From Labilithrix sp. (lineage in GTDB: Bacteria; Myxococcota_A; Polyangia; Polyangiales; Polyangiaceae), in assembly GCA_019637195.1 (NCBI GenBank), contig JAHBWA010000005.1, forward strand, positions 62,001-126,000: a DNA stretch of 64,000 bases, given 5' to 3'. The notes beneath the pieces are model-generated. The model did no database searches and was not told where the DNA came from. It was given only the letters and a program-made list of their open reading frames with translations. A program made the position numbers and the translations under genes. Shown here in pieces: positions 1-64,000 of this stretch; position 1 is the stretch's first letter, and each line of letters begins with the position of its first letter.

Positions 1-21
1 AGCCAGGTCCTGATCGCGACG

Positions 22-441
22 CTACTGTTTGACGAGCACCGAGAGCCCCTCGATCGAGGCCCCGTTTCCGTTCTCCATACGCGTGCCGACGCGCAGAGCG
101 TCGGCCCCGCCCGGCGGCGCCGTGATCGAACAGCCCGAGTTGTAGTGCGTGGACTTGCACCCGGAGCCGGAACCACCCTCGAACTCGAAGCCCTGGCACG
201 ACATCTTGGCGACGACGGCGCCGTCTTTCAGGAGCTCGGCGTCGAGCATCACGTGGTTCCGCCCGAAATAGGAGTAGCTCTCGGCGCGGACGGCGAGCCG
301 CACCTTGGCGCCCGGCGGGAGCGCCAGCGGGGTCTCCTTCACCGTCCCGACGTGCTCGTAGCCGAGCGTGGCGACCGTCTTTCCGCAGGCGAAGAGCACG
401 AAGACACTCGCCGCGATCACGTAGCCACGCCGCATGCTCAT
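22..441 (-). CDS. Small lipoprotein of unknown function
   Basis: Predicted 139-residue exported protein that I do not recognise. The start chosen (Met-Ser-Met-Arg-Arg) sits just before a short basic n-region and a hydrophobic stretch ending in the lipobox LFAC, so the mature protein should be lipid-anchored at that Cys. An ATG 30 bases further upstream would add a charged extension unlike a signal peptide. The mature part is beta-rich by eye and carries two further Cys (CQGF and SGCS) that could pair in the periplasm. It is followed by another exported-type gene on the same strand. Family unknown; export is the only functional inference. Confidence 0.6.
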   Translation of the reverse strand: MSMRRGYVIAASVFVLFACGKTVATLGYEHVGTVKETPLALPPGAKVRLAVRAESYSYFGRNHVMLDAELLKDGAVVAKMSCQGFEFEGGSGSGCKSTHYNSGCSITAPPGGADALRVGTRMENGNGASIEGLSVLVKQ

Positions 442-515
442 CCGATCTCTTCGTGGTTTGTCCTCGAGCATCGATCACCCTCTGCGAGTGGAAGTGACGG
501 AGAGCACCCGCGCGC

Positions 516-1106
516 TCACTCCCCGGGAATCGGAGCGCGATCGAGGTCGTGATTCGCTTCGAGCGGGCGACTGTGTCCGCGAAGCTCACGGAACCAGTCG
601 TAGCGATGAGCGGCGTCGCCTTCGTCACCGAACCCGTAGAGGATCTTCTTCCCGCGGAGGGGCTCGCTCAAATAGAGGCAGAGATCGAACGGCGGCTCTT
701 CATCGCAGCGCTTGATCTCGAACGAGAAGCGAATGGTCTTCTCGTCCTGTAAGGTCACGAGCTCGAGCGAGCTCTTCTGGCGCTCGAGATCGAACACCTC
801 GGTGCTCCACCGGTAGTACGAGCCAGAGATCTGTATTCCAATCCCGCCCGGTAAAAATACCCAAAAGACCGCGTCGTCCTTCGGCGACGACGGCAGCCGG
901 TCGAACCATCCGCGATTGAGCACTGCGCGGCCGGCGGCGCTCGCCACCGCGAGGGACGCGGGGCCCGTTCCCATCGCGCCTCCCCTCTCGCCCACCCGCG
1001 CCGGAGGCACGCTGCGAGAGCGGGAGAGACGCGTCACGGCGACGAGCGTCACGGCGACGAGCCCGAGCGCGACCACGGCCAGCAACTGCGAACGAAGGCT
1101 CTTCAC
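516..1106 (-). CDS. Membrane-anchored protein of unknown function
   Basis: About 196 residues if translation begins at the GTG giving VKSLRSQLL, which places a basic start directly before a hydrophobic helix (AVVALGLVAVTLVAV). An open frame extends 39 codons upstream, but that part is Ser/Arg/Ala-rich and does not look like a protein start. After the helix comes a linker and a compact domain rich in aromatic residues (VFWVFLPGG, GSYYRWSTEVFDL) with a Cys pair near CDEEPPFDLC. Topology is one N-terminal anchor with the domain outside. No family recognised; no clear ribosome binding site was found for either start. Confidence 0.5.
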   Translation of the reverse strand: MKSLRSQLLAVVALGLVAVTLVAVTRLSRSRSVPPARVGERGGAMGTGPASLAVASAAGRAVLNRGWFDRLPSSPKDDAVFWVFLPGGIGIQISGSYYRWSTEVFDLERQKSSLELVTLQDEKTIRFSFEIKRCDEEPPFDLCLYLSEPLRGKKILYGFGDEGDAAHRYDWFRELRGHSRPLEANHDLDRAPIPGE

Positions 1107-1223
1107 GCGTCCAGCATACGACAGACGCCGCGCGAACCTCGTCGCAGACGGCGTTACGGACCCGGGGCTCGCCGCCGCGCTCGACGTGTCCCGGACAGCG
1201 AACGTGCTCGCCCTCTCGGACAT

Positions 1224-1717
1224 AGCTCGATTCGTGGAGGATCTCGTCGATGACGGCCCTGGCCTTCGAGTCGAGCGCGTGCGCGCGATGGTGCAGCTCG
1301 ATCCGAGACCGTCATGTGGAGCCGCGCCGCGCCACGGGTCCCCGCGTGGTGGCGAGCACGAAGTAGCCGTTCTCGGCCCGAGCCTGCTTCAGCAAGGGGT
1401 CGAGGGCGCGTGCCCGGAGGCCTCCGGCTCGACGAGCGATTGCTCTACGGGCAGGGCGACCTCGCGGAACAGGTGAGCGCGCGCAGTGGCTCGGAGTATT
1501 CCGTAGGCCTACACGGACAGCAACGGGGAGCATGATCCGGACGTGCATCCGCCGGGTAACCCGCCGGCGCCTCCGCCCCGCGAGAGCGGGGGGGCCTGAC
1601 CCCGCAGGCCGCGCATCCCGGCGTCGCCGATCGATCACTCTGCTCGAGCGATCCCAGGTCCCGACGATGAGCTCAGGTCGCCGGGGCCCGCCGCGCCCCC
1701 CTCGGGCTCGGGGGCGT
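1224..1717. other. Gene-free stretch with decayed coding traces
   Basis: No intact gene is supported here. On the minus strand, protein-like text appears in alternating frames: about 1415-1490 reads HLFREVALPVEQSLVEPEA, and about 1315-1400 (another frame) reads LLKQARAENGYFVLATT, then after a stop ELHHRAHALDSKARAVIDE. This looks like one gene that has taken frameshifts and stops, but it was not matched to a family. Confidence 0.3.
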
Positions 1718-2647
1718 TCAGCGCTTGAACGCGATCGCGCCGGTGACGGACTTCGGCGAGCCGCCGGCCCCGTTGAAGACGTGCGCGACGAGCGCGACGC
1801 GCTCCGCGCCCGGGCCGGCGACGAAGCCCTGCACGACGCCCGCGCAGCTCCCTCCACATGCAGCGCCTGCGCTGGCGATCTGGAGGTTCGCGTAGAACGC
1901 TCCCTTGATGACGCCCGTGGCGAGCTCGGCCTCGCTCGCCGAGACGTCGGCCGTCCCGCCCGTGGTCGCGAGCGTGTAAGTAGCATCGCCGGGTATGTCG
2001 AGCACGATGGAGAAGCCGAGCTTCGTGCTCGCCCCCGCGAAGTCGACGGCGAGGCTCCCTGTGATCGTTCCGGGCGCGACCGACCCGTCACTCACCGTGG
2101 CGACCGTCTTCGCGAGCTCGGCGTACGTCGCGGCGCCGGACGCCGGCATCGGATCGGTGAAGCTCCCGATCGCATAGTGAAAGCCACCGTTCGCCGGCAG
2201 ATCGATGAGGCCGTTGCCGTTCACTTCGTAGAACTTCCCGGTGGTCGCACCGCCCGACCAGCGACCCAGCGCGACGAAGGCGTCACCGCTCACCTCTTTG
2301 ACCTGGTTGGTACCGAGCTGGGGTCGCTCGTCGGTGCTCGCCTCGTATCCGATCATCTTCGCCCCATCGAACGCCGCCTTTCCCTGGGCGATAGGGCGGC
2401 CGTCGATACCGACTGTCGTACCGGCGTAGACGAGCGTGAAGGGGCCGTCGCCGGGGCCCGCCCCAGCCGCGTCGCCGTTCGTGCCGGCGTCCCCGTCTCC
2501 ACCGTCAGGGCTCCCGGACGGAACGTTACCGGCGTCTTGCTGACCGCTCGGGCCTCCTCCCGCTGATCCATCATCTCCCCCGCAGGCCGCGACCGAGATG
2601 GCCGCTCCAGCGAGGATGCCGAACGAGCGCTTGGTTGAAATGTACAT
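1718..2647 (-). CDS. Lipoprotein with a beta-rich C-terminal domain
   Basis: 309-residue predicted lipoprotein. Residues 1-22 form a signal peptide with lipobox VAAC, followed by a flexible Gly/Asp/Ser/Ala linker to about residue 65, a style typical of myxobacterial surface lipoproteins. The remainder is Gly-rich, alternating-hydrophobic sequence. A stretch near residue 150 (RWSGGATTGKFYEVNG) recalls the small beta-barrel domain of transferrin-binding-protein-like lipoproteins, in which short strands carry G-x-F-Y/H patterns; this similarity is by eye only. Two Cys (ACGGSC) lie close together in the C-terminal third. It is likely an outer-membrane surface protein; ligand unknown. Confidence 0.6.
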   Translation of the reverse strand: MYISTKRSFGILAGAAISVAACGGDDGSAGGGPSGQQDAGNVPSGSPDGGDGDAGTNGDAAGAGPGDGPFTLVYAGTTVGIDGRPIAQGKAAFDGAKMIGYEASTDERPQLGTNQVKEVSGDAFVALGRWSGGATTGKFYEVNGNGLIDLPANGGFHYAIGSFTDPMPASGAATYAELAKTVATVSDGSVAPGTITGSLAVDFAGASTKLGFSIVLDIPGDATYTLATTGGTADVSASEAELATGVIKGAFYANLQIASAGAACGGSCAGVVQGFVAGPGAERVALVAHVFNGAGGSPKSVTGAIAFKR

Positions 2648-2812
2648 CGAGTCCTCCAGCGATCATCGTGCTGGGAAAGCGACGGCCGCGGGACCGCATG
2701 AACGTGCGGTCCTCCACGTCCGCACGAACGGGACGGCCGAGGGCTCGCGAAGCCCGCGGGCGCGACGATCGGCGCGGGGAGCAGCCTCGGAGCGCCCGGC
2801 GTCACCGCGCGG

Positions 2813-4603
2813 TCAGAGGGGGCACGCGGTGAACGTGGTGTCGGTGGCGTTCACGGTGGCGTTGGTGCTGTTGGCTCTGTCGACGTCGCACAACAGGCCG
2901 TTCGAGAAGTTCACGTGGTCGAGCGCGACGCTCGAGCTCGCGGCCACGTAGAGCTGCCCGAAGCCAGTCGCGTTGCCGCCACCTCCTCCGTACGAGATAT
3001 CGGCATAGCTGAAGGCATTCCCGAGGGATCTAATTTCGATGTAGTTCCAAATCCCCATTACGGGGGCAGCGGCCGCGGACGTGACCGTGACGTGACTCGC
3101 GGCGGTCCCCGCGAGATTGAGCACGCCTCGAGTGTCGGCGATGAAGGTGACTCCGTTGCCCATGGCGAGCTTCGCGCCGGCGGCCACCGTCAAGGTCGCC
3201 GTGCCCGAAGGTGCCTGCACGTAGACGGTGGTGTCGACGCGGTAGGGGACGCCCCACGCGCCCCACGTCGCGTTCTTCGAGACGGTGCCGCCGTCCACGC
3301 GGATCACGTCGTTGACGCCGCCGCTCGTGTAGGTGCCCGCGCCGATCTGGCCGATCACGTTCGCCTTCGCCCGAATGTGCCCCTGGGCGTTGTCGGTGAA
3401 GGTGTTGCCGGTGAACCCGCGGAGCGCCGACGTGTCGGACACGACCTGGAGCCCGACGTCCTCGGAGTGTCGGACGGTCGAGTTCGTGATCTTCACCGAG
3501 GCCGAGGACGCCACGTAGATCGCGCCGAATCCCTTCCCGCCGTACTCGACGATCGCGTGCTCGATGGCGTTGTCGCCCGCGGTGCTGTCGCTGCGGAAAT
3601 CGATGTACCCCCAATCTCCCGCGCTGGGGCTCGTCTCGCTCGACGTGATCTTCACGGGCGCCGCCGCGGTCCCGGCGAGGGTGAGGCCGCCGGCCGTGTC
3701 GACGTTGATGCTCTGGCTCGGCCGCATCTGGAGCGTCACGCCGGCTGCGAGCGTGAGCTTCTGCGGCGTCGCGCTGCCCTTCACGTAGAAGGTGTCGGCG
3801 CGGAAAGGAACGCCGAGGCTTCGCCAGGTCGCCGTCTTGTCGACGTTGCCGCCGTCCACGCTGATGACGTCCGAGGCGTTGCCCGTATACGTTCCGCCGA
3901 GGAGATCCCCCACGCTGTTCACGTGGATCCTCACGGGAGCCGTGCCGCTCGTCGTGACCACGTTGTCGGTGAAGCCGCGCAGATGACCGCCGCTCCGCAC
4001 CTCGACGCCGTACGTCGCGCTGTTCTGGATCGTCGTGTGGTCGACGGCGACGGACGCGCCGCTCGCGACGAAGATCGCTCCGAAGCCTTTGCCGCCGTAC
4101 TCGATGACGGCGTGGTGGATCTCGCTGTCGGCGCTCGACGACATCGACCGAAACTCGATGTAGCCCCAGTCGCCCGCGGACGGCGTCGTGTTCGACGACG
4201 TCACGCGGACCTTCGTGGTCTCGCCCCCGAGCAGCTTCAGCGCGCCGCCCGTGTCGACGACGATGCTCGCGTCGGGCGCGAGCCGGAGCACGGTGCACGC
4301 CGGGATCGTGAGCGTGCCCTTGATGTACACGGTGCCCTTCACGAGGTAGTCACCCACCGGCCAGGTCTCGCTGGACTCGAGGGAACCGCCGCTCCGCTCG
4401 AACTTCTCGAGCGCGCCACACGTGTCGGCGGGGCCGGCATCCGGCGAGGCGTCACCGGGCGCCGCATCGGACGACGGCTCGCCGCCGTCCGGGACGTTCG
4501 CGTTCGGGTCGGGGGTGTCGGTGGCGCTCGGATCGGGATCGCAGTGAATCGCAGCGACGACGAGCGAAGAGATGCCGAGGATCCTGAAGGTCGGGTACCG
4601 CAT
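2813..4603 (-). CDS. Beta-helix lipoprotein with three large internal repeats
   Basis: 596 residues from the ATG that precedes RYPTFRILG; a longer frame upstream lacks signal-peptide character. The signal peptide ends near IHC (lipobox-like VAAIHC), then an Asp/Gly/Pro/Ala linker. From about residue 95 the sequence is a right-handed beta-helix type: short repeated turns with Asn/Thr/Ser ladders. Three long repeats of about 160-170 residues are obvious, each with W-x-YI-x-FRS, then AVIEYGG-type strands, then VASxASV. Such folds bind or cleave polysaccharides in known families, but no catalytic Asp/Arg cluster was identified. Probably a surface adhesin or carbohydrate-binding protein. Confidence 0.7.
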   Translation of the reverse strand: MRYPTFRILGISSLVVAAIHCDPDPSATDTPDPNANVPDGGEPSSDAAPGDASPDAGPADTCGALEKFERSGGSLESSETWPVGDYLVKGTVYIKGTLTIPACTVLRLAPDASIVVDTGGALKLLGGETTKVRVTSSNTTPSAGDWGYIEFRSMSSSADSEIHHAVIEYGGKGFGAIFVASGASVAVDHTTIQNSATYGVEVRSGGHLRGFTDNVVTTSGTAPVRIHVNSVGDLLGGTYTGNASDVISVDGGNVDKTATWRSLGVPFRADTFYVKGSATPQKLTLAAGVTLQMRPSQSINVDTAGGLTLAGTAAAPVKITSSETSPSAGDWGYIDFRSDSTAGDNAIEHAIVEYGGKGFGAIYVASSASVKITNSTVRHSEDVGLQVVSDTSALRGFTGNTFTDNAQGHIRAKANVIGQIGAGTYTSGGVNDVIRVDGGTVSKNATWGAWGVPYRVDTTVYVQAPSGTATLTVAAGAKLAMGNGVTFIADTRGVLNLAGTAASHVTVTSAAAAPVMGIWNYIEIRSLGNAFSYADISYGGGGGNATGFGQLYVAASSSVALDHVNFSNGLLCDVDRANSTNATVNATDTTFTACPL

Positions 4604-4844
4604 GGTGGTGTTCCTAGGAGGTAAGTGTTGGGCCACATCACCGATGCGGCGGTGTCGCGTGGCGGGTGTTGGTGAGCACACCAGCCAGAGCAACGGCGAA
4701 GCGTCCTCCTCGCGAGCGTAGGACCTCCCCCCGAGCGCCTGGAAGGCCGTGAGGATTTACGTAAACGCGCGCGCTCGACGAGGACGCACGCACTTCGGAA
4801 TCGATGCATCGACTCGCAGACTGCGCTCGCACGACCTTCGCTGG

Positions 4845-5060
4845 TCAGACGTGCGGGGCGCCTCCATCGGCGGCGATCTCGGCGCCGTTGACGAAGCTCG
4901 CGTCCGCCGAGGCGAGGAACACCACGACCCTTCGCGATCTCCTCCGGCTCGCCGAGAGGGCCGAGCGGCACCATGCCAGCCACGGAACCGAGGAACGCAT
5001 CCCAGCGATGCCGACGCGTGCAGAACGGGTTCATCATGGGTCGCTCGTTCGGGCCCGTCA
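4845..5060 (-). pseudogene. Frameshifted fragment of a short-chain dehydrogenase
   Basis: The C-terminal end of an SDR-family oxidoreductase can be read on the minus strand, but only across a frameshift. One frame gives MVPLGPLGEPEEIAK, the usual SDR segment just before the last helix. About base 4935 the reading jumps frame and continues VVFLASADASFVNGAEI, then the diagnostic AADGGA ending and a stop. The Rossmann dinucleotide-binding N-terminus and the Tyr-x-x-x-Lys site are absent upstream. This is a dead remnant, not a sequencing oddity alone, because the front half is missing too. Confidence 0.7.
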
Positions 5061-5185
5061 CGGCGACCGTCGGCATCGGACACGCTGCACGCGGAGGGAC
5101 GGATCAACGTCGATTACCCAGGAATCGGTGGATGGACTCCGGGGGTCAGATCCGCTTCAATCGCGGCGTAGGGCAGGAGAACGCG

Positions 5186-5593
5186 ATGACGCTCATCGAT
5201 AGCACTGCGCGAATGTGGATCACTGCCTCGGCCGCCGCATTCGTCGGATGCGGCGCCGCTCCGCCGGATAGCGGGGGCCTCCGCCTCGACGATGACGCTG
5301 GAGCGCTGGCTGATGGTGGCGCGTCAGAGGCAGGCGGTCCAACGGGTACCGTCGATAGGAGTCAGTTCGGCGCCGCCTGTGGCTTACTGCCTGACGGGGG
5401 CACGAGCGCCTGCCCTTCGAGCCAGAGCTGCGTGCGCTTCGAATCCATGGGCAACGCCCCCGACCAGCCAGGGGAATCCGGCAACTGCGTGCCGAGGCCA
5501 GCTTGTTCGATCGTGACGTGCGCTGCCGGGTTTAACTGCGCGCTGGAAGAGTCCTTCCCGATCAATGTCGTGTGCGCGGTAGCTGAACGCTAG
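5186..5593 (+). CDS. Small Cys-rich lipoprotein
   Basis: 135 residues. The start is supported by a strong AGGAGA five bases upstream of the ATG; the open frame continues further upstream but without a signal peptide. A hydrophobic stretch leads to the lipobox FVGC, then a Gly/Asp/Ala linker. The C-terminal half carries about eight Cys in a spaced array (ACG, SACPSS, SCVRF, NCVPRPAC, VTCAAGFNC, VVCAV), resembling a small disulfide-knot module of the kind found after linkers in myxobacterial secreted proteins. Function unknown. It runs convergently toward the aldo/keto reductase gene. Confidence 0.65.
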   Translation: MTLIDSTARMWITASAAAFVGCGAAPPDSGGLRLDDDAGALADGGASEAGGPTGTVDRSQFGAACGLLPDGGTSACPSSQSCVRFESMGNAPDQPGESGNCVPRPACSIVTCAAGFNCALEESFPINVVCAVAER

Positions 5594-5658
5594 CTGCCCG
5601 CGGCGTCGGTCGACGAAGACGCTGGAGCTCTGATGCTCTCGCGTGCGTCGCGCGTCGA

Positions 5659-7695
<2,037 letters not shown>

Positions 7696-7793
7696 TCATC
7701 CACGTTCTCGAAGCTGGCACTACCGACGAGACGCGCGACGTGGCAGCGTGCGGCGATGCAACAGTTCGAGCACGCCCGCGCAGGGGAAGCAGC

Positions 7794-8255
7794 ATGAGCA
7801 CTCACACGGCGACCGTCGTCTGGACACGCGCCGCCGATGCGCCGTTCAAGGACAACAAGTATTCACGTGCCCACGACTGGCGCTTCGACGGGGGCACCGT
7901 CGTGCCCGCCTCCAGCTCACCGCAGGTCGTCCGACTGCCGTGGTCACGCGCGGACGCCGTGGATCCGGAGGAGGCCTTCGTTGCTTCGCTCTCTTCGTGC
8001 CACATGCTCTTCTTCCTCTCGTACGCTGCGGCGGCTGGCTTCGTGATCGATCGCTACGAGGACGAGGCCCTCGGCGAGACGGGCAAGGACGCGAGCGGCG
8101 TCGTGTCGATGCTCAGGGTGCGTCTCCGGCCGCATATCGCGTGGGTGGGCGACCCGCCGTCGCCCGACCAGCTGAGCGAGCTCCATCACCGGTCGCACGC
8201 CTCCTGCTACATCGCCAACTCCGTCAAATCCGAAGTCATCGTCGAGCCGCGCTGA
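7794..8255 (+). CDS. OsmC-family peroxide-reducing protein
   Basis: 153 residues. OsmC/Ohr proteins are thiol peroxidases acting on organic hydroperoxides in the cytoplasm. Both redox Cys are present: Cys69 in ASLSSCHM, preceded by the conserved acidic pair DPEE, and Cys138 in SHASCYIANS. Start at the ATG giving MSTHTATVVW, which has AGGGGAAG about eight bases upstream. It follows the AraC regulator on the same strand after 152 bases, so it may be part of the same stress-response neighbourhood. The fuller OsmC-like rather than Ohr assignment rests on the sequence around the first Cys. Confidence 0.9.
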   Translation: MSTHTATVVWTRAADAPFKDNKYSRAHDWRFDGGTVVPASSSPQVVRLPWSRADAVDPEEAFVASLSSCHMLFFLSYAAAAGFVIDRYEDEALGETGKDASGVVSMLRVRLRPHIAWVGDPPSPDQLSELHHRSHASCYIANSVKSEVIVEPR

Positions 8256-8520
8256 CCCATGGCTCTGGCGACCACGCTGTCGGCGGCCCCTCACCGCCCT
8301 TCGTGCCGTGCTCGAGGCGGCGAAGACCGTCCGCAAGGCCCCGGAAGCGCACGTGGGCAGCGTAGTCGCGAGCATCGTGGCGCGCGGCCGACAAGACATC
8401 GGCCCGACACGCCTTGAGCGCATCAGAATCGGCGTCGGAGGCGGCGTTCACGCCGACGCCGTGTTGTCGCGGTCGTCCGAACGATCCATCATGCTTCTTC
8501 GTGGAGGCCCATCGAGCGGA

Positions 8521-8910
8521 ATGAGTGAAGCAGCGTGCCTTCTCGACTGCCTCGAGGCCAGCTACCGACTCGACCTCGACGGCGCCGAGTACGTGACCCA
8601 GCTCGCCGAAGCGGCCGCGTCGCTGCTCGATCGCGGGCTCGGCGTCATCGCCTACACGTACGATGCGCGCGATCGCGCGCGCCCCATGATCGACCACTTC
8701 GCGGTCTCGAAGCGCTTCGATCCGAGCTGGCTCCCGCGGTTCGACGCGGCCGTCGAGGCCGCGTCGCTCGACGTCGGGAGCCCGTCGTACCCGGCGGGCT
8801 TCCACGTGTGGGAGCGCATGCTGTGCGGGCAGGCGAGCGCGGTCCCGAAGATGCGCCCCTTCCTCCCGCTCTTCGCGCACCTTGAACCGCCCCGGGATCT
8901 CGAGAGACCG
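8521..8910 (+). pseudogene. Truncated LuxR-type regulator (N-terminal part only)
   Basis: From the ATG giving MSEAACLLDCLEASYRLD the frame encodes about 130 residues that look like the N-terminal sensory region of a myxobacterial family of LuxR-type regulators (pattern of LEAxY.LD...L..A..LLDRGLGVIAYTYDA, recalled from family knowledge). The frame then runs into the end of an IS3-family remnant and stops, so the helix-turn-helix DNA-binding domain expected at about residues 300-360 is missing. It is a disrupted gene. A 265-base gap before it holds no other supported feature. Confidence 0.6.
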
Positions 8911-8912
8911 AA

Positions 8913-9160
8913 TTACATGAGTCCAGCCACCGCGGCTGGAGTCTCCTGAGCACGATAGTACGACTCCTCGAACTCGATCGGCGGAACGTAGCCGAGCGAG
9001 CCGAAGAGCCTTCGGCGATTGAACCAGTCGACCCACTCGAGCGTGGCGAACTCGACGTCGTCGATGTTCCGCCACGGGCCTCGGCGGCGAATCACCTCGG
9101 TCTTGAAGAGGCCGATGATCGTCTCGGCGAGGGCGTTGTCGTACGAGTCGCCAACCCTCC
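8913..9160 (-). mobile_element. IS3-family transposase remnant (3' end)
   Basis: The minus strand encodes the last 80 or so residues of an IS3-group OrfB transposase: GDSYDNALAETIIGLFKTEV, then RGPWRNIDDVEFATLEWVDW, then the ending SYYRAQ. Only the third acidic residue of the DDE triad (the Glu of ALAET) is retained; the two Asp-bearing parts and OrfA are missing, with the break near 9157. A seven-bp hairpin (TCCAGCC/GGCTGGA, 8922-8940) lies at its 3' edge. The downstream edge interrupts the LuxR-type gene. It is inactive and marks an old insertion. Confidence 0.85.
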
Positions 9161-9198
9161 GGGGCTGCTCGACGGAAACGCTGCTAGAGTTGCCATGA

Positions 9199-10167
9199 AT
9201 GGCTGGGGCGAGTGCTGCGGGACGGCTAACGACGTTTCAGTCGCTCGCGACGCTGCGGATCCTCAACATTCTTGCGGTCGCGGCCTCGCTCGCCGGAGCC
9301 ACCGGAGTCGTCCTCGGCCGTGTCTTCGGGCGCTGGTATCAGAGGACGGACGCCTTTGCGGAAAAAGCCGAGGTCGTTGATGAGTTCGTGTTCAGCCGAT
9401 TCAGCGGAACCAACGCCCTCCTCACGGCCGCAACCACGTTCGCCTTTGGCCTCTGCTGGGCGCTTCTTCTTCGATCACGGGCGACGACCCAAGACGGTCG
9501 CCGCCGAGGATGGCTCCAAGCGATTCCGCTCGCGCTCGCGAACAGCGCGACGGCGTACGGGCTCGTCCGCGCGCTGGAGCACGGTCCCGGGGGCGTCGTC
9601 GTCGGCGCGCTCATTGGAGCGACCCTTGGGGCTATTTGCTGGATCCCAGCGCTGATCGCGACGCTCGTCTGTTTCGGTCTTCCGATCGCCTGGTCGCAGC
9701 GGCTAGCGAAGAAGGGGCTTGCTGGAGAGGAGCGTGGCGAGATCATCGTGGGGGTGGTATCCGCGCTCGTCGCGCTCGTCGCCATCGCGCTGATCGTCCC
9801 GGTTCGTGCCTCCAACGCGACGTTGCCGCCGAAGGAGCAGCTCCTCGAGTGGAGCGGGTATCTCGTCGTCCTCGGCCTCTCGCTCATCGGCGCGGCGACG
9901 GGAGCCGGTGCGGCCATGTTCGCCTATCGGCGAGAGAAGGCGCGGCGGGTATTCGTTCGTGAGGTCGAAGCTGGTGCCGTCGAAGGCTTCCGCATCGACG
10001 CGAGCGATGAGGGCAAGGTCCTCATCCGGATCACGTCGATGGGGCAGGGCTACCGCGTCGCCAATTTCGAAGAGCCGATCGTTGGGCTCGACGAGAGTGG
10101 GGAAGTTCAGCGGGCCCTCGCGCTCGAGCCCGTTCGTACGCCTGACCCCGGACGATGGGCTCCGTGA
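9199..10167 (+). CDS. Polytopic membrane protein of unknown function
   Basis: 322 residues with about six hydrophobic segments: near residues 18-42, 72-92, 108-128, 133-160, 182-205 and 218-242. The last 75 residues are soluble and beta-rich (VEGFRIDASDEGKVLIRI). No family was recognised. The start ATG follows only a weak purine run (CTAGAG); another ATG four bases upstream is out of frame. It sits between the IS3 remnant and the recombinase remnant next to tRNA-Glu, so it may be cargo of a lost integrated element, although its composition is not obviously different from its neighbours. Confidence 0.55.
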   Translation: MAGASAAGRLTTFQSLATLRILNILAVAASLAGATGVVLGRVFGRWYQRTDAFAEKAEVVDEFVFSRFSGTNALLTAATTFAFGLCWALLLRSRATTQDGRRRGWLQAIPLALANSATAYGLVRALEHGPGGVVVGALIGATLGAICWIPALIATLVCFGLPIAWSQRLAKKGLAGEERGEIIVGVVSALVALVAIALIVPVRASNATLPPKEQLLEWSGYLVVLGLSLIGAATGAGAAMFAYRREKARRVFVREVEAGAVEGFRIDASDEGKVLIRITSMGQGYRVANFEEPIVGLDESGEVQRALALEPVRTPDPGRWAP

Positions 10168-11033
10168 AGACTTGCTCGGGCGACTGGCCTTCGTCGAACT
10201 GCTCCGGCGGCGTGCGCGACGAAAGGTCGGGGGGGGCAGAACGCCGATTAGAGGTTGCCTTCGTCTGGATCGAGAAACCTCCCGGTGTTTCGACGCACCT
10301 CCCACGGCTGGCCTGGTCTCCAGCTCGGGAGGTAGACGAACGCACCAGGTTGCGCCTCGATTAGAATGCCTTTCGTGTCTGCCCGCGCTCCGAGCAAGCG
10401 CCAAGCCAGCCGATGGCCAGCGCGTGCTCCTGCGGCAAGATCGAGTCCCACCGCGGCAAGACGAACACCCTCGAGTCGCGCGTCTACATCTGCGGCGCGC
10501 GCAAGGACAAGGGAGCCGCGATCTGCACGAACAAGCTTCGGCGCCCCGTCGTCGGCGTCGACAGGGCGGTCATCGACTGGATCCAGGCGAATGTGCTCCG
10601 CGAGGAGCTTATCGTGGAGACCTTGAAGGAGCTTCGCCGTCGCCTTGCCGAGCAAGCGTCCACGTCGAGCGGCGACCGGGAGCGCCTCGAGAAGCGCGAA
10701 AAGGAGATTGCCGCGGAGCTGACGAAGCTCGGCCATGCCCTCATGGCGACCGACGAGAAGCCGGCCACGCTCGTCCAGATGATGGCGGAGCGGGAAGGCG
10801 AGCTGGGGCGGGTCCGCAGTCGGCTCGAGGCCATCGCGGCGGCTCCGTCCGTGCTCAGCCTCGAAACGCGGTGTATGGAGCGGGAGGCGAAACGGCGACT
10901 AGAGAACTTCCGTGGCCTGTTCGAGCGCAACCCCGAGGACACCCGGAAGGCGCTGGAAGCGCTCTTGGACGGCCCCCTCTCCATGCGGCCGGTCGAGACC
11001 GCGAACGGGAGGCAATGGGAGGCTAGAGGCGTG

Positions 11034-11145
11034 GTGAAGACAGGACCAATCTTCACCACTGATGGCGTCCCCAACGAGGTCCGCTCGGAGGGAAAGAGGG
11101 GGGTGAAGGCAGGACCAACCTTCACCACTGGGGGCGTCCCCGACG
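11034..11145. repeat. Duplicated tRNA-Glu 3' end with hairpin (att-like)
   Basis: Two 43-base copies, 11034-11076 and 11103-11145, lie 69 bases apart with five mismatches. Each holds a hairpin, GTGAAGA/TCTTCAC in one and GTGAAGG/CCTTCAC in the other, with the identical nine-base loop CAGGACCAA; the changed pair is compensatory (A-T versus G-C). Each hairpin is followed by CACT and then GGCGTCCCC-ACG, which in the second copy is the 3' end of tRNA-Glu. This is the layout left by site-specific integration at a tRNA 3' end, and the neighbouring recombinase fragment agrees with that. Confidence 0.65.
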
Positions 11146-11207
11146 GGATTCGAACCCGTGTTAGCGGCGTGAAAAGCCGCGGTCCTGGGCCTCTAGACGA
11201 CGGGGAC
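11135..11207 (-). tRNA. tRNA-Glu (anticodon UUC)
   Basis: A full cloverleaf can be drawn on the minus strand. The acceptor stem is GTCCCCG paired with CGGGGAC plus discriminator G; the D arm reads TCTAGAGGCCCAGGA; the anticodon stem is GCGGC/GCCGC with loop TTTTCAC, giving anticodon TTC; the T arm is ACGGG-TTCGAAT-CCCGT. CCA is not encoded (genomic CCC follows the discriminator). It is preceded by a good sigma-70-type promoter and followed by a hairpin that may end transcription. Confidence 0.95.
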
Positions 11208-11224
11208 CAGAGAGAAGCGGCTCC

Positions 11225-11253
11225 TAACTACCGTCCAGGCGGCGCGGTGTAAA
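11225..11253 (-). promoter_or_regulatory. Promoter of tRNA-Glu
   Basis: On the minus strand TTTACA (11253-11248), 17 bases, then TAGTTA (11230-11225), a close match to the sigma-70 consensus in otherwise GC-rich DNA. The predicted transcription start would lie about ten bases before the tRNA 5' end. Confidence 0.6.
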
Positions 11254-11339
11254 GGGCTCGACGCGGGTCGCGAGCTCATGCGCTCTCGCCGGGCGCCGCC
11301 GGGGCCCGCCGAGCGCCGCCCCGGGCCGACGGGCCGTCC

Positions 11340-12842
11340 TCAGAACGGGATCCCGAGGCCGACGCGGAGGCCGCCGCGCGTCGCGGGCGATGCGTAGAAG
11401 AAGCGGCCCGCCGGGGCCTCGTCGTCGCGGACGGGGCCGACGCCGTGGACGTTGAGGAAGAGGGCCAGCTCGAGGAAGAGCGGGCCGACGTCGGCCTGCA
11501 TGCCGGCGTCGACGAGGAGCGAGAAGCCGACGCCCTTGCCCTTCTTGGTCAGGGTGCTGCCGGGCTCCGCGAGCTTCGACTCGACGCCGAGGCCGTGGAG
11601 GCCGAAGCCAGCGCCGGTGGCAAAGCGGATCTTCCCGGGCGTGACGAAGCGCGCGACGGGCGTGAGCTGCCAGTGGACCACGTTCGTCTCGGACTGGAGA
11701 TCGTCGGTCGGGCGGCGCTTGTACTTCGACTGCATCGCGCCGACCTCGGCGAGCAGCTCGAGCGCGAACATCTTCGCGACGAGGTAGCCGGCGCGACCGC
11801 CGACGGTGGCGCCCACGAAGTTGCTGCGCCGCGTGCCGTAGGGAGCGGGCTCGTCGAGCGGGACGCCGAGGCGGTAGCTCACGGTGTCGAGCGCGCCCGT
11901 GATGGCGAGGTAGAGCTTCTTCGGCTTCGGCGGCTTCATCGCCGGCGCGACGTACTCCGGCGGCGCCTCCCCGATGGCCTGAAGCGTCACCGGTCGGTCG
12001 ACCGACGCGCCTGCGGGGACGTTCGTCTCGAGGGTCGTCGTCTTCCAACCCGGCGAGGAGATCTCGACGCGATGCGCGCCGGCCGCGACCTTCCCGCGGA
12101 AGGTGCCGCGCTGCGGGAGCTCCACGCCGTCGACGCGGATGGTCGCGTCCGGCACGTTGGTCTCGACCGTCAAGAAGCCCTCGTTCGGGCCGAGCGGCGG
12201 CGCCGCCCGCGCGCCCGCCGTCGCGAGGACGAACGTGGCGTCGACCGGGGCGCCGCTGACGAGCGCGAGCTTCTTCTCCGGCGGATCGGCGTAGCCGGGG
12301 GCGCGCGCCGTGAACGTGTAGATGCCCGGCATCACGCGGATCGGACGGCGATGCGCGCCGGGCGCGAGCGGCGCGGCCTTCGAGCCGGGCGGCGCGGCCG
12401 GCTGGATCGAGACGACGGCGTCGCCCACCGGGCGCCTGTCCTCCGTGACGACGGAGAGCCTCACCGTGGCGACGCTCCGCGACAGCTCCGCTAGCTCGCG
12501 CTCGATCGCCGCGCGCGTCTCCGGCTTGAGCGTGTCCTTGCCCTCGTCGAGCGCCGCGTCGAAGGCGGTCGCCGCGTCGGCGAGGCGGCCGAGGCCCTTC
12601 AGCGAGAGCGCGATGTTCTGCTTGATGCCGGCCGACGGCTTCTCCCGGTACGCGTCCTCGAACGCGGCGAGCGCCTCGGCGTACTGCTTCTTGTCGTAGA
12701 GCTCGATGCCGTTCCTGAAATGCGCGCGGGCCGCGGCCTCGTCCGCCGACGCGGACCGAGGACCGAGGAGCGCGATCGCGACGATCCACACCGTCGCGAT
12801 CCTCGCGACGAGGCGTGCTCGGAGCGGCGCGCGCCCGGTCAT
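11340..12842 (-). CDS. Exported TPR/PEGA protein with C-terminal barrel
   Basis: 500 residues. An N-terminal signal sequence (hydrophobic WIVAIALLG, cleavage near SASA) is followed by two TPR-like units at about residues 38-105 (FRNGIELYDKKQYAEALAAF). Residues 225-292 form a PEGA domain (GFLTVETNVPDATIRVDGVE), a small surface beta domain often repeated in envelope proteins. From about 310 to the terminal Phe the sequence alternates like an outer-membrane beta barrel and ends GLGIPF, the usual barrel terminus. Its ATG overlaps the stop of the kinase gene by four bases (ATGA), implying coupled translation and a shared pathway. Confidence 0.75.
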   Translation of the reverse strand: MTGRAPLRARLVARIATVWIVAIALLGPRSASADEAAARAHFRNGIELYDKKQYAEALAAFEDAYREKPSAGIKQNIALSLKGLGRLADAATAFDAALDEGKDTLKPETRAAIERELAELSRSVATVRLSVVTEDRRPVGDAVVSIQPAAPPGSKAAPLAPGAHRRPIRVMPGIYTFTARAPGYADPPEKKLALVSGAPVDATFVLATAGARAAPPLGPNEGFLTVETNVPDATIRVDGVELPQRGTFRGKVAAGAHRVEISSPGWKTTTLETNVPAGASVDRPVTLQAIGEAPPEYVAPAMKPPKPKKLYLAITGALDTVSYRLGVPLDEPAPYGTRRSNFVGATVGGRAGYLVAKMFALELLAEVGAMQSKYKRRPTDDLQSETNVVHWQLTPVARFVTPGKIRFATGAGFGLHGLGVESKLAEPGSTLTKKGKGVGFSLLVDAGMQADVGPLFLELALFLNVHGVGPVRDDEAPAGRFFYASPATRGGLRVGLGIPF

Positions 12843-14593
12843 GGCAGGTCACGCGAGATATCGAGCGGCTTGGACGTCGCCGGCTTGGCGTCGCCGCTGT
12901 CCTGATTCACCTTTCCGGACGGCTTGTTGCTCGACGACGCCGGCTTTGCCGCGGCGGCGCCAGTCGGCTGCGACGACGGCCCGCGCGGGCCTGCCGGCGA
13001 CGCGCCCGGAGTCGAAGGCTCCTCCGTCGACGCCGCACCGTCCGGAGACGCAGCCCCCGAGGACGCCGGCGTCGCCGACGACAGCGCCTCCGCGGTGGTC
13101 GCGCTCGCGACGCCGCTCGTGATCGTCGCCGGGTTCGCGCGCTCGCTCGAAGGCGTCCCGGACGAGGAAGCGCCCGCGTTGGGCTCCTTCTCCAGCATCA
13201 AGATCACGCCAAGCATGACACCGACGCCGGTGAGCGTCGCGATCGCCGCCGTCACCACGATCGTGAGCGATCGCCGCCGCGGCGACGCTCCGGACGCCCC
13301 GAGCGCCGCGCCCGACGCTCCGCTCGCGCGCCCTCCCGACGACGCGACCGACGCTCCGCTCGCGAGCGAGCCGCGCGCGGCGGCCTCTCCACCGCCGCTC
13401 ACCGGCAGCGAGCTCCGCGCGAACGCGGGCACCGGATCGCGCGTGGTCCGGCCGTCGAGCCCCGGAGCGTCGCGCGACGCGGGCGGCGCGCCCGACGCGG
13501 CGCCTACCGAGCCCGCGATGCGCGTCTCGCCGAGCGCGGGCTTCGGCGCGGCCGCGCGCCGATCTCCGGGCGCTCCCGGGAAGAGGACGCCCGGCGACAT
13601 CAACGTCTCGGGCGCGCCGGCGTCGAGCGGCACGCGCGTCCTCTCCGCGGGCGCCAGCTCGTGGAGCGCCGCGAGCATCCGCTCGGCCGAGGGGAAGCGC
13701 TCGGTTCGGTCGCGCGAGAGCGCCCGGCCCACGAACGCCGCGACCTCGGCCGGCAGGCTCGGATCGATCGCGCGGAGATCGGGCGCGTCGCGCATGCAAA
13801 TGGACAGGATGATCTGCTCGTAGGTCTCGCCGGTGTGCGGGGGGCGGCCGGACAGACACTCGAACAGGATCGCGCCCACGCTGTAGATGTCGGCGCGCGC
13901 GTCGATGTCGGGCATCGCCTGCGCTTGCTCGGGGCACATGTAAAACGGCGTGCCGAGCACCGTGCCGCGCCCGGTGAGCGCGAGCGGCGAGGTCTTGTCG
14001 CGCGGGCGCTCGATCTTCGAGACGCCGAAGTCGACGATCTTCGCGAAGAGCGGATCGGTGTCGCTCCTCACGAGGAAGACGTTGTCGGGCTTCAGGTCGC
14101 GGTGAACGATGCCCGCCGCGTGCGCCTTCGCGAGCCCCTTCAGGACCTGCGCGACGATGTGCATGGCCTCGGGGAGCGGCACCGTCCGCGTCCGGCGCAG
14201 GCGCTGCCCGAGGTCCTCGCCGCGGAGCAGCTCCATCACGAGGTACGGGCGCCCGTCCTCGCTGCCCGCGTCGAAGACCGTGACGATGTGCGCGCTCTCG
14301 ATCGAGCTCATCGCGCGCGCCTCGCGGGCGAAGCGCGCGACGACGCGCTCGTCGGTCGCGAACTCCTGGTCGATGAACTTGATGGCGACGCGCTTGCCGA
14401 GCCCGAGGTGCTCGGCCTCGTACACGGCGCCCATGCCGCCGTGGCCGACGAGCGCCCGGAGCACGTAGCGACCGGCGATCGACTTTCCGACGAGCGCCTC
14501 GCGGACGGCGCGCGCCCGCTCCTGGTCGTCGCGGTACGCGCCGCCCTCGGCAGCGCCGCCGGTGCTTCCAGGAGTCTTGTCGAGCTCGCTCAT
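12839..14593 (-). CDS. Transmembrane Ser/Thr protein kinase
   Basis: 584 residues. Residues 40-310 are a complete Hanks-type kinase: Gly loop VGHGGMGAV (49-57), ATP-binding Lys72 (AIKFI), catalytic HRDLKPDN (Asp166), DFG at 188-190, and PEQ in the activation segment. A low-complexity Ala/Ser/Gly linker leads to one transmembrane helix at about 442-467, then an outside tail rich in Pro/Ser/Ala. Autophosphorylation sites are expected in the activation loop. It sits just upstream of and overlaps the TPR/PEGA barrel gene, so that exported protein is its most probable partner. Signal and substrate are unknown. Confidence 0.95.
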   Translation of the reverse strand: MSELDKTPGSTGGAAEGGAYRDDQERARAVREALVGKSIAGRYVLRALVGHGGMGAVYEAEHLGLGKRVAIKFIDQEFATDERVVARFAREARAMSSIESAHIVTVFDAGSEDGRPYLVMELLRGEDLGQRLRRTRTVPLPEAMHIVAQVLKGLAKAHAAGIVHRDLKPDNVFLVRSDTDPLFAKIVDFGVSKIERPRDKTSPLALTGRGTVLGTPFYMCPEQAQAMPDIDARADIYSVGAILFECLSGRPPHTGETYEQIILSICMRDAPDLRAIDPSLPAEVAAFVGRALSRDRTERFPSAERMLAALHELAPAERTRVPLDAGAPETLMSPGVLFPGAPGDRRAAAPKPALGETRIAGSVGAASGAPPASRDAPGLDGRTTRDPVPAFARSSLPVSGGGEAAARGSLASGASVASSGGRASGASGAALGASGASPRRRSLTIVVTAAIATLTGVGVMLGVILMLEKEPNAGASSSGTPSSERANPATITSGVASATTAEALSSATPASSGAASPDGAASTEEPSTPGASPAGPRGPSSQPTGAAAAKPASSSNKPSGKVNQDSGDAKPATSKPLDISRDLP

Positions 14594-14701
14594 CCGCCGC
14601 GTCCCGGAGTGGACGCCTGAAGCCTACCAGGACGCGCAGTCGGGCTCGACCCTCACGCGCGGGAGCGCGGACGGGGCGAGCGCGGCGACGAGCCGAGAGG
14701 A

Positions 14702-14977
14702 CTACTTGGCGGCGGCCGCCAGGGCGTGGACCTGGGCGGAGAGGCGCGAGATGGTGCGCGAGGCAGCCTTCACGTGGACGGCGCCCTTGGTGGCGGCCTT
14801 GTCGAGCGCCTTGGTCGCAGCCTTGAGCGCCGTGTCCGCGGCGCCCTTGTCCTTCGCGTGAAGGGCCGTGCGAACCCGCTTCACGAGCGAGCGAACCGAG
14901 CTGGTGATGGCGCGGTTACGCGCGGTCTTGACGATACGCTGGCGGTTGCGCTTCTCGGCGGAGGGATGATTGGCCAC
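14702..14977 (-). CDS. rpsT: 30S ribosomal protein S20
   Basis: 91 residues. Starts MANHPSAEKRNRQR and has the all-helical Lys/Arg/Ala composition and length of S20, which binds 16S rRNA in the small-subunit body. It stands alone, as rpsT usually does. A strong promoter lies 52-79 bases before the start. The C-terminus ends in an alanine run typical of high-GC species. The 108-base gap to the kinase gene upstream of it on the other side contains no other supported element. Confidence 0.97.
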   Translation of the reverse strand: MANHPSAEKRNRQRIVKTARNRAITSSVRSLVKRVRTALHAKDKGAADTALKAATKALDKAATKGAVHVKAASRTISRLSAQVHALAAAAK

Positions 14978-15028
14978 GGTGCAGGATCCTCGAACAAAAT
15001 GGCCCGTTTGGGGGCCTAGGGAGGGCGC

Positions 15029-15056
15029 ACTTTACGGGCAGGGGCGGGAAAGTCAA
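15029..15056 (-). promoter_or_regulatory. Promoter of rpsT
   Basis: TTGACT (15056-15051), a 16-base spacer, then TAAAGT (15034-15029) on the minus strand: five of six and four of six matches to the sigma-70 boxes. It is positioned to give a leader of about 45 bases ahead of rpsT. Confidence 0.65.
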
Positions 15057-15088
15057 GCCGGGCGGCAGTTTCGGACTCCGGGAGGACG

Positions 15089-16273
15089 TCAGCGGGCCGG
15101 CCTCCCCACCCAGGCGCCCGCGCACGCGAGGGCCCAGGCGATCGGCGAGAACGCGAGCGCGAAGATGAGCGCCACGGGCGCCGCCAGCCCGAGCAAGACC
15201 AGCGTGAGGACGATCGCGAGGCCCGAGGCCAGGGCCGGCTCCAGCAGGGTCGGCAGGTTCGACGCCCGCGCGACCAGGTAGCCGCTGACCGGGAACGCCA
15301 GGAGCACGCCCGAGCCGAGGAGCGCGACCGGAGCGGTCGTGCTCACGTCGTGCTCGTCGACGCGTGAAAAATCGACGTTGGCCCAGTGCCCGAACGCGAC
15401 CGAGAGCGCGAGCCCGACGGTCATCACCCCCACGGTGACGAGCGCCCCGAAGACGATCCAGCGGAGCGTGATCGGCTGCCCTTCCCGCCGCATCGCCTCG
15501 CGCACCGAGCGGAGGCTCGGCGGGCTCGACACCACGTAGAACGACGACACGCGCTCGAGCAGGACCGAGGTGCGCGAGCCGCGCTCCGCGATCGCCTCGT
15601 CCTCGCGCGCGCGCAGATCGCGGATCGCGAAGATGGTCGGCACCGTCATCGCCAGCAGGAGCGGGAGCGTCCCGACGAGCGCGCCGGGCCCGCGGCCGTA
15701 GACGAGGTGCGCGTAGATGCCGTGCGCGATCGTCGCGACCACCCACGCCCCGGGGAAGATCGCGCCGGGCCGCTTGACGCGCTTCGCTCGACCGAGCGCG
15801 TACCCCCAGGCGCAGGCGAAGAAGACGTGCGCGGGCAGGGCGACCGCCGTACGCGCGATCCAGATCCACCCGATCGGGTGATCGCGCAGGGTCAGCGCGT
15901 TCTCGATGGTCGCGAAGCCGAGCGCGGCCGCCGACGCGTAGACGAGGCCGTCCATCGGCTCGTCGAAGTACCTCGAGCGGAACGCCGGCCACATCGCCGC
16001 GACCTTCGACGCCTCGCGGATCGGCGCGGCGAACCCGAAGAGGAAGAGCATGCTGCCGGCGCCGCCGGTGACCCGCGCGTTCAGGTCGAGGCCCGTCCAC
16101 ACGGCGGCGCGCGCCTCGAGGAGCGCGGTGCCGGCCTTCCCCGCGCCGCCCAGAAAGAAGACGAGCAGCACCAGCCAGAGCGGCTCGCGACGCCGATCGG
16201 AGAGGTAGATGACGAGCAGGAGGAAAAGCGCGGGGACGAGCGACGGCCCGATCCAGCGCACCCACGCAAACAC
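15089..16273 (-). CDS. PrsW-family intramembrane protease
   Basis: 394 residues, nine or so hydrophobic segments. The PrsW (PF13367-type) hallmarks are present: an E-x-M-D-G-x-x-Y motif followed by GFATIENALT (residues about 105-130), a second helix with PAHVFFACAWGYALG, and a third with ATIAHGIYAHLV, together supplying the Glu/His residues proposed to bind the metal. PrsW in Bacillus cleaves an anti-sigma factor; here the target is unknown and no anti-sigma gene is adjacent. The C-terminal third adds further membrane helices beyond the core domain. Upstream on the same strand is the DNA ligase gene. Confidence 0.85.
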   Translation of the reverse strand: MFAWVRWIGPSLVPALFLLLVIYLSDRRREPLWLVLLVFFLGGAGKAGTALLEARAAVWTGLDLNARVTGGAGSMLFLFGFAAPIREASKVAAMWPAFRSRYFDEPMDGLVYASAAALGFATIENALTLRDHPIGWIWIARTAVALPAHVFFACAWGYALGRAKRVKRPGAIFPGAWVVATIAHGIYAHLVYGRGPGALVGTLPLLLAMTVPTIFAIRDLRAREDEAIAERGSRTSVLLERVSSFYVVSSPPSLRSVREAMRREGQPITLRWIVFGALVTVGVMTVGLALSVAFGHWANVDFSRVDEHDVSTTAPVALLGSGVLLAFPVSGYLVARASNLPTLLEPALASGLAIVLTLVLLGLAAPVALIFALAFSPIAWALACAGAWVGRPAR

Positions 16274-16305
16274 GGGGTGAGCTTAGCGCGACGCGACGCG
16301 CGGCG

Positions 16306-18285
16306 TCATCCTCGCGGCCGCGCGCGCTCTCCGACGATACGCTCGAGCGCCTTCGTCGCGGCGGCGACGTCGCTCGCCGGGTCCGCGATCGGATCGAGCG
16401 CGTCCGAGCGCGCGGCGGCGCCCGCCCGCGCGGCGGCGCAGGCGAGGCCGAGCGAGGGGAGATCGACGTCGTCGAGCTCGGACCACGCGAGCGGGACCGC
16501 GACGACGACCGCCTCGCCGGGCCCGGCGAGGCACGGCGCGAAGGGCGTCACGACGGCCTGGGCAGGGTCGAGCTTCACGCCCGCAGGCACGTCGCGCCCC
16601 GCGAGGCCTGCGAGGATCGAGGCGAGCGGCGCCGCGGCGAGCGCAGGCGCCGCGCCCACGCCGACGAGCACCGCGACGGAGCGCGGGCCCGCGGAGAGCA
16701 CGGCCGCCGGGAGGCCGATCTCCGTCGCCAGCGCGCGGATCGCGCGCGCCGCGACCGCGAGCGCGCCGGGCGGAGCGCTCGCCGCGGCGCGCGCTCGGAC
16801 GGCGACGAAGTCGGCGACGCCGGGCCGATCCAGGACGAGCCCCGCGTGCTCGATCGACCGCGCCCCCACCTCGACGGCGAAGAAGAGCGTCTCGAGCGAG
16901 TCGATGACGTAGCCGTCGACCTCGCGTTGCCCCGCGCGCGCCGTGGTCGTGCGCACGAGCTCCGGCGTCCACTTCGGAGGAGGCCAGATCGCCTCGCCGC
17001 CCGGCCCGAGGAGCGCAGAGACGCGCCTCGCCGCGTGGCGGAGGAGCGCCGGCGCGACCGTCTCGAAATACGTGCATAGCGCATATTTCGTCGTCCCGTC
17101 GGAGAGCGCCGCGCGCGACGGCGCCGTGACGAGACGCCGCCCCGGCGCCACCTCCTTCGCCGCCGCCCTCTTCGTCCGGGGTGCCTTCGCTCCTCCCCTC
17201 TTCGCCGACGCGCGCTTCGGGCGCGGAGGCGCGACGTCGTCGTCCGGCGCGGCGGTGCAGTCCCGCGGGCTGACGTCCGGACGCACGCCGCGGAAGACCG
17301 GGAAGCGCAGGTAGCGCGCGCCGCTCGGATCGCGCGAGTAGCCGCCGTAGCGCACCGAGACGACCAGCTCGGGCCGGCAGTGGTGCCGCCTCGCCTTCGG
17401 CGGGTACCTCCCCTCCGCCACCGGCTCCGCGACCTCGATCGACGCGAGGCGCTCGAGGAGCAGCTCGATCGTGCTCGCGTCGAGGCCGCTGCCGACGCGC
17501 CCGCGAAACACCAGCCGATCGCCCTCGTACGCGCCGAGATCGAGCGCGCCCAGGCGCGAGCGGTCCCCTTCCCCCTCCGTCCAGCCGATCACCACGAGCT
17601 CCGCGTCGAGCTCGGCCTTGATCTTCAGCCAGTCGAACGTCCGCTCGCCGCTCCGGTACGGCGTCCCGAGCCGCTTCGCGACCACGCCCTCGAGGCGCCT
17701 CTCCTGGCAGAGCCGGAAGAGCGCGACGCCGTCGTCGAAGGTCGGGTGCCGGCGCAGCAGCCCGCCCGCCGCGCCCTCGGGCGGCAAGACGCGCGCGAGG
17801 ATCTCCTTGCGCGCCTCGAGCGGAAACGCGCGGACGTCGTATTGACCGATCGCGAGGACGTCGAAGACGACGAACACGACGGGCACCGCCGCCGCGGCGC
17901 GGACGCTCCGCGCCGCGCGCCCGCTCATGCCGGCCTGGATGCGACGGGCGAGCAGCTGAAAGTCGGGCCGACCCTCTTCGTCGAAGGCGACGATCTCGCC
18001 GTCGAGCACCAGCCGCTCGTCGGCGAGCGCGCGGACCGTGTCGGCGATCTCCGGGTAGCTCTCGGTCGCGTCGCGGAGCTTGCGGTAGGTGAGCGCGACC
18101 TCGTCGCCGCGCTTGTCGGCGATGATGCGGACGCCGTCGAGCTTGAGCTCGTAGAGCCATCCAGCGCGCTCGAGGACCTTCGCGTCGGCCTCCGCGCGCT
18201 CGCAGAGCATCGGGACGACCTTCCGGCCGTCGAGCTCGGAGGGTCGCGCGCCCAGGTACTCGGCGAGCTCCTCCCCCGGCGTCAT
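16306..18285 (-). CDS. ATP-dependent DNA ligase fused to degenerate polymerase domain
   Basis: 659 residues, ligase first and LigD-type polymerase/primase domain second, without the nuclease domain. The ligase part (about 20-335) has the adenylation motif ELKLDGVR with Lys48, motif III/IIIa LVLDGEIVAFDE and FDVLAIG, motif IV EGVVAKR, motif V DWLKIK and an OB fold. After a Lys/Ala/Pro linker the region 395-640 follows the LigD polymerase layout (YFETVAPALLRHA, YVIDSLETLFFAVE, VPLAWSELDDV) but the catalytic Asp-x-Asp is replaced by LDRPG (485-489) and the histidine motif is lost. Ligation is likely intact and polymerisation likely dead. No Ku gene is in view. Confidence 0.85.
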   Translation of the reverse strand: MTPGEELAEYLGARPSELDGRKVVPMLCERAEADAKVLERAGWLYELKLDGVRIIADKRGDEVALTYRKLRDATESYPEIADTVRALADERLVLDGEIVAFDEEGRPDFQLLARRIQAGMSGRAARSVRAAAAVPVVFVVFDVLAIGQYDVRAFPLEARKEILARVLPPEGAAGGLLRRHPTFDDGVALFRLCQERRLEGVVAKRLGTPYRSGERTFDWLKIKAELDAELVVIGWTEGEGDRSRLGALDLGAYEGDRLVFRGRVGSGLDASTIELLLERLASIEVAEPVAEGRYPPKARRHHCRPELVVSVRYGGYSRDPSGARYLRFPVFRGVRPDVSPRDCTAAPDDDVAPPRPKRASAKRGGAKAPRTKRAAAKEVAPGRRLVTAPSRAALSDGTTKYALCTYFETVAPALLRHAARRVSALLGPGGEAIWPPPKWTPELVRTTTARAGQREVDGYVIDSLETLFFAVEVGARSIEHAGLVLDRPGVADFVAVRARAAASAPPGALAVAARAIRALATEIGLPAAVLSAGPRSVAVLVGVGAAPALAAAPLASILAGLAGRDVPAGVKLDPAQAVVTPFAPCLAGPGEAVVVAVPLAWSELDDVDLPSLGLACAAARAGAAARSDALDPIADPASDVAAATKALERIVGERARPRG

Positions 18286-18297
18286 CGCGCGCCGGCG

Positions 18298-19101
18298 TCA
18301 GAGCCCGAAATGCAGTCCGAGGCGGAGCCCGCCGGCGAGCTGCAAGCCCGCGCTCGTCCCGGACCTCTGGTAGACGGGATCGTTGTTGATCGCCGCCTGC
18401 TGGTCGGGCGTGAGCGTCGCGTAGTTGGCCGGCAAGCCGACGGGCGGCCGGTTGAGGAAGAGGAAGTCGCCGAGGATCCCCGCGCCGACCGAGAAGAGCG
18501 GCGAGACGTAGTAGTCGAACGCGACGTCGACGCCGGCGTTGAAGCCGCGGATCGAGACGGCGTCGTTGCTCGCGGGCGTCTCGGTGTTGGTCGCGAGCCC
18601 GGCGTCGCCGAGCCGCCCGACGAACGAGTAGCCGCCGTGCAGGCCGAAGAGGACGTCGAACGAGCGGATCGGGATCTTGAAGCCGGCCTCGGCGTTGAGC
18701 TGCCACATGTTGAACGTGGAGAGCGCGTTGTGGCGCAGCCGCGCGCCGACGACGAGGATGACGAAGCGAGCCCCGGCGCCGAGCGAGAAGGCCGGACCGC
18801 CGGCGCTCGCCTTCTCGATCTGGAAGGACTCCGACGAGAACTGGGACATGTTGATGTACGAGCCGCCGATCGAGCCGTCGATCCAGAAGAGCTCGAAATT
18901 GCGCCCGCTGTCCTGCTGCTCGGCCTCGTCGAGCCGCCTCGTCGTCGCGCCTTGCTGCTGCTGCTCGACCGTGGGCGAGCCGGGAGCGCTGCCCGGAGAG
19001 CCGGTGCTCATCGGCGGCGGAGGCGCGAGCCCCTGAGCCGACGCAGTCTGGCCGAGCAAGACGACCGAAGCACACACCAAGAGACCGCGGAGACGGCGCA
19101 T
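18298..19101 (-). CDS. Outer-membrane beta-barrel protein
   Basis: 267 residues. A signal peptide (RRLRGLLVCASVVLLGQTASA) is followed by a Pro/Gln-rich linker and, from about residue 65, alternating Gly/aromatic strands (GSIGGSYINM, LRHNALSTFNMWQLN, DYYVSPLFSVGAGILG), ending GGLRLGLHFGL. This looks like an eight- to ten-strand porin-like or OmpA-type barrel without a periplasmic domain. The start lies five bases after the YacG stop, so the two are probably cotranscribed. Function unknown. Confidence 0.65.
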   Translation of the reverse strand: MRRLRGLLVCASVVLLGQTASAQGLAPPPPMSTGSPGSAPGSPTVEQQQQGATTRRLDEAEQQDSGRNFELFWIDGSIGGSYINMSQFSSESFQIEKASAGGPAFSLGAGARFVILVVGARLRHNALSTFNMWQLNAEAGFKIPIRSFDVLFGLHGGYSFVGRLGDAGLATNTETPASNDAVSIRGFNAGVDVAFDYYVSPLFSVGAGILGDFLFLNRPPVGLPANYATLTPDQQAAINNDPVYQRSGTSAGLQLAGGLRLGLHFGL

Positions 19102-19106
19102 CGCGG

Positions 19107-19331
19107 TCAGTGTCGCATATCCTCGCTCTTTTTCGAGGCAGCTTCGGCCAAGGCGTCGAGGTCCTCGTCGTCCAGCTCCGCGTCCGGGACCGGGATGCCG
19201 TACTCCTCGTTCAGCCACTTGCCGAGATCGATCGTCTTGCAGCGCGCGGTGCAGAACGGGTAGCTCGGGTTCGCGGAGCGCGGCTCCACTGCCGCGTCGC
19301 AGATCGGACACCTCGCCATCCCAGGACTCAT
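19107..19331 (-). CDS. yacG: YacG-family zinc protein (gyrase inhibitor type)
   Basis: 74 residues. The zinc ribbon CPIC-x16-CTARC matches the YacG family (two Cys pairs), followed by the signature [14 protein letters not shown] and an acidic tail. In Escherichia coli YacG binds GyrB and inhibits gyrase; the same role here is inferred from the family. A start at the second Met (MARCPIC, four residues in) is equally plausible. It leads a probable two-gene unit with the barrel protein downstream. Confidence 0.88.
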
Positions 19332-19436
19332 AGCACGCTGCGCCGATCGCCCACATCCGGCCCGCCGCCGGGAAATGTTGACGAGACCGCGGTGCGGCAG
19401 GGACGATTGACGCGATCACGGCGTGAAGGAGACGAG

Positions 19437-20354
19437 TTGACCCAGCCCGGCAGCGGAGATTCATCGGCCTACAAGGAAGAGCGCCTCGAGCTCGAGACGA
19501 TCGCGCGTCGCTTCGAAGGCACGCTCGGGCTCTGCTCCGCCCGTGTCGACGGCCCCGACGCCGTCCTCGAGGTCGGCGGTGACGAGGTCTTCCCCGCGGC
19601 GAGCGTCATCAAGATCGCGCTCGCCCTCGAGGTGTTCTGTCAGGTCGAGGAGGGCGCCCTCGCGCTCGGCGAGCGCGTGCCCCTCAAGGCCTCGGACAAG
19701 GTCATCGGCTCGGGCGTGCTGGCGGAGCTCACCGAGGGCATCGCGCCGACCGTCGGCGATCTCGTCTACCTCGCGATGGCGATCAGCGACAACACCGCGG
19801 CGAACCTGCTCGTCGAGCGCGTGGGCGTCTTCTCCGTCAACGCGCGCCTCGCCGCGCTCGGCCTCGAGAAGACGCGGCTCTCGGGGAGGATCCTCGTCCA
19901 GGAGACGAAGAGCGGCCCGCCCGCGACCGAGGACTTCGGCGCCTCCGCGTCGACGGTCACGGACGGCGACGACGGCCGCGGCGAGCGCTCGCCGGTCACC
20001 GCGCGCGAGCTCGTGACGCTGCTCCGGCGCGTCTACCGGCGCGACGGCCTCCCGGCCCCCGCGTGCGAGGCGCTCCTCGACATCTTGCAGAAGACGCAGA
20101 CCGCGAGCTCGATCCGCCGCGGCCTGCCCGAGGCGCGCTTCCGGGATCGCACGCCGGCGCGCCTCTTCCACAAGACGGGCTCGATCCGCGGCGTCGTCAA
20201 CGACGCCGGCATCGTCGCCACGGAGCGCGGCGCCTACGCCGTCGCGCTGCTCAGCAAGGGCTCGCGCGATCTCCGCCCCACGCAGGACAACGTCGCGCGC
20301 ATCGCCCTCGCCGACGCCTCCCGCGTCATCTACAAGGCGATGCGCGAGGAGTAG
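19437..20354 (+). CDS. Class A beta-lactamase-fold serine hydrolase
   Basis: 305 residues from a TTG start with AAGGAG six bases upstream; upstream codons in frame do not form a better start. The fold motifs are all present: Ser56-x-x-Lys59 (ASVIK), SDN at 117-119 and KTG at 246-248. Unlike true class A beta-lactamases no signal peptide precedes the domain, and no clear omega-loop E-x-x-x-N was seen, so it may be a cytoplasmic esterase or peptidase rather than a resistance enzyme. It is divergent from yacG and convergent with the Fe-S oxidoreductase gene. Confidence 0.85.
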   Translation: MTQPGSGDSSAYKEERLELETIARRFEGTLGLCSARVDGPDAVLEVGGDEVFPAASVIKIALALEVFCQVEEGALALGERVPLKASDKVIGSGVLAELTEGIAPTVGDLVYLAMAISDNTAANLLVERVGVFSVNARLAALGLEKTRLSGRILVQETKSGPPATEDFGASASTVTDGDDGRGERSPVTARELVTLLRRVYRRDGLPAPACEALLDILQKTQTASSIRRGLPEARFRDRTPARLFHKTGSIRGVVNDAGIVATERGAYAVALLSKGSRDLRPTQDNVARIALADASRVIYKAMREE

Positions 20355-20390
20355 CGCACGCGCGCCGACGCGCCGCGGGCTCGCGTGACC

Positions 20391-20458
20391 GGCGCGCGAG
20401 CCAGGCGGCCGGTACGCGCCCACACGACCAACGCGCGAGCCCGCCTGGCCCGCGCGCC
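20391..20458. terminator. Inverted repeat between convergent genes
   Basis: GGCGCGCGAGCCAGGCGG (20391-20408) pairs with CCGCCTGGCCCGCGCGCC (20441-20458), 17 of 18 positions, around a 32-base loop. It lies in the 110-base gap where the beta-lactamase-fold gene and the Fe-S oxidoreductase gene meet tail to tail. There is no U-tract, so if it ends transcription it would do so as a roadblock or with Rho. Confidence 0.4.
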
Positions 20459-20464
20459 GCCGCG

Positions 20465-22789
20465 TCACTCCGCGGGGACGGCCTCGGCGACCTCGGCGGC
20501 GGGCGCGCTCGCGACGACGCCGCTCACGCTCTCTTCGACGACGCAGCTCTGCTCGAGCAGCTCCGCGACGTCGAGCTGCTTGATCTTGTCCTCGAGGCTC
20601 TGGCTCTTCAGGCCGTCGGTGAGCATCGTCATGCAGAACGGGCAGGCGCTCGCGACCGTCTTGGCGCCGGTGTCCACCAGCTGGAGCGTGCGCTTCACGT
20701 TCACGCGGTTCTGGTTCTGCTCCTCCATCCACATCTGCGCGCCGCCGGCGCCGCAGCAGAGGCCGCGGGTCTTCGTCCAATACTCGGGCTCGACGAGCTC
20801 GACGCCCGGGATCGCCTTCAGGATCTCGCGCGGCGAGTCGTACACGTCGTTGTAGCGGCCGAGGTAGCAGCTGTCGTGGTACGTGACGCGGCCGACGACG
20901 GGCTTCTTCGGGACGAGCCGCCGCTCCGCGAGCAGGCCGCAGAGGTAGTCGGTGTGGTGGACGACCTCGAGCTTCGCGCCGAAGTCCGGGTACTCGTTCT
21001 TGATCGTGTTGAAGCAGTGCGGGCAGGCCGTCACGACGGTCTTCATGCCGCCCTGCTCCTTGTAGCCGTTCAGCACCGCGGCGTTCGTCTCGGCGAGCAT
21101 CGCGAAGATGTGCTCGGCGCCGGCGCGCCGCGCGGGATCGCCGGTACACGACTCCTCCTGGCCGAGGATGGCGAAATCGACGCCCGCTTGCTTGAGGAGG
21201 CGCGCCGTCGCCCGCGCGATCTTCTTCGCGCGGTCGTCGTAGCTGGCGGCGCAGCCGACCCAGTAGAGGACCTCGGCGTCGGGCTTGTCGGCGAACGTCT
21301 TGATGTCGAGGCCGTCGGACCACGCCGAGCGATCCATCCGCGAGAGGTTCCACGGGTTGCCGTTGACCTCGAGCGCCTGGAACGGCTTCTGGAGCTCGTG
21401 CGGGAACTCGTTCCGGATCATGACGAGGTTTCGCCGCATGTCGACGATCTTGTCGACGTACGAGATGAGCACCGGGCACTGCTCCTCGCAGGCGCGGCAC
21501 GTCGTACAGGCCCAGAGGACGTCGGGGTGGACGACCTCGGGCGCGAGGTTGATCGGCGTATAGGTGACCGGCCGCTTCGCGCCCTCGCGCTCGTTGGCGA
21601 GGAGCTCGTCGTCGACCGCGCCCTCCGCGGCCGCGGCCGCGCCGTCGAGCCCGGGGCCCCAGCGCATCTCGCGCTCCACGAGCTCCTTCTCGTGGTCGTA
21701 CATGTGATCGCGCAAGGCGAGCGTCAGGTGCTTCGGCGAGAGGATCTTGCCCGTCTTGTGCGCGGGGCAGTTGTCCGAGCAGCGACCGCACTCGGTGCAC
21801 GTGTAGAAGTCGAGGATGGCCTTCCACGAGAGGTGCTCGATCTTCGCGATGCCGATGTCGGCCATCGTCGGATCGGGCATCTCGGACGCCTCCATCATCT
21901 TCTCCGTCAGCTTCTCGAAGTTCTCGGCGATGGGCTGCAGACGGCCGCGCGGCTCGAGGTCCTTGAAGAAGACGTTCGGGATCGCCGTGATGACGTGGAA
22001 GTGCTTCGAATGCGGGAGGAGGTTCAGGAAGATGAGGACGAGCGTCGAGTGCGTCCAGAACCCCACGTGCGCGAGCGTCACGAGCGCCGAGGCGTTCAGG
22101 TGCAGCTTGCGCAGGAGCGTCGCCATCGCGGAGCCGGCCGGGGACGGGAACGCCGAGAGCTCCGCGTGGACCTCGCTCACGGGCGGCAGCGGCGCCGTGA
22201 TGGTCGCCATGCTCGAGCAGAGCTGATGCCCGGCGGCGACGTTCGCCGGGAGGCCGGGCGCGCAGAGCTCGGCGTGCTTGTGAACGAGGACGAGCGCCGC
22301 GCCGTCGTACAGGACGTCCGCGACCATCATCGTCCCGATGATGCCGAGGATGAGCAGGCCCTCCCAGTGGAGGGTCATCCGCTTCTGCGGCTTGATCACG
22401 CGGTAGTAGACGAAGACCGAGACGCCGGTGACGACCAGCACCGCGACGATGTCCTTCGCGAACTCGTAGACCTTGCCGAGCGGCTGCGTCGGCCCGAGAA
22501 TGAAGAGGTTCCACGAAGGATCGAAGCCGCGTCCCCAGAGCACGAGCGTGCGCAGCGTGAGGACGATGAACCCGACGAAGATGAGCTTGTGAGCCCAACC
22601 CGTGGGTTGGTAGTAGTTCATCTTCTCCTGCGCGAACGCGTAGCGGAACACCGCCGCGAGACGCTCGGGGATGCGGTCGAAGCGGTTCGTGAACCGCCCG
22701 AGGCGCAGGAGCTGCCACCGCCGGATCGCCGACCAGGCGAACACCACGTGAGCGGCGACGATCAAGATGAGCATTGCGGTCGGGTTCAT
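20465..22789 (-). CDS. EtfD-like membrane Fe-S oxidoreductase
   Basis: 774 residues. The N-terminal 270 hold five or six transmembrane helices of the NarI/cytochrome b type. Then come two 4Fe-4S clusters, CTECGRCSDNCP (331-342) and CTTCRACEEQCP (428-439), and two CCG domains of HdrD type: the first has a lone Cys (SCTGD) in place of the CC pair, the second is canonical (GLCCGAGG, CPFCMTML). This is the architecture of EtfD, the ETF:menaquinone oxidoreductase that passes electrons from fatty-acid oxidation to the quinone pool. No etfAB is nearby. The start has AGGA eight bases upstream and a promoter 14 bases before it. Confidence 0.85.
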   Translation of the reverse strand: MNPTAMLILIVAAHVVFAWSAIRRWQLLRLGRFTNRFDRIPERLAAVFRYAFAQEKMNYYQPTGWAHKLIFVGFIVLTLRTLVLWGRGFDPSWNLFILGPTQPLGKVYEFAKDIVAVLVVTGVSVFVYYRVIKPQKRMTLHWEGLLILGIIGTMMVADVLYDGAALVLVHKHAELCAPGLPANVAAGHQLCSSMATITAPLPPVSEVHAELSAFPSPAGSAMATLLRKLHLNASALVTLAHVGFWTHSTLVLIFLNLLPHSKHFHVITAIPNVFFKDLEPRGRLQPIAENFEKLTEKMMEASEMPDPTMADIGIAKIEHLSWKAILDFYTCTECGRCSDNCPAHKTGKILSPKHLTLALRDHMYDHEKELVEREMRWGPGLDGAAAAAEGAVDDELLANEREGAKRPVTYTPINLAPEVVHPDVLWACTTCRACEEQCPVLISYVDKIVDMRRNLVMIRNEFPHELQKPFQALEVNGNPWNLSRMDRSAWSDGLDIKTFADKPDAEVLYWVGCAASYDDRAKKIARATARLLKQAGVDFAILGQEESCTGDPARRAGAEHIFAMLAETNAAVLNGYKEQGGMKTVVTACPHCFNTIKNEYPDFGAKLEVVHHTDYLCGLLAERRLVPKKPVVGRVTYHDSCYLGRYNDVYDSPREILKAIPGVELVEPEYWTKTRGLCCGAGGAQMWMEEQNQNRVNVKRTLQLVDTGAKTVASACPFCMTMLTDGLKSQSLEDKIKQLDVAELLEQSCVVEESVSGVVASAPAAEVAEAVPAE

Positions 22790-22802
22790 CGGTGATCCTC
22801 GA

Positions 22803-22830
22803 CATATAGGGGCCTGGCCCTTTGCGTCAA
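22803..22830 (-). promoter_or_regulatory. Promoter of the EtfD-like gene
   Basis: On the minus strand TTGACG (22830-22825), 16 bases, TATATG (22808-22803), followed 13 bases later by the start codon. The boxes match sigma-70 at five and four positions, and the predicted leader is very short, under ten bases or leaderless-like. Confidence 0.6.
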
Positions 22831-22938
22831 TCTCGGCTTCGCGTCGGCTGGATCCGACGCGTCCGCTCCCGCCGGGCGAACGTGGGAGAAAACGCGACCA
22901 AACGCCGCTCGGAGCGGGCCGGCAGGGAGGCACATCCG

Positions 22939-23745
22939 ATGCACCTCATCGCGCGGATGCCGCCGAAAGACCGCGCGATCCTCCGGAACCTCGTCGTCGT
23001 GGTGCTCGCGAGCGCCGGGGGCGCGCTCGTGCTCGGGACGACTTGCCTCGGGCGTGACCTGGCGCGCCCCGTACCGAGCGCGATGGCCCCGGACGAGCGC
23101 GGCAGCGTGCGATCGAGCGCCGGAGGGCTGCCAAACGGTCCCGCCGGAATGGCCACGATCACGTCGGGTCAGCTCGAGCGCGGCGGCTCCGCGGCGGGCA
23201 TGCCCGGGCACGGGCCAACGCCGAACGCCGAGCCGCCCGGCGCGCGCGATCCATCGACGCGCCAACCGCCACCGCAGGTGCGAGGAGGGCCGCAGGCTGC
23301 GCCCCCGGTCCCGGGAGGACAGCCTCCTTACAACATGCCGCCCGCGTTCGGTCCGAACGGGATGCCGATGCCCCCGCAAGGCGCGATGCCCCCGCAAGGC
23401 GCGATGCCCCCGCAAGGCGCGATGCCCCCGCAAGGCGCGATGGCCCCGCAAGGCGCGGTGCCGCCGCAAGGCGCGATGCCCCCGCAAGGCGCGGTGCCGC
23501 CACGCGGCGCCCCCACCCCGGGCGCCGTCCCGCCCGGCACGCGCCCGCCGCCGGGCGCCGCGACGCCGGCGGAGGCGGGCTCACCTCCCGCCCCTGCCGT
23601 GCCGCCCGCGTACCGCACCCCGACGCAGGGACTCGAGGCAGGCGCCGGCCAGTTCATGACGGAGCCGCCCGCGTTCGGGGCGAGCTCGATGTCCCCCAAC
23701 CCGGAGGCTGGCGCGGGTCCGTTCACGACCGAGCCGGCGCCTTGA
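22939..23745 (+). CDS. Pro/Gly-rich exported protein with hexapeptide repeats
   Basis: 268 residues. GGGAGG eight bases upstream supports this ATG. A signal or anchor helix (RNLVVVVLASAGGALVLGTTC) ends at a Cys in a lipobox-like context (LGTTC), so it may be a lipoprotein. The rest is almost entirely Pro, Gly, Ala, Gln and Met, with eight consecutive six-residue repeats of the type MPPQGA at about residues 144-191 and a repeated EAGAG-x-F-x-TEP ending. Such sequence is disordered and may span the cell wall or cell surface. No catalytic domain. Confidence 0.65.
   Translation: MHLIARMPPKDRAILRNLVVVVLASAGGALVLGTTCLGRDLARPVPSAMAPDERGSVRSSAGGLPNGPAGMATITSGQLERGGSAAGMPGHGPTPNAEPPGARDPSTRQPPPQVRGGPQAAPPVPGGQPPYNMPPAFGPNGMPMPPQGAMPPQGAMPPQGAMPPQGAMAPQGAVPPQGAMPPQGAVPPRGAPTPGAVPPGTRPPPGAATPAEAGSPPAPAVPPAYRTPTQGLEAGAGQFMTEPPAFGASSMSPNPEAGAGPFTTEPAP
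23368..23511 (+). repeat. 18-base tandem repeat encoding MPPQGA
   Basis: Eight in-phase 18-base units, consensus ATGCCCCCGCAAGGCGCG, encoding MPPQGA with variants MAPQGA, VPPQGA and VPPRGA. The first four units are identical, implying recent slippage or unequal crossing-over; length is likely to vary between strains. Confidence 0.9.
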
Positions 23746-23962
23746 CGGCCCCACCCCGTCCCGCAGCGCGGCGCCTGAGCCATCGCCGCGCGCACCGGCT
23801 CGCAGCCGTGCAGCGTGTGCTTCGAGGCACCGACCGGCAAGGCCCCGGAGCTCGCGAAGGTACTCGCAGCGCGAGCGGTGCTCGGGGGACGCGGACCGCG
23901 CGCTCGCCGTCGAGGTACATGCGATCGCCGGAGGCCGTCGGGCGCTTCGCGATCGCCCGGCG

Positions 23963-24649
23963 TCAGCCGACGCGCAGGACCACGATCCGCCCCGTCGGGG
24001 TCTCGTGGGTCCCTTCGTGAGTGCAGCGGAACCGGCGCAGCACCGCGGCCGCCTCCTCGAGCTCGACGCCGGCGCGCGCCCCCTTGATGAGAAGGAGCCG
24101 CCCGCGCTCCTTCGCGAACGGCGCGGTCCACGGTACGAGCGCGGCGATCTTGGCGACCGCTCGCGCGGTCACCGCGTCGAAGGGCTCGCCGAGGTCGACG
24201 CTCTCGGCGCGGCCACACACGGCGTCGACGTTGGAGAGCCCGAGCCTCTCGGCCGCGGAGCGCAAGAAGGCGACCTTCTTCTCGGTCGCGTCGAGCAACG
24301 TCACCTGGAGATCGGGGCGAGCGATCGCGAGCGGCAACCCGGGGACGCCGCCCCCCGAGCCGACGTCGAGCACGCGCGCGTTCGCGGGGACGTCGGCGAG
24401 GCGAGGCAGCAACGCGAGCGCGTCGAGCACGTGACGCGACCACGCCTCGTCCGGATCGGTCACGGCCGTCAGGTTCACCCGCTCGTTCATCGCGAGCAGC
24501 AGCGCCAGGAACTCCCCGAGCGAGCGGATCGCCGCGCGATCGAGCGAGACGCCGAGCTGGGCGAGCCGCTCGTCGAAGTCCGCCGGCGGCGCGAGCGCGA
24601 CCACCGCGGGGAGCGCGAGGGGAGGTCGGCGCGGCTCTCGTCGGCTCAT
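23963..24649 (-). CDS. rsmG: 16S rRNA (guanine527-N7)-methyltransferase
   Basis: 228 residues. RsmG (GidB) methylates N7 of G527 in the 530 loop of 16S rRNA. The SAM-binding motif LDVGSGGGVPGLPLA, the following LLDATEKKVAFL, and the upstream NLTAVTDPDEAWSRHVLDAL are all typical. An Ala/Pro-rich 25-residue extension precedes the usual start. It is often next to gidA and parAB; here none of these is adjacent. The 217 bases beyond its 3' end, before the Pro-rich gene, show no supported feature. Confidence 0.93.
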   Translation of the reverse strand: MSRREPRRPPLALPAVVALAPPADFDERLAQLGVSLDRAAIRSLGEFLALLLAMNERVNLTAVTDPDEAWSRHVLDALALLPRLADVPANARVLDVGSGGGVPGLPLAIARPDLQVTLLDATEKKVAFLRSAAERLGLSNVDAVCGRAESVDLGEPFDAVTARAVAKIAALVPWTAPFAKERGRLLLIKGARAGVELEEAAAVLRRFRCTHEGTHETPTGRIVVLRVG

Positions 24650-24734
24650 GGCGCGCCTCGCTCTAGCACACGCCTCGTGGCCGTGGCGGCGGGCCCCTCC
24701 GCTGCGCCGCCACCGGACGGAGGACGGGCGCCGG

Positions 24735-25331
24735 CTAGAGCTCGAACGAGAAGCCCTGCTTGTCGTTCGCCTGACCGGGCGAGAGGGCGAGGTCCATCGC
24801 CCAGGTGCGGCTGCCGACGCGCGCGGAGAGGTGCACCTTCACCGGGAGCTCGGCGTTGCGCGGATCGACGAGCCTCACCTCGACGACGTAGCGCCCGCGG
24901 AGCGGCTCGGCGCCGTCGAAGTAGACGTTCTCGGTGTTCTGCTGGTGGCAACCGTCGTCGGGGCAGTTCTTCTCGAGCTGCAGCCCCGACGGCGAGCTCC
25001 GGCTGCCCTTCGTGACGCGCGCGCCCTTCGGGTCCATCACCGTCAGGTCGACGTCCGCGGGGCTGTCTCCCCACGCGATGGTGAACTGGAGGACCCCCGT
25101 ACCGACGCCGCACCCCTCGTCGATGATGCCGTTGCAGTTGTCGTCGTTCGCGTTGAAGCACAGCTCGGGGCCCGTGGGCGTGCACCCCGCGGTGACCACG
25201 ACCCCCTCCGACGCGGAGAGGTTCTTCGCGACGACGTTCGCGCCCGGCGCCGCCGCCGGCGCCGACGGGCCGCACGCCGAGGTGAGGGCGGCGAGCACGA
25301 ACGGGGGCAAGCGCGCGGAGGAGAAGCGCAT
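24735..25331 (-). CDS. Lipoprotein with Asp/Asn-rich metal-binding motif
   Basis: 198 residues. The signal peptide ends with lipobox LTSAC (Cys20). Residues 55-75 contain CFNANDDNCNGIIDEGCG, the Cys/Asp/Asn motif repeated in MopE-like and other myxobacterial secreted proteins and thought to bind a metal ion. The next domain (FTIAWGDSPADVDLTVMDP) resembles the YfaP-type beta domain by eye. A Cys pair (NCPDDGC) precedes QQNTENVYFDGA. It is likely a periplasmic or surface protein; ligand unknown. It lies between rsmG and a HEAT-repeat gene, all on one strand. Confidence 0.65.
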   Translation of the reverse strand: MRFSSARLPPFVLAALTSACGPSAPAAAPGANVVAKNLSASEGVVVTAGCTPTGPELCFNANDDNCNGIIDEGCGVGTGVLQFTIAWGDSPADVDLTVMDPKGARVTKGSRSSPSGLQLEKNCPDDGCHQQNTENVYFDGAEPLRGRYVVEVRLVDPRNAELPVKVHLSARVGSRTWAMDLALSPGQANDKQGFSFEL

Positions 25332-25557
25332 CGGGACGCCCTTCTACCACGCCGCGGGCCGCGCGCCCGCCCCGCGGCCTGCGCGCCACGACGACGCACC
25401 TCCCGTCGTCAGGTGGTCCGCGCGCACATCCGGTGGCTCCGGCGGCGCGATCCGACGTCGCTCGCGCGGCTGCGCTACGCCCGCCGCAAGTAGCCGAGTG
25501 GACGCGGACCCGCGGGATCCTGAGCCGCCCACGCTGAGCGGCCCGGCCCGCGGAGGT

Positions 25558-28218
25558 TCAGTTCTTCGAAGCGCCGCCCGAGCCGGCCTGCGCCTCGGGG
25601 ATCGCGTCGGTCGACATCTTCGGGTTCATGAGCTCGAAGAACGCCTGACGCGCCATCTCCTGCGACGGGCCCTGCTCGGCCTTGAGCGCCATGAGCGCGC
25701 CCTTCTCGTTCATGAACTTGAGGATCTGGATCGCCTGGGAGCGCTTCTTCTCGTCGCCCGACTGCGCGTCGCGGAGGAGCCGTACGCGCATCTGCACGCG
25801 CGTGACCGAGCGCGGGCCGTTGTCGTAGTCGATGCCCTGGACGGCGCGCGCCAGGATGAGGCGCGGCCAGTCCTGGATGGCGTCGCCGAGCTTCACGCGC
25901 GAGGCCGTCTGCGCGTTCGTGATCCAGCGCGCGACGTCGCCGTTCTCGTAGTTCTTGTCGCTCCAGTAACCGAAGGTCTGGTCGTAGATGACCTTGAGCT
26001 CCTCGAGCGCCGCCTTGTCGACGTCGGCGTAAGAGGCGAGCGCGCGGCGCGCGGTGTCGGCGTCGGCGCCGATGAGCAACGCGAGCGCCGCGTCGTTGCG
26101 CGTCCCCGGGTCCTTCAGCTTCTCGAACAGCTTGCTCGCGGTCTCCGGCGTCATGCCGCCGAAGCCGATCGCGCGCGCCGCCTGGTGCTGGACGACGAGG
26201 TCGGTGTTGCCGTTGATGAGGTCCATCAGCGTGGCGGCCGCGGACGGGACGGGACGGCGAACGAGCGACTCGAGGTAGCAGGTGCGAATGAGCTGGACCT
26301 TCGGGTCCGGCTTGTCGAGTTCGCGCACCTTCTTGGCGACCTCGGCCATCTGCTCGTCGGTCGCGACCCAGCCGAGCGAGAAGCACGCGTCGAGGCGCGA
26401 CTGCTCGTTGTTCTGCTTGTCCTCGATGTACTTCACGAGGAGCGGGTACGCCTTCGGATCGCCCCACTGCGCGAAGCCGTAGGACGCGCCGACGCCGACC
26501 GCGCGGAGGGTCATGCCCATGACGGCCATGCCGCCCTGGAGCAGGGCTTCCATCGTCGCGTCGACCTTCTCGGGGCGGCGGCGGAGCTGCGCCTCGAGCA
26601 TCGGCCAGCTCTGCTGGTCCTGCATCCAGCCGACGTAGCGGAGCGCGCTCTGCGTCGTCGCCCACACCGGCGGGAAGTCCTGCTGCCCCTCCTTCGGGAA
26701 CGGAACGCTCGGGTTCGCCCACTTGCGCATCTGCGGGAGCGCCTCGCGCGCGTCGGCGGCGGCGAGGAAACGGAGACCGTTCGCGTGCGGCTGCGGCTTG
26801 TCCGTGACCCAGAAGTAGACGCCCTCGTAGGCCTGGGCGCGGATGTCCGGCCGCTTGTCCGGGTAGAGGATCGCGAGGTCGGCGAGCATGCGCGAGGCGA
26901 CGACGCGCTCGTTGTCGTCCTGGCGGTACTCCGGATCCGTGTCCTTGTTGTAGAGCGTGAGCGGGTCCTGCTTCATGCGCCACGAGAGCGTGGGCACGGC
27001 GCGGAGATCGCCGATCTCGGCCAGGCGGAGCGCGGCCTCGGTCTTCCAGTGCGGGTGCGGGTTCGTCGCGATGAACTCGACGAGCGCGTCGCCGGCCCGC
27101 GGATCCTCGAGCGAGCGCAGCATGTCGAAGAGGAGCTTCGTCTGGAACTTCTCGGTGTCCGCCTTGCTCTTGTCGACGCTGCGGAGCGCGAGGACGAGCC
27201 CCTTGCCGCCGACGCCGTCGCGCAGCGCCTCGAGGAACTTCTGACGCGAGTCCTTGTCGGCCTTCGCGAGCGCGCCGAGGAGCGGCTGCATCGCCTCCTC
27301 GTTCGCGATCTTACCCAGGCCGACCGCCGCTTCGCGCGCGACCTCGACGCTCTTGTCCTCGACGAGCTTGATCAGCGTCTGCGTGTACTTCGCCTCGGCG
27401 TTGCGCGAGAGCACCGTCGCGACGAGCTGGCGGACGCTCTCGCTCTCGTCGCCCGCGAGCGTCGCGAGCTTGTCGAGCGAGACCATCGAGGCGAGCTGCT
27501 CGGGATCGAAGGCGGGGCTCTTGTCGAGCCGCTGCACGGTCGAGAGCTTGCCGGCGCGGTACTCCTTCATCACGTCGTCGAACGCCGCGCTCTCGCCGAG
27601 CGCCGCGAGCGCCCACGCGATCTGCGGGCGGTCCGCCTCGGTCGACTCCTTCAGCGCCTTGAGGAGCGCCGGCTTCGCGGAGTCCGCCGCGGGCGAGCCG
27701 TACTCGAGCAGCGCCTGGGCCGCCGTTCCGCGGATCGTGCGGTCGACCGACTCGAGGCCCTTGATGATGACCGGGATCCCCGCAGGGTCCTTCGCCCACG
27801 CGAGCTGAGTGAAGCCCTCTTCCTTGAGCTTCATCTCGTCGTCCTGCTCGGCCCACTTGCGGTAGGTCGGCAGCGACTCGGCGATCGGCAGGAGGGCGAC
27901 CTCCTTCTTCTCCGTCGCGACCCGCTTCGGGTCCATGCGCTCGGAGTCCTTCAACGAGCCGAAGACGATCGCCGCCGCGATGCCGCCGACGGCGAGCACA
28001 CCGACGATGATCGCGGCCGGCGCGAAGCGACCGCGCTTGAAGTTGCCGTCGTCGCCCCCGCCGCCCGAGTAGCTCGGCGCGCCCGGAAACCCGCCGCCCG
28101 GCGGGAGCGCGTCGTCGTCCGGCGGCCACTTCGCGGCCTCGAGCTTCGGCACGCGACGGAGCGCGGGCGGGAGGTGCTTCGTGGGGATTTCGTGGTTGGG
28201 CGTGGTGTTGGGTCCCAT
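25558..28218 (-). CDS. Large HEAT-repeat membrane-anchored protein
   Basis: 886 residues. A Pro/Gly-rich cytoplasmic segment is followed by one transmembrane helix at about 66-87, then an extended series of two-helix HEAT/armadillo-type repeats to the end (for example IPVIIKGLESVDRTIRGTAA, VEVAREAAVGLGKIANEEAM). These form a curved scaffold for protein binding. The topology puts the scaffold in the periplasm. No enzymatic motif was found. The last residues (GSGGASKN) are flexible. A role as envelope scaffold is inferred from fold only. Confidence 0.75.
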   Translation of the reverse strand: MGPNTTPNHEIPTKHLPPALRRVPKLEAAKWPPDDDALPPGGGFPGAPSYSGGGGDDGNFKRGRFAPAAIIVGVLAVGGIAAAIVFGSLKDSERMDPKRVATEKKEVALLPIAESLPTYRKWAEQDDEMKLKEEGFTQLAWAKDPAGIPVIIKGLESVDRTIRGTAAQALLEYGSPAADSAKPALLKALKESTEADRPQIAWALAALGESAAFDDVMKEYRAGKLSTVQRLDKSPAFDPEQLASMVSLDKLATLAGDESESVRQLVATVLSRNAEAKYTQTLIKLVEDKSVEVAREAAVGLGKIANEEAMQPLLGALAKADKDSRQKFLEALRDGVGGKGLVLALRSVDKSKADTEKFQTKLLFDMLRSLEDPRAGDALVEFIATNPHPHWKTEAALRLAEIGDLRAVPTLSWRMKQDPLTLYNKDTDPEYRQDDNERVVASRMLADLAILYPDKRPDIRAQAYEGVYFWVTDKPQPHANGLRFLAAADAREALPQMRKWANPSVPFPKEGQQDFPPVWATTQSALRYVGWMQDQQSWPMLEAQLRRRPEKVDATMEALLQGGMAVMGMTLRAVGVGASYGFAQWGDPKAYPLLVKYIEDKQNNEQSRLDACFSLGWVATDEQMAEVAKKVRELDKPDPKVQLIRTCYLESLVRRPVPSAAATLMDLINGNTDLVVQHQAARAIGFGGMTPETASKLFEKLKDPGTRNDAALALLIGADADTARRALASYADVDKAALEELKVIYDQTFGYWSDKNYENGDVARWITNAQTASRVKLGDAIQDWPRLILARAVQGIDYDNGPRSVTRVQMRVRLLRDAQSGDEKKRSQAIQILKFMNEKGALMALKAEQGPSQEMARQAFFELMNPKMSTDAIPEAQAGSGGASKN

Positions 28219-28446
28219 GACGGCGGCGGGACATTACCCCAAAGGGTCCCCGCCAAGAAGCGAGAGCAGCCTGGCGACACGGCCGAGACGCAGCTCGGAG
28301 CCCTGACGCACGACGGCATCCGGCATCACCCATTTTTCCATGGGATCGCTGCCGGCCGCGCTCGACGCGCCCCTACGCTCCGACGGTAGAGCGGGCGCGG
28401 AAATCCGCCGCCACGAGACGGCGCGGCGCCGAGCGGCGCGGGCCGC

Positions 28447-29391
28447 TCAGAGGCACGGGTCGAAGGGCGTCGCCTGCGGCTCCTTCGGCTGCGAGCTGCC
28501 GATCGTCGCGCCCTGATCCGGGCCGTCGGCCGGGTTCCACGTCCCGACATCGGCCGGGAGGAAGCGCCCCGGACCGTCCTTCAGCGACGGCGGAGCCGGA
28601 GCCTTCGGCGCCTGCACGGTGAGCGCGGCGAGCTCGGCGAGCGAGCCGTTGAAGAAGTTCGTGTCGACGGGGGTGTTCACGCCGTCGACCTTGCCCCTGT
28701 CCGAGTCCTGCCAGAACGTCCAGTCGGTCCAGCCGCTCGGCATCGTCGGGCAGGACGTCTGGTAGTTCGCGACCCAAAGCGTGTAGCCGGCGAAGTTGTT
28801 CCCGATGACGTTCGACATGAACGCGGCCGTGTAGACGATCGGCTTCACGCCGTACTTGTCCTCGATGAGCGCGATCCACTGCTTCGCCCGGGCGACGACC
28901 GTGGCCGCAGGGAGCCCGCCGTCGCTCTCGAGATCGAGCACGGGCGGCAGATCGCCCGGCTGGAGCCCGCCGGCCGCATCGAGCATGCCGACGAGGAGAT
29001 CCACCTGCGCGGCGACGTCGCGCGCAGGGCGGAAGAACTGGTAGAGGCCGCGCACGAGGCCGGCCTGCTTGGTCGCGGGCCAGTTCTGCGCGAACTTCGT
29101 GTCGGGGTGAGAGATGCCGTCGCTCACGCGGACGAACGCGAACGTCTGGCCGTCGGCCTTGACCTTCGCCCAGTCGACGTCGGCCTGGTAGTACGAGACG
29201 TCGACGCCGCGCAGCGTCGTCGGGCCGGCGCAGACCTTCAGCGCCGACGACGTCGTGCCGATGCACTCGTTCATCGGTGCGTCGGACGTGCTGGTGTCGT
29301 CGGCGGCCGAGCAGCCGGTGGCCGCCCCGGCGCACGCCAGCGAGAGTCCTGCGAACGTCGCCCACTTCGCTGCGCGGAGCGCCAACCTCAT
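28447..29391 (-). CDS. GH25 lysozyme-type lipoprotein
   Basis: 314 residues. Lipobox ATGC (Cys27) predicts lipid anchoring. The glycoside hydrolase family 25 core spans about 58-265: RGVDVSYYQADVDW with the conserved Asp64, the catalytic strand PPVLDLESDG with its Asp-x-Glu, and WTFWQDSD near the end of the barrel. GH25 enzymes cleave the N-acetylmuramic acid to N-acetylglucosamine bond of peptidoglycan. The C-terminal 50 residues are Pro/Gly-rich and unstructured. Likely roles are cell-wall turnover or attack on prey peptidoglycan; which applies cannot be judged here. Confidence 0.9.
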   Translation of the reverse strand: MRLALRAAKWATFAGLSLACAGAATGCSAADDTSTSDAPMNECIGTTSSALKVCAGPTTLRGVDVSYYQADVDWAKVKADGQTFAFVRVSDGISHPDTKFAQNWPATKQAGLVRGLYQFFRPARDVAAQVDLLVGMLDAAGGLQPGDLPPVLDLESDGGLPAATVVARAKQWIALIEDKYGVKPIVYTAAFMSNVIGNNFAGYTLWVANYQTSCPTMPSGWTDWTFWQDSDRGKVDGVNTPVDTNFFNGSLAELAALTVQAPKAPAPPSLKDGPGRFLPADVGTWNPADGPDQGATIGSSQPKEPQATPFDPCL

Positions 29392-29583
29392 CGTTCGCGG
29401 CCGTCAAGCACAGCCCATGCCTGCGCCGTCGGCTCGCGATGGAGCGCGGATCGCCCGTCAAATGAGCGGTGTCAGACACGGTCCGGTCTTTGCGCACCGC
29501 GAGCCGCCGCGAGATCGTGGCCGGCAGCGCGCGCTCTCTCGCGAGCGGCGGCGACGCCGATCTCGAGAAAGGTGCGAGACCGC

Positions 29584-30588
29584 CTACACACGCACGCTGC
29601 GCCCCAGCCGCGACCGCAGCTCCATCCGGGCGCGCATCGCGCGCGCGACGTCGTCGGCCTCGAGGCAGCGATCGCGCTCGAGCGCCGCGTTGAGGACGCG
29701 GAGCGCCTCCTCCGGCTCGCCGCGGGCCGCCAGCGCGCAGCCCGCGATCACCATCAGCTCGGGATCGCCCGGCAGGACCGCGAGTCCGAGCGACAGCACG
29801 CGCATCGCGCGGTCGGTCTCGCCGTTGGCCGCGAGCCGCGCGCCGAGATCGTGGACCGAGCCGACGAGCGCGCGCATCTCCTTGCGCGTGAGGCAGCGAC
29901 CGATGACCGCCTCACCGATCGCCCGCGCCTCGGCGAGCGCGTCGACGTCGGAGTCGGAGTCGGAGGTCCCGACGAGCTTCGCGAGCCGCTTGCGGAGGCG
30001 GTCGAGCCCGTCGTCCGACGAGCGCGCGAGCGCGGACTTGGACGTGGCGCTCCCGAGGCGCGGGCCGCCCAGCCGTCCGCCTCCCACGCCGATGGTCGTC
30101 CGGAGGTGGACGAGCCAACCGGGCAGCTTCGGACGCGCGGCGACGTCGAACGAGCTCACCGGCGCTGCCTCGAGCGCGCTGCGGGTGTCGGCGTCGAGGT
30201 CATGCGGCTCCCAGCGCGCACGCTCGACGTCGAGCCGGAACGCGAGGACCTCACCCGGGTAGACGACGAAGTCGAGCGTGGCCTCGCCGGACGCGGTCGT
30301 CGTCCGGATGCGGTGCCGCCCCGCGGGCACCCCGCAGAAGCCGCGGATGGGCTCGGTCGTGTAGCGGCCCCAAGGCTCGCGGAGGTCGTCCACGGCGCAC
30401 GCTTCCCAGAGGTTCTCCTCGAGGATCACGAACGCGCTCGCCTCCCGCGCGACGCGCGGCTTCTTGGTCCGTCGCCGCGCACGGATCACGACCACCAGCG
30501 CCGTCGCCAGCACGATCGCGAGAGGAACGAGCGCCACGAGGAACGAGGGCACTTCGTGAATTCTAGCGCGCGAACCGGCGCGTGCCAT
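29584..30588 (-). CDS. Membrane-anchored protein with C-terminal TPR region
   Basis: About 334 residues from the ATG giving MARAGSRARIHEV; an alternative GTG 36 bases later (VPSFLVALVPL) would put the hydrophobic helix right at the N-terminus. That helix (FLVALVPLAIVLATALVVVI) is followed by basic residues, a small beta-rich domain with CGVPAGRHRIRTTT, typical of PEGA-like or carboxypeptidase-regulatory-like folds, and a TPR-like C-terminus (AMRVLSLGLAVLPGDPELMV, ALRVLNAALERD). No catalytic residues found. It lies at the head of a short same-strand run. Confidence 0.55.
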   Translation of the reverse strand: MARAGSRARIHEVPSFLVALVPLAIVLATALVVVIRARRRTKKPRVAREASAFVILEENLWEACAVDDLREPWGRYTTEPIRGFCGVPAGRHRIRTTTASGEATLDFVVYPGEVLAFRLDVERARWEPHDLDADTRSALEAAPVSSFDVAARPKLPGWLVHLRTTIGVGGGRLGGPRLGSATSKSALARSSDDGLDRLRKRLAKLVGTSDSDSDVDALAEARAIGEAVIGRCLTRKEMRALVGSVHDLGARLAANGETDRAMRVLSLGLAVLPGDPELMVIAGCALAARGEPEEALRVLNAALERDRCLEADDVARAMRARMELRSRLGRSVRV

Positions 30589-30632
30589 GGCCGCGGCGCG
30601 CCCGCTGCGGCCGAGCTCGGTCGAGGCTGGCC

Positions 30633-30717
30633 GGAGCCGAGGCGCGCCGGAGCCGAGGCGCGCCACGAGCCGAGGCGCGCCAGGCCAAGGCGCGCGAGCC
30701 GAGGCGCGCGAGCCGGG
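30633..30717. repeat. GC-rich 14-17-base tandem repeat
   Basis: Five and a half copies of a GAGCCGAGGCGCGCC-type unit with lengths 16, 16, 17, 14 and 14, filling the gap between the TPR gene and the thioredoxin-like gene. The unit length is not a multiple of three, and the repeat is outside coding sequence. Confidence 0.75.
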
Positions 30718-30720
30718 AGC

Positions 30721-32088
30721 TCACCGGAGCGCGGCGAGACGTTTCACGAGCCCCTCGCGCACCGCCTTCTGGCCCTCGGTCAGCACGGCGCGCTCGCTCC
30801 GCGCGAGCGCCTGCTCGAGCGCCCTCACCTCGCCGGCGCGATCGCCGCGCGCCTTCGCGATGTCCGCCTTCAGCGCGAGGACGCGCATCACCCGCGGTCC
30901 ATACACACGCGCCAGCGCGCGATCGGCGGCCGCGTCCGCGTCATCGAGGCGCCCGAGCTCGAGGTAGACCCGGCCGAGACGCGCCGGACCGTTGTGGTCC
31001 TCGGGGAAGTCGCGCTCGCTCTGCTCGAGCATCGGGATCGCTCGCGCCGGCTCGCCGAGCGCGAGGAGAGCCCCCAGGCGAAGCGGATCGAGCGACGTGC
31101 GCGCGTCGTTCGTCTTCGCCCGCGCGGCCTCGCCCTCGAGGAACGCCGACCACTCGCGCGCGAGCTCCCGCGCTCCTGCGCGGTCGCCGCGCTCCGACTT
31201 CGTCGTGAACGCCTCTTCGTAGAGGGCGGAGCGATCGTCGGGCAAGAGCCGATCGTCGCGGCGCGCGGCGTCCCGCGCGAGGTCGAGCAGGTGCTCCACG
31301 TCCGCGCTCCTCTTGGCGTCGCGCGCGCACCCCAGACCCGCGACGACCACGCTCGCTCGCGACGTGCCAGGGGGCATCCCGCTCGCCTCGGCCGCGGCGA
31401 CCTCGGCGCAGCGCTCCACCTCCTTGCGGAGCGCGAGCTGCGTGACGAGCGCCTCGACGATCCGCGCGCGGTGCGGGTGATCCGCGGGCGCCGCCGCGAG
31501 CGCCGCGCGGTGCTCCTTCTCCGCCGTCTCGCCGTCGCCGGCGGCCAGCGCGTGGTTGCCGCGCACGAAGGCGGCCGTCGCCGCCGTCGCGCTCGGGGCG
31601 GCGCTTCGCGCGTCGCCGACCGCGACCTCGAGCAGCTCGCGGAGCTCTCCAGCCGTCGCGGTGCCGGCCCATTTGAGGATCGGACGGTCGGTGTTCGGAT
31701 CGATCACCCAGAGCGTCGGCAGCGCGGAGTGGGGGTGACGTGCGACCCACTCGGCGTTCGCCTCGCGCTCGGTGTCGATCGAGAGCCAGACGAAGTCATC
31801 GGCGAGCGGCGCCAGCGTCGGATCGGTGAGGACGTACGCGCGGAGGCTCTGGCACGAGTGGCACCACGAGGCCCAGGCGTCGACGAAGAGCGGCTTTCCG
31901 CGCCGCTTCGCCTCGGCGAGGGCCCGCGGGTAGTCGTCTTCGATGAAGCGGAGCGTCGCGCCCCGCGCGGGCTCGGCGTGGACCGGCGCGCCGGCGGCGG
32001 GCGCCGCGCCGAGCTTCGTGCCGCCGCAGGCGACGAGGAGCGCCGCCCCGACGAGGGTTACTTGTTTCCGTAGAGGTTGAGCGTCCAC
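30721..32088 (-). CDS. Thioredoxin-like lipoprotein with TPR tail
   Basis: 455 residues from a GTG start 31 bases inside the 3' end of the preceding gene; this is the only start giving the short basic n-region (PLRKQ) plus hydrophobic stretch to lipobox LLVAC. A thioredoxin-type domain follows with LFVDAWASWCHSCQSL, so a CHSC active site of DsbD-gamma/thioredoxin-like kind, and a cis-Pro segment HSALPTLWVID. Residues from about 170 are helical repeats of TPR type (FVRGNHALAAGDGETAEKEH). It probably handles thiol-disulfide exchange in the periplasm. Cotranscribed with the overlapping lipoprotein gene. Confidence 0.8.
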   Translation of the reverse strand: MDAQPLRKQVTLVGAALLVACGGTKLGAAPAAGAPVHAEPARGATLRFIEDDYPRALAEAKRRGKPLFVDAWASWCHSCQSLRAYVLTDPTLAPLADDFVWLSIDTEREANAEWVARHPHSALPTLWVIDPNTDRPILKWAGTATAGELRELLEVAVGDARSAAPSATAATAAFVRGNHALAAGDGETAEKEHRAALAAAPADHPHRARIVEALVTQLALRKEVERCAEVAAAEASGMPPGTSRASVVVAGLGCARDAKRSADVEHLLDLARDAARRDDRLLPDDRSALYEEAFTTKSERGDRAGARELAREWSAFLEGEAARAKTNDARTSLDPLRLGALLALGEPARAIPMLEQSERDFPEDHNGPARLGRVYLELGRLDDADAAADRALARVYGPRVMRVLALKADIAKARGDRAGEVRALEQALARSERAVLTEGQKAVREGLVKRLAALR

Positions 32089-32789
32089 TTGCTGGCAGGA
32101 TCGCACGTCCCGGAGACGTGGCGGACCTCCACCGTGACCGTGCGGTCGTCGTTCGAGCCGTTGGAGAAGACGCCGCTCTCGCCAAACTTCGCCGTGGCCA
32201 TGTCGTTCGCGGCCGTGCTCGTCGACTGGTACGAGACCGCGCTGCACTCGCGCGTGTCGGAGGACGGGACGTAGACGTAGAGATCGAAGTTCGTCCCCGG
32301 AGGCGACGCGAGCGTCGCGGTCATCCACAGCTGAACGCCGAAGGGTCCGCTGTCGTCCTCGGTCACGCGGACGGTGAACCATTGCGACGTGTGCCCCTGC
32401 GCGCTCTGTACGTCGGAGCCGGTGTCGCCGCTGACCGAGCCGAGATGCGTCGCCCCGGCGCACGTGTTCGGAGCCGCACACGAGCCCGTCGGGGGCGGCG
32501 GAGGCGGCGGAGGCGGCCCGCTGTCGGCGCCCGCGTCCGTCCCTCCCGCGTCCTTGCCGTCGCCGGGGCCCGCGTCGTCTTGGTCGTCCGCGTCGTCTTC
32601 CGGCTCCGGGTTCGACGGCGCGGGAAGCTTGACGCTGTCCGACGGCTCCTCTTCGGCGCCCGCCTCGACGGGCGACGCCGAGAGGAAGGCCTCCGAGGGA
32701 TCGGCTTCGTCACCCTCGGCGCAGCCCACGAGAGCGACGAGACCAGCGAGCGGGAGGAGCACGACGAGTGCAGTGACGTGGCGATTCAT
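32058..32789 (-). CDS. Lipoprotein with Pro-rich linker and beta domain
   Basis: 243 residues. Signal peptide with lipobox ALVGC, then an acidic linker rich in Asp, Glu, Gly and Ala that ends in a nine-proline run. The C-terminal 140 residues form a compact domain beginning with a Cys pair (SCAAPNTC), containing SQWFTVRVTED and NFDLYVYVPSSD, a pattern seen in pre-peptidase C-terminal (PPC-like) beta domains that bind surfaces or polysaccharide. The 3' end overlaps the next gene's GTG start by 31 bases. Function not known beyond probable surface exposure. Confidence 0.65.
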   Translation of the reverse strand: MNRHVTALVVLLPLAGLVALVGCAEGDEADPSEAFLSASPVEAGAEEEPSDSVKLPAPSNPEPEDDADDQDDAGPGDGKDAGGTDAGADSGPPPPPPPPPTGSCAAPNTCAGATHLGSVSGDTGSDVQSAQGHTSQWFTVRVTEDDSGPFGVQLWMTATLASPPGTNFDLYVYVPSSDTRECSAVSYQSTSTAANDMATAKFGESGVFSNGSNDDRTVTVEVRHVSGTCDPASKWTLNLYGNK

Positions 32790-32926
32790 GGCAGAGCCAG
32801 CCTAGCGTGCGGACCTGGCTACGCTCGAATTCCTTCCATGACGAGACGTTATCGCGACTCGCTCATATCCCACCTTCGGCGACGCCGGCGCCAGCGGCGA
32901 CCGGCCGGGCTCAGCGCGCGGACGCG

Positions 32927-33511
32927 CTAGTTTCCGGCGATCGCGTCGTCGACGGCAGCCTCGAGGCTGCTCCGCGTCGGCGCGCCGTCGATCCGCGCGC
33001 GGCCCACGTACAGCAGAGGCACGCCGTCTCCGCCCACCGCGTCGAACATGGCGAGGTCGCGCTCGACGCGCGCGTCGGTCGAGGTGTCGGCGAGGCAGCG
33101 CTGGAGGCGGTCGCGATCGATCCCGCGCTCGACCGCGAGCTGCTCGCACGCGGCCTCCGAAATGTCCTGGCTCTCGAACAGGGCGTGGACGTAGTCGTCG
33201 AGGAGCGCGGGGGTCAGCGTCTCGACGCAGACCGCCGCGCGCGCCGCGCCCCGCGCGTCGGGGTGTCGCGGCAAGGGGACGTGTCGAACGACGACGCGGA
33301 GCCGCGCGCGCCGGGCCTCGACGATCGGCGCCAGCGCGGCGTGGGCCTTGCGGCAGTACGGACACTGGAAGTCGGTGAAGAAGACGATCGTCGCCGCGCC
33401 GGACTTCACCTGGGAGGTCGCGGCCATCTCGTCGCGGATGACGCTCGGGGTCGCGCTGCACGAGGTGACGAAGCCGGCGGCGAGGAGGCAGAGAACGGCT
33501 CGGAGGCGCAT
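32927..33511 (-). CDS. DsbA-family thiol oxidoreductase lipoprotein
   Basis: 194 residues. Lipobox FVTSC (Cys18) gives a lipid anchor. The thioredoxin fold carries FTDFQCPYC with active site Cys50-Pro-Tyr-Cys53, the helical insertion of the DsbA/thioredoxin_4 group, and the cis-Pro segment GVPLLYVG. It probably catalyses disulfide exchange in the periplasm. No DsbB or quinone partner is adjacent. It lies two genes away from the CHSC thioredoxin-like lipoprotein, suggesting a local theme of thiol chemistry. Preceded by the large ATPase gene on the same strand. Confidence 0.85.
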   Translation of the reverse strand: MRLRAVLCLLAAGFVTSCSATPSVIRDEMAATSQVKSGAATIVFFTDFQCPYCRKAHAALAPIVEARRARLRVVVRHVPLPRHPDARGAARAAVCVETLTPALLDDYVHALFESQDISEAACEQLAVERGIDRDRLQRCLADTSTDARVERDLAMFDAVGGDGVPLLYVGRARIDGAPTRSSLEAAVDDAIAGN

Positions 33512-33558
33512 CGCGGGGTGGACCATAACGCGACGAGGGCCCGGATGGCTCGGCACGC

Positions 33559-36500
33559 TCAGCTCGGCGCTGCCGCGAGGGGCGGGGCCGCGTACGGACC
33601 GCTGACGAGCTCGTGGACCGACAGATCGCCCGCGGGTACGGACGCCCTCGCGAGATCGACGAGGCGCGCGTGGTGCGTGAAGAAGAGGACCTGCATCTTC
33701 CGCGACACCTCCGCGAGGACCCCGAGCGCGGCCGCGGCGCGCTGATCGTCGAGCTGGATGAGGACGTCGTCGAGCACGAGCGGCATCGGCTCGGCCACCT
33801 CGGCGCGGCGAAGGAGGCTGGCGAGGCGGAGGCTCAGGTAGAGCTGATCGCGCGTGCCGTCGCTGAGTCCGGGGACGTCGACCTCGGTGACGCCGTCGGC
33901 CCGGACGCAGCGGAGGCACGGCCGGTCCTTGTCGTCGAACCCCGCCTTGATCCCGGAGAACGCGCCGAGCGTCAGCCGCGCGAAGAGCGCGGACGAGGAG
34001 GTCAAGAGCGGCCCCTGGTTCTCCTCCCGGTAGCGCTCGATCTCGCGCGAGAGGAGCACGGCGGCCAGCTTCACGCGGGACCATCGCTCCGCCGTCTCGC
34101 GGACGCGCGCGAGCTTCTGCTGCGCCGCCGCGGCGGCCTCGGCGGCGTGCGACTCGCCGCGCATCTCCTCGAGGCCCTTGCGGACACCGCCGATGCGCTC
34201 CGTCAGGCGCGTCACGTCGAGGTCGGCCTCGTCGATCCGATCGGTCAGCTCGTCGAGCGCGCGCAGAGCGGCGTCGGGGTCGGCGGCGAGCCGGGCCTCG
34301 TCCTCGTCGACGGCCGACACCTCTCCCTCCGCCTCGAGCTCGCGCGCGACGCGCTCGAGCTCCGCTGCGACCCCGAGCGCCTCGGCCCCGCGCGCGAACA
34401 GCGCCTGGGCGGCGTCGCGCGGCTCGAGCTCCGCCAGATCCGGCGCCAGCTCGCGGAGCGCGCGCGCCAGATCCGCCTCGAACTCGCGAGCCCCCGCTTC
34501 GAGGGCGCGCGCGCGCGCCTCGGCGTCGGCGCGCTTGTCGGTGACGGAGAAGAGCTCGCGGAGCGCCTCGATCGCGCGGGCCACCTCCTCTGCGGAGGCG
34601 TCGACGGGCACGCCGAGCGGCGCGATGAGCGGGGTGAGCTTCGCCGCGACCTCCGCCAGCGCCGCCTCGTCGCGCTCGCGCGCCGCCACGCGGTCGTCGA
34701 GGTCCCCGCGCACCTTCACGACGGCGCGCGCGGCCTCCGCGGCCTCCCGGCGCGCCGACTCGAGGGCCGCGAGCCTGCGCGCGCCGCGCGTGATCAGCGC
34801 GGAGAGGGAGCTCGGCGACTCGGACGCGTCACCCGCTGCCGCGCCGGCCGACTCGGGCGCGTCCCCCACCGCAGCGAGCGCCCGAAGGAGATCCCGGCGC
34901 GCGCCCTCGACTTTCTGCGCTTCGCTCGTGATCTCGCCCTCGGCTTCGCTGAGCGACGCGAAGGCGTCGCTGATCTGCGCGTGCCGGTCGAGCCACGCGC
35001 TCATCTCGGCGAACGCCGCGCCGTGCGGCGGCGCGATCCTCGCCTCCGCGAAGAGGCCCGCGAGCTCGTCGCCCAGCGCGGCGCGCTCGGCCGTCGCCCG
35101 CTCCCGCTCCGCCACGAGCCGCTCGGCCTGGCGCGCGTTCGTCTCGGCCTCGGAGCGGAGGCGCGCGAGCGTCGTCACGCGATCCGCCTCGCGGATCATT
35201 CGATCGGCGACCGCGTCCGCCTCGCGGAGGAGCCGCTCCAGCTCGACCTCCGCGCGTCCGCGCGCGGACGCGTCGGCGGAGCGGACGGCCGCCCACGCCT
35301 CGTCGCGCGCGCTCCGCGCAGCGGCGAGCGCGGCGACGTCAGGCGGCGCGAAATCGCCCGAGTGTCCGGCGATCTGCCGCTCGATCGCGGCGGCCTCGTT
35401 CTCGAGCGCGGCGCACCGATCGCTCAGGCGGGCGAGCGCCTGCGCCGCCGCGTCGGCGCGCGCCTCGAGCCCCTCGACGCTCGCGGGCGAAGGCAAGCGC
35501 AGCGCGATGAAGGCCTCCAGCGGACCGTCGAAGAGCCCGGCGGCGCGCGCCTTCGCCTCGAGCTCGCGACGCCTTCGCTCGACCTGCGCGCGGCGCGTCG
35601 CCAGGCGGGCCTCGGCGTCGCCGAGGTTACGCGCGCGCTCGAGGGCCGCGGCGAGCTCCGCGGTGTCGACGCTGCCGGCCTCCGCTCCGATCGAGCGCGC
35701 GCCCCCCGCCGCGCCCGCGCCGAGCCGCGCGAGCTCGCGCTCCTGCTTGGCGATCTCCACCCGCGACGACTCGATCGCGCCGAGGAGCCGCGTGCGATCG
35801 CGGAGCAGCGCGTTGACCCGCTCCTCCTTGCGCGCGTCGAGCCGGAGCGGCTCGGCGTCGACCCCCGGGTCGAGCCCGGCCCGGCGCGACGCCTCCGCCA
35901 CGCGCTCGGCGAGGCGCTCGACGTCGGCGAGCGACGCGTGCGCTTGCTCGCGCGCGTGCTTGTACGCGGCGAAGCGATCCTTCAGCGCGTCGAGCCGCGC
36001 GGCGTGCTCCTGGGCGTGCTCGCCGGCGAGGGCCCCCAGCTCGCCGCGCCGCTCGACCGCGCGCTGCCGGCGGCGCTCGAGCGGGAGCCGCCGCTTCGCG
36101 CGCTCGAGCCGGGCGCGGCGGTCCGCGAGGTCCGCCCTCTCCTTCACGCGCGCCTCGCGAGCAGCGAACGCCTCGGCGAGGCCTCGCTCCTGGTCGAGGA
36201 ACGCCTCCGGGCGGCTCTCCTTCTCGCGGATCGCCTTCTGCGCCTCGGCGAACGACTTCAGCGCGTCGTTGAGCGGCAGCGCCGAGCCGCGCGGCTTGAA
36301 GAGGCGATCGGCCTCCGCGGTCAGCTCCGAGAGCAGCCGCTGGACCTCGCCGCCCCCGCCGACGCTCGCGTCGAAGAGGCTCTCGCCGAGGTCGCCCCGA
36401 CCCTCGAGCAGCGCCTTCGCCCCGGCCTCGAGGGTGCCGTGGTCGAGGCCGAACGCGTGCGCGAAGGTCTCCTTCGTCACGCCGGCGAGGAGCTTCTTCA

Positions 36501-36813
36501 TCACGCCCTCGTCGAGGGGCTGCTCGCGCGCGTCGAGGAGCGTGTTCGTGTTGCCCTTGCGCCGGATCACCCGGACCCGCTCGCCCGCGGCGTCCTCGAG
36601 CACGCCGCCGATGCGGAGATCGCCGAACCTGTGGACGTGCGCGTCGGGCGTCTTCGCGTCGATGCCGTAGAGCAGCCCCGCGATCGCGCGGAGCGTGGTG
36701 CTCTTGCCCGCCTCGTTGCGCCCGAGGACGACGTGGAGCCCGGGCGCGGAGAAGTCGAGCGCGACGCCGCGGAACGGTCCGTACGCGAGCAGCTCGAGCG
36801 CGGAGATCCGCAC
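33559..36813 (-). CDS. YhaN/SbcC-like SMC-type ATPase
   Basis: 1084 residues. N-terminal P-loop GRNEAGKST (31-39) with the flanking FSAPGLHVVL, then long Ala/Glu/Arg-rich coiled coils through about residue 900, then the C-terminal half of the ATPase: signature GLSDGTRDQLYLSLRLAS and Walker B PLVLDDVLIQLDD, followed by the His switch FFTHH. This split head with a coiled-coil arm is the SbcC/Rad50 plan; the N-terminal sequence is that of the YhaN group. It should form a nuclease complex with the gene immediately upstream. No zinc-hook CxxC was noticed in the coil. Confidence 0.9.
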   Translation of the reverse strand: MRISALELLAYGPFRGVALDFSAPGLHVVLGRNEAGKSTTLRAIAGLLYGIDAKTPDAHVHRFGDLRIGGVLEDAAGERVRVIRRKGNTNTLLDAREQPLDEGVMKKLLAGVTKETFAHAFGLDHGTLEAGAKALLEGRGDLGESLFDASVGGGGEVQRLLSELTAEADRLFKPRGSALPLNDALKSFAEAQKAIREKESRPEAFLDQERGLAEAFAAREARVKERADLADRRARLERAKRRLPLERRRQRAVERRGELGALAGEHAQEHAARLDALKDRFAAYKHAREQAHASLADVERLAERVAEASRRAGLDPGVDAEPLRLDARKEERVNALLRDRTRLLGAIESSRVEIAKQERELARLGAGAAGGARSIGAEAGSVDTAELAAALERARNLGDAEARLATRRAQVERRRRELEAKARAAGLFDGPLEAFIALRLPSPASVEGLEARADAAAQALARLSDRCAALENEAAAIERQIAGHSGDFAPPDVAALAAARSARDEAWAAVRSADASARGRAEVELERLLREADAVADRMIREADRVTTLARLRSEAETNARQAERLVAERERATAERAALGDELAGLFAEARIAPPHGAAFAEMSAWLDRHAQISDAFASLSEAEGEITSEAQKVEGARRDLLRALAAVGDAPESAGAAAGDASESPSSLSALITRGARRLAALESARREAAEAARAVVKVRGDLDDRVAARERDEAALAEVAAKLTPLIAPLGVPVDASAEEVARAIEALRELFSVTDKRADAEARARALEAGAREFEADLARALRELAPDLAELEPRDAAQALFARGAEALGVAAELERVARELEAEGEVSAVDEDEARLAADPDAALRALDELTDRIDEADLDVTRLTERIGGVRKGLEEMRGESHAAEAAAAAQQKLARVRETAERWSRVKLAAVLLSREIERYREENQGPLLTSSSALFARLTLGAFSGIKAGFDDKDRPCLRCVRADGVTEVDVPGLSDGTRDQLYLSLRLASLLRRAEVAEPMPLVLDDVLIQLDDQRAAAALGVLAEVSRKMQVLFFTHHARLVDLARASVPAGDLSVHELVSGPYAAPPLAAAPS

Positions 36814-36816
36814 GCG

Positions 36817-38076
36817 TCAGCCCTCCCCGCCTTCGAGCAGGCGCGGCACGAGCAGCTGCTCGACGTCGTCGAGCATCGCGCGCACCGTCGCCGGATCGGT
36901 CAAGCGGAGCGCGCCCTCGCCTTCGCGGAGCTCCGCCGGGAGCTTCCTCTCGAGATCGGCGAGCACGCCGGCCAGGTCGGCGAGCTCCTTCGGATCGTCC
37001 TTGATCGACGCGAGGCGCCGCGCGAGGTGCCCGACGGCGCTCGCCTCCTCGCGGATACGCTCGAGATCGATCGTCGCGCGCGTCCGCACGATCACCTTCT
37101 CGAGCCACGCGGCCTCGCCGAGCCCGTCGGTCGCCGCGGCGCGGAGCTCGCTCGTGAAGCGGTCGAGATCGCGCCGGACGGCGCCGTTCGCGCGGGTGCT
37201 GCCGACGACGACCACGCGCGCGGCGAGCACGCGACCGTCGACCTCGCCGACGCGCGCCTCGAGCGCGGCGCGCGCCAGGTCGACGACCTCGAGCGCGTCG
37301 GTGGCCGGAGCGGCGTCGACCGTGACGATCTCCCAGCGGACGACGTCGAGCGCGCGGTGCTCGACGCTCTCGACGACGTTGCCCTCGACCGTGACGACGC
37401 TCGCACCCTTCGGGCCGGTCTCGCGGGCGTGCCGCCCCTGCAGGTTGCCGGGGTAGACGATGTACGGCTCGGTCGAGACGATCTCGCGGGCGTGGACGTG
37501 GCCGAGCGCCCAGTAATCGTAGCCCTTCGAGCGCATCGTCTCGACCGACGTCGGCGCGTAGGGCTCGTGCCCCTCGCGCCCGTCGATGCTGGTGTGCAAG
37601 AGGCCGACGTTGAAGACGCCCGGCACGCGATCGGGGTAACGCGCCGCGAGGTCCTCGGACGTCACGCGCTGGGAGAAGCTCTGGCCGTGGACCGCGATCC
37701 CGACGCCCGGGAGCTCGTACGTCTCGGGCTTGCGCGACGAGAGCTCGCGGACGTTCTCGGGCAAGCGCAGCGCCTTGACGACCGAGCTGGCGGCGTCGTG
37801 GTTGCCCCGCACGATCACGACGGGCACGTTGGCCTCGCGCAGGCGCGCCATCTCCGCGGCGAAGAAGAGGCCCGTCGAGTAGTCCTTCCAGGAGCCGTCG
37901 AAGACGTCGCCCGCCAGGAGGAGCACGTCGGCGCGCTCATCGATGCAGAGCGCGACCAGGTTCTCGAGCGCGCGTCGCGTCGCGCCGCGGAGCCTCGACG
38001 CCGGCGCGCCCTCGTACCGGTCGAGACCGCGGAGGGGGCTGTCGATGTGGAGGTCGGCCGCGTGGACGATCTTCAA
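36817..38076 (-). CDS. YhaO/SbcD-like metallophosphoesterase
   Basis: 419 residues. All calcineurin-type metal motifs are visible: DLH (8-10), LLLAGDVFDG (Asp and Gly-Asp), VRGNHDAAS, LLHTSIDG, and GHVHAREIV. The C-terminal 180 residues hold the capping region of the Mre11/SbcD type. Three bases separate it from the ATPase gene, so the two form an operon and probably a DNA double-strand-end processing nuclease (Mre11-Rad50/SbcCD plan; YhaO-YhaM/N grouping by sequence). Exact polarity and substrate are unproven. Confidence 0.93.
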   Translation of the reverse strand: MKIVHAADLHIDSPLRGLDRYEGAPASRLRGATRRALENLVALCIDERADVLLLAGDVFDGSWKDYSTGLFFAAEMARLREANVPVVIVRGNHDAASSVVKALRLPENVRELSSRKPETYELPGVGIAVHGQSFSQRVTSEDLAARYPDRVPGVFNVGLLHTSIDGREGHEPYAPTSVETMRSKGYDYWALGHVHAREIVSTEPYIVYPGNLQGRHARETGPKGASVVTVEGNVVESVEHRALDVVRWEIVTVDAAPATDALEVVDLARAALEARVGEVDGRVLAARVVVVGSTRANGAVRRDLDRFTSELRAAATDGLGEAAWLEKVIVRTRATIDLERIREEASAVGHLARRLASIKDDPKELADLAGVLADLERKLPAELREGEGALRLTDPATVRAMLDDVEQLLVPRLLEGGEG

Positions 38077-38580
38077 GGCTCGCGCACTCTAGCATCACGG
38101 CGCGCGCTGCCGCTCGAGGCGACGCCACGTGTCGGCGCGAGGGCGGGCGCCGGCGCCGCGCGAGGCTCGCCCCGAACGTCGTTGTGGAGAAGAGGAAGCG
38201 CGTTGCCCGGGTGCCCCGGCACCGGCAGGAGGGCTCGTCGTCCCTCGCGCTCACCGCGGAGGTCGAACAAGCAGCCGGTGCACGACGGCACCCGCCGGGA
38301 CGAGGACGGCGTCGTCTGAAGCGGACGAGCTCGGCCGGGAGCGGGCCGCCGAGCGCACGCGCCTCGGAGTCGAGAGCCGCGAGGTGAGCACGCACCCTCG
38401 CTTCGCCCTGAGCTCCCACGTCGCGTTGGCCATGCCTTCGATCCCTGGCGGCAGCGGCGGCAGCGGCGGCAGCCACCCGAACGATCCGTCGCCGGGAGGG
38501 CAACGGCGGCAGCGCCGATATGCGGAATAGGCCGCGCGCGCTCGCACTGAGCGCGCAAGTAGTAGTGCGCGCCGACGCGG
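38077..38580. other. Gene-free stretch of 504 bases
   Basis: No coding region is supported: open frames exist on both strands, but none has a plausible start, ribosome binding site or family resemblance. A short microsatellite of three GGCGGCAGC units lies at 38447-38473. Promoters for the YhaO/YhaN operon must lie in its left part; no clear sigma-70 boxes were seen. Confidence 0.5.
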
Positions 38581-39738
38581 TCAGTCGCAGCCGACGTTCA
38601 CCGAGCCGCAGTCGGGCAGCGGCTCGACCGGTACGTCCGCAGGGAGGTACTCGGCGGGCGAGGCGGTGAAGCTGACGACGAACGAGAGCGCGTCGCACGG
38701 CAGGTCCTTGAAGTCCTCCGCCGGGTTCGTCCTCAGGTCGGAGTAATTGCAGAACGAGTCGCGAAATTGGTCCCACGAGGCCCCGAGCGTGCATGCGGGG
38801 ACTCCCGCTCCGCCGGCGATGATCTTCATGCGAGCGAGCGAAGGCAGCGCCTGCTGGCTGATCCGCCCGCCGATGATGCCGTCCGCCAGACCCCAGCCGT
38901 CGCCTTCGCGTATGAGCGTGGCACGAAGCACGGGGTAGCGGACTTCGATCGAAGGATTGCCGACGCCGGGCATCGGAACGGACAGGTCCTTCTGCTTACG
39001 CGAGTCGACGACGAGCGTGTGGTTGCGCACGTATCCGACGAAGCCCGTCCCCGTCGGGAGATTCTGGAGCTGGATGAGGTCCTTGTCGACGGACCATTTG
39101 TCCTTGCCGTCCCATTTACTCCGGAGCCCGGGCGGGCACTCGGGCGCCTGGGCGTCGGACGCTTCGTGGATGCCGAACGACGCGAACGCGTGCACCGTGA
39201 CCTCGGGATCGTCGGCCTCGCCGTTGTAGTCTTGAAGGCTGAAGACGAGCGTGCGCCGGCCACACGCGATGTCCATGTTGATCTCGTCGCTGAGCGTCTG
39301 GCCGAGGGTCGGGATGGTCCGCGTGAGCCACGAACGGATGGCGTTGTCGACCCCGCCGTCGTCGTCGCATGCCTCCGGCACGATCGCCTCCTCGGGCGGG
39401 ACGCAGCTCGGCTGCCCGGCTCGACCCTCGCCGAAGCACGTGCAGGCGTGGTCGAGGTCGAAGCCGTCTCCTGGAGCACCTCCGAGGCGCAGGGTCCTCA
39501 CCGCCATCGTGTACCGCTCGCCGACCGGGGGGCTATCCCCGCTCGGGGGACCAGGAGGCTGCACGCCGAACGAACAGGTGAGGTCCTCGGCGTCGGCGTC
39601 GGCGCCGGCCTCCGTCCCGGCGTCCCCGGCGTCGCTGGCGATCCCGAACGAAGGGTCATCGAGGCCGAGGAGGACGTGACACGAGAGAGCGAGGCCAGAC
39701 AACCCTCCGAGGAGAAGGAGCATCCGCGCGCGGTTCAC
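38581..39738 (-). CDS. Cys-rich lipoprotein of the kinase cassette
   Basis: 385 residues. Signal peptide with lipobox ALSC, then a Gly/Asp/Ala linker (EAGADADAED). The remainder is a Cys-containing soluble domain, with a region LDHACTCFGEGRAGQPSC and a long stretch of ordinary globular sequence (YTMAVRTLRLGG, INMDIACGRRTLVFSLQDYNG). No family recognised. Its ATG overlaps the stop of the TPR gene (ATGA), making it the third member of the kinase-TPR-lipoprotein set. It may be the surface sensor or effector of that set; inferred from position. Confidence 0.65.
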   Translation of the reverse strand: MNRARMLLLLGGLSGLALSCHVLLGLDDPSFGIASDAGDAGTEAGADADAEDLTCSFGVQPPGPPSGDSPPVGERYTMAVRTLRLGGAPGDGFDLDHACTCFGEGRAGQPSCVPPEEAIVPEACDDDGGVDNAIRSWLTRTIPTLGQTLSDEINMDIACGRRTLVFSLQDYNGEADDPEVTVHAFASFGIHEASDAQAPECPPGLRSKWDGKDKWSVDKDLIQLQNLPTGTGFVGYVRNHTLVVDSRKQKDLSVPMPGVGNPSIEVRYPVLRATLIREGDGWGLADGIIGGRISQQALPSLARMKIIAGGAGVPACTLGASWDQFRDSFCNYSDLRTNPAEDFKDLPCDALSFVVSFTASPAEYLPADVPVEPLPDCGSVNVGCD

Positions 39739-40730
39739 CAGAACCTCGAGAGGGAGAGGGCCACGCCTCCACGCTGCGGGGAGACCCCGAACGCCGTCGT
39801 CTGGCTCTTCGCCGACGGCGAGACGACCACGATCACGGCGCCGGCCACGAGCAGCCCTGCGCCGACGATGCCGGTGATGTTCGCGACGGTCGCGGTGCGG
39901 TTCGCGTCATTGTACGCGTCCGTCGCTTTGTCGCGCGCTGCGCCGTCGATGCAGACCCGTCCTGGGCACGCTTCCGCCGCCTTGTCGAAATCGGACTTCT
40001 GGCCAATCGCGATCGCTCCGACCACCGCGGTGGCGCCGAGCGAAAGGATGCCGGCGCCGCCGAGCACATATCCCAACGTCCGCCAGCGGCCCCAGTCGGC
40101 GGTGACCGTCTGCACCGGAGGCGCCTCGCGGGGACGCTCCGGCTCGGGGGCAAGCTGGAGGACCGGGACGTCGATCGCCTTCCGATCGGCCGTCGCGCCG
40201 ATGTCGATCTCGATGACCTCCGGAAGGCGATCGGGAGCGGACACATCGATCCGGTGCTTGCCTGGATCGACGGGCAGCTCGATTCCCCAGCTCGCCTCCG
40301 CGATTGGGCGGCGCTGATCCATCTCGATCCGGAGCCCCTCGAGACGCGCCTCGGGCGAGACGCGGATCGTGACGTACGAGAGGAGCGGTGCGAGCCGCGC
40401 CTCGTGCTCGCGGGCCATGTCGACGCGATCCTGGCGGCGGCCCGACGACTCGCCGATGACCTGCCGGAACTCGGCCCACGCGGTGGCGTTGCGGCCGATC
40501 GTCTCGTGGCACAGGGCGAGGTTCAGCAGCGTGCCCGTCGCGGTGGGATCGAGGTCGTGGGCTGACTGGAACGTCTCGCACGCGAGGGCGTTCTGTCCTT
40601 CGGCCATGAGCCGCTTGCCCTCGAGGAACAGCTTCTCCGCCGCGGCGCCATCGGCCCGCGCGGGTGAGGCGGCGACGAGGAACGTCGCGGTCAGCAGCGC
40701 GAGCTCAATGCGACGTATCGAGCGGACCAT
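39735..40730 (-). CDS. Exported TPR protein of the kinase cassette
   Basis: 331 residues. Signal peptide (LALLTATFLVAASPARA), then two TPR-like units (LFLEGKRLMAEGQNALACETF, LNLALCHETIGRNATAWAEF), a short PEGA-like beta segment (ELPVDPGKHRIDVSAPD), and two or three transmembrane-like helices near the C-terminus (GYVLGGAGILSLGATAVVGA and GIVGAGLLVAGAVIVVV). This family is common downstream of myxobacterial kinases, from family knowledge. It overlaps the kinase gene by 26 bases and the lipoprotein gene by four, so expression is tightly coupled. Confidence 0.8.
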   Translation of the reverse strand: MVRSIRRIELALLTATFLVAASPARADGAAAEKLFLEGKRLMAEGQNALACETFQSAHDLDPTATGTLLNLALCHETIGRNATAWAEFRQVIGESSGRRQDRVDMAREHEARLAPLLSYVTIRVSPEARLEGLRIEMDQRRPIAEASWGIELPVDPGKHRIDVSAPDRLPEVIEIDIGATADRKAIDVPVLQLAPEPERPREAPPVQTVTADWGRWRTLGYVLGGAGILSLGATAVVGAIAIGQKSDFDKAAEACPGRVCIDGAARDKATDAYNDANRTATVANITGIVGAGLLVAGAVIVVVSPSAKSQTTAFGVSPQRGGVALSLSRFW

Positions 40731-42138
40731 CGGGCGGGGGACTCGGAGATACCGGAGCAGAAGGACCGGCAGCGGAAGGCGGAGGCATGGCGAGGGAGCT
40801 CGGAGAGACGGCCGGCTTCGGGGCCGCGACCGGACGCCGAACGCCGGGACGGGGGGCGGCGGGCGTGCTCGCTGGCGGCGAGGCTGTTGGAGCGGCGCTC
40901 GTGACCGCCGTGGCGGCGATGTTCGGCGACACGCCGGCGTCGAGCGTTGCCGGAGCGCTCGGCGTCGGCGGCAGCGCGACCATCGTCGGCTGCGGCGCGA
41001 CGCTCTCGTCGGGCCGCTCGATCCGAGCGCGTACGAAGATCAGCGCGAGCACGGTCGCCACCGCACCAGCTCCGATGCCGATCGCGCGGCCGTACTTCGG
41101 CTTCGGCTTCGGCTCCGGCTCGGCGACGCGCTTCTCGGTCGTCGCGAATGCGGTCGGCAGCGAGATCGCGGACGATGACCGTGGGGTGGTGATGGCGGGA
41201 GGGACGACGGACGCCCGACGCGCGATGCGCCCCGCGAGCATCGACGTCTCCTGGCTTCCGAATGGCGCGAGCGCGAGGGCGAGCTCGGCGACGGACGAGA
41301 AGCGATCGGCTGGCTTCTTCTCGAGACATCGGCGGACGATCGCGTCGAGCTCGGGGCTCACGTCCAGCCGTCGAGACCGCACCGCGCGCGGTACGTCCGC
41401 GGCGATCGCGGCGAGGAGCGCCGCCGACGTCTCCCCCTCGAAGGGCAGCTCGCCGGTCAGGAGCTCGTGGAGGATCACGCCCAGGGCCCAAACGTCGGCG
41501 CGATAGTCGACGCTCTTGGCGCTCCGGATTTGCTCCGGCGGCATGTACGCAGGAGACCCGAACACCTCGTGCGTGTCGGTCAGGGAGGGAGAGTCGCGCG
41601 TGGGCTTCTCCAGCTTCGAGATCCCGAAGTCGAGGACCTTCACGAGAGAAGAGCCGTCGGATCGTGTCGTGAGAAAGAGGTTCGAGGGCTTGAGATCGCG
41701 ATGGATGATGCCGTTCGCGTGCGCCTCGCCGATGCCCGCGCAGGCCTGGAGCACGTAGTCGACGGCGTCGGCCACCTGGAGCGGACCGTTGCGGATGACC
41801 CCGCCCAGATCGTCCCCGATGAGGTGCTCCATCACGATGTACGGCGAGCCGTTCTCGAGCTCGCCGACGTCGCTCACGTGGACGATGAACTCGCTCTTCA
41901 GGCGCACCGTCGCCTGGGCCTCGCGGAGGAAGCGCACGCGGGCGTGGGGAGAGATCGCGTCGCCGTGGAGGAACTTCAGCGCGTAGCGCTCGCCGAGCTG
42001 GAGGTGTGTCACGGCGACGACGACGCCCATGCCGCCCTCGCCGAGGATCCGATCGACCCGGTACTTGCCGGCGATGGTCTCTCCAACGACGACCGCCTCG
42101 AGCTGGGGGCGTGAGGCGGTCGTAAACCCGTCAGGCAC
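40705..42138 (-). CDS. Transmembrane Ser/Thr protein kinase
   Basis: 477 residues from a GTG start. Kinase domain at about 22-290: Gly loop LGEGGMGVV, Lys55 (ALKFL), HRDLKPSN with Asp148, DFG at 170-172, APE-like PPEQ. A transmembrane helix lies at about 351-369 after a Pro/Lys-rich patch (EPEPKPKPKYG), followed by a 100-residue Pro/Ala/Ser tail on the outside. Its final 26 bases are shared with the start of the TPR gene. It lies 13 bases after the QueA gene but is probably regulated with the TPR/lipoprotein pair. Confidence 0.94.
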   Translation of the reverse strand: MPDGFTTASRPQLEAVVVGETIAGKYRVDRILGEGGMGVVVAVTHLQLGERYALKFLHGDAISPHARVRFLREAQATVRLKSEFIVHVSDVGELENGSPYIVMEHLIGDDLGGVIRNGPLQVADAVDYVLQACAGIGEAHANGIIHRDLKPSNLFLTTRSDGSSLVKVLDFGISKLEKPTRDSPSLTDTHEVFGSPAYMPPEQIRSAKSVDYRADVWALGVILHELLTGELPFEGETSAALLAAIAADVPRAVRSRRLDVSPELDAIVRRCLEKKPADRFSSVAELALALAPFGSQETSMLAGRIARRASVVPPAITTPRSSSAISLPTAFATTEKRVAEPEPKPKPKYGRAIGIGAGAVATVLALIFVRARIERPDESVAPQPTMVALPPTPSAPATLDAGVSPNIAATAVTSAAPTASPPASTPAAPRPGVRRPVAAPKPAVSPSSLAMPPPSAAGPSAPVSPSPPPDGPLDTSH

Positions 42139-42151
42139 AAAGGATAGACTA

Positions 42152-43243
42152 CTACAGGCGGGCGCGAGTCACGACGCTCTCGGGCGCGAGCCGTCGGCTC
42201 TCTCCTCGCTGGCGAGGCTCGCCCCAGACCAGGCAGGCGTCGCCCATCTCGTGACCGAGCAGGCCCTCGGCGCCCGCCCGCGCGAGCGCCCGCTCGAGGA
42301 CCTCCTCGCTCGCGAACGCGCCGAGGAGCGCGTAGTGGCTCGTGTCCGCTTCGTGCACGCCGGTGAGCACGGCGTCGACGACGGCGCGCCGGAGCCCGCG
42401 GCCGATCTTGAGATCGGTCACGCCCGCGCGCTTGCCCTCGCGCGCGCCGCCCTCGAGCGCGCGGGCCACGCTCGTCCCGATCGCGACGACGCGCCCGCCG
42501 GCCCGCCGTGTCCGCGCGACCGCCTCCCAGGTCTCTTCCCTGACCTCGTAGCGCTCGGGCAGCGGGAGCAGCGCGTCGAGCGCTGCGTCTCCGATCGACG
42601 AGAGGCCCGCGGCGTGCGTGACCCACGCGAGCGCGACGCCGCGGCGGCGGAGGGCGAGGAGCGCCGCGGCGTCGAGCACGCGGCCGGCGGACGGCATCTC
42701 CACGGCCCACGGGCGCGCCGCGTAGACGTTCTGGACGTCCCAGAGCGCGAGCGGCTCGGGCACGTGTGCGTACTGCACCGGTCGCCCGGCGCGGTAGAGC
42801 GCGGCCCAGACGCCGGCGAGCTCCGGCTCGGGCGCGGCGTCGAGCGCGAGGTCGATCTCGACCAGGCGCGACGACTCGGGGCGGACGCCGAGCACGCGCG
42901 CGACGAGCGATCCGCCGAAGACGAGGCGGTCGCCGGCGACGACGAGGGGCGGAGGCGGCCGCTCCTCCGTGCGGGTCCTCCAGTCGCCGCTGCCGAGGAG
43001 CGCGGCCGTCCAGCGACGGTCGCCCGTCTGCGCGACCAACCGGAGCTCGATCGCCTCGCCGCGCGCGGTGCGCCCCGGGAGCGAGGCGGGGAGCGTCGCC
43101 GCGTCGTTGACGACGAGCAGGTCCCGAGGCTCGAACAGCGTCGCGATCTCGGCGCTCGAGACGACGCGCGCGGCGCCCGAGGCTCCGTCGACGACCAGGA
43201 GCCGGACCTCACGCGCGGCGCGGGGCGCGGCCGCCGCCCTCAC
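42152..43243 (-). CDS. queA: Divergent QueA-like tRNA ribosyltransferase-isomerase
   Basis: 363 residues. QueA transfers the ribosyl part of SAM to preQ1-34 tRNA in queuosine synthesis. Recognisable pieces are DLLVVNDAATLPASL, GRPVQYAHVPEPLALWD and EMPSAGR, then THAAGLSS and LLGHEMG. It is shorter in motif agreement than Escherichia coli QueA and belongs to a variant branch seen in actinobacteria and myxobacteria. The GTG start overlaps the SDR stop as GTGA, so the two are coupled. No other queuosine gene is in view, which leaves true function open. Confidence 0.75.
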   Translation of the reverse strand: MRAAAAPRAAREVRLLVVDGASGAARVVSSAEIATLFEPRDLLVVNDAATLPASLPGRTARGEAIELRLVAQTGDRRWTAALLGSGDWRTRTEERPPPPLVVAGDRLVFGGSLVARVLGVRPESSRLVEIDLALDAAPEPELAGVWAALYRAGRPVQYAHVPEPLALWDVQNVYAARPWAVEMPSAGRVLDAAALLALRRRGVALAWVTHAAGLSSIGDAALDALLPLPERYEVREETWEAVARTRRAGGRVVAIGTSVARALEGGAREGKRAGVTDLKIGRGLRRAVVDAVLTGVHEADTSHYALLGAFASEEVLERALARAGAEGLLGHEMGDACLVWGEPRQRGESRRLAPESVVTRARL

Positions 43244-43989
43244 GCCGCCGCTCCGCCGGCGCCGCGCACGTCGAGCGCCGAGAAGTCCGCCGCGGAGAGG
43301 CGAGCGCCGTTCGCCAGCGCGCCCGAGCGCGCCATGATCGCGACCAGCCGCTCGGCCACGTCCGCCGGACGCGCCAGCGTCGCCCGGTCCGCGTCGGGCA
43401 TCGCGGCCGCGTGCATCTGCGTGTCCATCTCGCCCGGATCGACCGAGAAGAAGCGGACCGGATCGAGCTCCGCCGCGAACGAGCGCGCGAGGTGGTCCGC
43501 GGCCGCCTTGGAGACGCCGTACGATCCCCAGCCGGAGTATGCGCTCACCGCCGCGTCGGAGCTGAGGAAGAGGAAGAGACCTCGCTGGCGCAGCACCATC
43601 GGACCGGCGAGCGCCTTCGTCAGGCGGAACGGCCCCACGAGGTTGACCGCGAGGACGCGCTCGAGCGCCTCGCAGTCGGTGTCGAGCAAGAGCGGCATCG
43701 GCACGGGACCGAGCGTGCTCGCGTTGTGGACGACGATGCTCGGCGGTCCGACGAGGGCCGCCGCGGCCCCGGCGATGCGATGGATCGCCTCCTTGTCTCC
43801 GACGTCGAACGCGAGCCCGTGGGCCTCGCCTCCCTCGCCGCGGATCTCCGCGGTCGCCCGCGCGAGCTCGTCCTCGCCCCGCGCGACGAGCACGACGCGC
43901 GCCCCTCGCCGCGCGAGCGCCCGCGCGAGCTCCTTGCCGAGCCCCCGCGACGCCCCGGTCACCAGCACAGCTTCGTTCCTGATGTTCAT
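43240..43989 (-). CDS. Short-chain dehydrogenase/reductase
   Basis: 249 residues. Start at the ATG giving MNIRNEAVLVTGAS; an earlier Met adds a non-conserved nine residues. Classical SDR hallmarks: NAD(P)-binding TGASRGLGKEL, VVHNAST for the NAG position, catalytic Ser-Tyr-Lys in SSDAAVSAYSGWGSYGVSK. It acts on an unknown alcohol/ketone. The stop codon is shared with the GTG start of the QueA-like gene. Upstream it is divergent from the XRE-cupin regulator with a 75-base gap, which makes it that regulator's probable target. Confidence 0.9.
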   Translation of the reverse strand: MNIRNEAVLVTGASRGLGKELARALARRGARVVLVARGEDELARATAEIRGEGGEAHGLAFDVGDKEAIHRIAGAAAALVGPPSIVVHNASTLGPVPMPLLLDTDCEALERVLAVNLVGPFRLTKALAGPMVLRQRGLFLFLSSDAAVSAYSGWGSYGVSKAAADHLARSFAAELDPVRFFSVDPGEMDTQMHAAAMPDADRATLARPADVAERLVAIMARSGALANGARLSAADFSALDVRGAGGAAA

Positions 43990-44064
43990 GTACCCAGGAT
44001 GACCGCGCCTGGTCATTGTGCTGTCCTTTGCGACAACCTATTGGCACTGAGCTATCTGTTTGGA

Positions 44065-44613
44065 ATGGACGACGTCGCGGCGCGGCTCGGGAGGAACGTG
44101 CGGACGCTGCGCGAGGCGCGCGCCATGACGCAGGCGCAGATGGCGAAGATCGCCGCGATCCCGCGGGCGACGTGGGCCAACATCGAGTCGGGCGCGGCCA
44201 ACCCCACGCTCGCCGTGCTCGACCGCGTCGCGTTCGCGTTCCAGGTCACGATCGAGGAGCTCATCGCCGCGCCCCGGTCCGAGGCGCGCCACTATCCCCG
44301 CGCGAGCCTCGTCACGAAGCTCCGCGGCGCGGCGGCGATCCGCAAGCTCTTGCCCGATCCCATCCCCGGGATGGAGATCGACCGCTTCGAGCTGCCGCCG
44401 CGCGCGAAGCTGAGCGGCATCCCGCACACGCCCGGGACGCGCGAGTACCTGACGTGCGAAGCGGGCACGATCGAGCTCATCGCGTCGGGCGAGCGCTACC
44501 GGCTCGAGCCCGGCGACGTCGTCGCGTTCCGCGGAGACCAGCGTCACTCGTACGCGAACCCCGGCACCAAGCCGGCGATCGCCTACTCGGTCGTCGTCAT
44601 CGCTCGGCGCTGA
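44065..44613 (+). CDS. XRE-family regulator with cupin domain
   Basis: 182 residues. The N-terminal helix-turn-helix (AARLGRNVRTLREARAMTQA, then IPRATWANIESGAANPTLAV) is of Cro/CI type. Residues 105-180 form a cupin effector domain (ERYRLEPGDVVAFRGDQRHS), usual in regulators of small-molecule metabolism. The ribosome binding site is weak (TTGGA next to the ATG). It is divergent from the SDR gene, with 75 bases between start codons; autoregulation and control of the SDR/QueA pair are inferred from the arrangement. Confidence 0.88.
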   Translation: MDDVAARLGRNVRTLREARAMTQAQMAKIAAIPRATWANIESGAANPTLAVLDRVAFAFQVTIEELIAAPRSEARHYPRASLVTKLRGAAAIRKLLPDPIPGMEIDRFELPPRAKLSGIPHTPGTREYLTCEAGTIELIASGERYRLEPGDVVAFRGDQRHSYANPGTKPAIAYSVVVIARR

Positions 44614-44615
44614 GC

Positions 44616-44709
44616 CCCGGCGCGGAGAACCGTCCTCGGTCATCGCCCGGCAGAAGGCCCGGCGCGGCGAACCGCCAGCTCTGTCCCTCGGACATCGCCC
44701 GGCAGAAGG
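44616..44709. repeat. Imperfect direct repeat after the XRE-cupin gene
   Basis: Two copies of a unit whose shared parts are CCCGGCGCGGMGAACCG and CTCGG--ATCGCCCGGCAGAAGG, starting near 44616 and 44658. They fill the gap up to the next gene's stop. No coding role is apparent. Confidence 0.6.
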
Positions 44710-44712
44710 ACG

Positions 44713-45027
44713 TCAGCTCGCGCGGCGCTCGCTCGCGCGGCGGTCGCGCGTGAAGGCCGCGGTGAGGCGCTCGGCGAGCTCGTCGCCCTCGCCCGCGGCG
44801 CGGCGGTCTTCCGAGCGACGATCGCACAGGGCGGCGCGGAGCTCGGCCGGCGTCCGGCACGGCTCGGTCGTCCGGCTGTGCATCAGGGCGTGCGAGCCGC
44901 AGAGGGTGGCGGCCGCTCCGCCGTGAAGCTCCACCATGACCAGGAGACGCGCGTCGCGCGTTCCGCACACGGCGCAGGCGCCGTGCTCCACCGCGCTCGT
45001 CGCCGCTGCTCGCTTCCTTCGCTCCAT
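44713..45027 (-). CDS. Small zinc-finger-like protein
   Basis: 104 residues from the ATG giving MERRKRAAATS (a further Met 12 codons upstream is possible). A CAVCGTRD pair and a later LCGSHALMH form a plausible C-x2-C...C-x2-H metal site. The rest is Arg/Glu-rich and helical. It recalls small proteins with a treble-clef-like finger, but no named family. It is divergent from the epimerase gene, with about 80 bases between them. Confidence 0.45.
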   Translation of the reverse strand: MERRKRAAATSAVEHGACAVCGTRDARLLVMVELHGGAAATLCGSHALMHSRTTEPCRTPAELRAALCDRRSEDRRAAGEGDELAERLTAAFTRDRRASERRAS

Positions 45028-45108
45028 GCTCTGGTCGTCGCACGCTCCCCTCCACGCGGCCAAGTTTTCTCCCTCCTCTTCGCCCGACGACGGGGCTATA
45101 CCGGTGCC

Positions 45109-46050
45109 ATGGGTCTCTACCTCGTCACGGGCGGCGCCGGGTTCATCGGTTCATCGATCGCGGAGAAGCTGCTCGCGAGCGGGGAGCGGGTCCGCATCCT
45201 CGACGACTTCTCCACCGGCCGTCGATCCAACGTCGAGGGGCTGAAGGGCGAGGTCGAGATCGTCGAGGGCTCGATCGTCGACGCCGCGCTCGTCGAGCGG
45301 GCGATGAAGGGCGTCGAGGTCGTCTTCCACGAGGCGGCGATCCCCTCGGTCGCCCGCTCGGTCGACGAGCCGCAGGCGTCGATGCTCGCCAACGTCCAGG
45401 GCACGACGGTCGTGCTCGACGCCGCGCGCCACGCCAAGGTGCGCCGGCTCGTCTTCGCGGCGAGCTCCTCGGCGTACGGCGACACGCCCACGCTGCCGAA
45501 GGTCGAGACCATGACACCGGCGCCGCTCTCGCCGTACGCGATCTCGAAGCTCACCGGCGAGCAGCTGCTCAAGGTGTTCTCCGCGCTCTACGGGATCGAG
45601 ACCCTGAGCCTCCGGTACTTCAACGTGTTCGGGCCGCGCCAGGACCCGAACAGCCAGTACGCAGCCGTCATCCCGAACTTCATCAAGGCGGCGATGGCCA
45701 AGACGCGGCCGACGGTCTTCGGCGACGGCGAGCAGACGCGCGACTTCTGCTTCATCGACAACACCGTCAACGCCAACCTCCTGGCGGCGGGGACCAAGAA
45801 CAAGCTGACCGGCCAGGTCGTGAACATCGCCTGCGGCGAGCGCATCTCGCTCAACACGCTGCTCGAGCACATCAGCGCAGAGTCCGGCCACGAGCTCGAC
45901 GCGATCTACGAGCCGACGCGCGCCGGCGACGTCCGCGACTCGCTCGCGTCGATCGACGCCGCGCGCGAGCTCATCGGCTACGAGCCGACGGTCGACGTCC
46001 GCGCGGGCCTCGAGAAGACGTACGCCGCGTTCAAGGCCGCCTACGGCTGA
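45109..46050 (+). CDS. NAD-dependent sugar-nucleotide epimerase
   Basis: 313 residues. Extended SDR fold: NAD-binding TGGAGFIGSSIAEKL at the N-terminus, conserved DDFSTG, HEAAIPSV, SSSAYGD and the catalytic YAISK, then LRYFNVFGPRQDPNSQYAAV, the substrate-side signature of UDP-hexose 4-epimerases (the GalE/WbpP/Gne kind). The enzyme probably interconverts UDP-sugars for surface polysaccharide. Start at the ATG of MGLYLVTG. Its 3' end lies in a palindrome shared with the convergent protease gene. Confidence 0.9.
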   Translation: MGLYLVTGGAGFIGSSIAEKLLASGERVRILDDFSTGRRSNVEGLKGEVEIVEGSIVDAALVERAMKGVEVVFHEAAIPSVARSVDEPQASMLANVQGTTVVLDAARHAKVRRLVFAASSSAYGDTPTLPKVETMTPAPLSPYAISKLTGEQLLKVFSALYGIETLSLRYFNVFGPRQDPNSQYAAVIPNFIKAAMAKTRPTVFGDGEQTRDFCFIDNTVNANLLAAGTKNKLTGQVVNIACGERISLNTLLEHISAESGHELDAIYEPTRAGDVRDSLASIDAARELIGYEPTVDVRAGLEKTYAAFKAAYG

Positions 46051-46091
46051 TCGCCGCGCCGCGCTCTCGCCGGCGCGCGCCTCGATCAGCC
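46045..46091. terminator. Bidirectional hairpin between convergent genes
   Basis: GGCTGATCG (46045-46053) pairs with CGATCAGCC (46083-46091), and inside it CGCGCCG (46055-46061) pairs with CGGCGCG (46071-46077). The outer arms include the TGA stop of the epimerase gene and the stop of the protease gene on the other strand. No U-tract is present, so its efficiency is uncertain. Confidence 0.45.
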
Positions 46092-48068
46092 CTTCCTGCG
46101 ACGCGTCGCCGAGAGGCCCACGACCACCGCGACCAGCGCGAGCGTCCCGCCGAGGTCCGCGCTGCCGCCGGCCGCGTTGCAGCCGGACGTCGTCTGCGTG
46201 ACCAGCCGGCGGCGCTTCTTCGGCTTGGCGACGACCTCTTCGTCCTCGCCGTCGTCGCCCTCGCCGTCGTCCGCTCCCGCGCTCGAGCCGATCTCGTCGT
46301 CATCCGAGCCGGGCATCCCCGGGACGCCCGACTGAGGATCGACGAGGTCCGCGCAGGCGCCCTGCGCGATACCGGTCGCCTTGAACGCGCACTCGACGAT
46401 GTTGGTCTCGTTCTCGGTGAGCCCGATGTCCTTCGCCGCCTGGAGGACGCCCTGCGCGGCCTGGCCGAAATTCGTGGTCTCCATGAAGTACCTCGCGTTC
46501 GCGCGGTACCAGAGCTTCTCGCTCTTCTCCCAGCCGATGCCGAACGCGACCTCGACCTTCGAGACGGGGTTCACGCCGCCGACGGTCATCAGGAAGGCGG
46601 CGTTGTTGATGATGCCGCTGTTGATGTGGACGCCGCCGTTGTCCTGCTGCGTGTTGACGAACCGGCTCATGTGCGACGGCTGCGCCTGCGAGACCGCGCC
46701 GGGGTTCTTCATGTCGCGGAGCGGTCCGCCCGACTTCACGACCGTCTCGCCGAGCTTCCAGTTGTTGACCGGATCCGGCTTCAGCTCGTGCTCGATGAAC
46801 GCGCCGAAGATGTCGGCGACCGCCTCGTTGAGCGCGCCGGGCTGGTTCTCGTAGACGAGGTTGGACGTCTTCTCGATCACGCCGTGGGTGAACTCGTGCC
46901 CGACGACGTCGATGCTGACCGACAGCGGGCGGAACATCTGCCCGCCATCGCCGTAGAGCATGCCGGTGCTGTCCCACGCGGCGTTGTCGTACGCCTGCCC
47001 GAAGTGCACCGTGGAGATCAGCGGGCCGCCGGCGCCGTCGATGGCGTTCCGGCCGTGCTTGTCCTTGTAGTACTTGTAGACCGCGGCCGCGTTGAAGTGC
47101 GCGTCGACGGCGGCGCCGGCGCCCGGCACGCCCGTGTCCCAGGAGTTTTGCGACTGCGAGGTCACCGCGGTGCCGCGGACCTGCTGCTGCGCGGCGGTGA
47201 GCGTCCGGATCTGGGCGCCGCTGGACGCGTCGGTCATCACGAACGCGCCGTTCCCGGTCGAGACCTGAAACTGCTTCGTGTCGCCGAGGACCCCGTTGCC
47301 CTGCCCCTCGACGGTCTGGAGGTTGTTGTAGCGATGGAGGATGTCGCCGGTCTTCGCGTCGACCGTGACCACCCAGATCGCCGGCTCCGCCGCCGCCATC
47401 GCGCGCACCTTGTACTGGTAGGCCAGCGTCGGGCGCGTGAGGTTCTCGTTCGAGGCGTAGACGACGAGCTTCTCCTCGACGGTCTCGAGCGACGCCTCGG
47501 CGACGACGGACCGCGCGAGGATGTCGGCCTTGACCATCGAGAGCGCGTCGGACGCGCTGAAGGCGGGGTTCACGTCGACGGCGTCGAGCTCGGCGACGTA
47601 GTTCGCGTCGATCGAGGTGAGCCGGCCGGCCGCGTCGTAGTGCGCCATCAGCTCGGCGCCCGCGACCGGCACGCCTCGGACCATCTGCTGGAAGCGGGCG
47701 TGCGTCATCCCGAGCTCGTCGGTCTCGGTGCGCGGGAGGCCGAGCTCGAGCGCGGGATCACGCATCCGGAAGAGGGCCTTGTTCTCGGCGAGCACCGAGA
47801 GCGTCACCTTCGCGGCGTCGGCGCCCTTCGCCAGCACCGGCCTGCCGGTGCGCGCGGTCGAGAGGTGCATCGGCGTCTTCAGCTCGTCGTGCTGCAGCCA
47901 CGTCCACGACTGGTGCGTCGCGGCCTCGAGGGCCTCGAACGCCTGGAGCTGCGCCGCGGTCGAGTCCGTCGGAGCGGAGGACGGAGCGGGCGCGTCGCCT
48001 GAATCACTGGTGCTGCTGCAGCCGGCGGCAGCGACGATCGACAGTGCCAGGAACGCGAGCTTCTTCAT
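46086..48068 (-). CDS. Thermolysin-like M4 metallopeptidase with MYXO-CTERM
   Basis: 660 residues. Signal sequence with an apparent lipobox VAAAGC (Cys17). The propeptide (FTP and PepSY regions) spans about 40-255. The catalytic domain has the zinc motif HEFTH (391-395) with Glu392 as catalytic residue and the third ligand Glu415 in NEAVADIFG. After an acidic Asp/Glu/Gly spacer and a KKRRR patch, the C-terminus carries SGCNAAGG, a hydrophobic helix and ATRRRKG, the MYXO-CTERM sorting signal processed by a myxosortase. It would be an extracellular surface protease, possibly used in predation or fruiting. Confidence 0.92.
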   Translation of the reverse strand: MKKLAFLALSIVAAAGCSSTSDSGDAPAPSSAPTDSTAAQLQAFEALEAATHQSWTWLQHDELKTPMHLSTARTGRPVLAKGADAAKVTLSVLAENKALFRMRDPALELGLPRTETDELGMTHARFQQMVRGVPVAGAELMAHYDAAGRLTSIDANYVAELDAVDVNPAFSASDALSMVKADILARSVVAEASLETVEEKLVVYASNENLTRPTLAYQYKVRAMAAAEPAIWVVTVDAKTGDILHRYNNLQTVEGQGNGVLGDTKQFQVSTGNGAFVMTDASSGAQIRTLTAAQQQVRGTAVTSQSQNSWDTGVPGAGAAVDAHFNAAAVYKYYKDKHGRNAIDGAGGPLISTVHFGQAYDNAAWDSTGMLYGDGGQMFRPLSVSIDVVGHEFTHGVIEKTSNLVYENQPGALNEAVADIFGAFIEHELKPDPVNNWKLGETVVKSGGPLRDMKNPGAVSQAQPSHMSRFVNTQQDNGGVHINSGIINNAAFLMTVGGVNPVSKVEVAFGIGWEKSEKLWYRANARYFMETTNFGQAAQGVLQAAKDIGLTENETNIVECAFKATGIAQGACADLVDPQSGVPGMPGSDDDEIGSSAGADDGEGDDGEDEEVVAKPKKRRRLVTQTTSGCNAAGGSADLGGTLALVAVVVGLSATRRRKG

Positions 48069-48450
48069 CTCTTCTCCGCTGGAGCGGGGACGTCGCCGTC
48101 CCCGAGGCCTCGGGACCCTCGCCCTCGTCGCAACGGCCGGGCCAACCCCGAGGGGCGTCGCCGCTCCAATGAGGAGAGAAAATGCGCGTCTCGATGTGCC
48201 CGGTTTTCCGGCGATCCGAGCGAATTGCTCCCGTGGCGGCGCGTTTGTCGTTCCGTGTCGGTACGAGCGGACGTTCGACCGCTAGATCGTGAGCGCGCGG
48301 ATGGTGGGATGATGATCCACGGAAGCCAGCCGGCGACAATGTAGGTCTTGCGTCGTCGCAGCAGCAGCGCGAGTCGTTCGCGCATCGATCGGCCGTCGAC
48401 CACGAACACCGAAGCGCGACCGGGTCCGCGCGCGCCGAACGGAGCGTTCG
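48069..48450. other. Gene-free stretch of 382 bases
   Basis: Lies upstream of the M4 protease gene and downstream of the large kinase gene. A minus-strand open frame near 48385-48070 begins MRERLALLLRRRKTYIVAGW and contains a hydrophobic patch, but it shows no homology clue, no good ribosome binding site and an Arg/Ser-rich shadow-like tail. No promoter boxes stood out. Confidence 0.45.
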
Positions 48451-51400
48451 TCAGCCCGCGAGGATGTCGGTGAGCTCCGGCGGCACGATGCCGTAGCCCT
48501 CGGCGGCGGCGAGGAGCGCGGCGTTCGACGAGACCTTCATGAGGAAGTCCCTCGCGTGGGGGGTGCCGCGCAGGCCGTGCACGCGCGTCACGAGGCGCGG
48601 GAGCCCCCGCGCGATCGCGCTCTTCGCCTCGTCGTGACGGCCGAGGCTGACGAGGACGTCGTGGAGCGCGAGGTAGATCGGCGCCTCGTTGAGCAGGCTC
48701 GGCGAGCCGTCCTCGAGGAGCGTGCTCGCCTCGGTCGCGAGCTCCATCGCGCGATCGGCCTGTCCGCAGCGGAGCTCGGCCACGCTCCACAGGCCGAGCG
48801 CGACGGGGACGACGTCGAGCATCTTCGTGGCGCGGTAGCCCCCGGCCGCCGTCTTGAGGAGCGTGCGCGCCTGACGCGCGGCCTGATCACCGGCGGACGG
48901 CTCCGAGGCGAGCGAGGAGGCGCGCGGAGCCCCGTCGGTGCGTAGGAGCTCGACGCCCCGGTAGAAGAGGACGCCGAGGGTCGCGCGATCGTGCGGGACC
49001 CAGGCCCCGGACACCGCGTTGTCGGCGATCGCGCGGGGATCGGCGAGCAGCGCGTCGAGCGCCGGCTCGTGGCCGAAGGTCGCCGTCCAGCAGAGCAGGT
49101 TCATCTGGCCGTGGCGCACCGTGCCGGGAGAGCCGACGGCCTGGGCGATCGCGATGCCGCTCTCGATCGCGACGCGCGCCTCTTCCTTGGCGCCCATCGT
49201 GGTGAGCGCGAAGCCGACGTTGATCGTCAGGGTCGCCTCGCGCGTCTTCAGGCCGGCCTCGGCGGCGGCGCGCGCGGCGCTCCGGCGCGCGTCGAGCGCG
49301 GCGCCGACGTCGCCGCGGGCCTGACGCACGACCGCGAGCGTCTGCCAGGCGTCGACCGCCGCGCCCGCGATGCCGTGCGTCCGCGACAGCTCGAGGAGCG
49401 CGTCGGCCCAGTCGGCGGCCTTGTCGAGCTCGCCGGCGAACGCGTAGCGCGCCGCGAGATCGGCCGCCGAGCGCGCGACCTCGTCGAAGAGGCCGGCGGC
49501 CTTCGCGCGGCGGATGACCTCCTCGAGCCCGCTGCTCGTGTCGGGGCCGCCGCCGCAGGCGTTCTCGTAGCGCACCCGCGCGCCGAGCGCGCGCACGGCG
49601 CTCGGCTCGTCGTAGACCGCGTCCTGCATCGCGCGGACGGCGGTGTCGCGCTCGCCGGCGCGCGCGTCGAGGCGCACCCACGCCTCGTCGAGCAGCTGGG
49701 CGCGCGCGAACTGCTTCGAGCTGTCCTCCGCGAAGTCGAGCGACTTCTCCGCCAGGCGCACGGCCTCGCCGAGCGCGCTCGCCGCCAGCGCGCGGCGCGC
49801 CGCCTTCTCGAGGTAGTTCGCGGCGAGGACCGGCTCGCCGCCGAGCTCGAGCTGCCGCGCGACGACCGAGTCGTCCTCGCCCATCTTCGCGAGCCACCTC
49901 CCGGCCTGCGTGTGGAGCTCCTTCAGCTGCTCCTCGCCGAGCGCCGCGTAGGCGACCTCGCGCGTGAGGGCGTGCTTGAACGCCCACTCCCGCGTCTCCT
50001 TGAAGCGCGACGTCGCCTGCTCGACGATGATCTCGGCCACGGTGAGCGCGCGCATGACCTCGGCGGCGTTCTTCACGCCGAGCGCGGCGAGCCCGGCGTC
50101 CCAGACCTGGAGCCCGAAGACCGAGAGCTTCATCGCCGCCTCGCGGACGTCCTCGTCGAGCGCGTCGAGGTGGACCTGGATCGCGGCCTCGATCGTGGGC
50201 GCGCTGGCGGCGTCGCGGCCCTGATGGGCGAGCCGCGCGAGCTCCTCCGCGAAGAGCGGCGAGCCGCCCGCCTGCGCGGAGATCGACTCGACGAGCGCCT
50301 CGCCCTCGGTCCCGCTCGCCTTCTCGCCGAGGATCGCCTTGGCGATCGCGCGCACGGTACGACGCGCCAGCGGCCGGAGCTCGATCCGCACGTGGTCGCG
50401 CCCGCTCCACCGCGCGGGGTCCTCGCGCCAGAGCGTCGGGCGCGCGGTCGCGAGGACGAACACCGAGTGGCCGACCGCGCGCGCGAGCAGGTGGTCGAGC
50501 CACGCGAGCGACTCGAGGTCGGCCCAGTGCGCGTCCTCGAGCGCGATCGCCAGCGCGGTCTCCTTCGAGACGCGCAGCGCCATGTCGGTGAGCGCGATCC
50601 ACAGGGCGTCGCGCGCGCCGCGCGCGTCGACCGCCTCGGGGAGCGGCTCGTTCGCGACGAGGCGCGCGATGAGGTCGCGCGTGCCGTCCGCCGGCAGGGC
50701 GATCCGCGCGAGCAGCGCGTCGGTCGCGGCGATCGCGTCGGTCAGCGCCGCGCCCTTCGCGACGCCGGCGAGCCCGCGGGCGACGTCGGCCATCACGCCG
50801 AGCGCGTGGCTCTTCGCGAACGACTCGGCGCGGACCATCACGACGCGCGGCGCGGAGGAGTGCGAGGCGATCCGCGCGATCGCCTCGCGCCGGAGGCGCG
50901 TCTTGCCGATGCCGGGCGCGCCGGTGAGCGTGACGATGATCGGCGTCTGATCTTCCTGGCAGCGCTCGAACGCGGTCACGACCTGCGAGAGATCGGCCTC
51001 GCGACCGACGAAGGGCGAGCCTCCGGCGATCTCCTTCTTCGCCGTCACCTTCGGCCCGACGACGGACGTGCCGTCCGGCCGGACCTGCATCTCGAAGCGG
51101 CCGCGCGCGAGCTCGCTGGTCGTCGTGTCGGCGAGCACCTGGCTCTTCTGCGCGTCGCGCGCGAGGGCGGCGGCGCGGTCGACGACCTCGCCGGTCGGAC
51201 GCGTGCGATCGATGCGCGTGCGCCCCGTGGCGACGCCGACGCGCGCCCCCATCTTCGAGAGGCGGTGCGCGAGGTCGAGCGCGCGGGGGGCCTCGTCGCC
51301 GAGCGCCTTCCTCACGCCGAGGTGCGCGACGATCGCGTCACCGCCGAGCTCGGTAGCCTCGGCGCCGCGCGCGCGGAGGTGCGCGATGATCCTCCCGCGC

Positions 51401-52473
51401 GGCGGCCCCTTCGGCACGTGGGTCGCGAGGATCGACGTGACGAGGCGCGAGCCGCCGGGCCTCGACGTCGAGAGCACGATCGAGCCCATGCTGAGCGGCG
51501 CGAGATCGGGCGACTGCGCGCGCGTCGTCATCGGCGTGCGCTCGAGCTCGACGGCGATGTTCCGAAGTCGAAGGGCGACATCCGCCGCGCGAGCAGGACG
51601 CTCCTCGGGGTGCGTCGCGAGCATCTCGCAGAGGAGGTCGTCGAGCGGCACCGGCGCGTCGGGGAACACCTCTCCGAGCCTCGGCGCGGGCGTCGTGACC
51701 AGTCGCGCGAGGATCGCGATCGGCGTCGGGCCCATGTGCGGCGGCCGCCCGGCGATCATCTCGAAGAGCGTCGCGCCGAGGCCGTAGATGTCCGCGCGCG
51801 CGTCGACCTCGGCGTCACCGCGCGCCTGCTCCGGCGCCATGTACGCGGGGGTGCCGATGATCGCGCCGGTGCGCGTGAGCCGCGCGTCCTCCGCCGAGGC
51901 CACGCCGAAGTCGACGAGCTTCGCGTCGAGCGGCCAGTCGTGAGCCTGCCCGGCGGCGCCCGCTCCGGCTTCGGCCTCCGCTCCGTCGGCTTCGCGGCGC
52001 GGGACCAGGATGACGTTCGACGGCTTGATGTCGCGATGGACGATCCCGACGCCGTGTGCGTACGCGAGCGAGTCGGCGACCTGCGCGGCGATCTCGACCG
52101 CCCGCCCGAGCGTCAGCGGCGCGCGCTTCTGGCGCTGCGCGATGTCCTCGCCCTCGAGCCACTCCATCGCGACGTACGGGTGGCCCTCGTCGAGCTGGCC
52201 GAACGCGACGACGCGCACGATCCCCGGGTGGCTGAGGCCGGCGAGCACGCGGCCCTCGCGCCCGAAGCGGGCCTCCTCCCCGGCGTCGACGCCCGGGATC
52301 GCGATGACCTTGAGCGCGACCGGCGTGCCCGACACCTCGTCGCGCGCGCGATACACGATACCGACTCCACCGCGTCCCACCTCGCGTTCGATCACGAAGC
52401 GGCCTGCGAGGAGCCCCTGAAAGGCCGCGGCCGTCACGAAGGGGAGACTACCCAAACGTCCTGCCGTACGCAC
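48451..52473 (-). CDS. Kinase-pseudocyclase-ATPase-TPR signalling protein
   Basis: 1340 residues from a GTG start; a second GTG at the 13th codon (VTAAAFQG) is possible. Residues 24-310 are a full Ser/Thr kinase: Lys55, HRDIKPSN (Asp148), DFG at 188-190. Residues 345-475 retain an outline of a class III nucleotide cyclase domain (LGGDAIVAH, VGVATGRTR, PTGEVVDRAAALA) but lack its metal and transition-state residues. Then an AAA/NACHT-like ATPase with P-loop GAPGIGKTRL (518-527) and Walker B ALEDAHWADL, and helical TPR-type repeats to the end. Related kinase-ATPase proteins are known in myxobacteria; the target is unknown. Confidence 0.85.
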   Translation of the reverse strand: MRTAGRLGSLPFVTAAAFQGLLAGRFVIEREVGRGGVGIVYRARDEVSGTPVALKVIAIPGVDAGEEARFGREGRVLAGLSHPGIVRVVAFGQLDEGHPYVAMEWLEGEDIAQRQKRAPLTLGRAVEIAAQVADSLAYAHGVGIVHRDIKPSNVILVPRREADGAEAEAGAGAAGQAHDWPLDAKLVDFGVASAEDARLTRTGAIIGTPAYMAPEQARGDAEVDARADIYGLGATLFEMIAGRPPHMGPTPIAILARLVTTPAPRLGEVFPDAPVPLDDLLCEMLATHPEERPARAADVALRLRNIAVELERTPMTTRAQSPDLAPLSMGSIVLSTSRPGGSRLVTSILATHVPKGPPRGRIIAHLRARGAEATELGGDAIVAHLGVRKALGDEAPRALDLAHRLSKMGARVGVATGRTRIDRTRPTGEVVDRAAALARDAQKSQVLADTTTSELARGRFEMQVRPDGTSVVGPKVTAKKEIAGGSPFVGREADLSQVVTAFERCQEDQTPIIVTLTGAPGIGKTRLRREAIARIASHSSAPRVVMVRAESFAKSHALGVMADVARGLAGVAKGAALTDAIAATDALLARIALPADGTRDLIARLVANEPLPEAVDARGARDALWIALTDMALRVSKETALAIALEDAHWADLESLAWLDHLLARAVGHSVFVLATARPTLWREDPARWSGRDHVRIELRPLARRTVRAIAKAILGEKASGTEGEALVESISAQAGGSPLFAEELARLAHQGRDAASAPTIEAAIQVHLDALDEDVREAAMKLSVFGLQVWDAGLAALGVKNAAEVMRALTVAEIIVEQATSRFKETREWAFKHALTREVAYAALGEEQLKELHTQAGRWLAKMGEDDSVVARQLELGGEPVLAANYLEKAARRALAASALGEAVRLAEKSLDFAEDSSKQFARAQLLDEAWVRLDARAGERDTAVRAMQDAVYDEPSAVRALGARVRYENACGGGPDTSSGLEEVIRRAKAAGLFDEVARSAADLAARYAFAGELDKAADWADALLELSRTHGIAGAAVDAWQTLAVVRQARGDVGAALDARRSAARAAAEAGLKTREATLTINVGFALTTMGAKEEARVAIESGIAIAQAVGSPGTVRHGQMNLLCWTATFGHEPALDALLADPRAIADNAVSGAWVPHDRATLGVLFYRGVELLRTDGAPRASSLASEPSAGDQAARQARTLLKTAAGGYRATKMLDVVPVALGLWSVAELRCGQADRAMELATEASTLLEDGSPSLLNEAPIYLALHDVLVSLGRHDEAKSAIARGLPRLVTRVHGLRGTPHARDFLMKVSSNAALLAAAEGYGIVPPELTDILAG

Positions 52474-52552
52474 CTCTCGTGCGCAGGCTCCTCGTCGTTC
52501 GAGGCGTGACGAATCGCGGCAAGACTCTCGGAGCGGCGGACGTAGAACGCGC

Positions 52553-53197
52553 TCAAGATCCGCCGCTCGGCGAGCTCGCGACGACCTTCTTGCCGAGGCC
52601 GACGATGAACATCTCGTAGCTCGTCGCGCGCGTGCCCTCGGGGCGGATCCCCCGCTCCTCGGTGAAGAGGCGCTTGACCTCGGCCTTCGCCTTGGGGAGG
52701 TCCTCCCCCATGAAGATCTTGCCGACGAACGCGCCGCCGGGCTTCAGGAGCTTCTCCGCGACCGCGAGCGCGCGCATGAAGAGCTCGAAGCTCCGCGTCT
52801 GGTCGCCGAGGCGGTTGCCGGTGGTGCGGGGGGCCATGTCGCTGAGGACGACGTCGTAGGGGGCGTGCTCGGCGAGCGCCTCGTTGTCGAGCGCGAGCGC
52901 GTCGCCGACGATCGCCGTCGCGTTGGGCGGGAGCGGGATGTTCAGCGGGTCGAGATCGATCGCGAAGAGGCGACCCGACGCCCCGACCTTCTGCGTGACG
53001 TAGAGCGACCAGCTCCCCGGCGCGGCCCCCAGATCGAGCACGTGCATCCCCGGCTTGAGGAGGCGGATCCGCCGGTCGATCTCGTCGAGCTTGAACACGC
53101 TGCGCGCGGGGTAGCCCGCGAGCCGAGCCTCGCGCGTGAACGCGTCGCCTCCTTTGTAGGTGTTCTTCCCGCTCCGTCCGCTGCGCGCTCTCGCCAT
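52553..53197 (-). CDS. rlmE: 23S rRNA (uridine2552-2'-O)-methyltransferase
   Basis: 214 residues. RlmE (FtsJ/RrmJ) methylates U2552 in the A loop of 23S rRNA. Seen here: the substrate-binding stretch SGRSGKNTYKGGDAF, catalytic Lys in RSVFKLDEID, SAM motif LDLGAAPGSWS, Asp in VLSDMAP, Lys in GGAFVGKIF, and Glu near the C-terminus, giving the K-D-K-E tetrad. The start at MARARSGRS was chosen over an earlier frame extension of Ser/Arg-rich shadow. The upstream 258 bases hold no other supported feature. Confidence 0.93.
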   Translation of the reverse strand: MARARSGRSGKNTYKGGDAFTREARLAGYPARSVFKLDEIDRRIRLLKPGMHVLDLGAAPGSWSLYVTQKVGASGRLFAIDLDPLNIPLPPNATAIVGDALALDNEALAEHAPYDVVLSDMAPRTTGNRLGDQTRSFELFMRALAVAEKLLKPGGAFVGKIFMGEDLPKAKAEVKRLFTEERGIRPEGTRATSYEMFIVGLGKKVVASSPSGGS

Positions 53198-53455
53198 GAG
53201 GCCATTCCGTGATGTAGGTCGGCCGCTCGAATCGAGCGGGCCCTGTCGCGTCCACGACGCGTGGACTCCCACACATACAACGGGATGGAGTCGCAGAGGA
53301 CCAATGCGCTGGATCGACAGGGATCCAAACGCAGCGCGGCGCCGGTCGCGCGCGCCGCGAGACCCCGCGGAGACAGCGCGGGATCCGCCGTACGAGTCCC
53401 GCGAACGCGAATGGACCACGCGTTGCAGCTGGGTCCGTAGCCTCGAGGAGCCACC

Positions 53456-53635
53456 ATGAACCTCCGCTGCGTCTTTCACGTGAGCCCCGCCGTCACCAGC
53501 GCCCAGGCGAAGCCCGTCCGTCCGCGGATGCCCAGCCTCATCGACGTCGACGTCGACTTCGTCGACGAGCCTCAGCCGCGCGGCCGCTCCTTCGAGACGT
53601 GGGCCCGCGCCCGCGGCTGGTCGAGCGAGGACTGA
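53456..53635 (+). CDS. Small 59-residue protein, unlisted elsewhere
   Basis: A short ORF starting MNLRCVFHVSPAVTS and ending SFETWARARGWSSED. GAGGAG lies six bases before the ATG, one of the best ribosome binding sites in the window, and a strong terminator follows 83 bases after the stop. The middle is acidic (SLIDVDVDFVDEPQP) and the C-terminus carries two Trp. No family or signal peptide was recognised. Codon third positions are strongly G/C like neighbouring genes, which supports its being real rather than random. Confidence 0.55.
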   Translation: MNLRCVFHVSPAVTSAQAKPVRPRMPSLIDVDVDFVDEPQPRGRSFETWARARGWSSED

Positions 53636-53718
53636 TCGTCGACGCGGTCCAGGCTGGACCGACGACGTTCACCGGGGACGGGCCGCGAGCGCTTCACCGG
53701 CGCACGGCCCCAAGTAGA

Positions 53719-53750
53719 AAAGGCGCTGCGATCGAGATCGCAGCGCCTTT
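53719..53750. terminator. Strong bidirectional terminator
   Basis: A perfect 14-bp stem AAAGGCGCTGCGAT/ATCGCAGCGCCTTT with loop CGAG, followed by CTTTCTTTC on the plus strand and TTTTC on the minus strand. It serves the small ORF on the plus strand and rplC on the minus strand. Confidence 0.85.
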
Positions 53751-53783
53751 CTTTCGTGCACGCGCGGAGCGCGCGGGACAGGC

Positions 53784-54449
53784 TCAGCGCTTCTTGCGCT
53801 CGCGGCCCTTCACGCCGTGCCGGATAGAGACGACCGCGTTGCGCGGGCCGGGGATGCCGCCCTCGATCATGAGGAGGTTCTTCTCGGCGTCGACGCGCGC
53901 GACCTTGAGGTTCAGGATGCTGACCGTCTCGTTGCCGTACTGGCCGGGCATCTTGAGGTTCGGGAGCGTACGGCCGGGCGTCATGTTCGTACCGATCGAG
54001 CCGCCGTGACGGCGGTACTCGTGGGTACCGTGGGTCTGGACGAAGCCGGCGAAGCCCCAGCGACGAACGACGCCGGTGAAGCCGCGACCGCGGGTGATGC
54101 CCTGCGTGTCGACGATCTGGCCGGGCGTGAAGATGTCCGCGAGGTTCACGGGCGCGCCGATCTCGAACTTGGCGGCGAAGTCCTCCTCGCAGCGGAGCTC
54201 GCGGACGACGCGCTTGGCGGTGACGTTCGCCTTCTTGAAGGCGCCCTGCTGCGCCTTGGCGAGGTGCTTCTCCTTCGCGTCGGTCATGCCGAAGATGACG
54301 GCGGTGTAGCCGTCCTTCTCCTTCGTGCGCTTGCCGACGATCTGGAGCGAGCTCACGTCGACGACGGTCACGCGCTGAACGGTGCCGTCCTCCTTGTAGA
54401 GCTGCGTCATGCCGAGCTTCTTGCCGATGATGCCGGGCTTCGTGTTCAT
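53784..54449 (-). CDS. rplC: 50S ribosomal protein L3
   Basis: 221 residues. L3 is an early assembly protein near the peptidyl transferase centre. The start MNTKPGIIGKKLGMTQLY, the core GRGFTGVVRRWGFAG, HGTHEYRRHGGSIG and the ending RERKKR are all diagnostic. In most bacteria rplC is in the S10 operon between rpsJ and rplD; here it stands alone, bracketed by its own leader and terminator, with a peroxiredoxin gene upstream. It could be a relocated single copy or a second copy; the window cannot tell. Confidence 0.96.
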   Translation of the reverse strand: MNTKPGIIGKKLGMTQLYKEDGTVQRVTVVDVSSLQIVGKRTKEKDGYTAVIFGMTDAKEKHLAKAQQGAFKKANVTAKRVVRELRCEEDFAAKFEIGAPVNLADIFTPGQIVDTQGITRGRGFTGVVRRWGFAGFVQTHGTHEYRRHGGSIGTNMTPGRTLPNLKMPGQYGNETVSILNLKVARVDAEKNLLMIEGGIPGPRNAVVSIRHGVKGRERKKR

Positions 54450-54556
54450 GATGTTCTCTCGTCCTCTCGCGCTCGTCCGTGCCGAGCTCCGTCGCGACGG
54501 GCCAGGGCACTGTCTGGGTGGTCTCCCAAGACCGGTCGATGTTCTCGTCGCGAGAC

Positions 54557-54590
54557 GGGTCCGAGCGCTGGACCCGGGAGCCGAGGCTCC
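54557..54590 (-). promoter_or_regulatory. Structured leader of rplC
   Basis: Two adjacent hairpins in the long rplC leader: GGAGC/GCTCC with loop CTCG, and GGGTCC/GGACCC with a seven-base loop, read on the minus strand. The leader would be about 180 bases. Ribosomal leaders of this kind often bind the encoded protein; whether L3 binds here is an inference. Confidence 0.4.
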
Positions 54591-54633
54591 GACACCTTCA
54601 GTCTTCCCCTCGCCAAAGGGTCAGGGGGCGCGC

Positions 54634-54663
54634 AGCATGGTCGGGCGCGCCCTCTTCGTCAAG
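54634..54663 (-). promoter_or_regulatory. Candidate promoter of rplC
   Basis: TTGACG (54663-54658), an 18-base spacer and CATGCT (54639-54634) on the minus strand. The upstream box is good and the downstream box weak (three of six). It lies just after the peroxiredoxin stop codon. Confidence 0.4.
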
Positions 54664-54678
54664 AGGAGCGTTCTGGCA

Positions 54679-55143
54679 TCAGCCGAGCTTTCGCACCAGG
54701 TCGCGGACGCCGTCGACGTGGTGGCTCGCGCGGATGGCGGAGTCGAAGACGCCCGCGATGTAGCCCTTCTTGTCGATGACGTAGGTGACGCGGCCGAGCT
54801 TGCCGATCACCCGCGACAGGAGCCCGGCGGCTTCGTAGCGCTCGGCGAGGCGCTTGTCCGCGTCCGACACGAGTGAAAACGGCACCCCGTGCTCCTTGGC
54901 GAAGCGCCGGTGCGACTCGTCGGAGTCGACCGAGACGCCGATGACCTCGGTGTCGGCGCTCGCGAGCTCCTCGTAGCTGTCGCGGAAGCCGCAGGTCTCG
55001 CGGGTGCAGACCAGCGTGAAATCGCCGGGGTAGAAGTAGAGAACGACGTTCCTCTTTCCGACGAAGTCGCTCAGCTTGAGCGACTTCCCCGCGCTCGAGG
55101 TGACGTCGAAGTCGGGTGCTTTTTGTCCAACGCGGAGGGCCAT
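54679..55143 (-). CDS. Peroxiredoxin (Bcp/PrxQ type)
   Basis: 154 residues from the ATG giving MALRVGQKAPDFDV; an upstream extension of 15 residues is Arg-rich and atypical. Bcp/PrxQ enzymes reduce hydroperoxides via a peroxidatic Cys in the T-x-x-C context; here FTLVCTRETCGFRD holds Cys and a second Cys five residues later, the atypical two-Cys arrangement. GVPFSLVSDAD and RVTYVIDKKG are typical of the family. It is divergent from rplS with about 180 bases between them. Confidence 0.92.
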   Translation of the reverse strand: MALRVGQKAPDFDVTSSAGKSLKLSDFVGKRNVVLYFYPGDFTLVCTRETCGFRDSYEELASADTEVIGVSVDSDESHRRFAKEHGVPFSLVSDADKRLAERYEAAGLLSRVIGKLGRVTYVIDKKGYIAGVFDSAIRASHHVDGVRDLVRKLG

Positions 55144-55209
55144 CTTCGGGCGGCCTGTGCTAGCACGCCCGTGACGTCGTTCTTCCACCTCTCTTCGTCG
55201 TGAGGCGCG

Positions 55210-55238
55210 TTGACACGTCCCACATCGCGTGCTTTAAA
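55210..55238 (+). promoter_or_regulatory. Promoter of rplS
   Basis: TTGACA, 17 bases, TTTAAA: a full match at -35 and five of six at -10 with ideal spacing, followed by a GC-rich discriminator (GCGCGACCCCG) of the kind seen at stringently controlled rRNA and ribosomal protein promoters. The leader is about 80 bases. Confidence 0.85.
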
Positions 55239-55324
55239 GCGCGACCCCGAGTGGCCCTGGGAGCGGGTTTTCCCCAGCTTTTCCGCAAGGCTATCGAGGG
55301 CTCCGAAAGAAGAGAGACACGGTC

Positions 55325-55678
55325 ATGCAGAACGCGAAGATCGCCGAGATCGAGAACGAGCAGCTCCGTACGGGAGTCCCCGACTTCCGCGTCGGCGACA
55401 CCGTCCGTGTCCACTACAAGATCGTCGAAGGCGACAAGGATCGCATTCAGGTCTTCCAGGGCGTCGTCCTCAAGCGTCACCGCGCCGGCGCGCGCAGCAC
55501 GTTCACCGTGCGCAAGGTGAGCTTCAGCGTCGGCGTGGAGCGCCAGTTCCTGCTTCACTCGCCGCGCATCGACAAGGTCGAGATCATCTCGCGCGGCGTC
55601 GTCCGCCGTGCGCGCCTCTTCTACCTCCGCGACCTGCAGGGCAAGGCCGCCCGCGTCCGCGACAAGAAGGACACCTGA
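55325..55678 (+). CDS. rplS: 50S ribosomal protein L19
   Basis: 117 residues. L19 sits at the 30S-50S interface. Diagnostic segments: [48 protein letters not shown], and the ending [17 protein letters not shown]. In many bacteria it ends the rpsP-rimM-trmD operon; here it has its own strong promoter and terminator and no such neighbours. A purine-rich GAAGAGAG lies upstream of the ATG. Confidence 0.97.
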
Positions 55679-55718
55679 GCTCGCCGCCGCGCACGCGGCG
55701 TACCTCGAACGGCGTCGG

Positions 55719-55750
55719 CGCCCGAGATCCGTCTCGGGCGTTTCGTCGTT
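55719..55750 (+). terminator. Terminator of rplS
   Basis: Nine-bp stem CGCCCGAGA/TCTCGGGCG with loop TCCG, followed by TTTCGTCGTTT. It lies 40 bases after the rplS stop codon and is a good intrinsic terminator. Confidence 0.75.
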
Positions 55751-55801
55751 TGTCCGTCCGGAAGCTGGCGACGGAGACGCCGCCGCAGCAGCGTCCGGCG
55801 T

Positions 55802-55970
55802 GCGCGCCCCGTCCGGCGCGGCCAGGTGGCGCCCCCGTACGGCGTGTCCAGCCGCGCCCCGTCCGGCGTGGCTGCTCGCGCCCCGTCGGCGTGGCTGCTC
55901 GCGCCCCGTCGGCGTGGCCGCTCGCGCCCCGTCGGCGTGGCCGCTCGCGCCCCGTACGGCGTGGCCGCTC
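55802..55970. repeat. 23/24-base tandem repeat
   Basis: Five clear copies of GCGCCCCGTCGGCGTGGCYGCTC (55854-55970, lengths 24, 23, 23, 23, 24), preceded by two degenerate copies from 55802. Variation is mainly one inserted base in GTCCGGCG or GTACGGCG. The unit is not a multiple of three and lies between the rplS terminator and the flavoprotein stop codon. Confidence 0.85.
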
Positions 55971-55976
55971 GCGACG

Positions 55977-57389
55977 TCAGCCGGCGCCGGCCAGCGCGAG
56001 CATCTCGTGCAGGCGGAGCCGCGTGTCGCGCAGCCAGACCGCGTCGGAGTAAACGTCGCCGGCGAGGAGCGACGTGATCGAGCGGCGAAGCGCCGTGCGC
56101 TTGTCTTCCGCGAAGAGGTAGTCGACGAGCGGCCCGGCATAGAACGCCTGGACGGCGAGGATGAACGTCTCGGCGGCCGCGCGGACCCGCGCGTCCCAAG
56201 CGCCGACGGCGTGTCGCTCGTCTTCGGGCGCATCGAGCGCCCGAAGGATGGCGTCCGCGGCGAGCTTGCCGCCGGTGATCGCCAGGTGCGCGCCGGTCGA
56301 GAAGAGCGGATCGATGAAGCCGCCAGCGTCCCCGACGGCCAGCCAGCCGTCTCCGTGCGTCGCGCCGACGCGGTAGCTGAAGTCGGCGGTCGCCTCGACG
56401 CGCGGCCAGAGGCGCGTCGCGCCCGCGAGGAGTCGCGCCGCGGTCGACGACTCGGCGACGGCGAGGTCGAAGAGCGACGTCGTGACGTCGGCCACGGCGC
56501 CGAGCCGAGCGCGACGATCGCGCATCCACGCACGCGAGACGACCGCCCCGACGCTCGTGCGCCCGTCCTCGAAGGGAATGAACCAGAACCAGTTCGGCCG
56601 CTCGCCGCGCCCCGCCCACCCCGACGCGCGCGATATGGACGCCACCCCGCCCGGCCCCGCAGCCGACGCGGCGTCCTGGGACACCAGACCGCCCGCCCCC
56701 GACGTGGCGTCGCTCGACGCCGTCCCGCCCGCGCCGCCTGCGGGCAGACCGCTTCCGAAGAGGACGATGTCGATGTCGCCCGCGAGCTTGCCGTCCTGCC
56801 GCGGGACGCCCTCGTAGTGCGCGTAGAGCGCGGTCTGGTCGAGGCCGGCGATCTTGGTCGTCGAGCCCGCGGCGTGCGCGGTCAGCGCCGCGCGCCCGGA
56901 CGCGTCGACCACGAACCGCGCGTCGATCCGCGTGGACGCTCCGTCGGCCGCGATCGCGTCGACGCCGACGGCCCGACCGCGCTCGTCCGTCACGACGCGC
57001 GTGGCGGTCCACCGCTCGCGCACCTCCGCGCCGCACGCGCGCGCGTGGTCGAGCAAGAGCGCGTCGAACGCGTCGCGCGGCACCTGGAAGGCGTGGGCCA
57101 CGGCGGGCTTCCACGCAGCGTCGAAGGAGAACCGCTCCTTCGTGCCGCGGCGATCGTCGTGGAAGCACGCGCCGTGCTTCTCGATGAAGCGCGCCTTCAC
57201 CGCGTCGAGGACGCCGATCTCCTCGAGCACCGGGAGCGATTGCGGCAAGAGCGACTCGCCGAGGTGAAACCGCGGGAAGGCGGCGCGCTCGAGCACGATC
57301 GTCGAGCGCCCTTTGCGCGCGAGCTGCGCGGCGCACACGGAGCCGCCCGGACCTCCACCGATCACGACGACGTCGGCCGCGCTGCTCAC
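55977..57389 (-). CDS. Halogenase-like FAD-dependent oxidoreductase
   Basis: 470 residues. FAD-binding VVVIGGGPGGSVCAAQLA, then PRFHLGESLLPQSLPVL, the motif of the flavin-dependent halogenase/geranylgeranyl reductase superfamily. Halogenase hallmarks are partly present: Lys71 in EKHGACF, and WFWFIP at 267-272 fits W-x-W-x-I-P. GDAGGFIDPLFSTGAH closes the flavin site. An Ala/Gly/Ser-rich insertion of about 50 residues (212-262), low-complexity and repeated twice, splits the fold just before the Trp motif, which is unusual. No partner biosynthetic genes are adjacent, so the substrate is unknown. Confidence 0.85.
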   Translation of the reverse strand: MSSAADVVVIGGGPGGSVCAAQLARKGRSTIVLERAAFPRFHLGESLLPQSLPVLEEIGVLDAVKARFIEKHGACFHDDRRGTKERFSFDAAWKPAVAHAFQVPRDAFDALLLDHARACGAEVRERWTATRVVTDERGRAVGVDAIAADGASTRIDARFVVDASGRAALTAHAAGSTTKIAGLDQTALYAHYEGVPRQDGKLAGDIDIVLFGSGLPAGGAGGTASSDATSGAGGLVSQDAASAAGPGGVASISRASGWAGRGERPNWFWFIPFEDGRTSVGAVVSRAWMRDRRARLGAVADVTTSLFDLAVAESSTAARLLAGATRLWPRVEATADFSYRVGATHGDGWLAVGDAGGFIDPLFSTGAHLAITGGKLAADAILRALDAPEDERHAVGAWDARVRAAAETFILAVQAFYAGPLVDYLFAEDKRTALRRSITSLLAGDVYSDAVWLRDTRLRLHEMLALAGAG

Positions 57390-57438
57390 GGTGCACTCCC
57401 CTCGCCTTCGACGAGCCTTCGCCGACGGAGGCGCGCGC

Positions 57439-57975
57439 CTATTCGGCTGCCTTCGGCGGCGGTCCGAGCTGGATCCGCTCGCCGATGTACGCCCCGATCA
57501 GCGTGAACATGATCCCGATGCCGCTCATGACGACGTAGAGAAACGTCGGCATCGTGCGGACGGTCTGACTCTGGACGAGCAAGAAGGTCGTCGGGATCGC
57601 GATGACGAAGCTCGCCACCATCGGCTCGATGAAGGTGCGGCCGGGCGAGATCATCCCGACGAGGAGCCCGCCCAAGAACCAGACGGGGACGCAGACGATC
57701 ATGCCGTTGCCGCCCTCGAAGTCGAGGAGGGTCACGATGCGCGGCAAGCCGAACACGAGCGCCGCGGTGAGCACCCCCTGCACCGCGATGGCGATGAAGA
57801 GCCACTGAACGCTGACGCCCTCCTGCTGGTAGCGGCGCTCGAGCTCTTCCTCGCGGCTGCGCGGCCCCTTCCCGAGCACCTCGATCTTGGCCCCACAGGA
57901 CCCACACCGGACCGAGCCCGGGGGGTTCTTACCGAAGCCGCACGAGGTGCAGGAGACCAGCTTTCCGGCTGCCAT
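57439..57975 (-). CDS. Zinc-ribbon membrane protein of unknown function
   Basis: 178 residues. The N-terminal zinc ribbon has CTSCGFGKNPP and RCGSCGAKIEV (two CxxC pairs), followed by a charged helix and about four transmembrane segments. Such proteins are common and poorly understood. It lies immediately upstream of the flavoprotein gene on the same strand, so the two may be cotranscribed. Confidence 0.65.
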   Translation of the reverse strand: MAAGKLVSCTSCGFGKNPPGSVRCGSCGAKIEVLGKGPRSREEELERRYQQEGVSVQWLFIAIAVQGVLTAALVFGLPRIVTLLDFEGGNGMIVCVPVWFLGGLLVGMISPGRTFIEPMVASFVIAIPTTFLLVQSQTVRTMPTFLYVVMSGIGIMFTLIGAYIGERIQLGPPPKAAE

Positions 57976-58079
57976 CGAGGGCGAGGCTATACGGTCTTAC
58001 CGTGTTCCGTCGAGCCCTTGGCGGCGGCAGCCCCCGCGCCCGCGCAGGGCCGGCGCCGGAACGGCTGTGCCATCTCACG

Positions 58080-58150
58080 CGAGAATTCTCGGAACTCTAG
58101 AACCGCGCGCGTGTCTTGAGTTGGCAGAGAGCGTTAGCAAACCGTAGAGT
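58080..58150 (+). promoter_or_regulatory. Palindrome and weak promoter region
   Basis: A 12-base palindrome CGAGAATTCTCG (58080-58091) lies upstream of a plausible TTGGCA (58121-58126), 18 bases, TAGAGT (58145-58150) promoter leading to the following membrane-protein gene. The palindrome could be an operator; no regulator is known. Confidence 0.35.
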
Positions 58151-58197
58151 ACCCGTAGTTTCCGCAGTTTGCGTTCCTTCGCTAGCGCCCGCCCGAG

Positions 58198-58881
58198 ATG
58201 ATCGAAGCGCCTACCAATCCGCTGACCGGCTCGCAGGAGCGCCCTTCCGACAAGGACGAGCTCGATCCGGAGCTCCTCGGTCTCCCCGATCCGCCGAAGC
58301 GCGACCGGACGATGACCGTCGGCCTCCTCGTGTTCACCGCCCTGGCTTCGCTGGCCATGGTCCTCGCCCTGCGGCGTGACGCCGCCTATTCGTTCGCGGA
58401 GCCCCACGCGCGTGACCTCGGGGACCTCACCACCGCCGACCCCGGCGCCTTCGTCGAGAACCAGTACGTGCGCGGGCAGGCGATGCTCGGCGCCGCCGGC
58501 GCGATCCGCTACGAGCGCCCGCTGGTCGAGGGCTCGTTCCGCCTGATGCCGGTGACGCGCGCCGTACCGGGCGGGCCGGCCGAAGACGTGTGGGTCGAGG
58601 TCCGCGTCCCGCCGCGCGGCGAGAACATCCGCTGGGTGCCGCCGTCGTCGGTCTCCGGACGCCTCGTCCGCTTCGACACCGCCGGCCCGCGCCATCGCGG
58701 GCTCGCGAGCGCGGTGAAGGACGCGACCGGCAAGGAGGTGCCGGAGGGCTCGTGGCTCCTCGTCGACGGCTCCGCGCCCTCCGACGCGCGCTGGGCCGTC
58801 GTGCTCGTCGGGCTCTTCGTCGGCTTCGCCGCGTGGAACGCCTTCGCGACCGCGAAGCTGCTCCGCAAGGTCGAAGCCTGA
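58198..58881 (+). CDS. Membrane protein with N- and C-terminal anchors
   Basis: 227 residues. A transmembrane helix lies near residues 40-58 (MTVGLLVFTALASLAMVLAL) and another near 200-220 (VVLVGLFVGFAAWNAFATAK), with a beta-rich soluble domain between them (VWVEVRVPPRGENIRWVPPS). No family recognised. Probably a periplasmic loop of unknown role. It is transcribed toward the NUDIX gene. Confidence 0.6.
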   Translation: MIEAPTNPLTGSQERPSDKDELDPELLGLPDPPKRDRTMTVGLLVFTALASLAMVLALRRDAAYSFAEPHARDLGDLTTADPGAFVENQYVRGQAMLGAAGAIRYERPLVEGSFRLMPVTRAVPGGPAEDVWVEVRVPPRGENIRWVPPSSVSGRLVRFDTAGPRHRGLASAVKDATGKEVPEGSWLLVDGSAPSDARWAVVLVGLFVGFAAWNAFATAKLLRKVEA

Positions 58882-58910
58882 CCGCGCCGCGCGCGCGTCA
58901 CGCGCTCGGC

Positions 58911-59321
58911 TCACGCTCCTTCGAGCAGCGCGCGCACCTTCGCGAGGACGGCGACGTCCGCCGGCGGAAAGGCCGCGGGGTCCAGCGCGTCCAGACCGGC
59001 CCACCGGACCTCGGCGACGTCCAGCGCCTGCGGCTCCGGCGAGCCGGCCTCGCGGACGGCGACGAAGAAGAGCAGCAGCACCGCCTTGTCGGCGTCGTCG
59101 TAGCGATGGAACGTGACGTCGCAGATCTCGCCGACCTCGACGAGGATGCCGAGCTCCTCTTCGAGCTCGCGCCGGAGCGCCGCGCGCGGATCCTCGCCCT
59201 GCTCGACCTTCCCGCCCGGGAACTCCCAGCGCCCCGCGAGGTGCGTCCCCTTCTTGCGGCGCGAGAGCAAGACGGTCCCGCGCTCCACGACCACGCCCGC
59301 CGCGACGATGTCCGTACGCAT
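58911..59321 (-). CDS. NUDIX (MutT-type) pyrophosphohydrolase
   Basis: 136 residues. Contains the full NUDIX box: GGKVEQGEDPRAALRRELEE followed by ELGI, with the conserved Gly, Glu, Arg and Glu-x-Glu-Glu residues; hydrolyses nucleoside diphosphates linked to another group, and the sequence around the box (RWEFPGGKVE) is like MutT/8-oxo-dGTPases. Start at MRTDIVAAGVV. It is divergent from the VanZ-like gene with 25 bases between start codons. Confidence 0.9.
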   Translation of the reverse strand: MRTDIVAAGVVVERGTVLLSRRKKGTHLAGRWEFPGGKVEQGEDPRAALRRELEEELGILVEVGEICDVTFHRYDDADKAVLLLFFVAVREAGSPEPQALDVAEVRWAGLDALDPAAFPPADVAVLAKVRALLEGA

Positions 59322-59346
59322 CGCGGGCGAGTATAGTCGACTCCAC

Positions 59347-59763
59347 ATGCCCGACGTCCTCGGCACCGAAGACGCGGGGGGACTCGCCCGACCGCGCATC
59401 GGCCTGGCCGTGTGGTGGTTCGGGCTCGGCGCGACGGCGCTCGTCGCCGCGAGCCTGACGCTGATCGTCTATCGCGAGGGGCTGCCGGAGCGCTTCGTCG
59501 CGATCCCGCAGCTCGACAAGGCGCTGCACTTCGGGATGGCGGGCTCGCTCGCGTTCTTCCTCGACGGAGTCCTCCGGCGGCGCGCGCTCCGGATCGGACG
59601 GCTCTCCGTGCCGCTCGCCGCCGTGCTCTTGCTCGTCCCCGCGGCGATCGAGGAGTTCCTCCAGCGCTACTCGGTCCACCGCTCCTCGAGCCTCGCCGAC
59701 TTCGCCGCCGACGTCGCCGGCGTCGCGCTCTTCACCTGGCTCTCGCGCCGGATCGGCGGCTGA
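59347..59763 (+). CDS. VanZ-like membrane protein
   Basis: 138 residues. Four hydrophobic segments and the VanZ-family signatures LDKALHFGMAGSLAFFL and PAAIEEFLQRYSVHRSSSLADFAADVAG. VanZ raises teicoplanin resistance; the family role here is unknown and probably envelope related. Its stop codon overlaps a six-bp palindrome shared with the convergent lipase gene. Confidence 0.8.
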   Translation: MPDVLGTEDAGGLARPRIGLAVWWFGLGATALVAASLTLIVYREGLPERFVAIPQLDKALHFGMAGSLAFFLDGVLRRRALRIGRLSVPLAAVLLLVPAAIEEFLQRYSVHRSSSLADFAADVAGVALFTWLSRRIGG

Positions 59764-59774
59764 CGTCGCGTCAG
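59760..59774. terminator. Small palindrome between convergent genes
   Basis: CTGACG (59760-59765) pairs with CGTCAG (59769-59774) around a three-base loop. It includes the TGA stop of the VanZ-like gene and the stop of the lipase on the other strand; no U-tract. Confidence 0.3.
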
Positions 59775-60826
59775 AGGCCCGCCTGCCGGATGCGCGCGAC
59801 GATGTCGCGGAACATCCCGACGTGATCGAACGACGCCGCCGACGGTCCGAGCTGACCGACCTCCTTCAGGTGATCGGCCGGCACGCACTGCTCGAAGGTC
59901 CCCCACCTCGCGCTCTCGACGGTGACGAGCCCGTCGTTGACCTCGAGCTTGCCACCCTCGAGAAAGAGCGCCGTCGGCAGGAGCGGCAGCTGGACGGCGT
60001 CGAGCTTCGTCGGCTCGTTCGGGTAGGTGCTCCCCGCGCACGCGAAGATCCCGCTCCGCAGGTTCGAGCGGCCCGCGTAGCTCTTGTAGACGACGTTGGG
60101 ATCGTCCACGTACGTCGGGTTGAAGACGTCCTTCATGTACTTGTCGCTGAGCAGCGTCAGCTGCGCGCGGAAGGTCGGATCCGTCTGGAGCTCGTAGGCC
60201 GTCTTCTGGACGAGCGAGAGGAGCGCGTTCGTGAGCTCGTCGATCTGGCTCGCGGGCAGGTACTTGAGCAGGCCGAGCGCGGCGTCGGCGACCTTGCTCC
60301 CGCGGTGCGGCGTGGCGATCGTCGTCACGGACGCGATGCGATCGCCGTAGCCGAGGCCGCCGGGGCTCGCGAGGACGCGCGCGTCGAGGCCGCCCTGCGA
60401 GTGCCCGACGAGGTTCACCTTCGCCTTGCCGGTACGCGCGAGGATGTCGTCGATCTGCTTCGCCACGGCCTGAGCGCGCACCTCGCTCGTCGCGTACGGC
60501 GGCGCGAGCGTGACGTAGACCGCTTCACCGTTCTTCGCGAGGTCCTCGACGACGCCCTTGAAGTACGTGATCTCGACGGGCCCGACCTCCAGCTTCCCGA
60601 AGCCGGCCATCCCGTGCATGAGCACGACCGGGTACGGCGCGCCGAGCTTCGGCGGCGCGGGAGGCGCGGCGGGGACCGCGTCGCTCGCGGGCGCCGGAGC
60701 GCTCGGGGCGGAGGTCGTGACGTCGTCTTCGCCAGCCGGCGCGTCCGGGCCCGGACCGGCGACGTCGGCCTCGCTTCCGCACGCGACGAGCGCGAGCGCT
60801 CCGAGCCCCAGGACGTGAACGCGCAT
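59771..60826 (-). CDS. Lipase-type alpha/beta-hydrolase lipoprotein
   Basis: 351 residues. Lipobox ALVAC, then a Pro/Ala/Asp linker (about 25-62). The catalytic domain has the oxyanion segment VVLMHGMAGFG and nucleophile Ser143 in GHSQGG, with Asp in VNDGLVTVES and His in PADHLKEVG as the remaining triad, in the order of the Pseudomonas family I triacylglycerol lipases. IATPHRGSKVA matches the lid region. Cys in IFACAGS and EQCVPA could form the disulfide typical of that family. It would be a surface-anchored esterase or lipase. Confidence 0.87.
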   Translation of the reverse strand: MRVHVLGLGALALVACGSEADVAGPGPDAPAGEDDVTTSAPSAPAPASDAVPAAPPAPPKLGAPYPVVLMHGMAGFGKLEVGPVEITYFKGVVEDLAKNGEAVYVTLAPPYATSEVRAQAVAKQIDDILARTGKAKVNLVGHSQGGLDARVLASPGGLGYGDRIASVTTIATPHRGSKVADAALGLLKYLPASQIDELTNALLSLVQKTAYELQTDPTFRAQLTLLSDKYMKDVFNPTYVDDPNVVYKSYAGRSNLRSGIFACAGSTYPNEPTKLDAVQLPLLPTALFLEGGKLEVNDGLVTVESARWGTFEQCVPADHLKEVGQLGPSAASFDHVGMFRDIVARIRQAGL

Positions 60827-61006
60827 CTCTCCGCCTCCTCCGACACCGCCCGCTCGATCCGACCGACGGGAGCCGAATCTTTCGGACGCGAAAGGTTTTG
60901 AAGCAGAGCCCTCGTCCTGAGGCGTCCCGGCAGCGTCTCAAGGCAGAGTTCAGTGGGCCCGTGTAGGCTTGCGTGAGCCCTCCTCTCCGCGCGAGGACCG
61001 AGACAG

Positions 61007-61576
61007 ATGCCCGATACGACAGCTCCGATCGACTGGCTGCGGCGCGCCGGCGCGCAAGGCGACGTGCTCGACGGCCTCGCGCGCTTCACGACCTGGCGCG
61101 CCGTCTACGACGAGTGTCCGCGCGGTGACTGGCTGCTCGCGATCGCCGAGCGCCTCGGCGTCGATCACGTCGCGCTCGTCCACGCGGCGGTCGCCTGCGC
61201 CCGCGTCGCCGACGACGCCGACGACGAGGCGCGCGCCGTCCTCGACGCCGCCGCGCGCTGGGCGGACGGTCGAGGGTCCCCGAGCGAGGTCGCCGCCGCG
61301 ACGCGCGCCCTCGAGCAGGCCGCGAGCGGCGCCGCCTCTCCCGCGCACGAAGCCGCCGACCGCGCCGCGCTGGCCGTAGGGCTCGGCGTGGAGGACCGCG
61401 CGGTGCTGCCGTCGGCGCCCGCCGCGGCGGCCGAGTCGGTGATGGTCGCGTCGATCGACTGCGGGCTGGAGCTCGCGATGCGGTGGGCCCACGACAAGTG
61501 CGCTGCCGCGGTCCGGGGCGCCGTGCCGTGGAGCGTCTTCGCGGGTTGCGTCGAGCGCGTCGGGGGCCAACCTTGA
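61007..61576 (+). CDS. Helical protein resembling putative immunity proteins
   Basis: 189 residues, rich in Ala and Leu. Sequence such as CPRGDWLLAIAERLGVD, followed by ACARVADDAD and AARWADGRG, recalls a family of helical-repeat proteins in high-GC bacteria, many of them annotated as putative immunity proteins. No toxin gene is adjacent. Cys are scattered (C39, C65, C152, C166, C184). It precedes the small secreted protein by four bases, suggesting cotranscription. Confidence 0.5.
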   Translation: MPDTTAPIDWLRRAGAQGDVLDGLARFTTWRAVYDECPRGDWLLAIAERLGVDHVALVHAAVACARVADDADDEARAVLDAAARWADGRGSPSEVAAATRALEQAASGAASPAHEAADRAALAVGLGVEDRAVLPSAPAAAAESVMVASIDCGLELAMRWAHDKCAAAVRGAVPWSVFAGCVERVGGQP

Positions 61577-61580
61577 GGAT

Positions 61581-61934
61581 ATGCCCTCGACGTCGTCTGC
61601 CCGGATGAGCCGTGTGCTCGCGACGCTCGCGCTGGCGGGGATCGCGCTCGCCGGACCGCGCGCCGCGGCGGCCGACGGCGGCGCGCCTGCACCGGCGCCC
61701 GCCCCCGCGTGCGTCGGCGTGTCGACGGACGCGCGGTGGGTCCCGTACGGCTACGACCACGTCGTGGTCCTCGCGAACCGCTGTGACCGCGCCGCGACGT
61801 GCACGGTCTCCACGGACGTGACGCCGGAGCCGCGCAGGGCCGACGTCCCCGCCGGGCGAGCGGTCGAGCTGACCATGTTCATGGCGTCGCCCTCGGCGAC
61901 CTTCGTCGCCCGGGTCCGCTGCGAGCTCCGCTGA
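61581..61934 (+). CDS. Small secreted protein of unknown function
   Basis: 117 residues. The signal peptide (RVLATLALAGIALAG, cleavage near AAAA) may start at this ATG or at a second Met eight codons on. Four Cys in the mature part (ACVGV, NRCDRA, TCTVS, VRCELR) probably form two disulfides. It ends RVRCELR, a stretch duplicated downstream in the intergenic DNA. Confidence 0.55.
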   Translation: MPSTSSARMSRVLATLALAGIALAGPRAAAADGGAPAPAPAPACVGVSTDARWVPYGYDHVVVLANRCDRAATCTVSTDVTPEPRRADVPAGRAVELTMFMASPSATFVARVRCELR

Positions 61935-61996
61935 CCTCGCGGCCCACCCGGCGCATCGCGTCGCCCTCGCCCGGGTCAGCTGCGAGCTCCGCTGAG
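61909..61996 (+). repeat. Duplicated 3' end of the small secreted-protein gene
   Basis: CCCGGGTC-GCTGCGAGCTC followed by CGCTGA occurs at the end of the gene and again 56 bases later, with flanking GTCGCC. A short tail duplication that now lies between genes. Confidence 0.6.
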
Positions 61997-62028
61997 CTCG
62001 GCCCGCCCGCCGGCGTTCGAGCGGGACG

Positions 62029-63168
62029 CTACTTCGGCGGCGGCGCCTTGCAGCCGATCGCGACGTCGAGCTTCCCGGCGGTGTCGGCGCCGGCGGAGCT
62101 GCACGTCGACGGGCAGAAGAGGATCTTCGTCGGGCTCGCCGCGTCGTCGTAGTACCAGCCGTCGGGGTTCGCGCCGCACTTGCTCGCGTCGGTGACCTGC
62201 GTGAGCGCCTTCTTCGGGGAGCCGTCGCCCGGCGTGTACGTGACGACGACCGTGGTGGGGTCGGTCTCCTTGCCCCCCTCCGCCTTGGGGATCGAGAACT
62301 CGCAGCCGAGCCGCGTGATGAGGCCCTTGGCGATGTTGTCGAAGACGCTCGCGTAGCTCGCCTCGCAGACCGAGTCGACGGTGCCGCCCGTGAGCTGGCT
62401 GAGGTGCTGGTACTGGGCGCCGGTGTTCTCGGCGCTCGAGCACTTCTGCGCCGAGAGGATCGGCGTGCCTCGCTTGTAGCCGCAGATCGAGTTGAAGATG
62501 TACCGGCGGCCGGCCGCGTCTCCGAACTGCGCCGAGGACTTCGCGAGCAGCTGCGGGTCGAACGAGTCGTAGGGCAAAGACGAGTCGTCGTCGGTGACCT
62601 CGATGAAGACCTTGTAGGCCGTCGGCCGGAGCCACTTCTCGTACTGCGCGTACTTGTCGAGGATGATCTGGAGCGAGTCGAAGCTCCCGACGGACGTGTC
62701 GAGGTGATGGAACTTCGGGCCGTCGGCGCAGTCCGCGCCCGCCAGCGGCGGCGTCACGCAGATTCCCGGCGGCGTGAACCCCGGCGGAGCAAACGGGATC
62801 TTCTTCGGCTTCGACGCGACCATGATGACGTTGTAGTCGAGGCCGGTGTTGCCGATCGACTGAGCGAAGGAGTTCAGGTTCTGCTTCACCTGATTGGTCT
62901 CCTCCATCATGCTCCCGGAGGTGTCGATGACGACGATGACGTCGACCTCCGCGCGGTTCGCGCTCGTGACCTCCGCGGCGCACGCCTGGGGCTGACCGGT
63001 CGACGGATCGTCGCCGCCGCCGAGGCTCGGATCGCCGCCGCCGAGGTCACCTCCCGGCGCCTGATCCGCCGGAGCGCCGGCGAAGGCCGAGCGGTCCCGA
63101 TCGGAGCCACAGGCGGTCACCGTCGAACCGACGGCGAGCGCGACGACGAACAGCGGCAGGTAGCGCAT
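62029..63168 (-). CDS. von Willebrand A-domain lipoprotein
   Basis: 379 residues. Lipobox VTAC (Cys20), then a Gly/Asp/Pro linker. The vWA domain begins about residue 74 with the metal-binding MIDAS site IDTSGSM (Asp82), and runs to about 330, interspersed with many Cys. This fold binds protein ligands through a divalent ion; roles in adhesion are common. A purine-rich GGGAGAGGGAAG precedes the ATG. Ligand unknown. Confidence 0.85.
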   Translation of the reverse strand: MRYLPLFVVALAVGSTVTACGSDRDRSAFAGAPADQAPGGDLGGGDPSLGGGDDPSTGQPQACAAEVTSANRAEVDVIVVIDTSGSMMEETNQVKQNLNSFAQSIGNTGLDYNVIMVASKPKKIPFAPPGFTPPGICVTPPLAGADCADGPKFHHLDTSVGSFDSLQIILDKYAQYEKWLRPTAYKVFIEVTDDDSSLPYDSFDPQLLAKSSAQFGDAAGRRYIFNSICGYKRGTPILSAQKCSSAENTGAQYQHLSQLTGGTVDSVCEASYASVFDNIAKGLITRLGCEFSIPKAEGGKETDPTTVVVTYTPGDGSPKKALTQVTDASKCGANPDGWYYDDAASPTKILFCPSTCSSAGADTAGKLDVAIGCKAPPPK

Positions 63169-63320
63169 CTTCCCTCTCCCTCGAGCGAGCGCGGAGGTCT
63201 CGCCCGCCGCGCACCGGAATGATGCCTCCAGGAGCGCCCTCTCGGTCGGCTTACTGCGTCTTTCGAGACCCACTCGTGACGACCGCCGGCCGAGCCTCTT
63301 CGCCGCGCGGCCGCGCGCGC

Positions 63321-64000
63321 TCACTCGTCGGGACGCCCGCGCTCCCGCGCGTCGCCGCGCCGATCCATCCGGAACCGCATTCGATCGATGACGAACGCTC
63401 CGTCCTCCGACAGGCGACTCCACGCGAACAGCAGGTTCACCGTGAGCACGAGGTTCGCCGCCGACATCATGTGCCAGACCTGCTCGGGCAGCGCACACGC
63501 GCCGACGAACGCCGCGAAGAACACCGCGACCGACGGCCAGAAGCGGCGGTCGACGAAGAGCGCGAACGCGGCCACGGCGGCGAACCAGTTGTGCACGTAG
63601 AGGACGAAGATGTGCAGCATCGACAGCCCGAGGAGGTTGCCTCCGAGCTGGAGCGTGAGCTGCGCGGCGAACATCGTCATCGCCGCGACCTGGGTGCGGC
63701 GGTTCACGGAGGTCTTCGAGAGCGAGTCGCGCCCCCACCACACGACGAGGGACGCGAACCCGAGGATGAGCGCGGTGAAGAGGTACGGGATCCAGCGCGG
63801 CGTCGGCTGGTACCTCGCGTAGAGCCAGCCGCAGACCTCGGGGGTGATCGTCCAGCACACTCCCATCGTCGCGCCGGCGACCATGCGCGTCCGGCGACCG
63901 GTCGCGGGGTCCAGGTCGGCGTGGAGCTTCTCCAGGTTCGCCACGCGCGACCGCTCCTCCTCGCGCCGGCGCATGGCGTCGGCGACGCGACGCGCGAGCT
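63321..64000 (-). CDS. Membrane protein, cut by the window edge
   Basis: The frame is open to the end of the window, so the N-terminus is outside it. The visible 217 residues after an internal ATG (63974) hold an Arg/Glu-rich helix and about five transmembrane segments. The upstream in-frame residues (LARRVADA) and the helix RREEERSRVANLEKLHADLD resemble the juxtamembrane region of myxobacterial Ser/Thr kinases with multi-pass C-termini, recalled from family knowledge. So this may be the tail of a kinase, or an independent protein starting at the internal ATG. Confidence 0.5.
   Translation of the reverse strand, partial: LARRVADAMRRREEERSRVANLEKLHADLDPATGRRTRMVAGATMGVCWTITPEVCGWLYARYQPTPRWIPYLFTALILGFASLVVWWGRDSLSKTSVNRRTQVAAMTMFAAQLTLQLGGNLLGLSMLHIFVLYVHNWFAAVAAFALFVDRRFWPSVAVFFAAFVGACALPEQVWHMMSAANLVLTVNLLFAWSRLSEDGAFVIDRMRFRMDRRGDARERGRPDE

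Follow-up and report, generated by a model that had tools for sequence, protein, structure and literature searches.

Why are the 3' end of a tRNA-Glu gene and the hairpin beside it present twice, next to a fragment of a serine recombinase, in the genome of a Labilithrix species? The question arises from a stretch of 64,000 nucleotides (the window), which belongs to a genome of the same family as Sorangium and Polyangium. An earlier note on this DNA had proposed a fossil attachment site in which the structure of the hairpin was maintained. We consider it probable (about 0.75) that the locus is the eroded recombinase-side end of an island that was inserted by a large serine recombinase (LSR) and targets the 3' end of tRNA-Glu, with a replacement hairpin for the tRNA.

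The recombinase remnant and the two repeat units

A single tRNA-Glu(TTC) gene was found in the window (Table 1). Two direct repeats extend from its 3' end leftward, that is downstream of the tRNA; each is 66 nt long, they share 77% identity, and their start-to-start spacing is 69 nt. The doubling of the tRNA 3' end and the hairpin, as first noticed, is therefore real. Both copies contain the motif GGTGAAG[A/G]CAGGACCAA[T/C]CTTCACC. The degenerate hairpin pattern has three matches in the window compared with 0.03 in shuffles, and the only perfect matches in the whole 10.1-Mb genome are these two, which rules out a dispersed repeat. The earlier note had named copies away from tRNA-Glu without a neighboring recombinase as the mark of an unrelated repeat. 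The outcome does not refute the attachment-site reading: the unit of hairpin and core is absent elsewhere in its own genome, and the cores of relatives lie at the 3' ends of LSR genes.

The serine recombinase fragment described as touching the tRNA is indeed the C-terminal remnant of an LSR. Its ORF (10413-11252) runs into the repeats, and the frame stays open through them and the tRNA up to position 11252. The remnant shares 45% identity over 210 aa with an LSR of genome G024 (E 1e-53). Full-length relatives have the domain order resolvase, recombinase, and zinc ribbon; the Resolvase (PF00239) and Recombinase (PF07508) domains are missing from the remnant, and its zinc ribbon (PF13408) reaches 19.2 bits at a cut-off of 25.3. 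Because the catalytic and recombinase domains are lost, the ORF is, as judged by homology, a pseudogene, a fragment of an LSR and not a working enzyme.

On the plus strand, hairpin 1 lies within the reading frame of the recombinase (VKTGPIFTT), and the frame through it (GVVKTGPIFTTDGV) resembles the C-termini of relatives (GRYTLGPLLLTEGV in G050 and GKTGLSSMDGV in G024:C42). Copy 1 combines the last part of the recombinase frame with a displaced core, a decayed piece of the tRNA, and copy 2 is the equivalent unit on the real tRNA. The window thus holds an intact tRNA together with a displaced tRNA 3' fragment (the core of copy 1), the pair by which tRNA-gene islands are recognized, and genome G003 holds such a pair at the two ends of an island. 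The ends are 20.4 kb apart in G003, and the units of the window only 69 nt. A search for the core over 73 kb leftward of the tRNA did not find the far end of the window's element. The region to the left of the remnant is degraded and contains a fragment of an IS transposase (8916-9095, minus strand; rve_3, just below cut-off).

Table 1. Coordinates of the features at the tRNA-Glu locus, in positions of the window
Feature	Position	Strand	Evidence
LSR remnant: partial zinc ribbon and coiled-coil/C-terminal part	10413..11084	+	ORF, domain search, homology to full-length LSRs
Repeat unit copy 1: hairpin 1 and decayed tRNA-Glu 3' fragment	11018..11083	.	
Hairpin 1, closing pair A-T where hairpin 2 has G-C	11033..11057	-	Fold; reading frame aligned with C-termini of relatives
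Displaced, decayed att core copy GGCGTCCCCAACGAGGTCCG	11064..11083	.	
Repeat unit copy 2: hairpin 2 and 3' end of the real tRNA	11087..11152	.	
Hairpin 2, right after the tRNA and reading GGTGAAGG-TTGGTCCTG-CCTTCACC on its strand	11102..11126	-	Fold; loop and spacing as in native tRNA-Glu terminators; U-tract absent by scan
att core GGCGTCCCCGACGGGATTCGAA within the tRNA 3' end	11133..11154	.	Related LSR genes have the core at their 3' ends, in situ or displaced
tRNA-Glu(TTC), integration target	11133..11207	-	ARAGORN; Rfam RF00005, 57.8 bits

Related recombinases and the tRNA genes on which they end

Across 184 genomes of the order, 15 loci reached ≥35% identity to the query, and 13 of these carry the core GCGTCCCCAGCGGGATTCGAA, with 0-4 mismatches, where the LSR gene has its 3' end. 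The core at the 13 loci is mostly that of a real tRNA, which is tRNA-Glu(CTC) in two cases. Of the other two loci, L144 has a degraded core and L146 adjoins tRNA-Glu by its coordinates. LSRs of the window's family adjoin tRNA-Glu in G005, G024, G050, G004, and G029, and the recombinase frame terminates within the tRNA, antisense, typically with ...RPRRDSNPC. Three LSRs end on a core that is not followed by a tRNA (G024 C42, G024 C28, and G112 C78), and the LSR of the first element on G024 C1 ends on a diverged core. When named genomes were scanned, a single protein gave no relatives and an alignment gave ten; the named cases of LSRs at tRNA-Glu are Sorangium cellulosum So ce26, Polyangium fumosum, and an Acidobacteriota MAG, whose LSR has its end inside the tRNA-Glu.

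More distant LSRs, initially taken as controls, end on tRNA-Met(CAT), tRNA-Ala(GGC), or fragments of these genes; L151, with 36% identity over part of the query, yet ends on tRNA-Met. A tree built from 43 LSRs places 15 of the Glu-ending ones in one group (support 85/91) that includes Polyangium, Sorangium, and one Acidobacteriota. The Met- and Ala-ending LSRs form separate groups, and Glu-ending LSRs outside the main group occur in G003, G007, and the long-branched G039. Structured ends were noted at the tRNA-Met loci L149, L151, L153, L154, L156, L158, L160, and L161 and at the tRNA-Ala loci L157 and L162. A census independent of the family, based on PF07508 in 38 genomes, covered 30 loci (two of them running off the contig), seven of which end on a tRNA or a tRNA fragment. 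No relatives were found in viral contigs, and phages and plasmids held only distant LSRs, all below 60% identity and at about 25-31% among the matches listed.

The relatives also show the arrangement of the window intact, in keeping with the idea of a fossil attachment-site region. Congeners have a tRNA-Glu 92-100% identical to that of the window and are syntenic for >10 kb in the genes upstream of it; downstream, each is different. This pattern of synteny on one side and a break on the other gives the tRNA 3' end the appearance of an integration hotspot. G003 has an LSR of the second Glu group directly beside its tRNA-Glu, and at the far end of the island, 20.4 kb leftward, a native-type terminator is followed by GGCGTCCC and then by unrelated sequence. 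The two ends share with the tRNA only this 8-bp block, as expected for a serine integrase, cores of 5-8 bp being typical of such enzymes (PMC8092301). The att core shared by the relatives comprises only GGCGTCCC up to about GCGTCCCCAGCGGGATTCGAA. Aligning related loci, as the earlier note had advised, thus produced an island with both ends, but the unit they have in common is the core only, with the hairpin excluded. The G003 island (L114, G003:C43:698300-718250) carries at 7556-12550 the genes of a Qatuor anti-phage system (QatA, QatC, and QatD; PADLOC E-values <1e-118). Two contigs of G007 have in common the tRNA and 40 bp upstream of it and differ in what comes next, an LSR gene on one and the native terminator on the other; they may be the occupied and empty alleles in a mixed assembly.

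Serial insertions of whole LSR elements with displaced cores are common in the relatives. Three LSR elements stand in series in G110 and two on one contig of G024, each LSR being followed by a displaced core, and in G123 a C-terminal recombinase remnant with a core is left over ~100 kb from the tRNA. These arrays and decayed remnants are therefore direct parallels for serial insertion and decay. A tyrosine integrase as the true driver was rejected, as none lies near tRNA-Glu in eight genomes: PF00589 was not found on the tRNA-Glu contigs of seven draft genomes, contig C327 included, or within ≤300 kb of tRNA-Glu in the complete genome G123. At L056 (G009:C46, ~5856-7957), the native terminator and the 3' half of tRNA-Glu occur twice, 2 kb apart. 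No recombinase was recognized between the copies, and we read this stretch as an island remnant with a longer direct repeat.

The short spacing of the units in the window had been attributed to deletion or serial insertion. The parallels in relatives fit this explanation, but the data also allow a local tandem duplication, in which a 69-bp slippage or unequal event copied the LSR end, the hairpin, and the core, and a second element was never involved. The two units abut perfectly (66 + 3 nt) and preserve the frame (69 being divisible by 3), and their similarity breaks off abruptly on both sides, on the left 13-14 nt beyond the hairpin. Weighing these points against the serial insertions and the distant left-over C-termini of the relatives, we give the duplication slightly less than an even chance. 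If the locus is the eroded end of an LSR island, the doubling would have arisen either in this manner or by insertion of a second related element at the tRNA and its subsequent deletion.

The hairpin on the tRNA strand

The two hairpins were first described as differing at one pair only. This holds for the inner stem of 8 bp, in which a single pair differs (copy 1 A-T, copy 2 G-C), but copy 1 has a further, outer T-A pair at the place where copy 2 has G and A, unpaired. As native terminators share the G-C closing pair of copy 2, copy 1, with A-T, probably shows the derived state. One compensated pair alone is weak evidence in a hairpin with only three differences, and it is the wider covariation that bears the argument. 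Over six distinct hairpins, 8 of 8 pairs change on both sides while 100% remain paired, and a covariation score as high was obtained in 0 of 500 shuffles; most of this covariation separates the window from the other hairpins and thus reflects few events.

RNA folding, also suggested earlier, was run on the tRNA strand and gave z-scores of -3.7 (copy 1) and -2.4 (copy 2) relative to shuffles. A stable hairpin therefore follows the tRNA gene in the window, as in an intrinsic terminator. A terminator scan of the window found no U-tract after the hairpins, and most hairpins at clade-1 LSR ends are also without one; T-rich tails or U-tracts do occur at the LSR ends of G003 and G007 and, for native terminators, in G007 and G090. 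Behind tRNA-Glu, the native terminator has the form AACCCCTCG-NNGGTCCTG-CGAGGGGTT, with a T-rich tail where it was read (G007:C584, G009, G087, and G090, and displaced in G003). Its loop, GGTCCTG, is common to both window copies and to G002, and the stems differ. The spacing from hairpin to core in the window copies equals that of the native terminator (15 nt), and the spacing in G002 is 3 nt longer.

The 70 nt adjoining tRNA-Glu at 20 LSR ends (window included) have a mean z of -2.5 compared with -0.1 inside the same genes (rank test p 6e-8, uncorrected for relatedness). The window's own 70-nt stretch is not unusual (z -0.96), its signal being confined to the 43-nt hairpin. LSR ends at tRNA-Met or tRNA-Ala gave z -2.4 (8 loci) and LSRs not ending on a tRNA gave -0.3 (14 loci). 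All these z-score tests were devised after the pattern had been seen, and they used related loci. A first control set had a mean z of -1.3, but most of its LSRs end on tRNA-Met or tRNA-Ala. A generic feature of LSR ends was ruled out, as LSRs not ending on a tRNA lack the hairpin.

These results do not support the hairpin as a part of the maintained attachment site. The core shared by relatives lacks it, and it differs between elements; the hairpin is probably not part of the att core, since relatives' cores carry a different hairpin or no such hairpin. Nor does the structure seem to have been kept for the sake of attachment: the hairpin sits where the tRNA terminator sits and recurs at the ends of tRNA-targeting LSRs, and its pairing was more likely kept for the 3' end of the tRNA transcript. 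The hairpin lies antisense within the last codons of the recombinase, and because the recombinase frame passes through it, it is not the terminator of the recombinase gene itself. A role on the opposite strand, for the tRNA transcript, is the simplest reading, and the hairpin would then be a putative replacement terminator or 3'-end hairpin for the tRNA. As it lacks a U-tract, termination may follow another route; alternatively, the hairpin may have its role in protecting or delimiting the 3' trailer of the tRNA.

Both window hairpins may derive from the native terminator rather than from the recombinase end. Copy 1 would, in one such scenario, be the far-side junction of a later insertion whose element was almost wholly deleted, the recombinase remnant having been joined to it by a chance deletion. 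The loop GGTCCTG and the 15-nt spacing indeed match G007, G009, G087, G090, and the displaced terminator in G003, and in G009 a stretch of 2 kb is bounded on either side by the hairpin together with the 3' half of the tRNA. However, hairpin 1 interrupts neither the recombinase frame nor its alignment with relatives (GVVKTGPIFTTDGV vs. GRYTLGPLLLTEGV and GKTGLSSMDGV), and the stem in the window is wholly different from the native stem; we regard this scenario as unlikely. That no mobile element was involved at all, for example, that an ordinary tRNA terminator was duplicated by chance near an unrelated pseudogene, is very improbable. Terminator hairpins are indeed expected beside tRNA genes, and the loop matches that of the native tRNA-Glu terminator, but the pseudogene is a tRNA-Glu-ending LSR positioned exactly as in the relatives and the downstream side of the tRNA is a synteny break in all congeners.

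The loop GGTCCTG, read on the tRNA strand, is perfectly reverse-complementary to CAGGACC within tRNA-Glu (11110-11118 and 11041-11049 vs. 11182-11188) and is kept in the six distinct hairpins while their stems change. Over 141 hairpins downstream of tRNAs, such complementarity shows only a slight excess, and we leave a kissing interaction between loop and tRNA as a lead.

A proposed mechanism and its relation to known systems

We propose that the locus is the worn end of an island whose LSR would have catalyzed its integration at the 3' end of tRNA-Glu. In elements of this kind, the recombinase gene leads directly into an att core identical to the last bases of the tRNA, such that integration leaves the tRNA intact and the recombinase frame ends inside it, antisense. 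On the strand of the tRNA, the final codons of the recombinase gene form a hairpin just downstream of the tRNA. This hairpin occupies the place of the native terminator, which the insertion pushes away, and would serve the tRNA transcript as a replacement terminator or 3'-end hairpin; such service would explain why pairing is kept despite sequence change. For the window, we infer that the remainder of the element was then lost; the end with hairpin and core is present twice, 69 nt apart. Extending this to the relatives, we lean towards a widespread, unrecognized class of LSRs in the Polyangiales and at least one Acidobacteriota, for which the 3' ends of tRNA-Glu, tRNA-Met, and tRNA-Ala would be attB, with attP at the end of the integrase gene and an antisense replacement terminator or 3'-end hairpin.

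The locus works like a tRNA-gene genomic island and combines an LSR fragment with a tRNA target. According to Islander (2014; PMC4383910), only tyrosine integrases were known to target tRNA genes, and the mycobacterial Int-S sites described lie within ORFs (PMC8092301). A limited coverage of the literature after 2014 gave no contradiction of the Islander statement; an existing report may have been missed, and novelty is not proven. With serine integrases of the phiC31, Bxb1, and TP901-1 type, the present elements share the resolvase, recombinase, and zinc-ribbon order (in the relatives) and the 8-bp common core (in G003), but their LSRs end on tRNA genes. Like tyrosine-integrase islands of the Islander class, they have an intact tRNA at one end, a displaced tRNA 3' fragment at the other, and repeated insertions; unlike these, they have no tyrosine integrase nearby, and their integrase is of the LSR type, its gene reaching the core with its 3' end.

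An integrase gene that extends across attP is also known from Myxococcus phage Mx8 intP, where integration alters the C-terminus (Tojo et al., 1996, as cited in PMC4383910), and from SSV integrases, a likeness taken from the cited description; the enzymes described here differ in that they belong to the serine recombinases and come from Polyangiales and one Acidobacteriota MAG. Intrinsic terminators of tRNA genes resemble the hairpins described here in the GC-rich hairpin right after the tRNA and in the T-rich tail at the G003 and G007 LSR ends. They differ in that the window has no U-tract and that the hairpin at the LSR end lies antisense inside protein-coding sequence.

By a common rule, the use of tRNA genes is a trait of tyrosine integrases and not of serine integrases, and the sequences of several LSR clades point to exceptions, in which a short core suffices and long identity with the tRNA is not required. 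Myxobacteria have few genetic tools. If confirmed, these LSRs would offer serine integrases for a conserved, always-present target, which would be useful in this group, and would be a clear case of dual-strand coding, with the C-terminus of an integrase on one strand and a tRNA 3'-end signal on the other. LSR islands of this kind would escape island finders that consider only tyrosine integrases at tRNA genes.

The searches also brought up L180, a distant LSR relative in a Nitrospira MAG (PLBR01000148), whose end contains CCCGTTGGGGACACC, which resembles the tRNA-Glu 3' end in the opposite orientation. In G000 (C106:4151-12780), ~26 tRNA genes, several of them low-scoring, lie on one strand within 8.6 kb and form a tRNA array that is possibly mobile.
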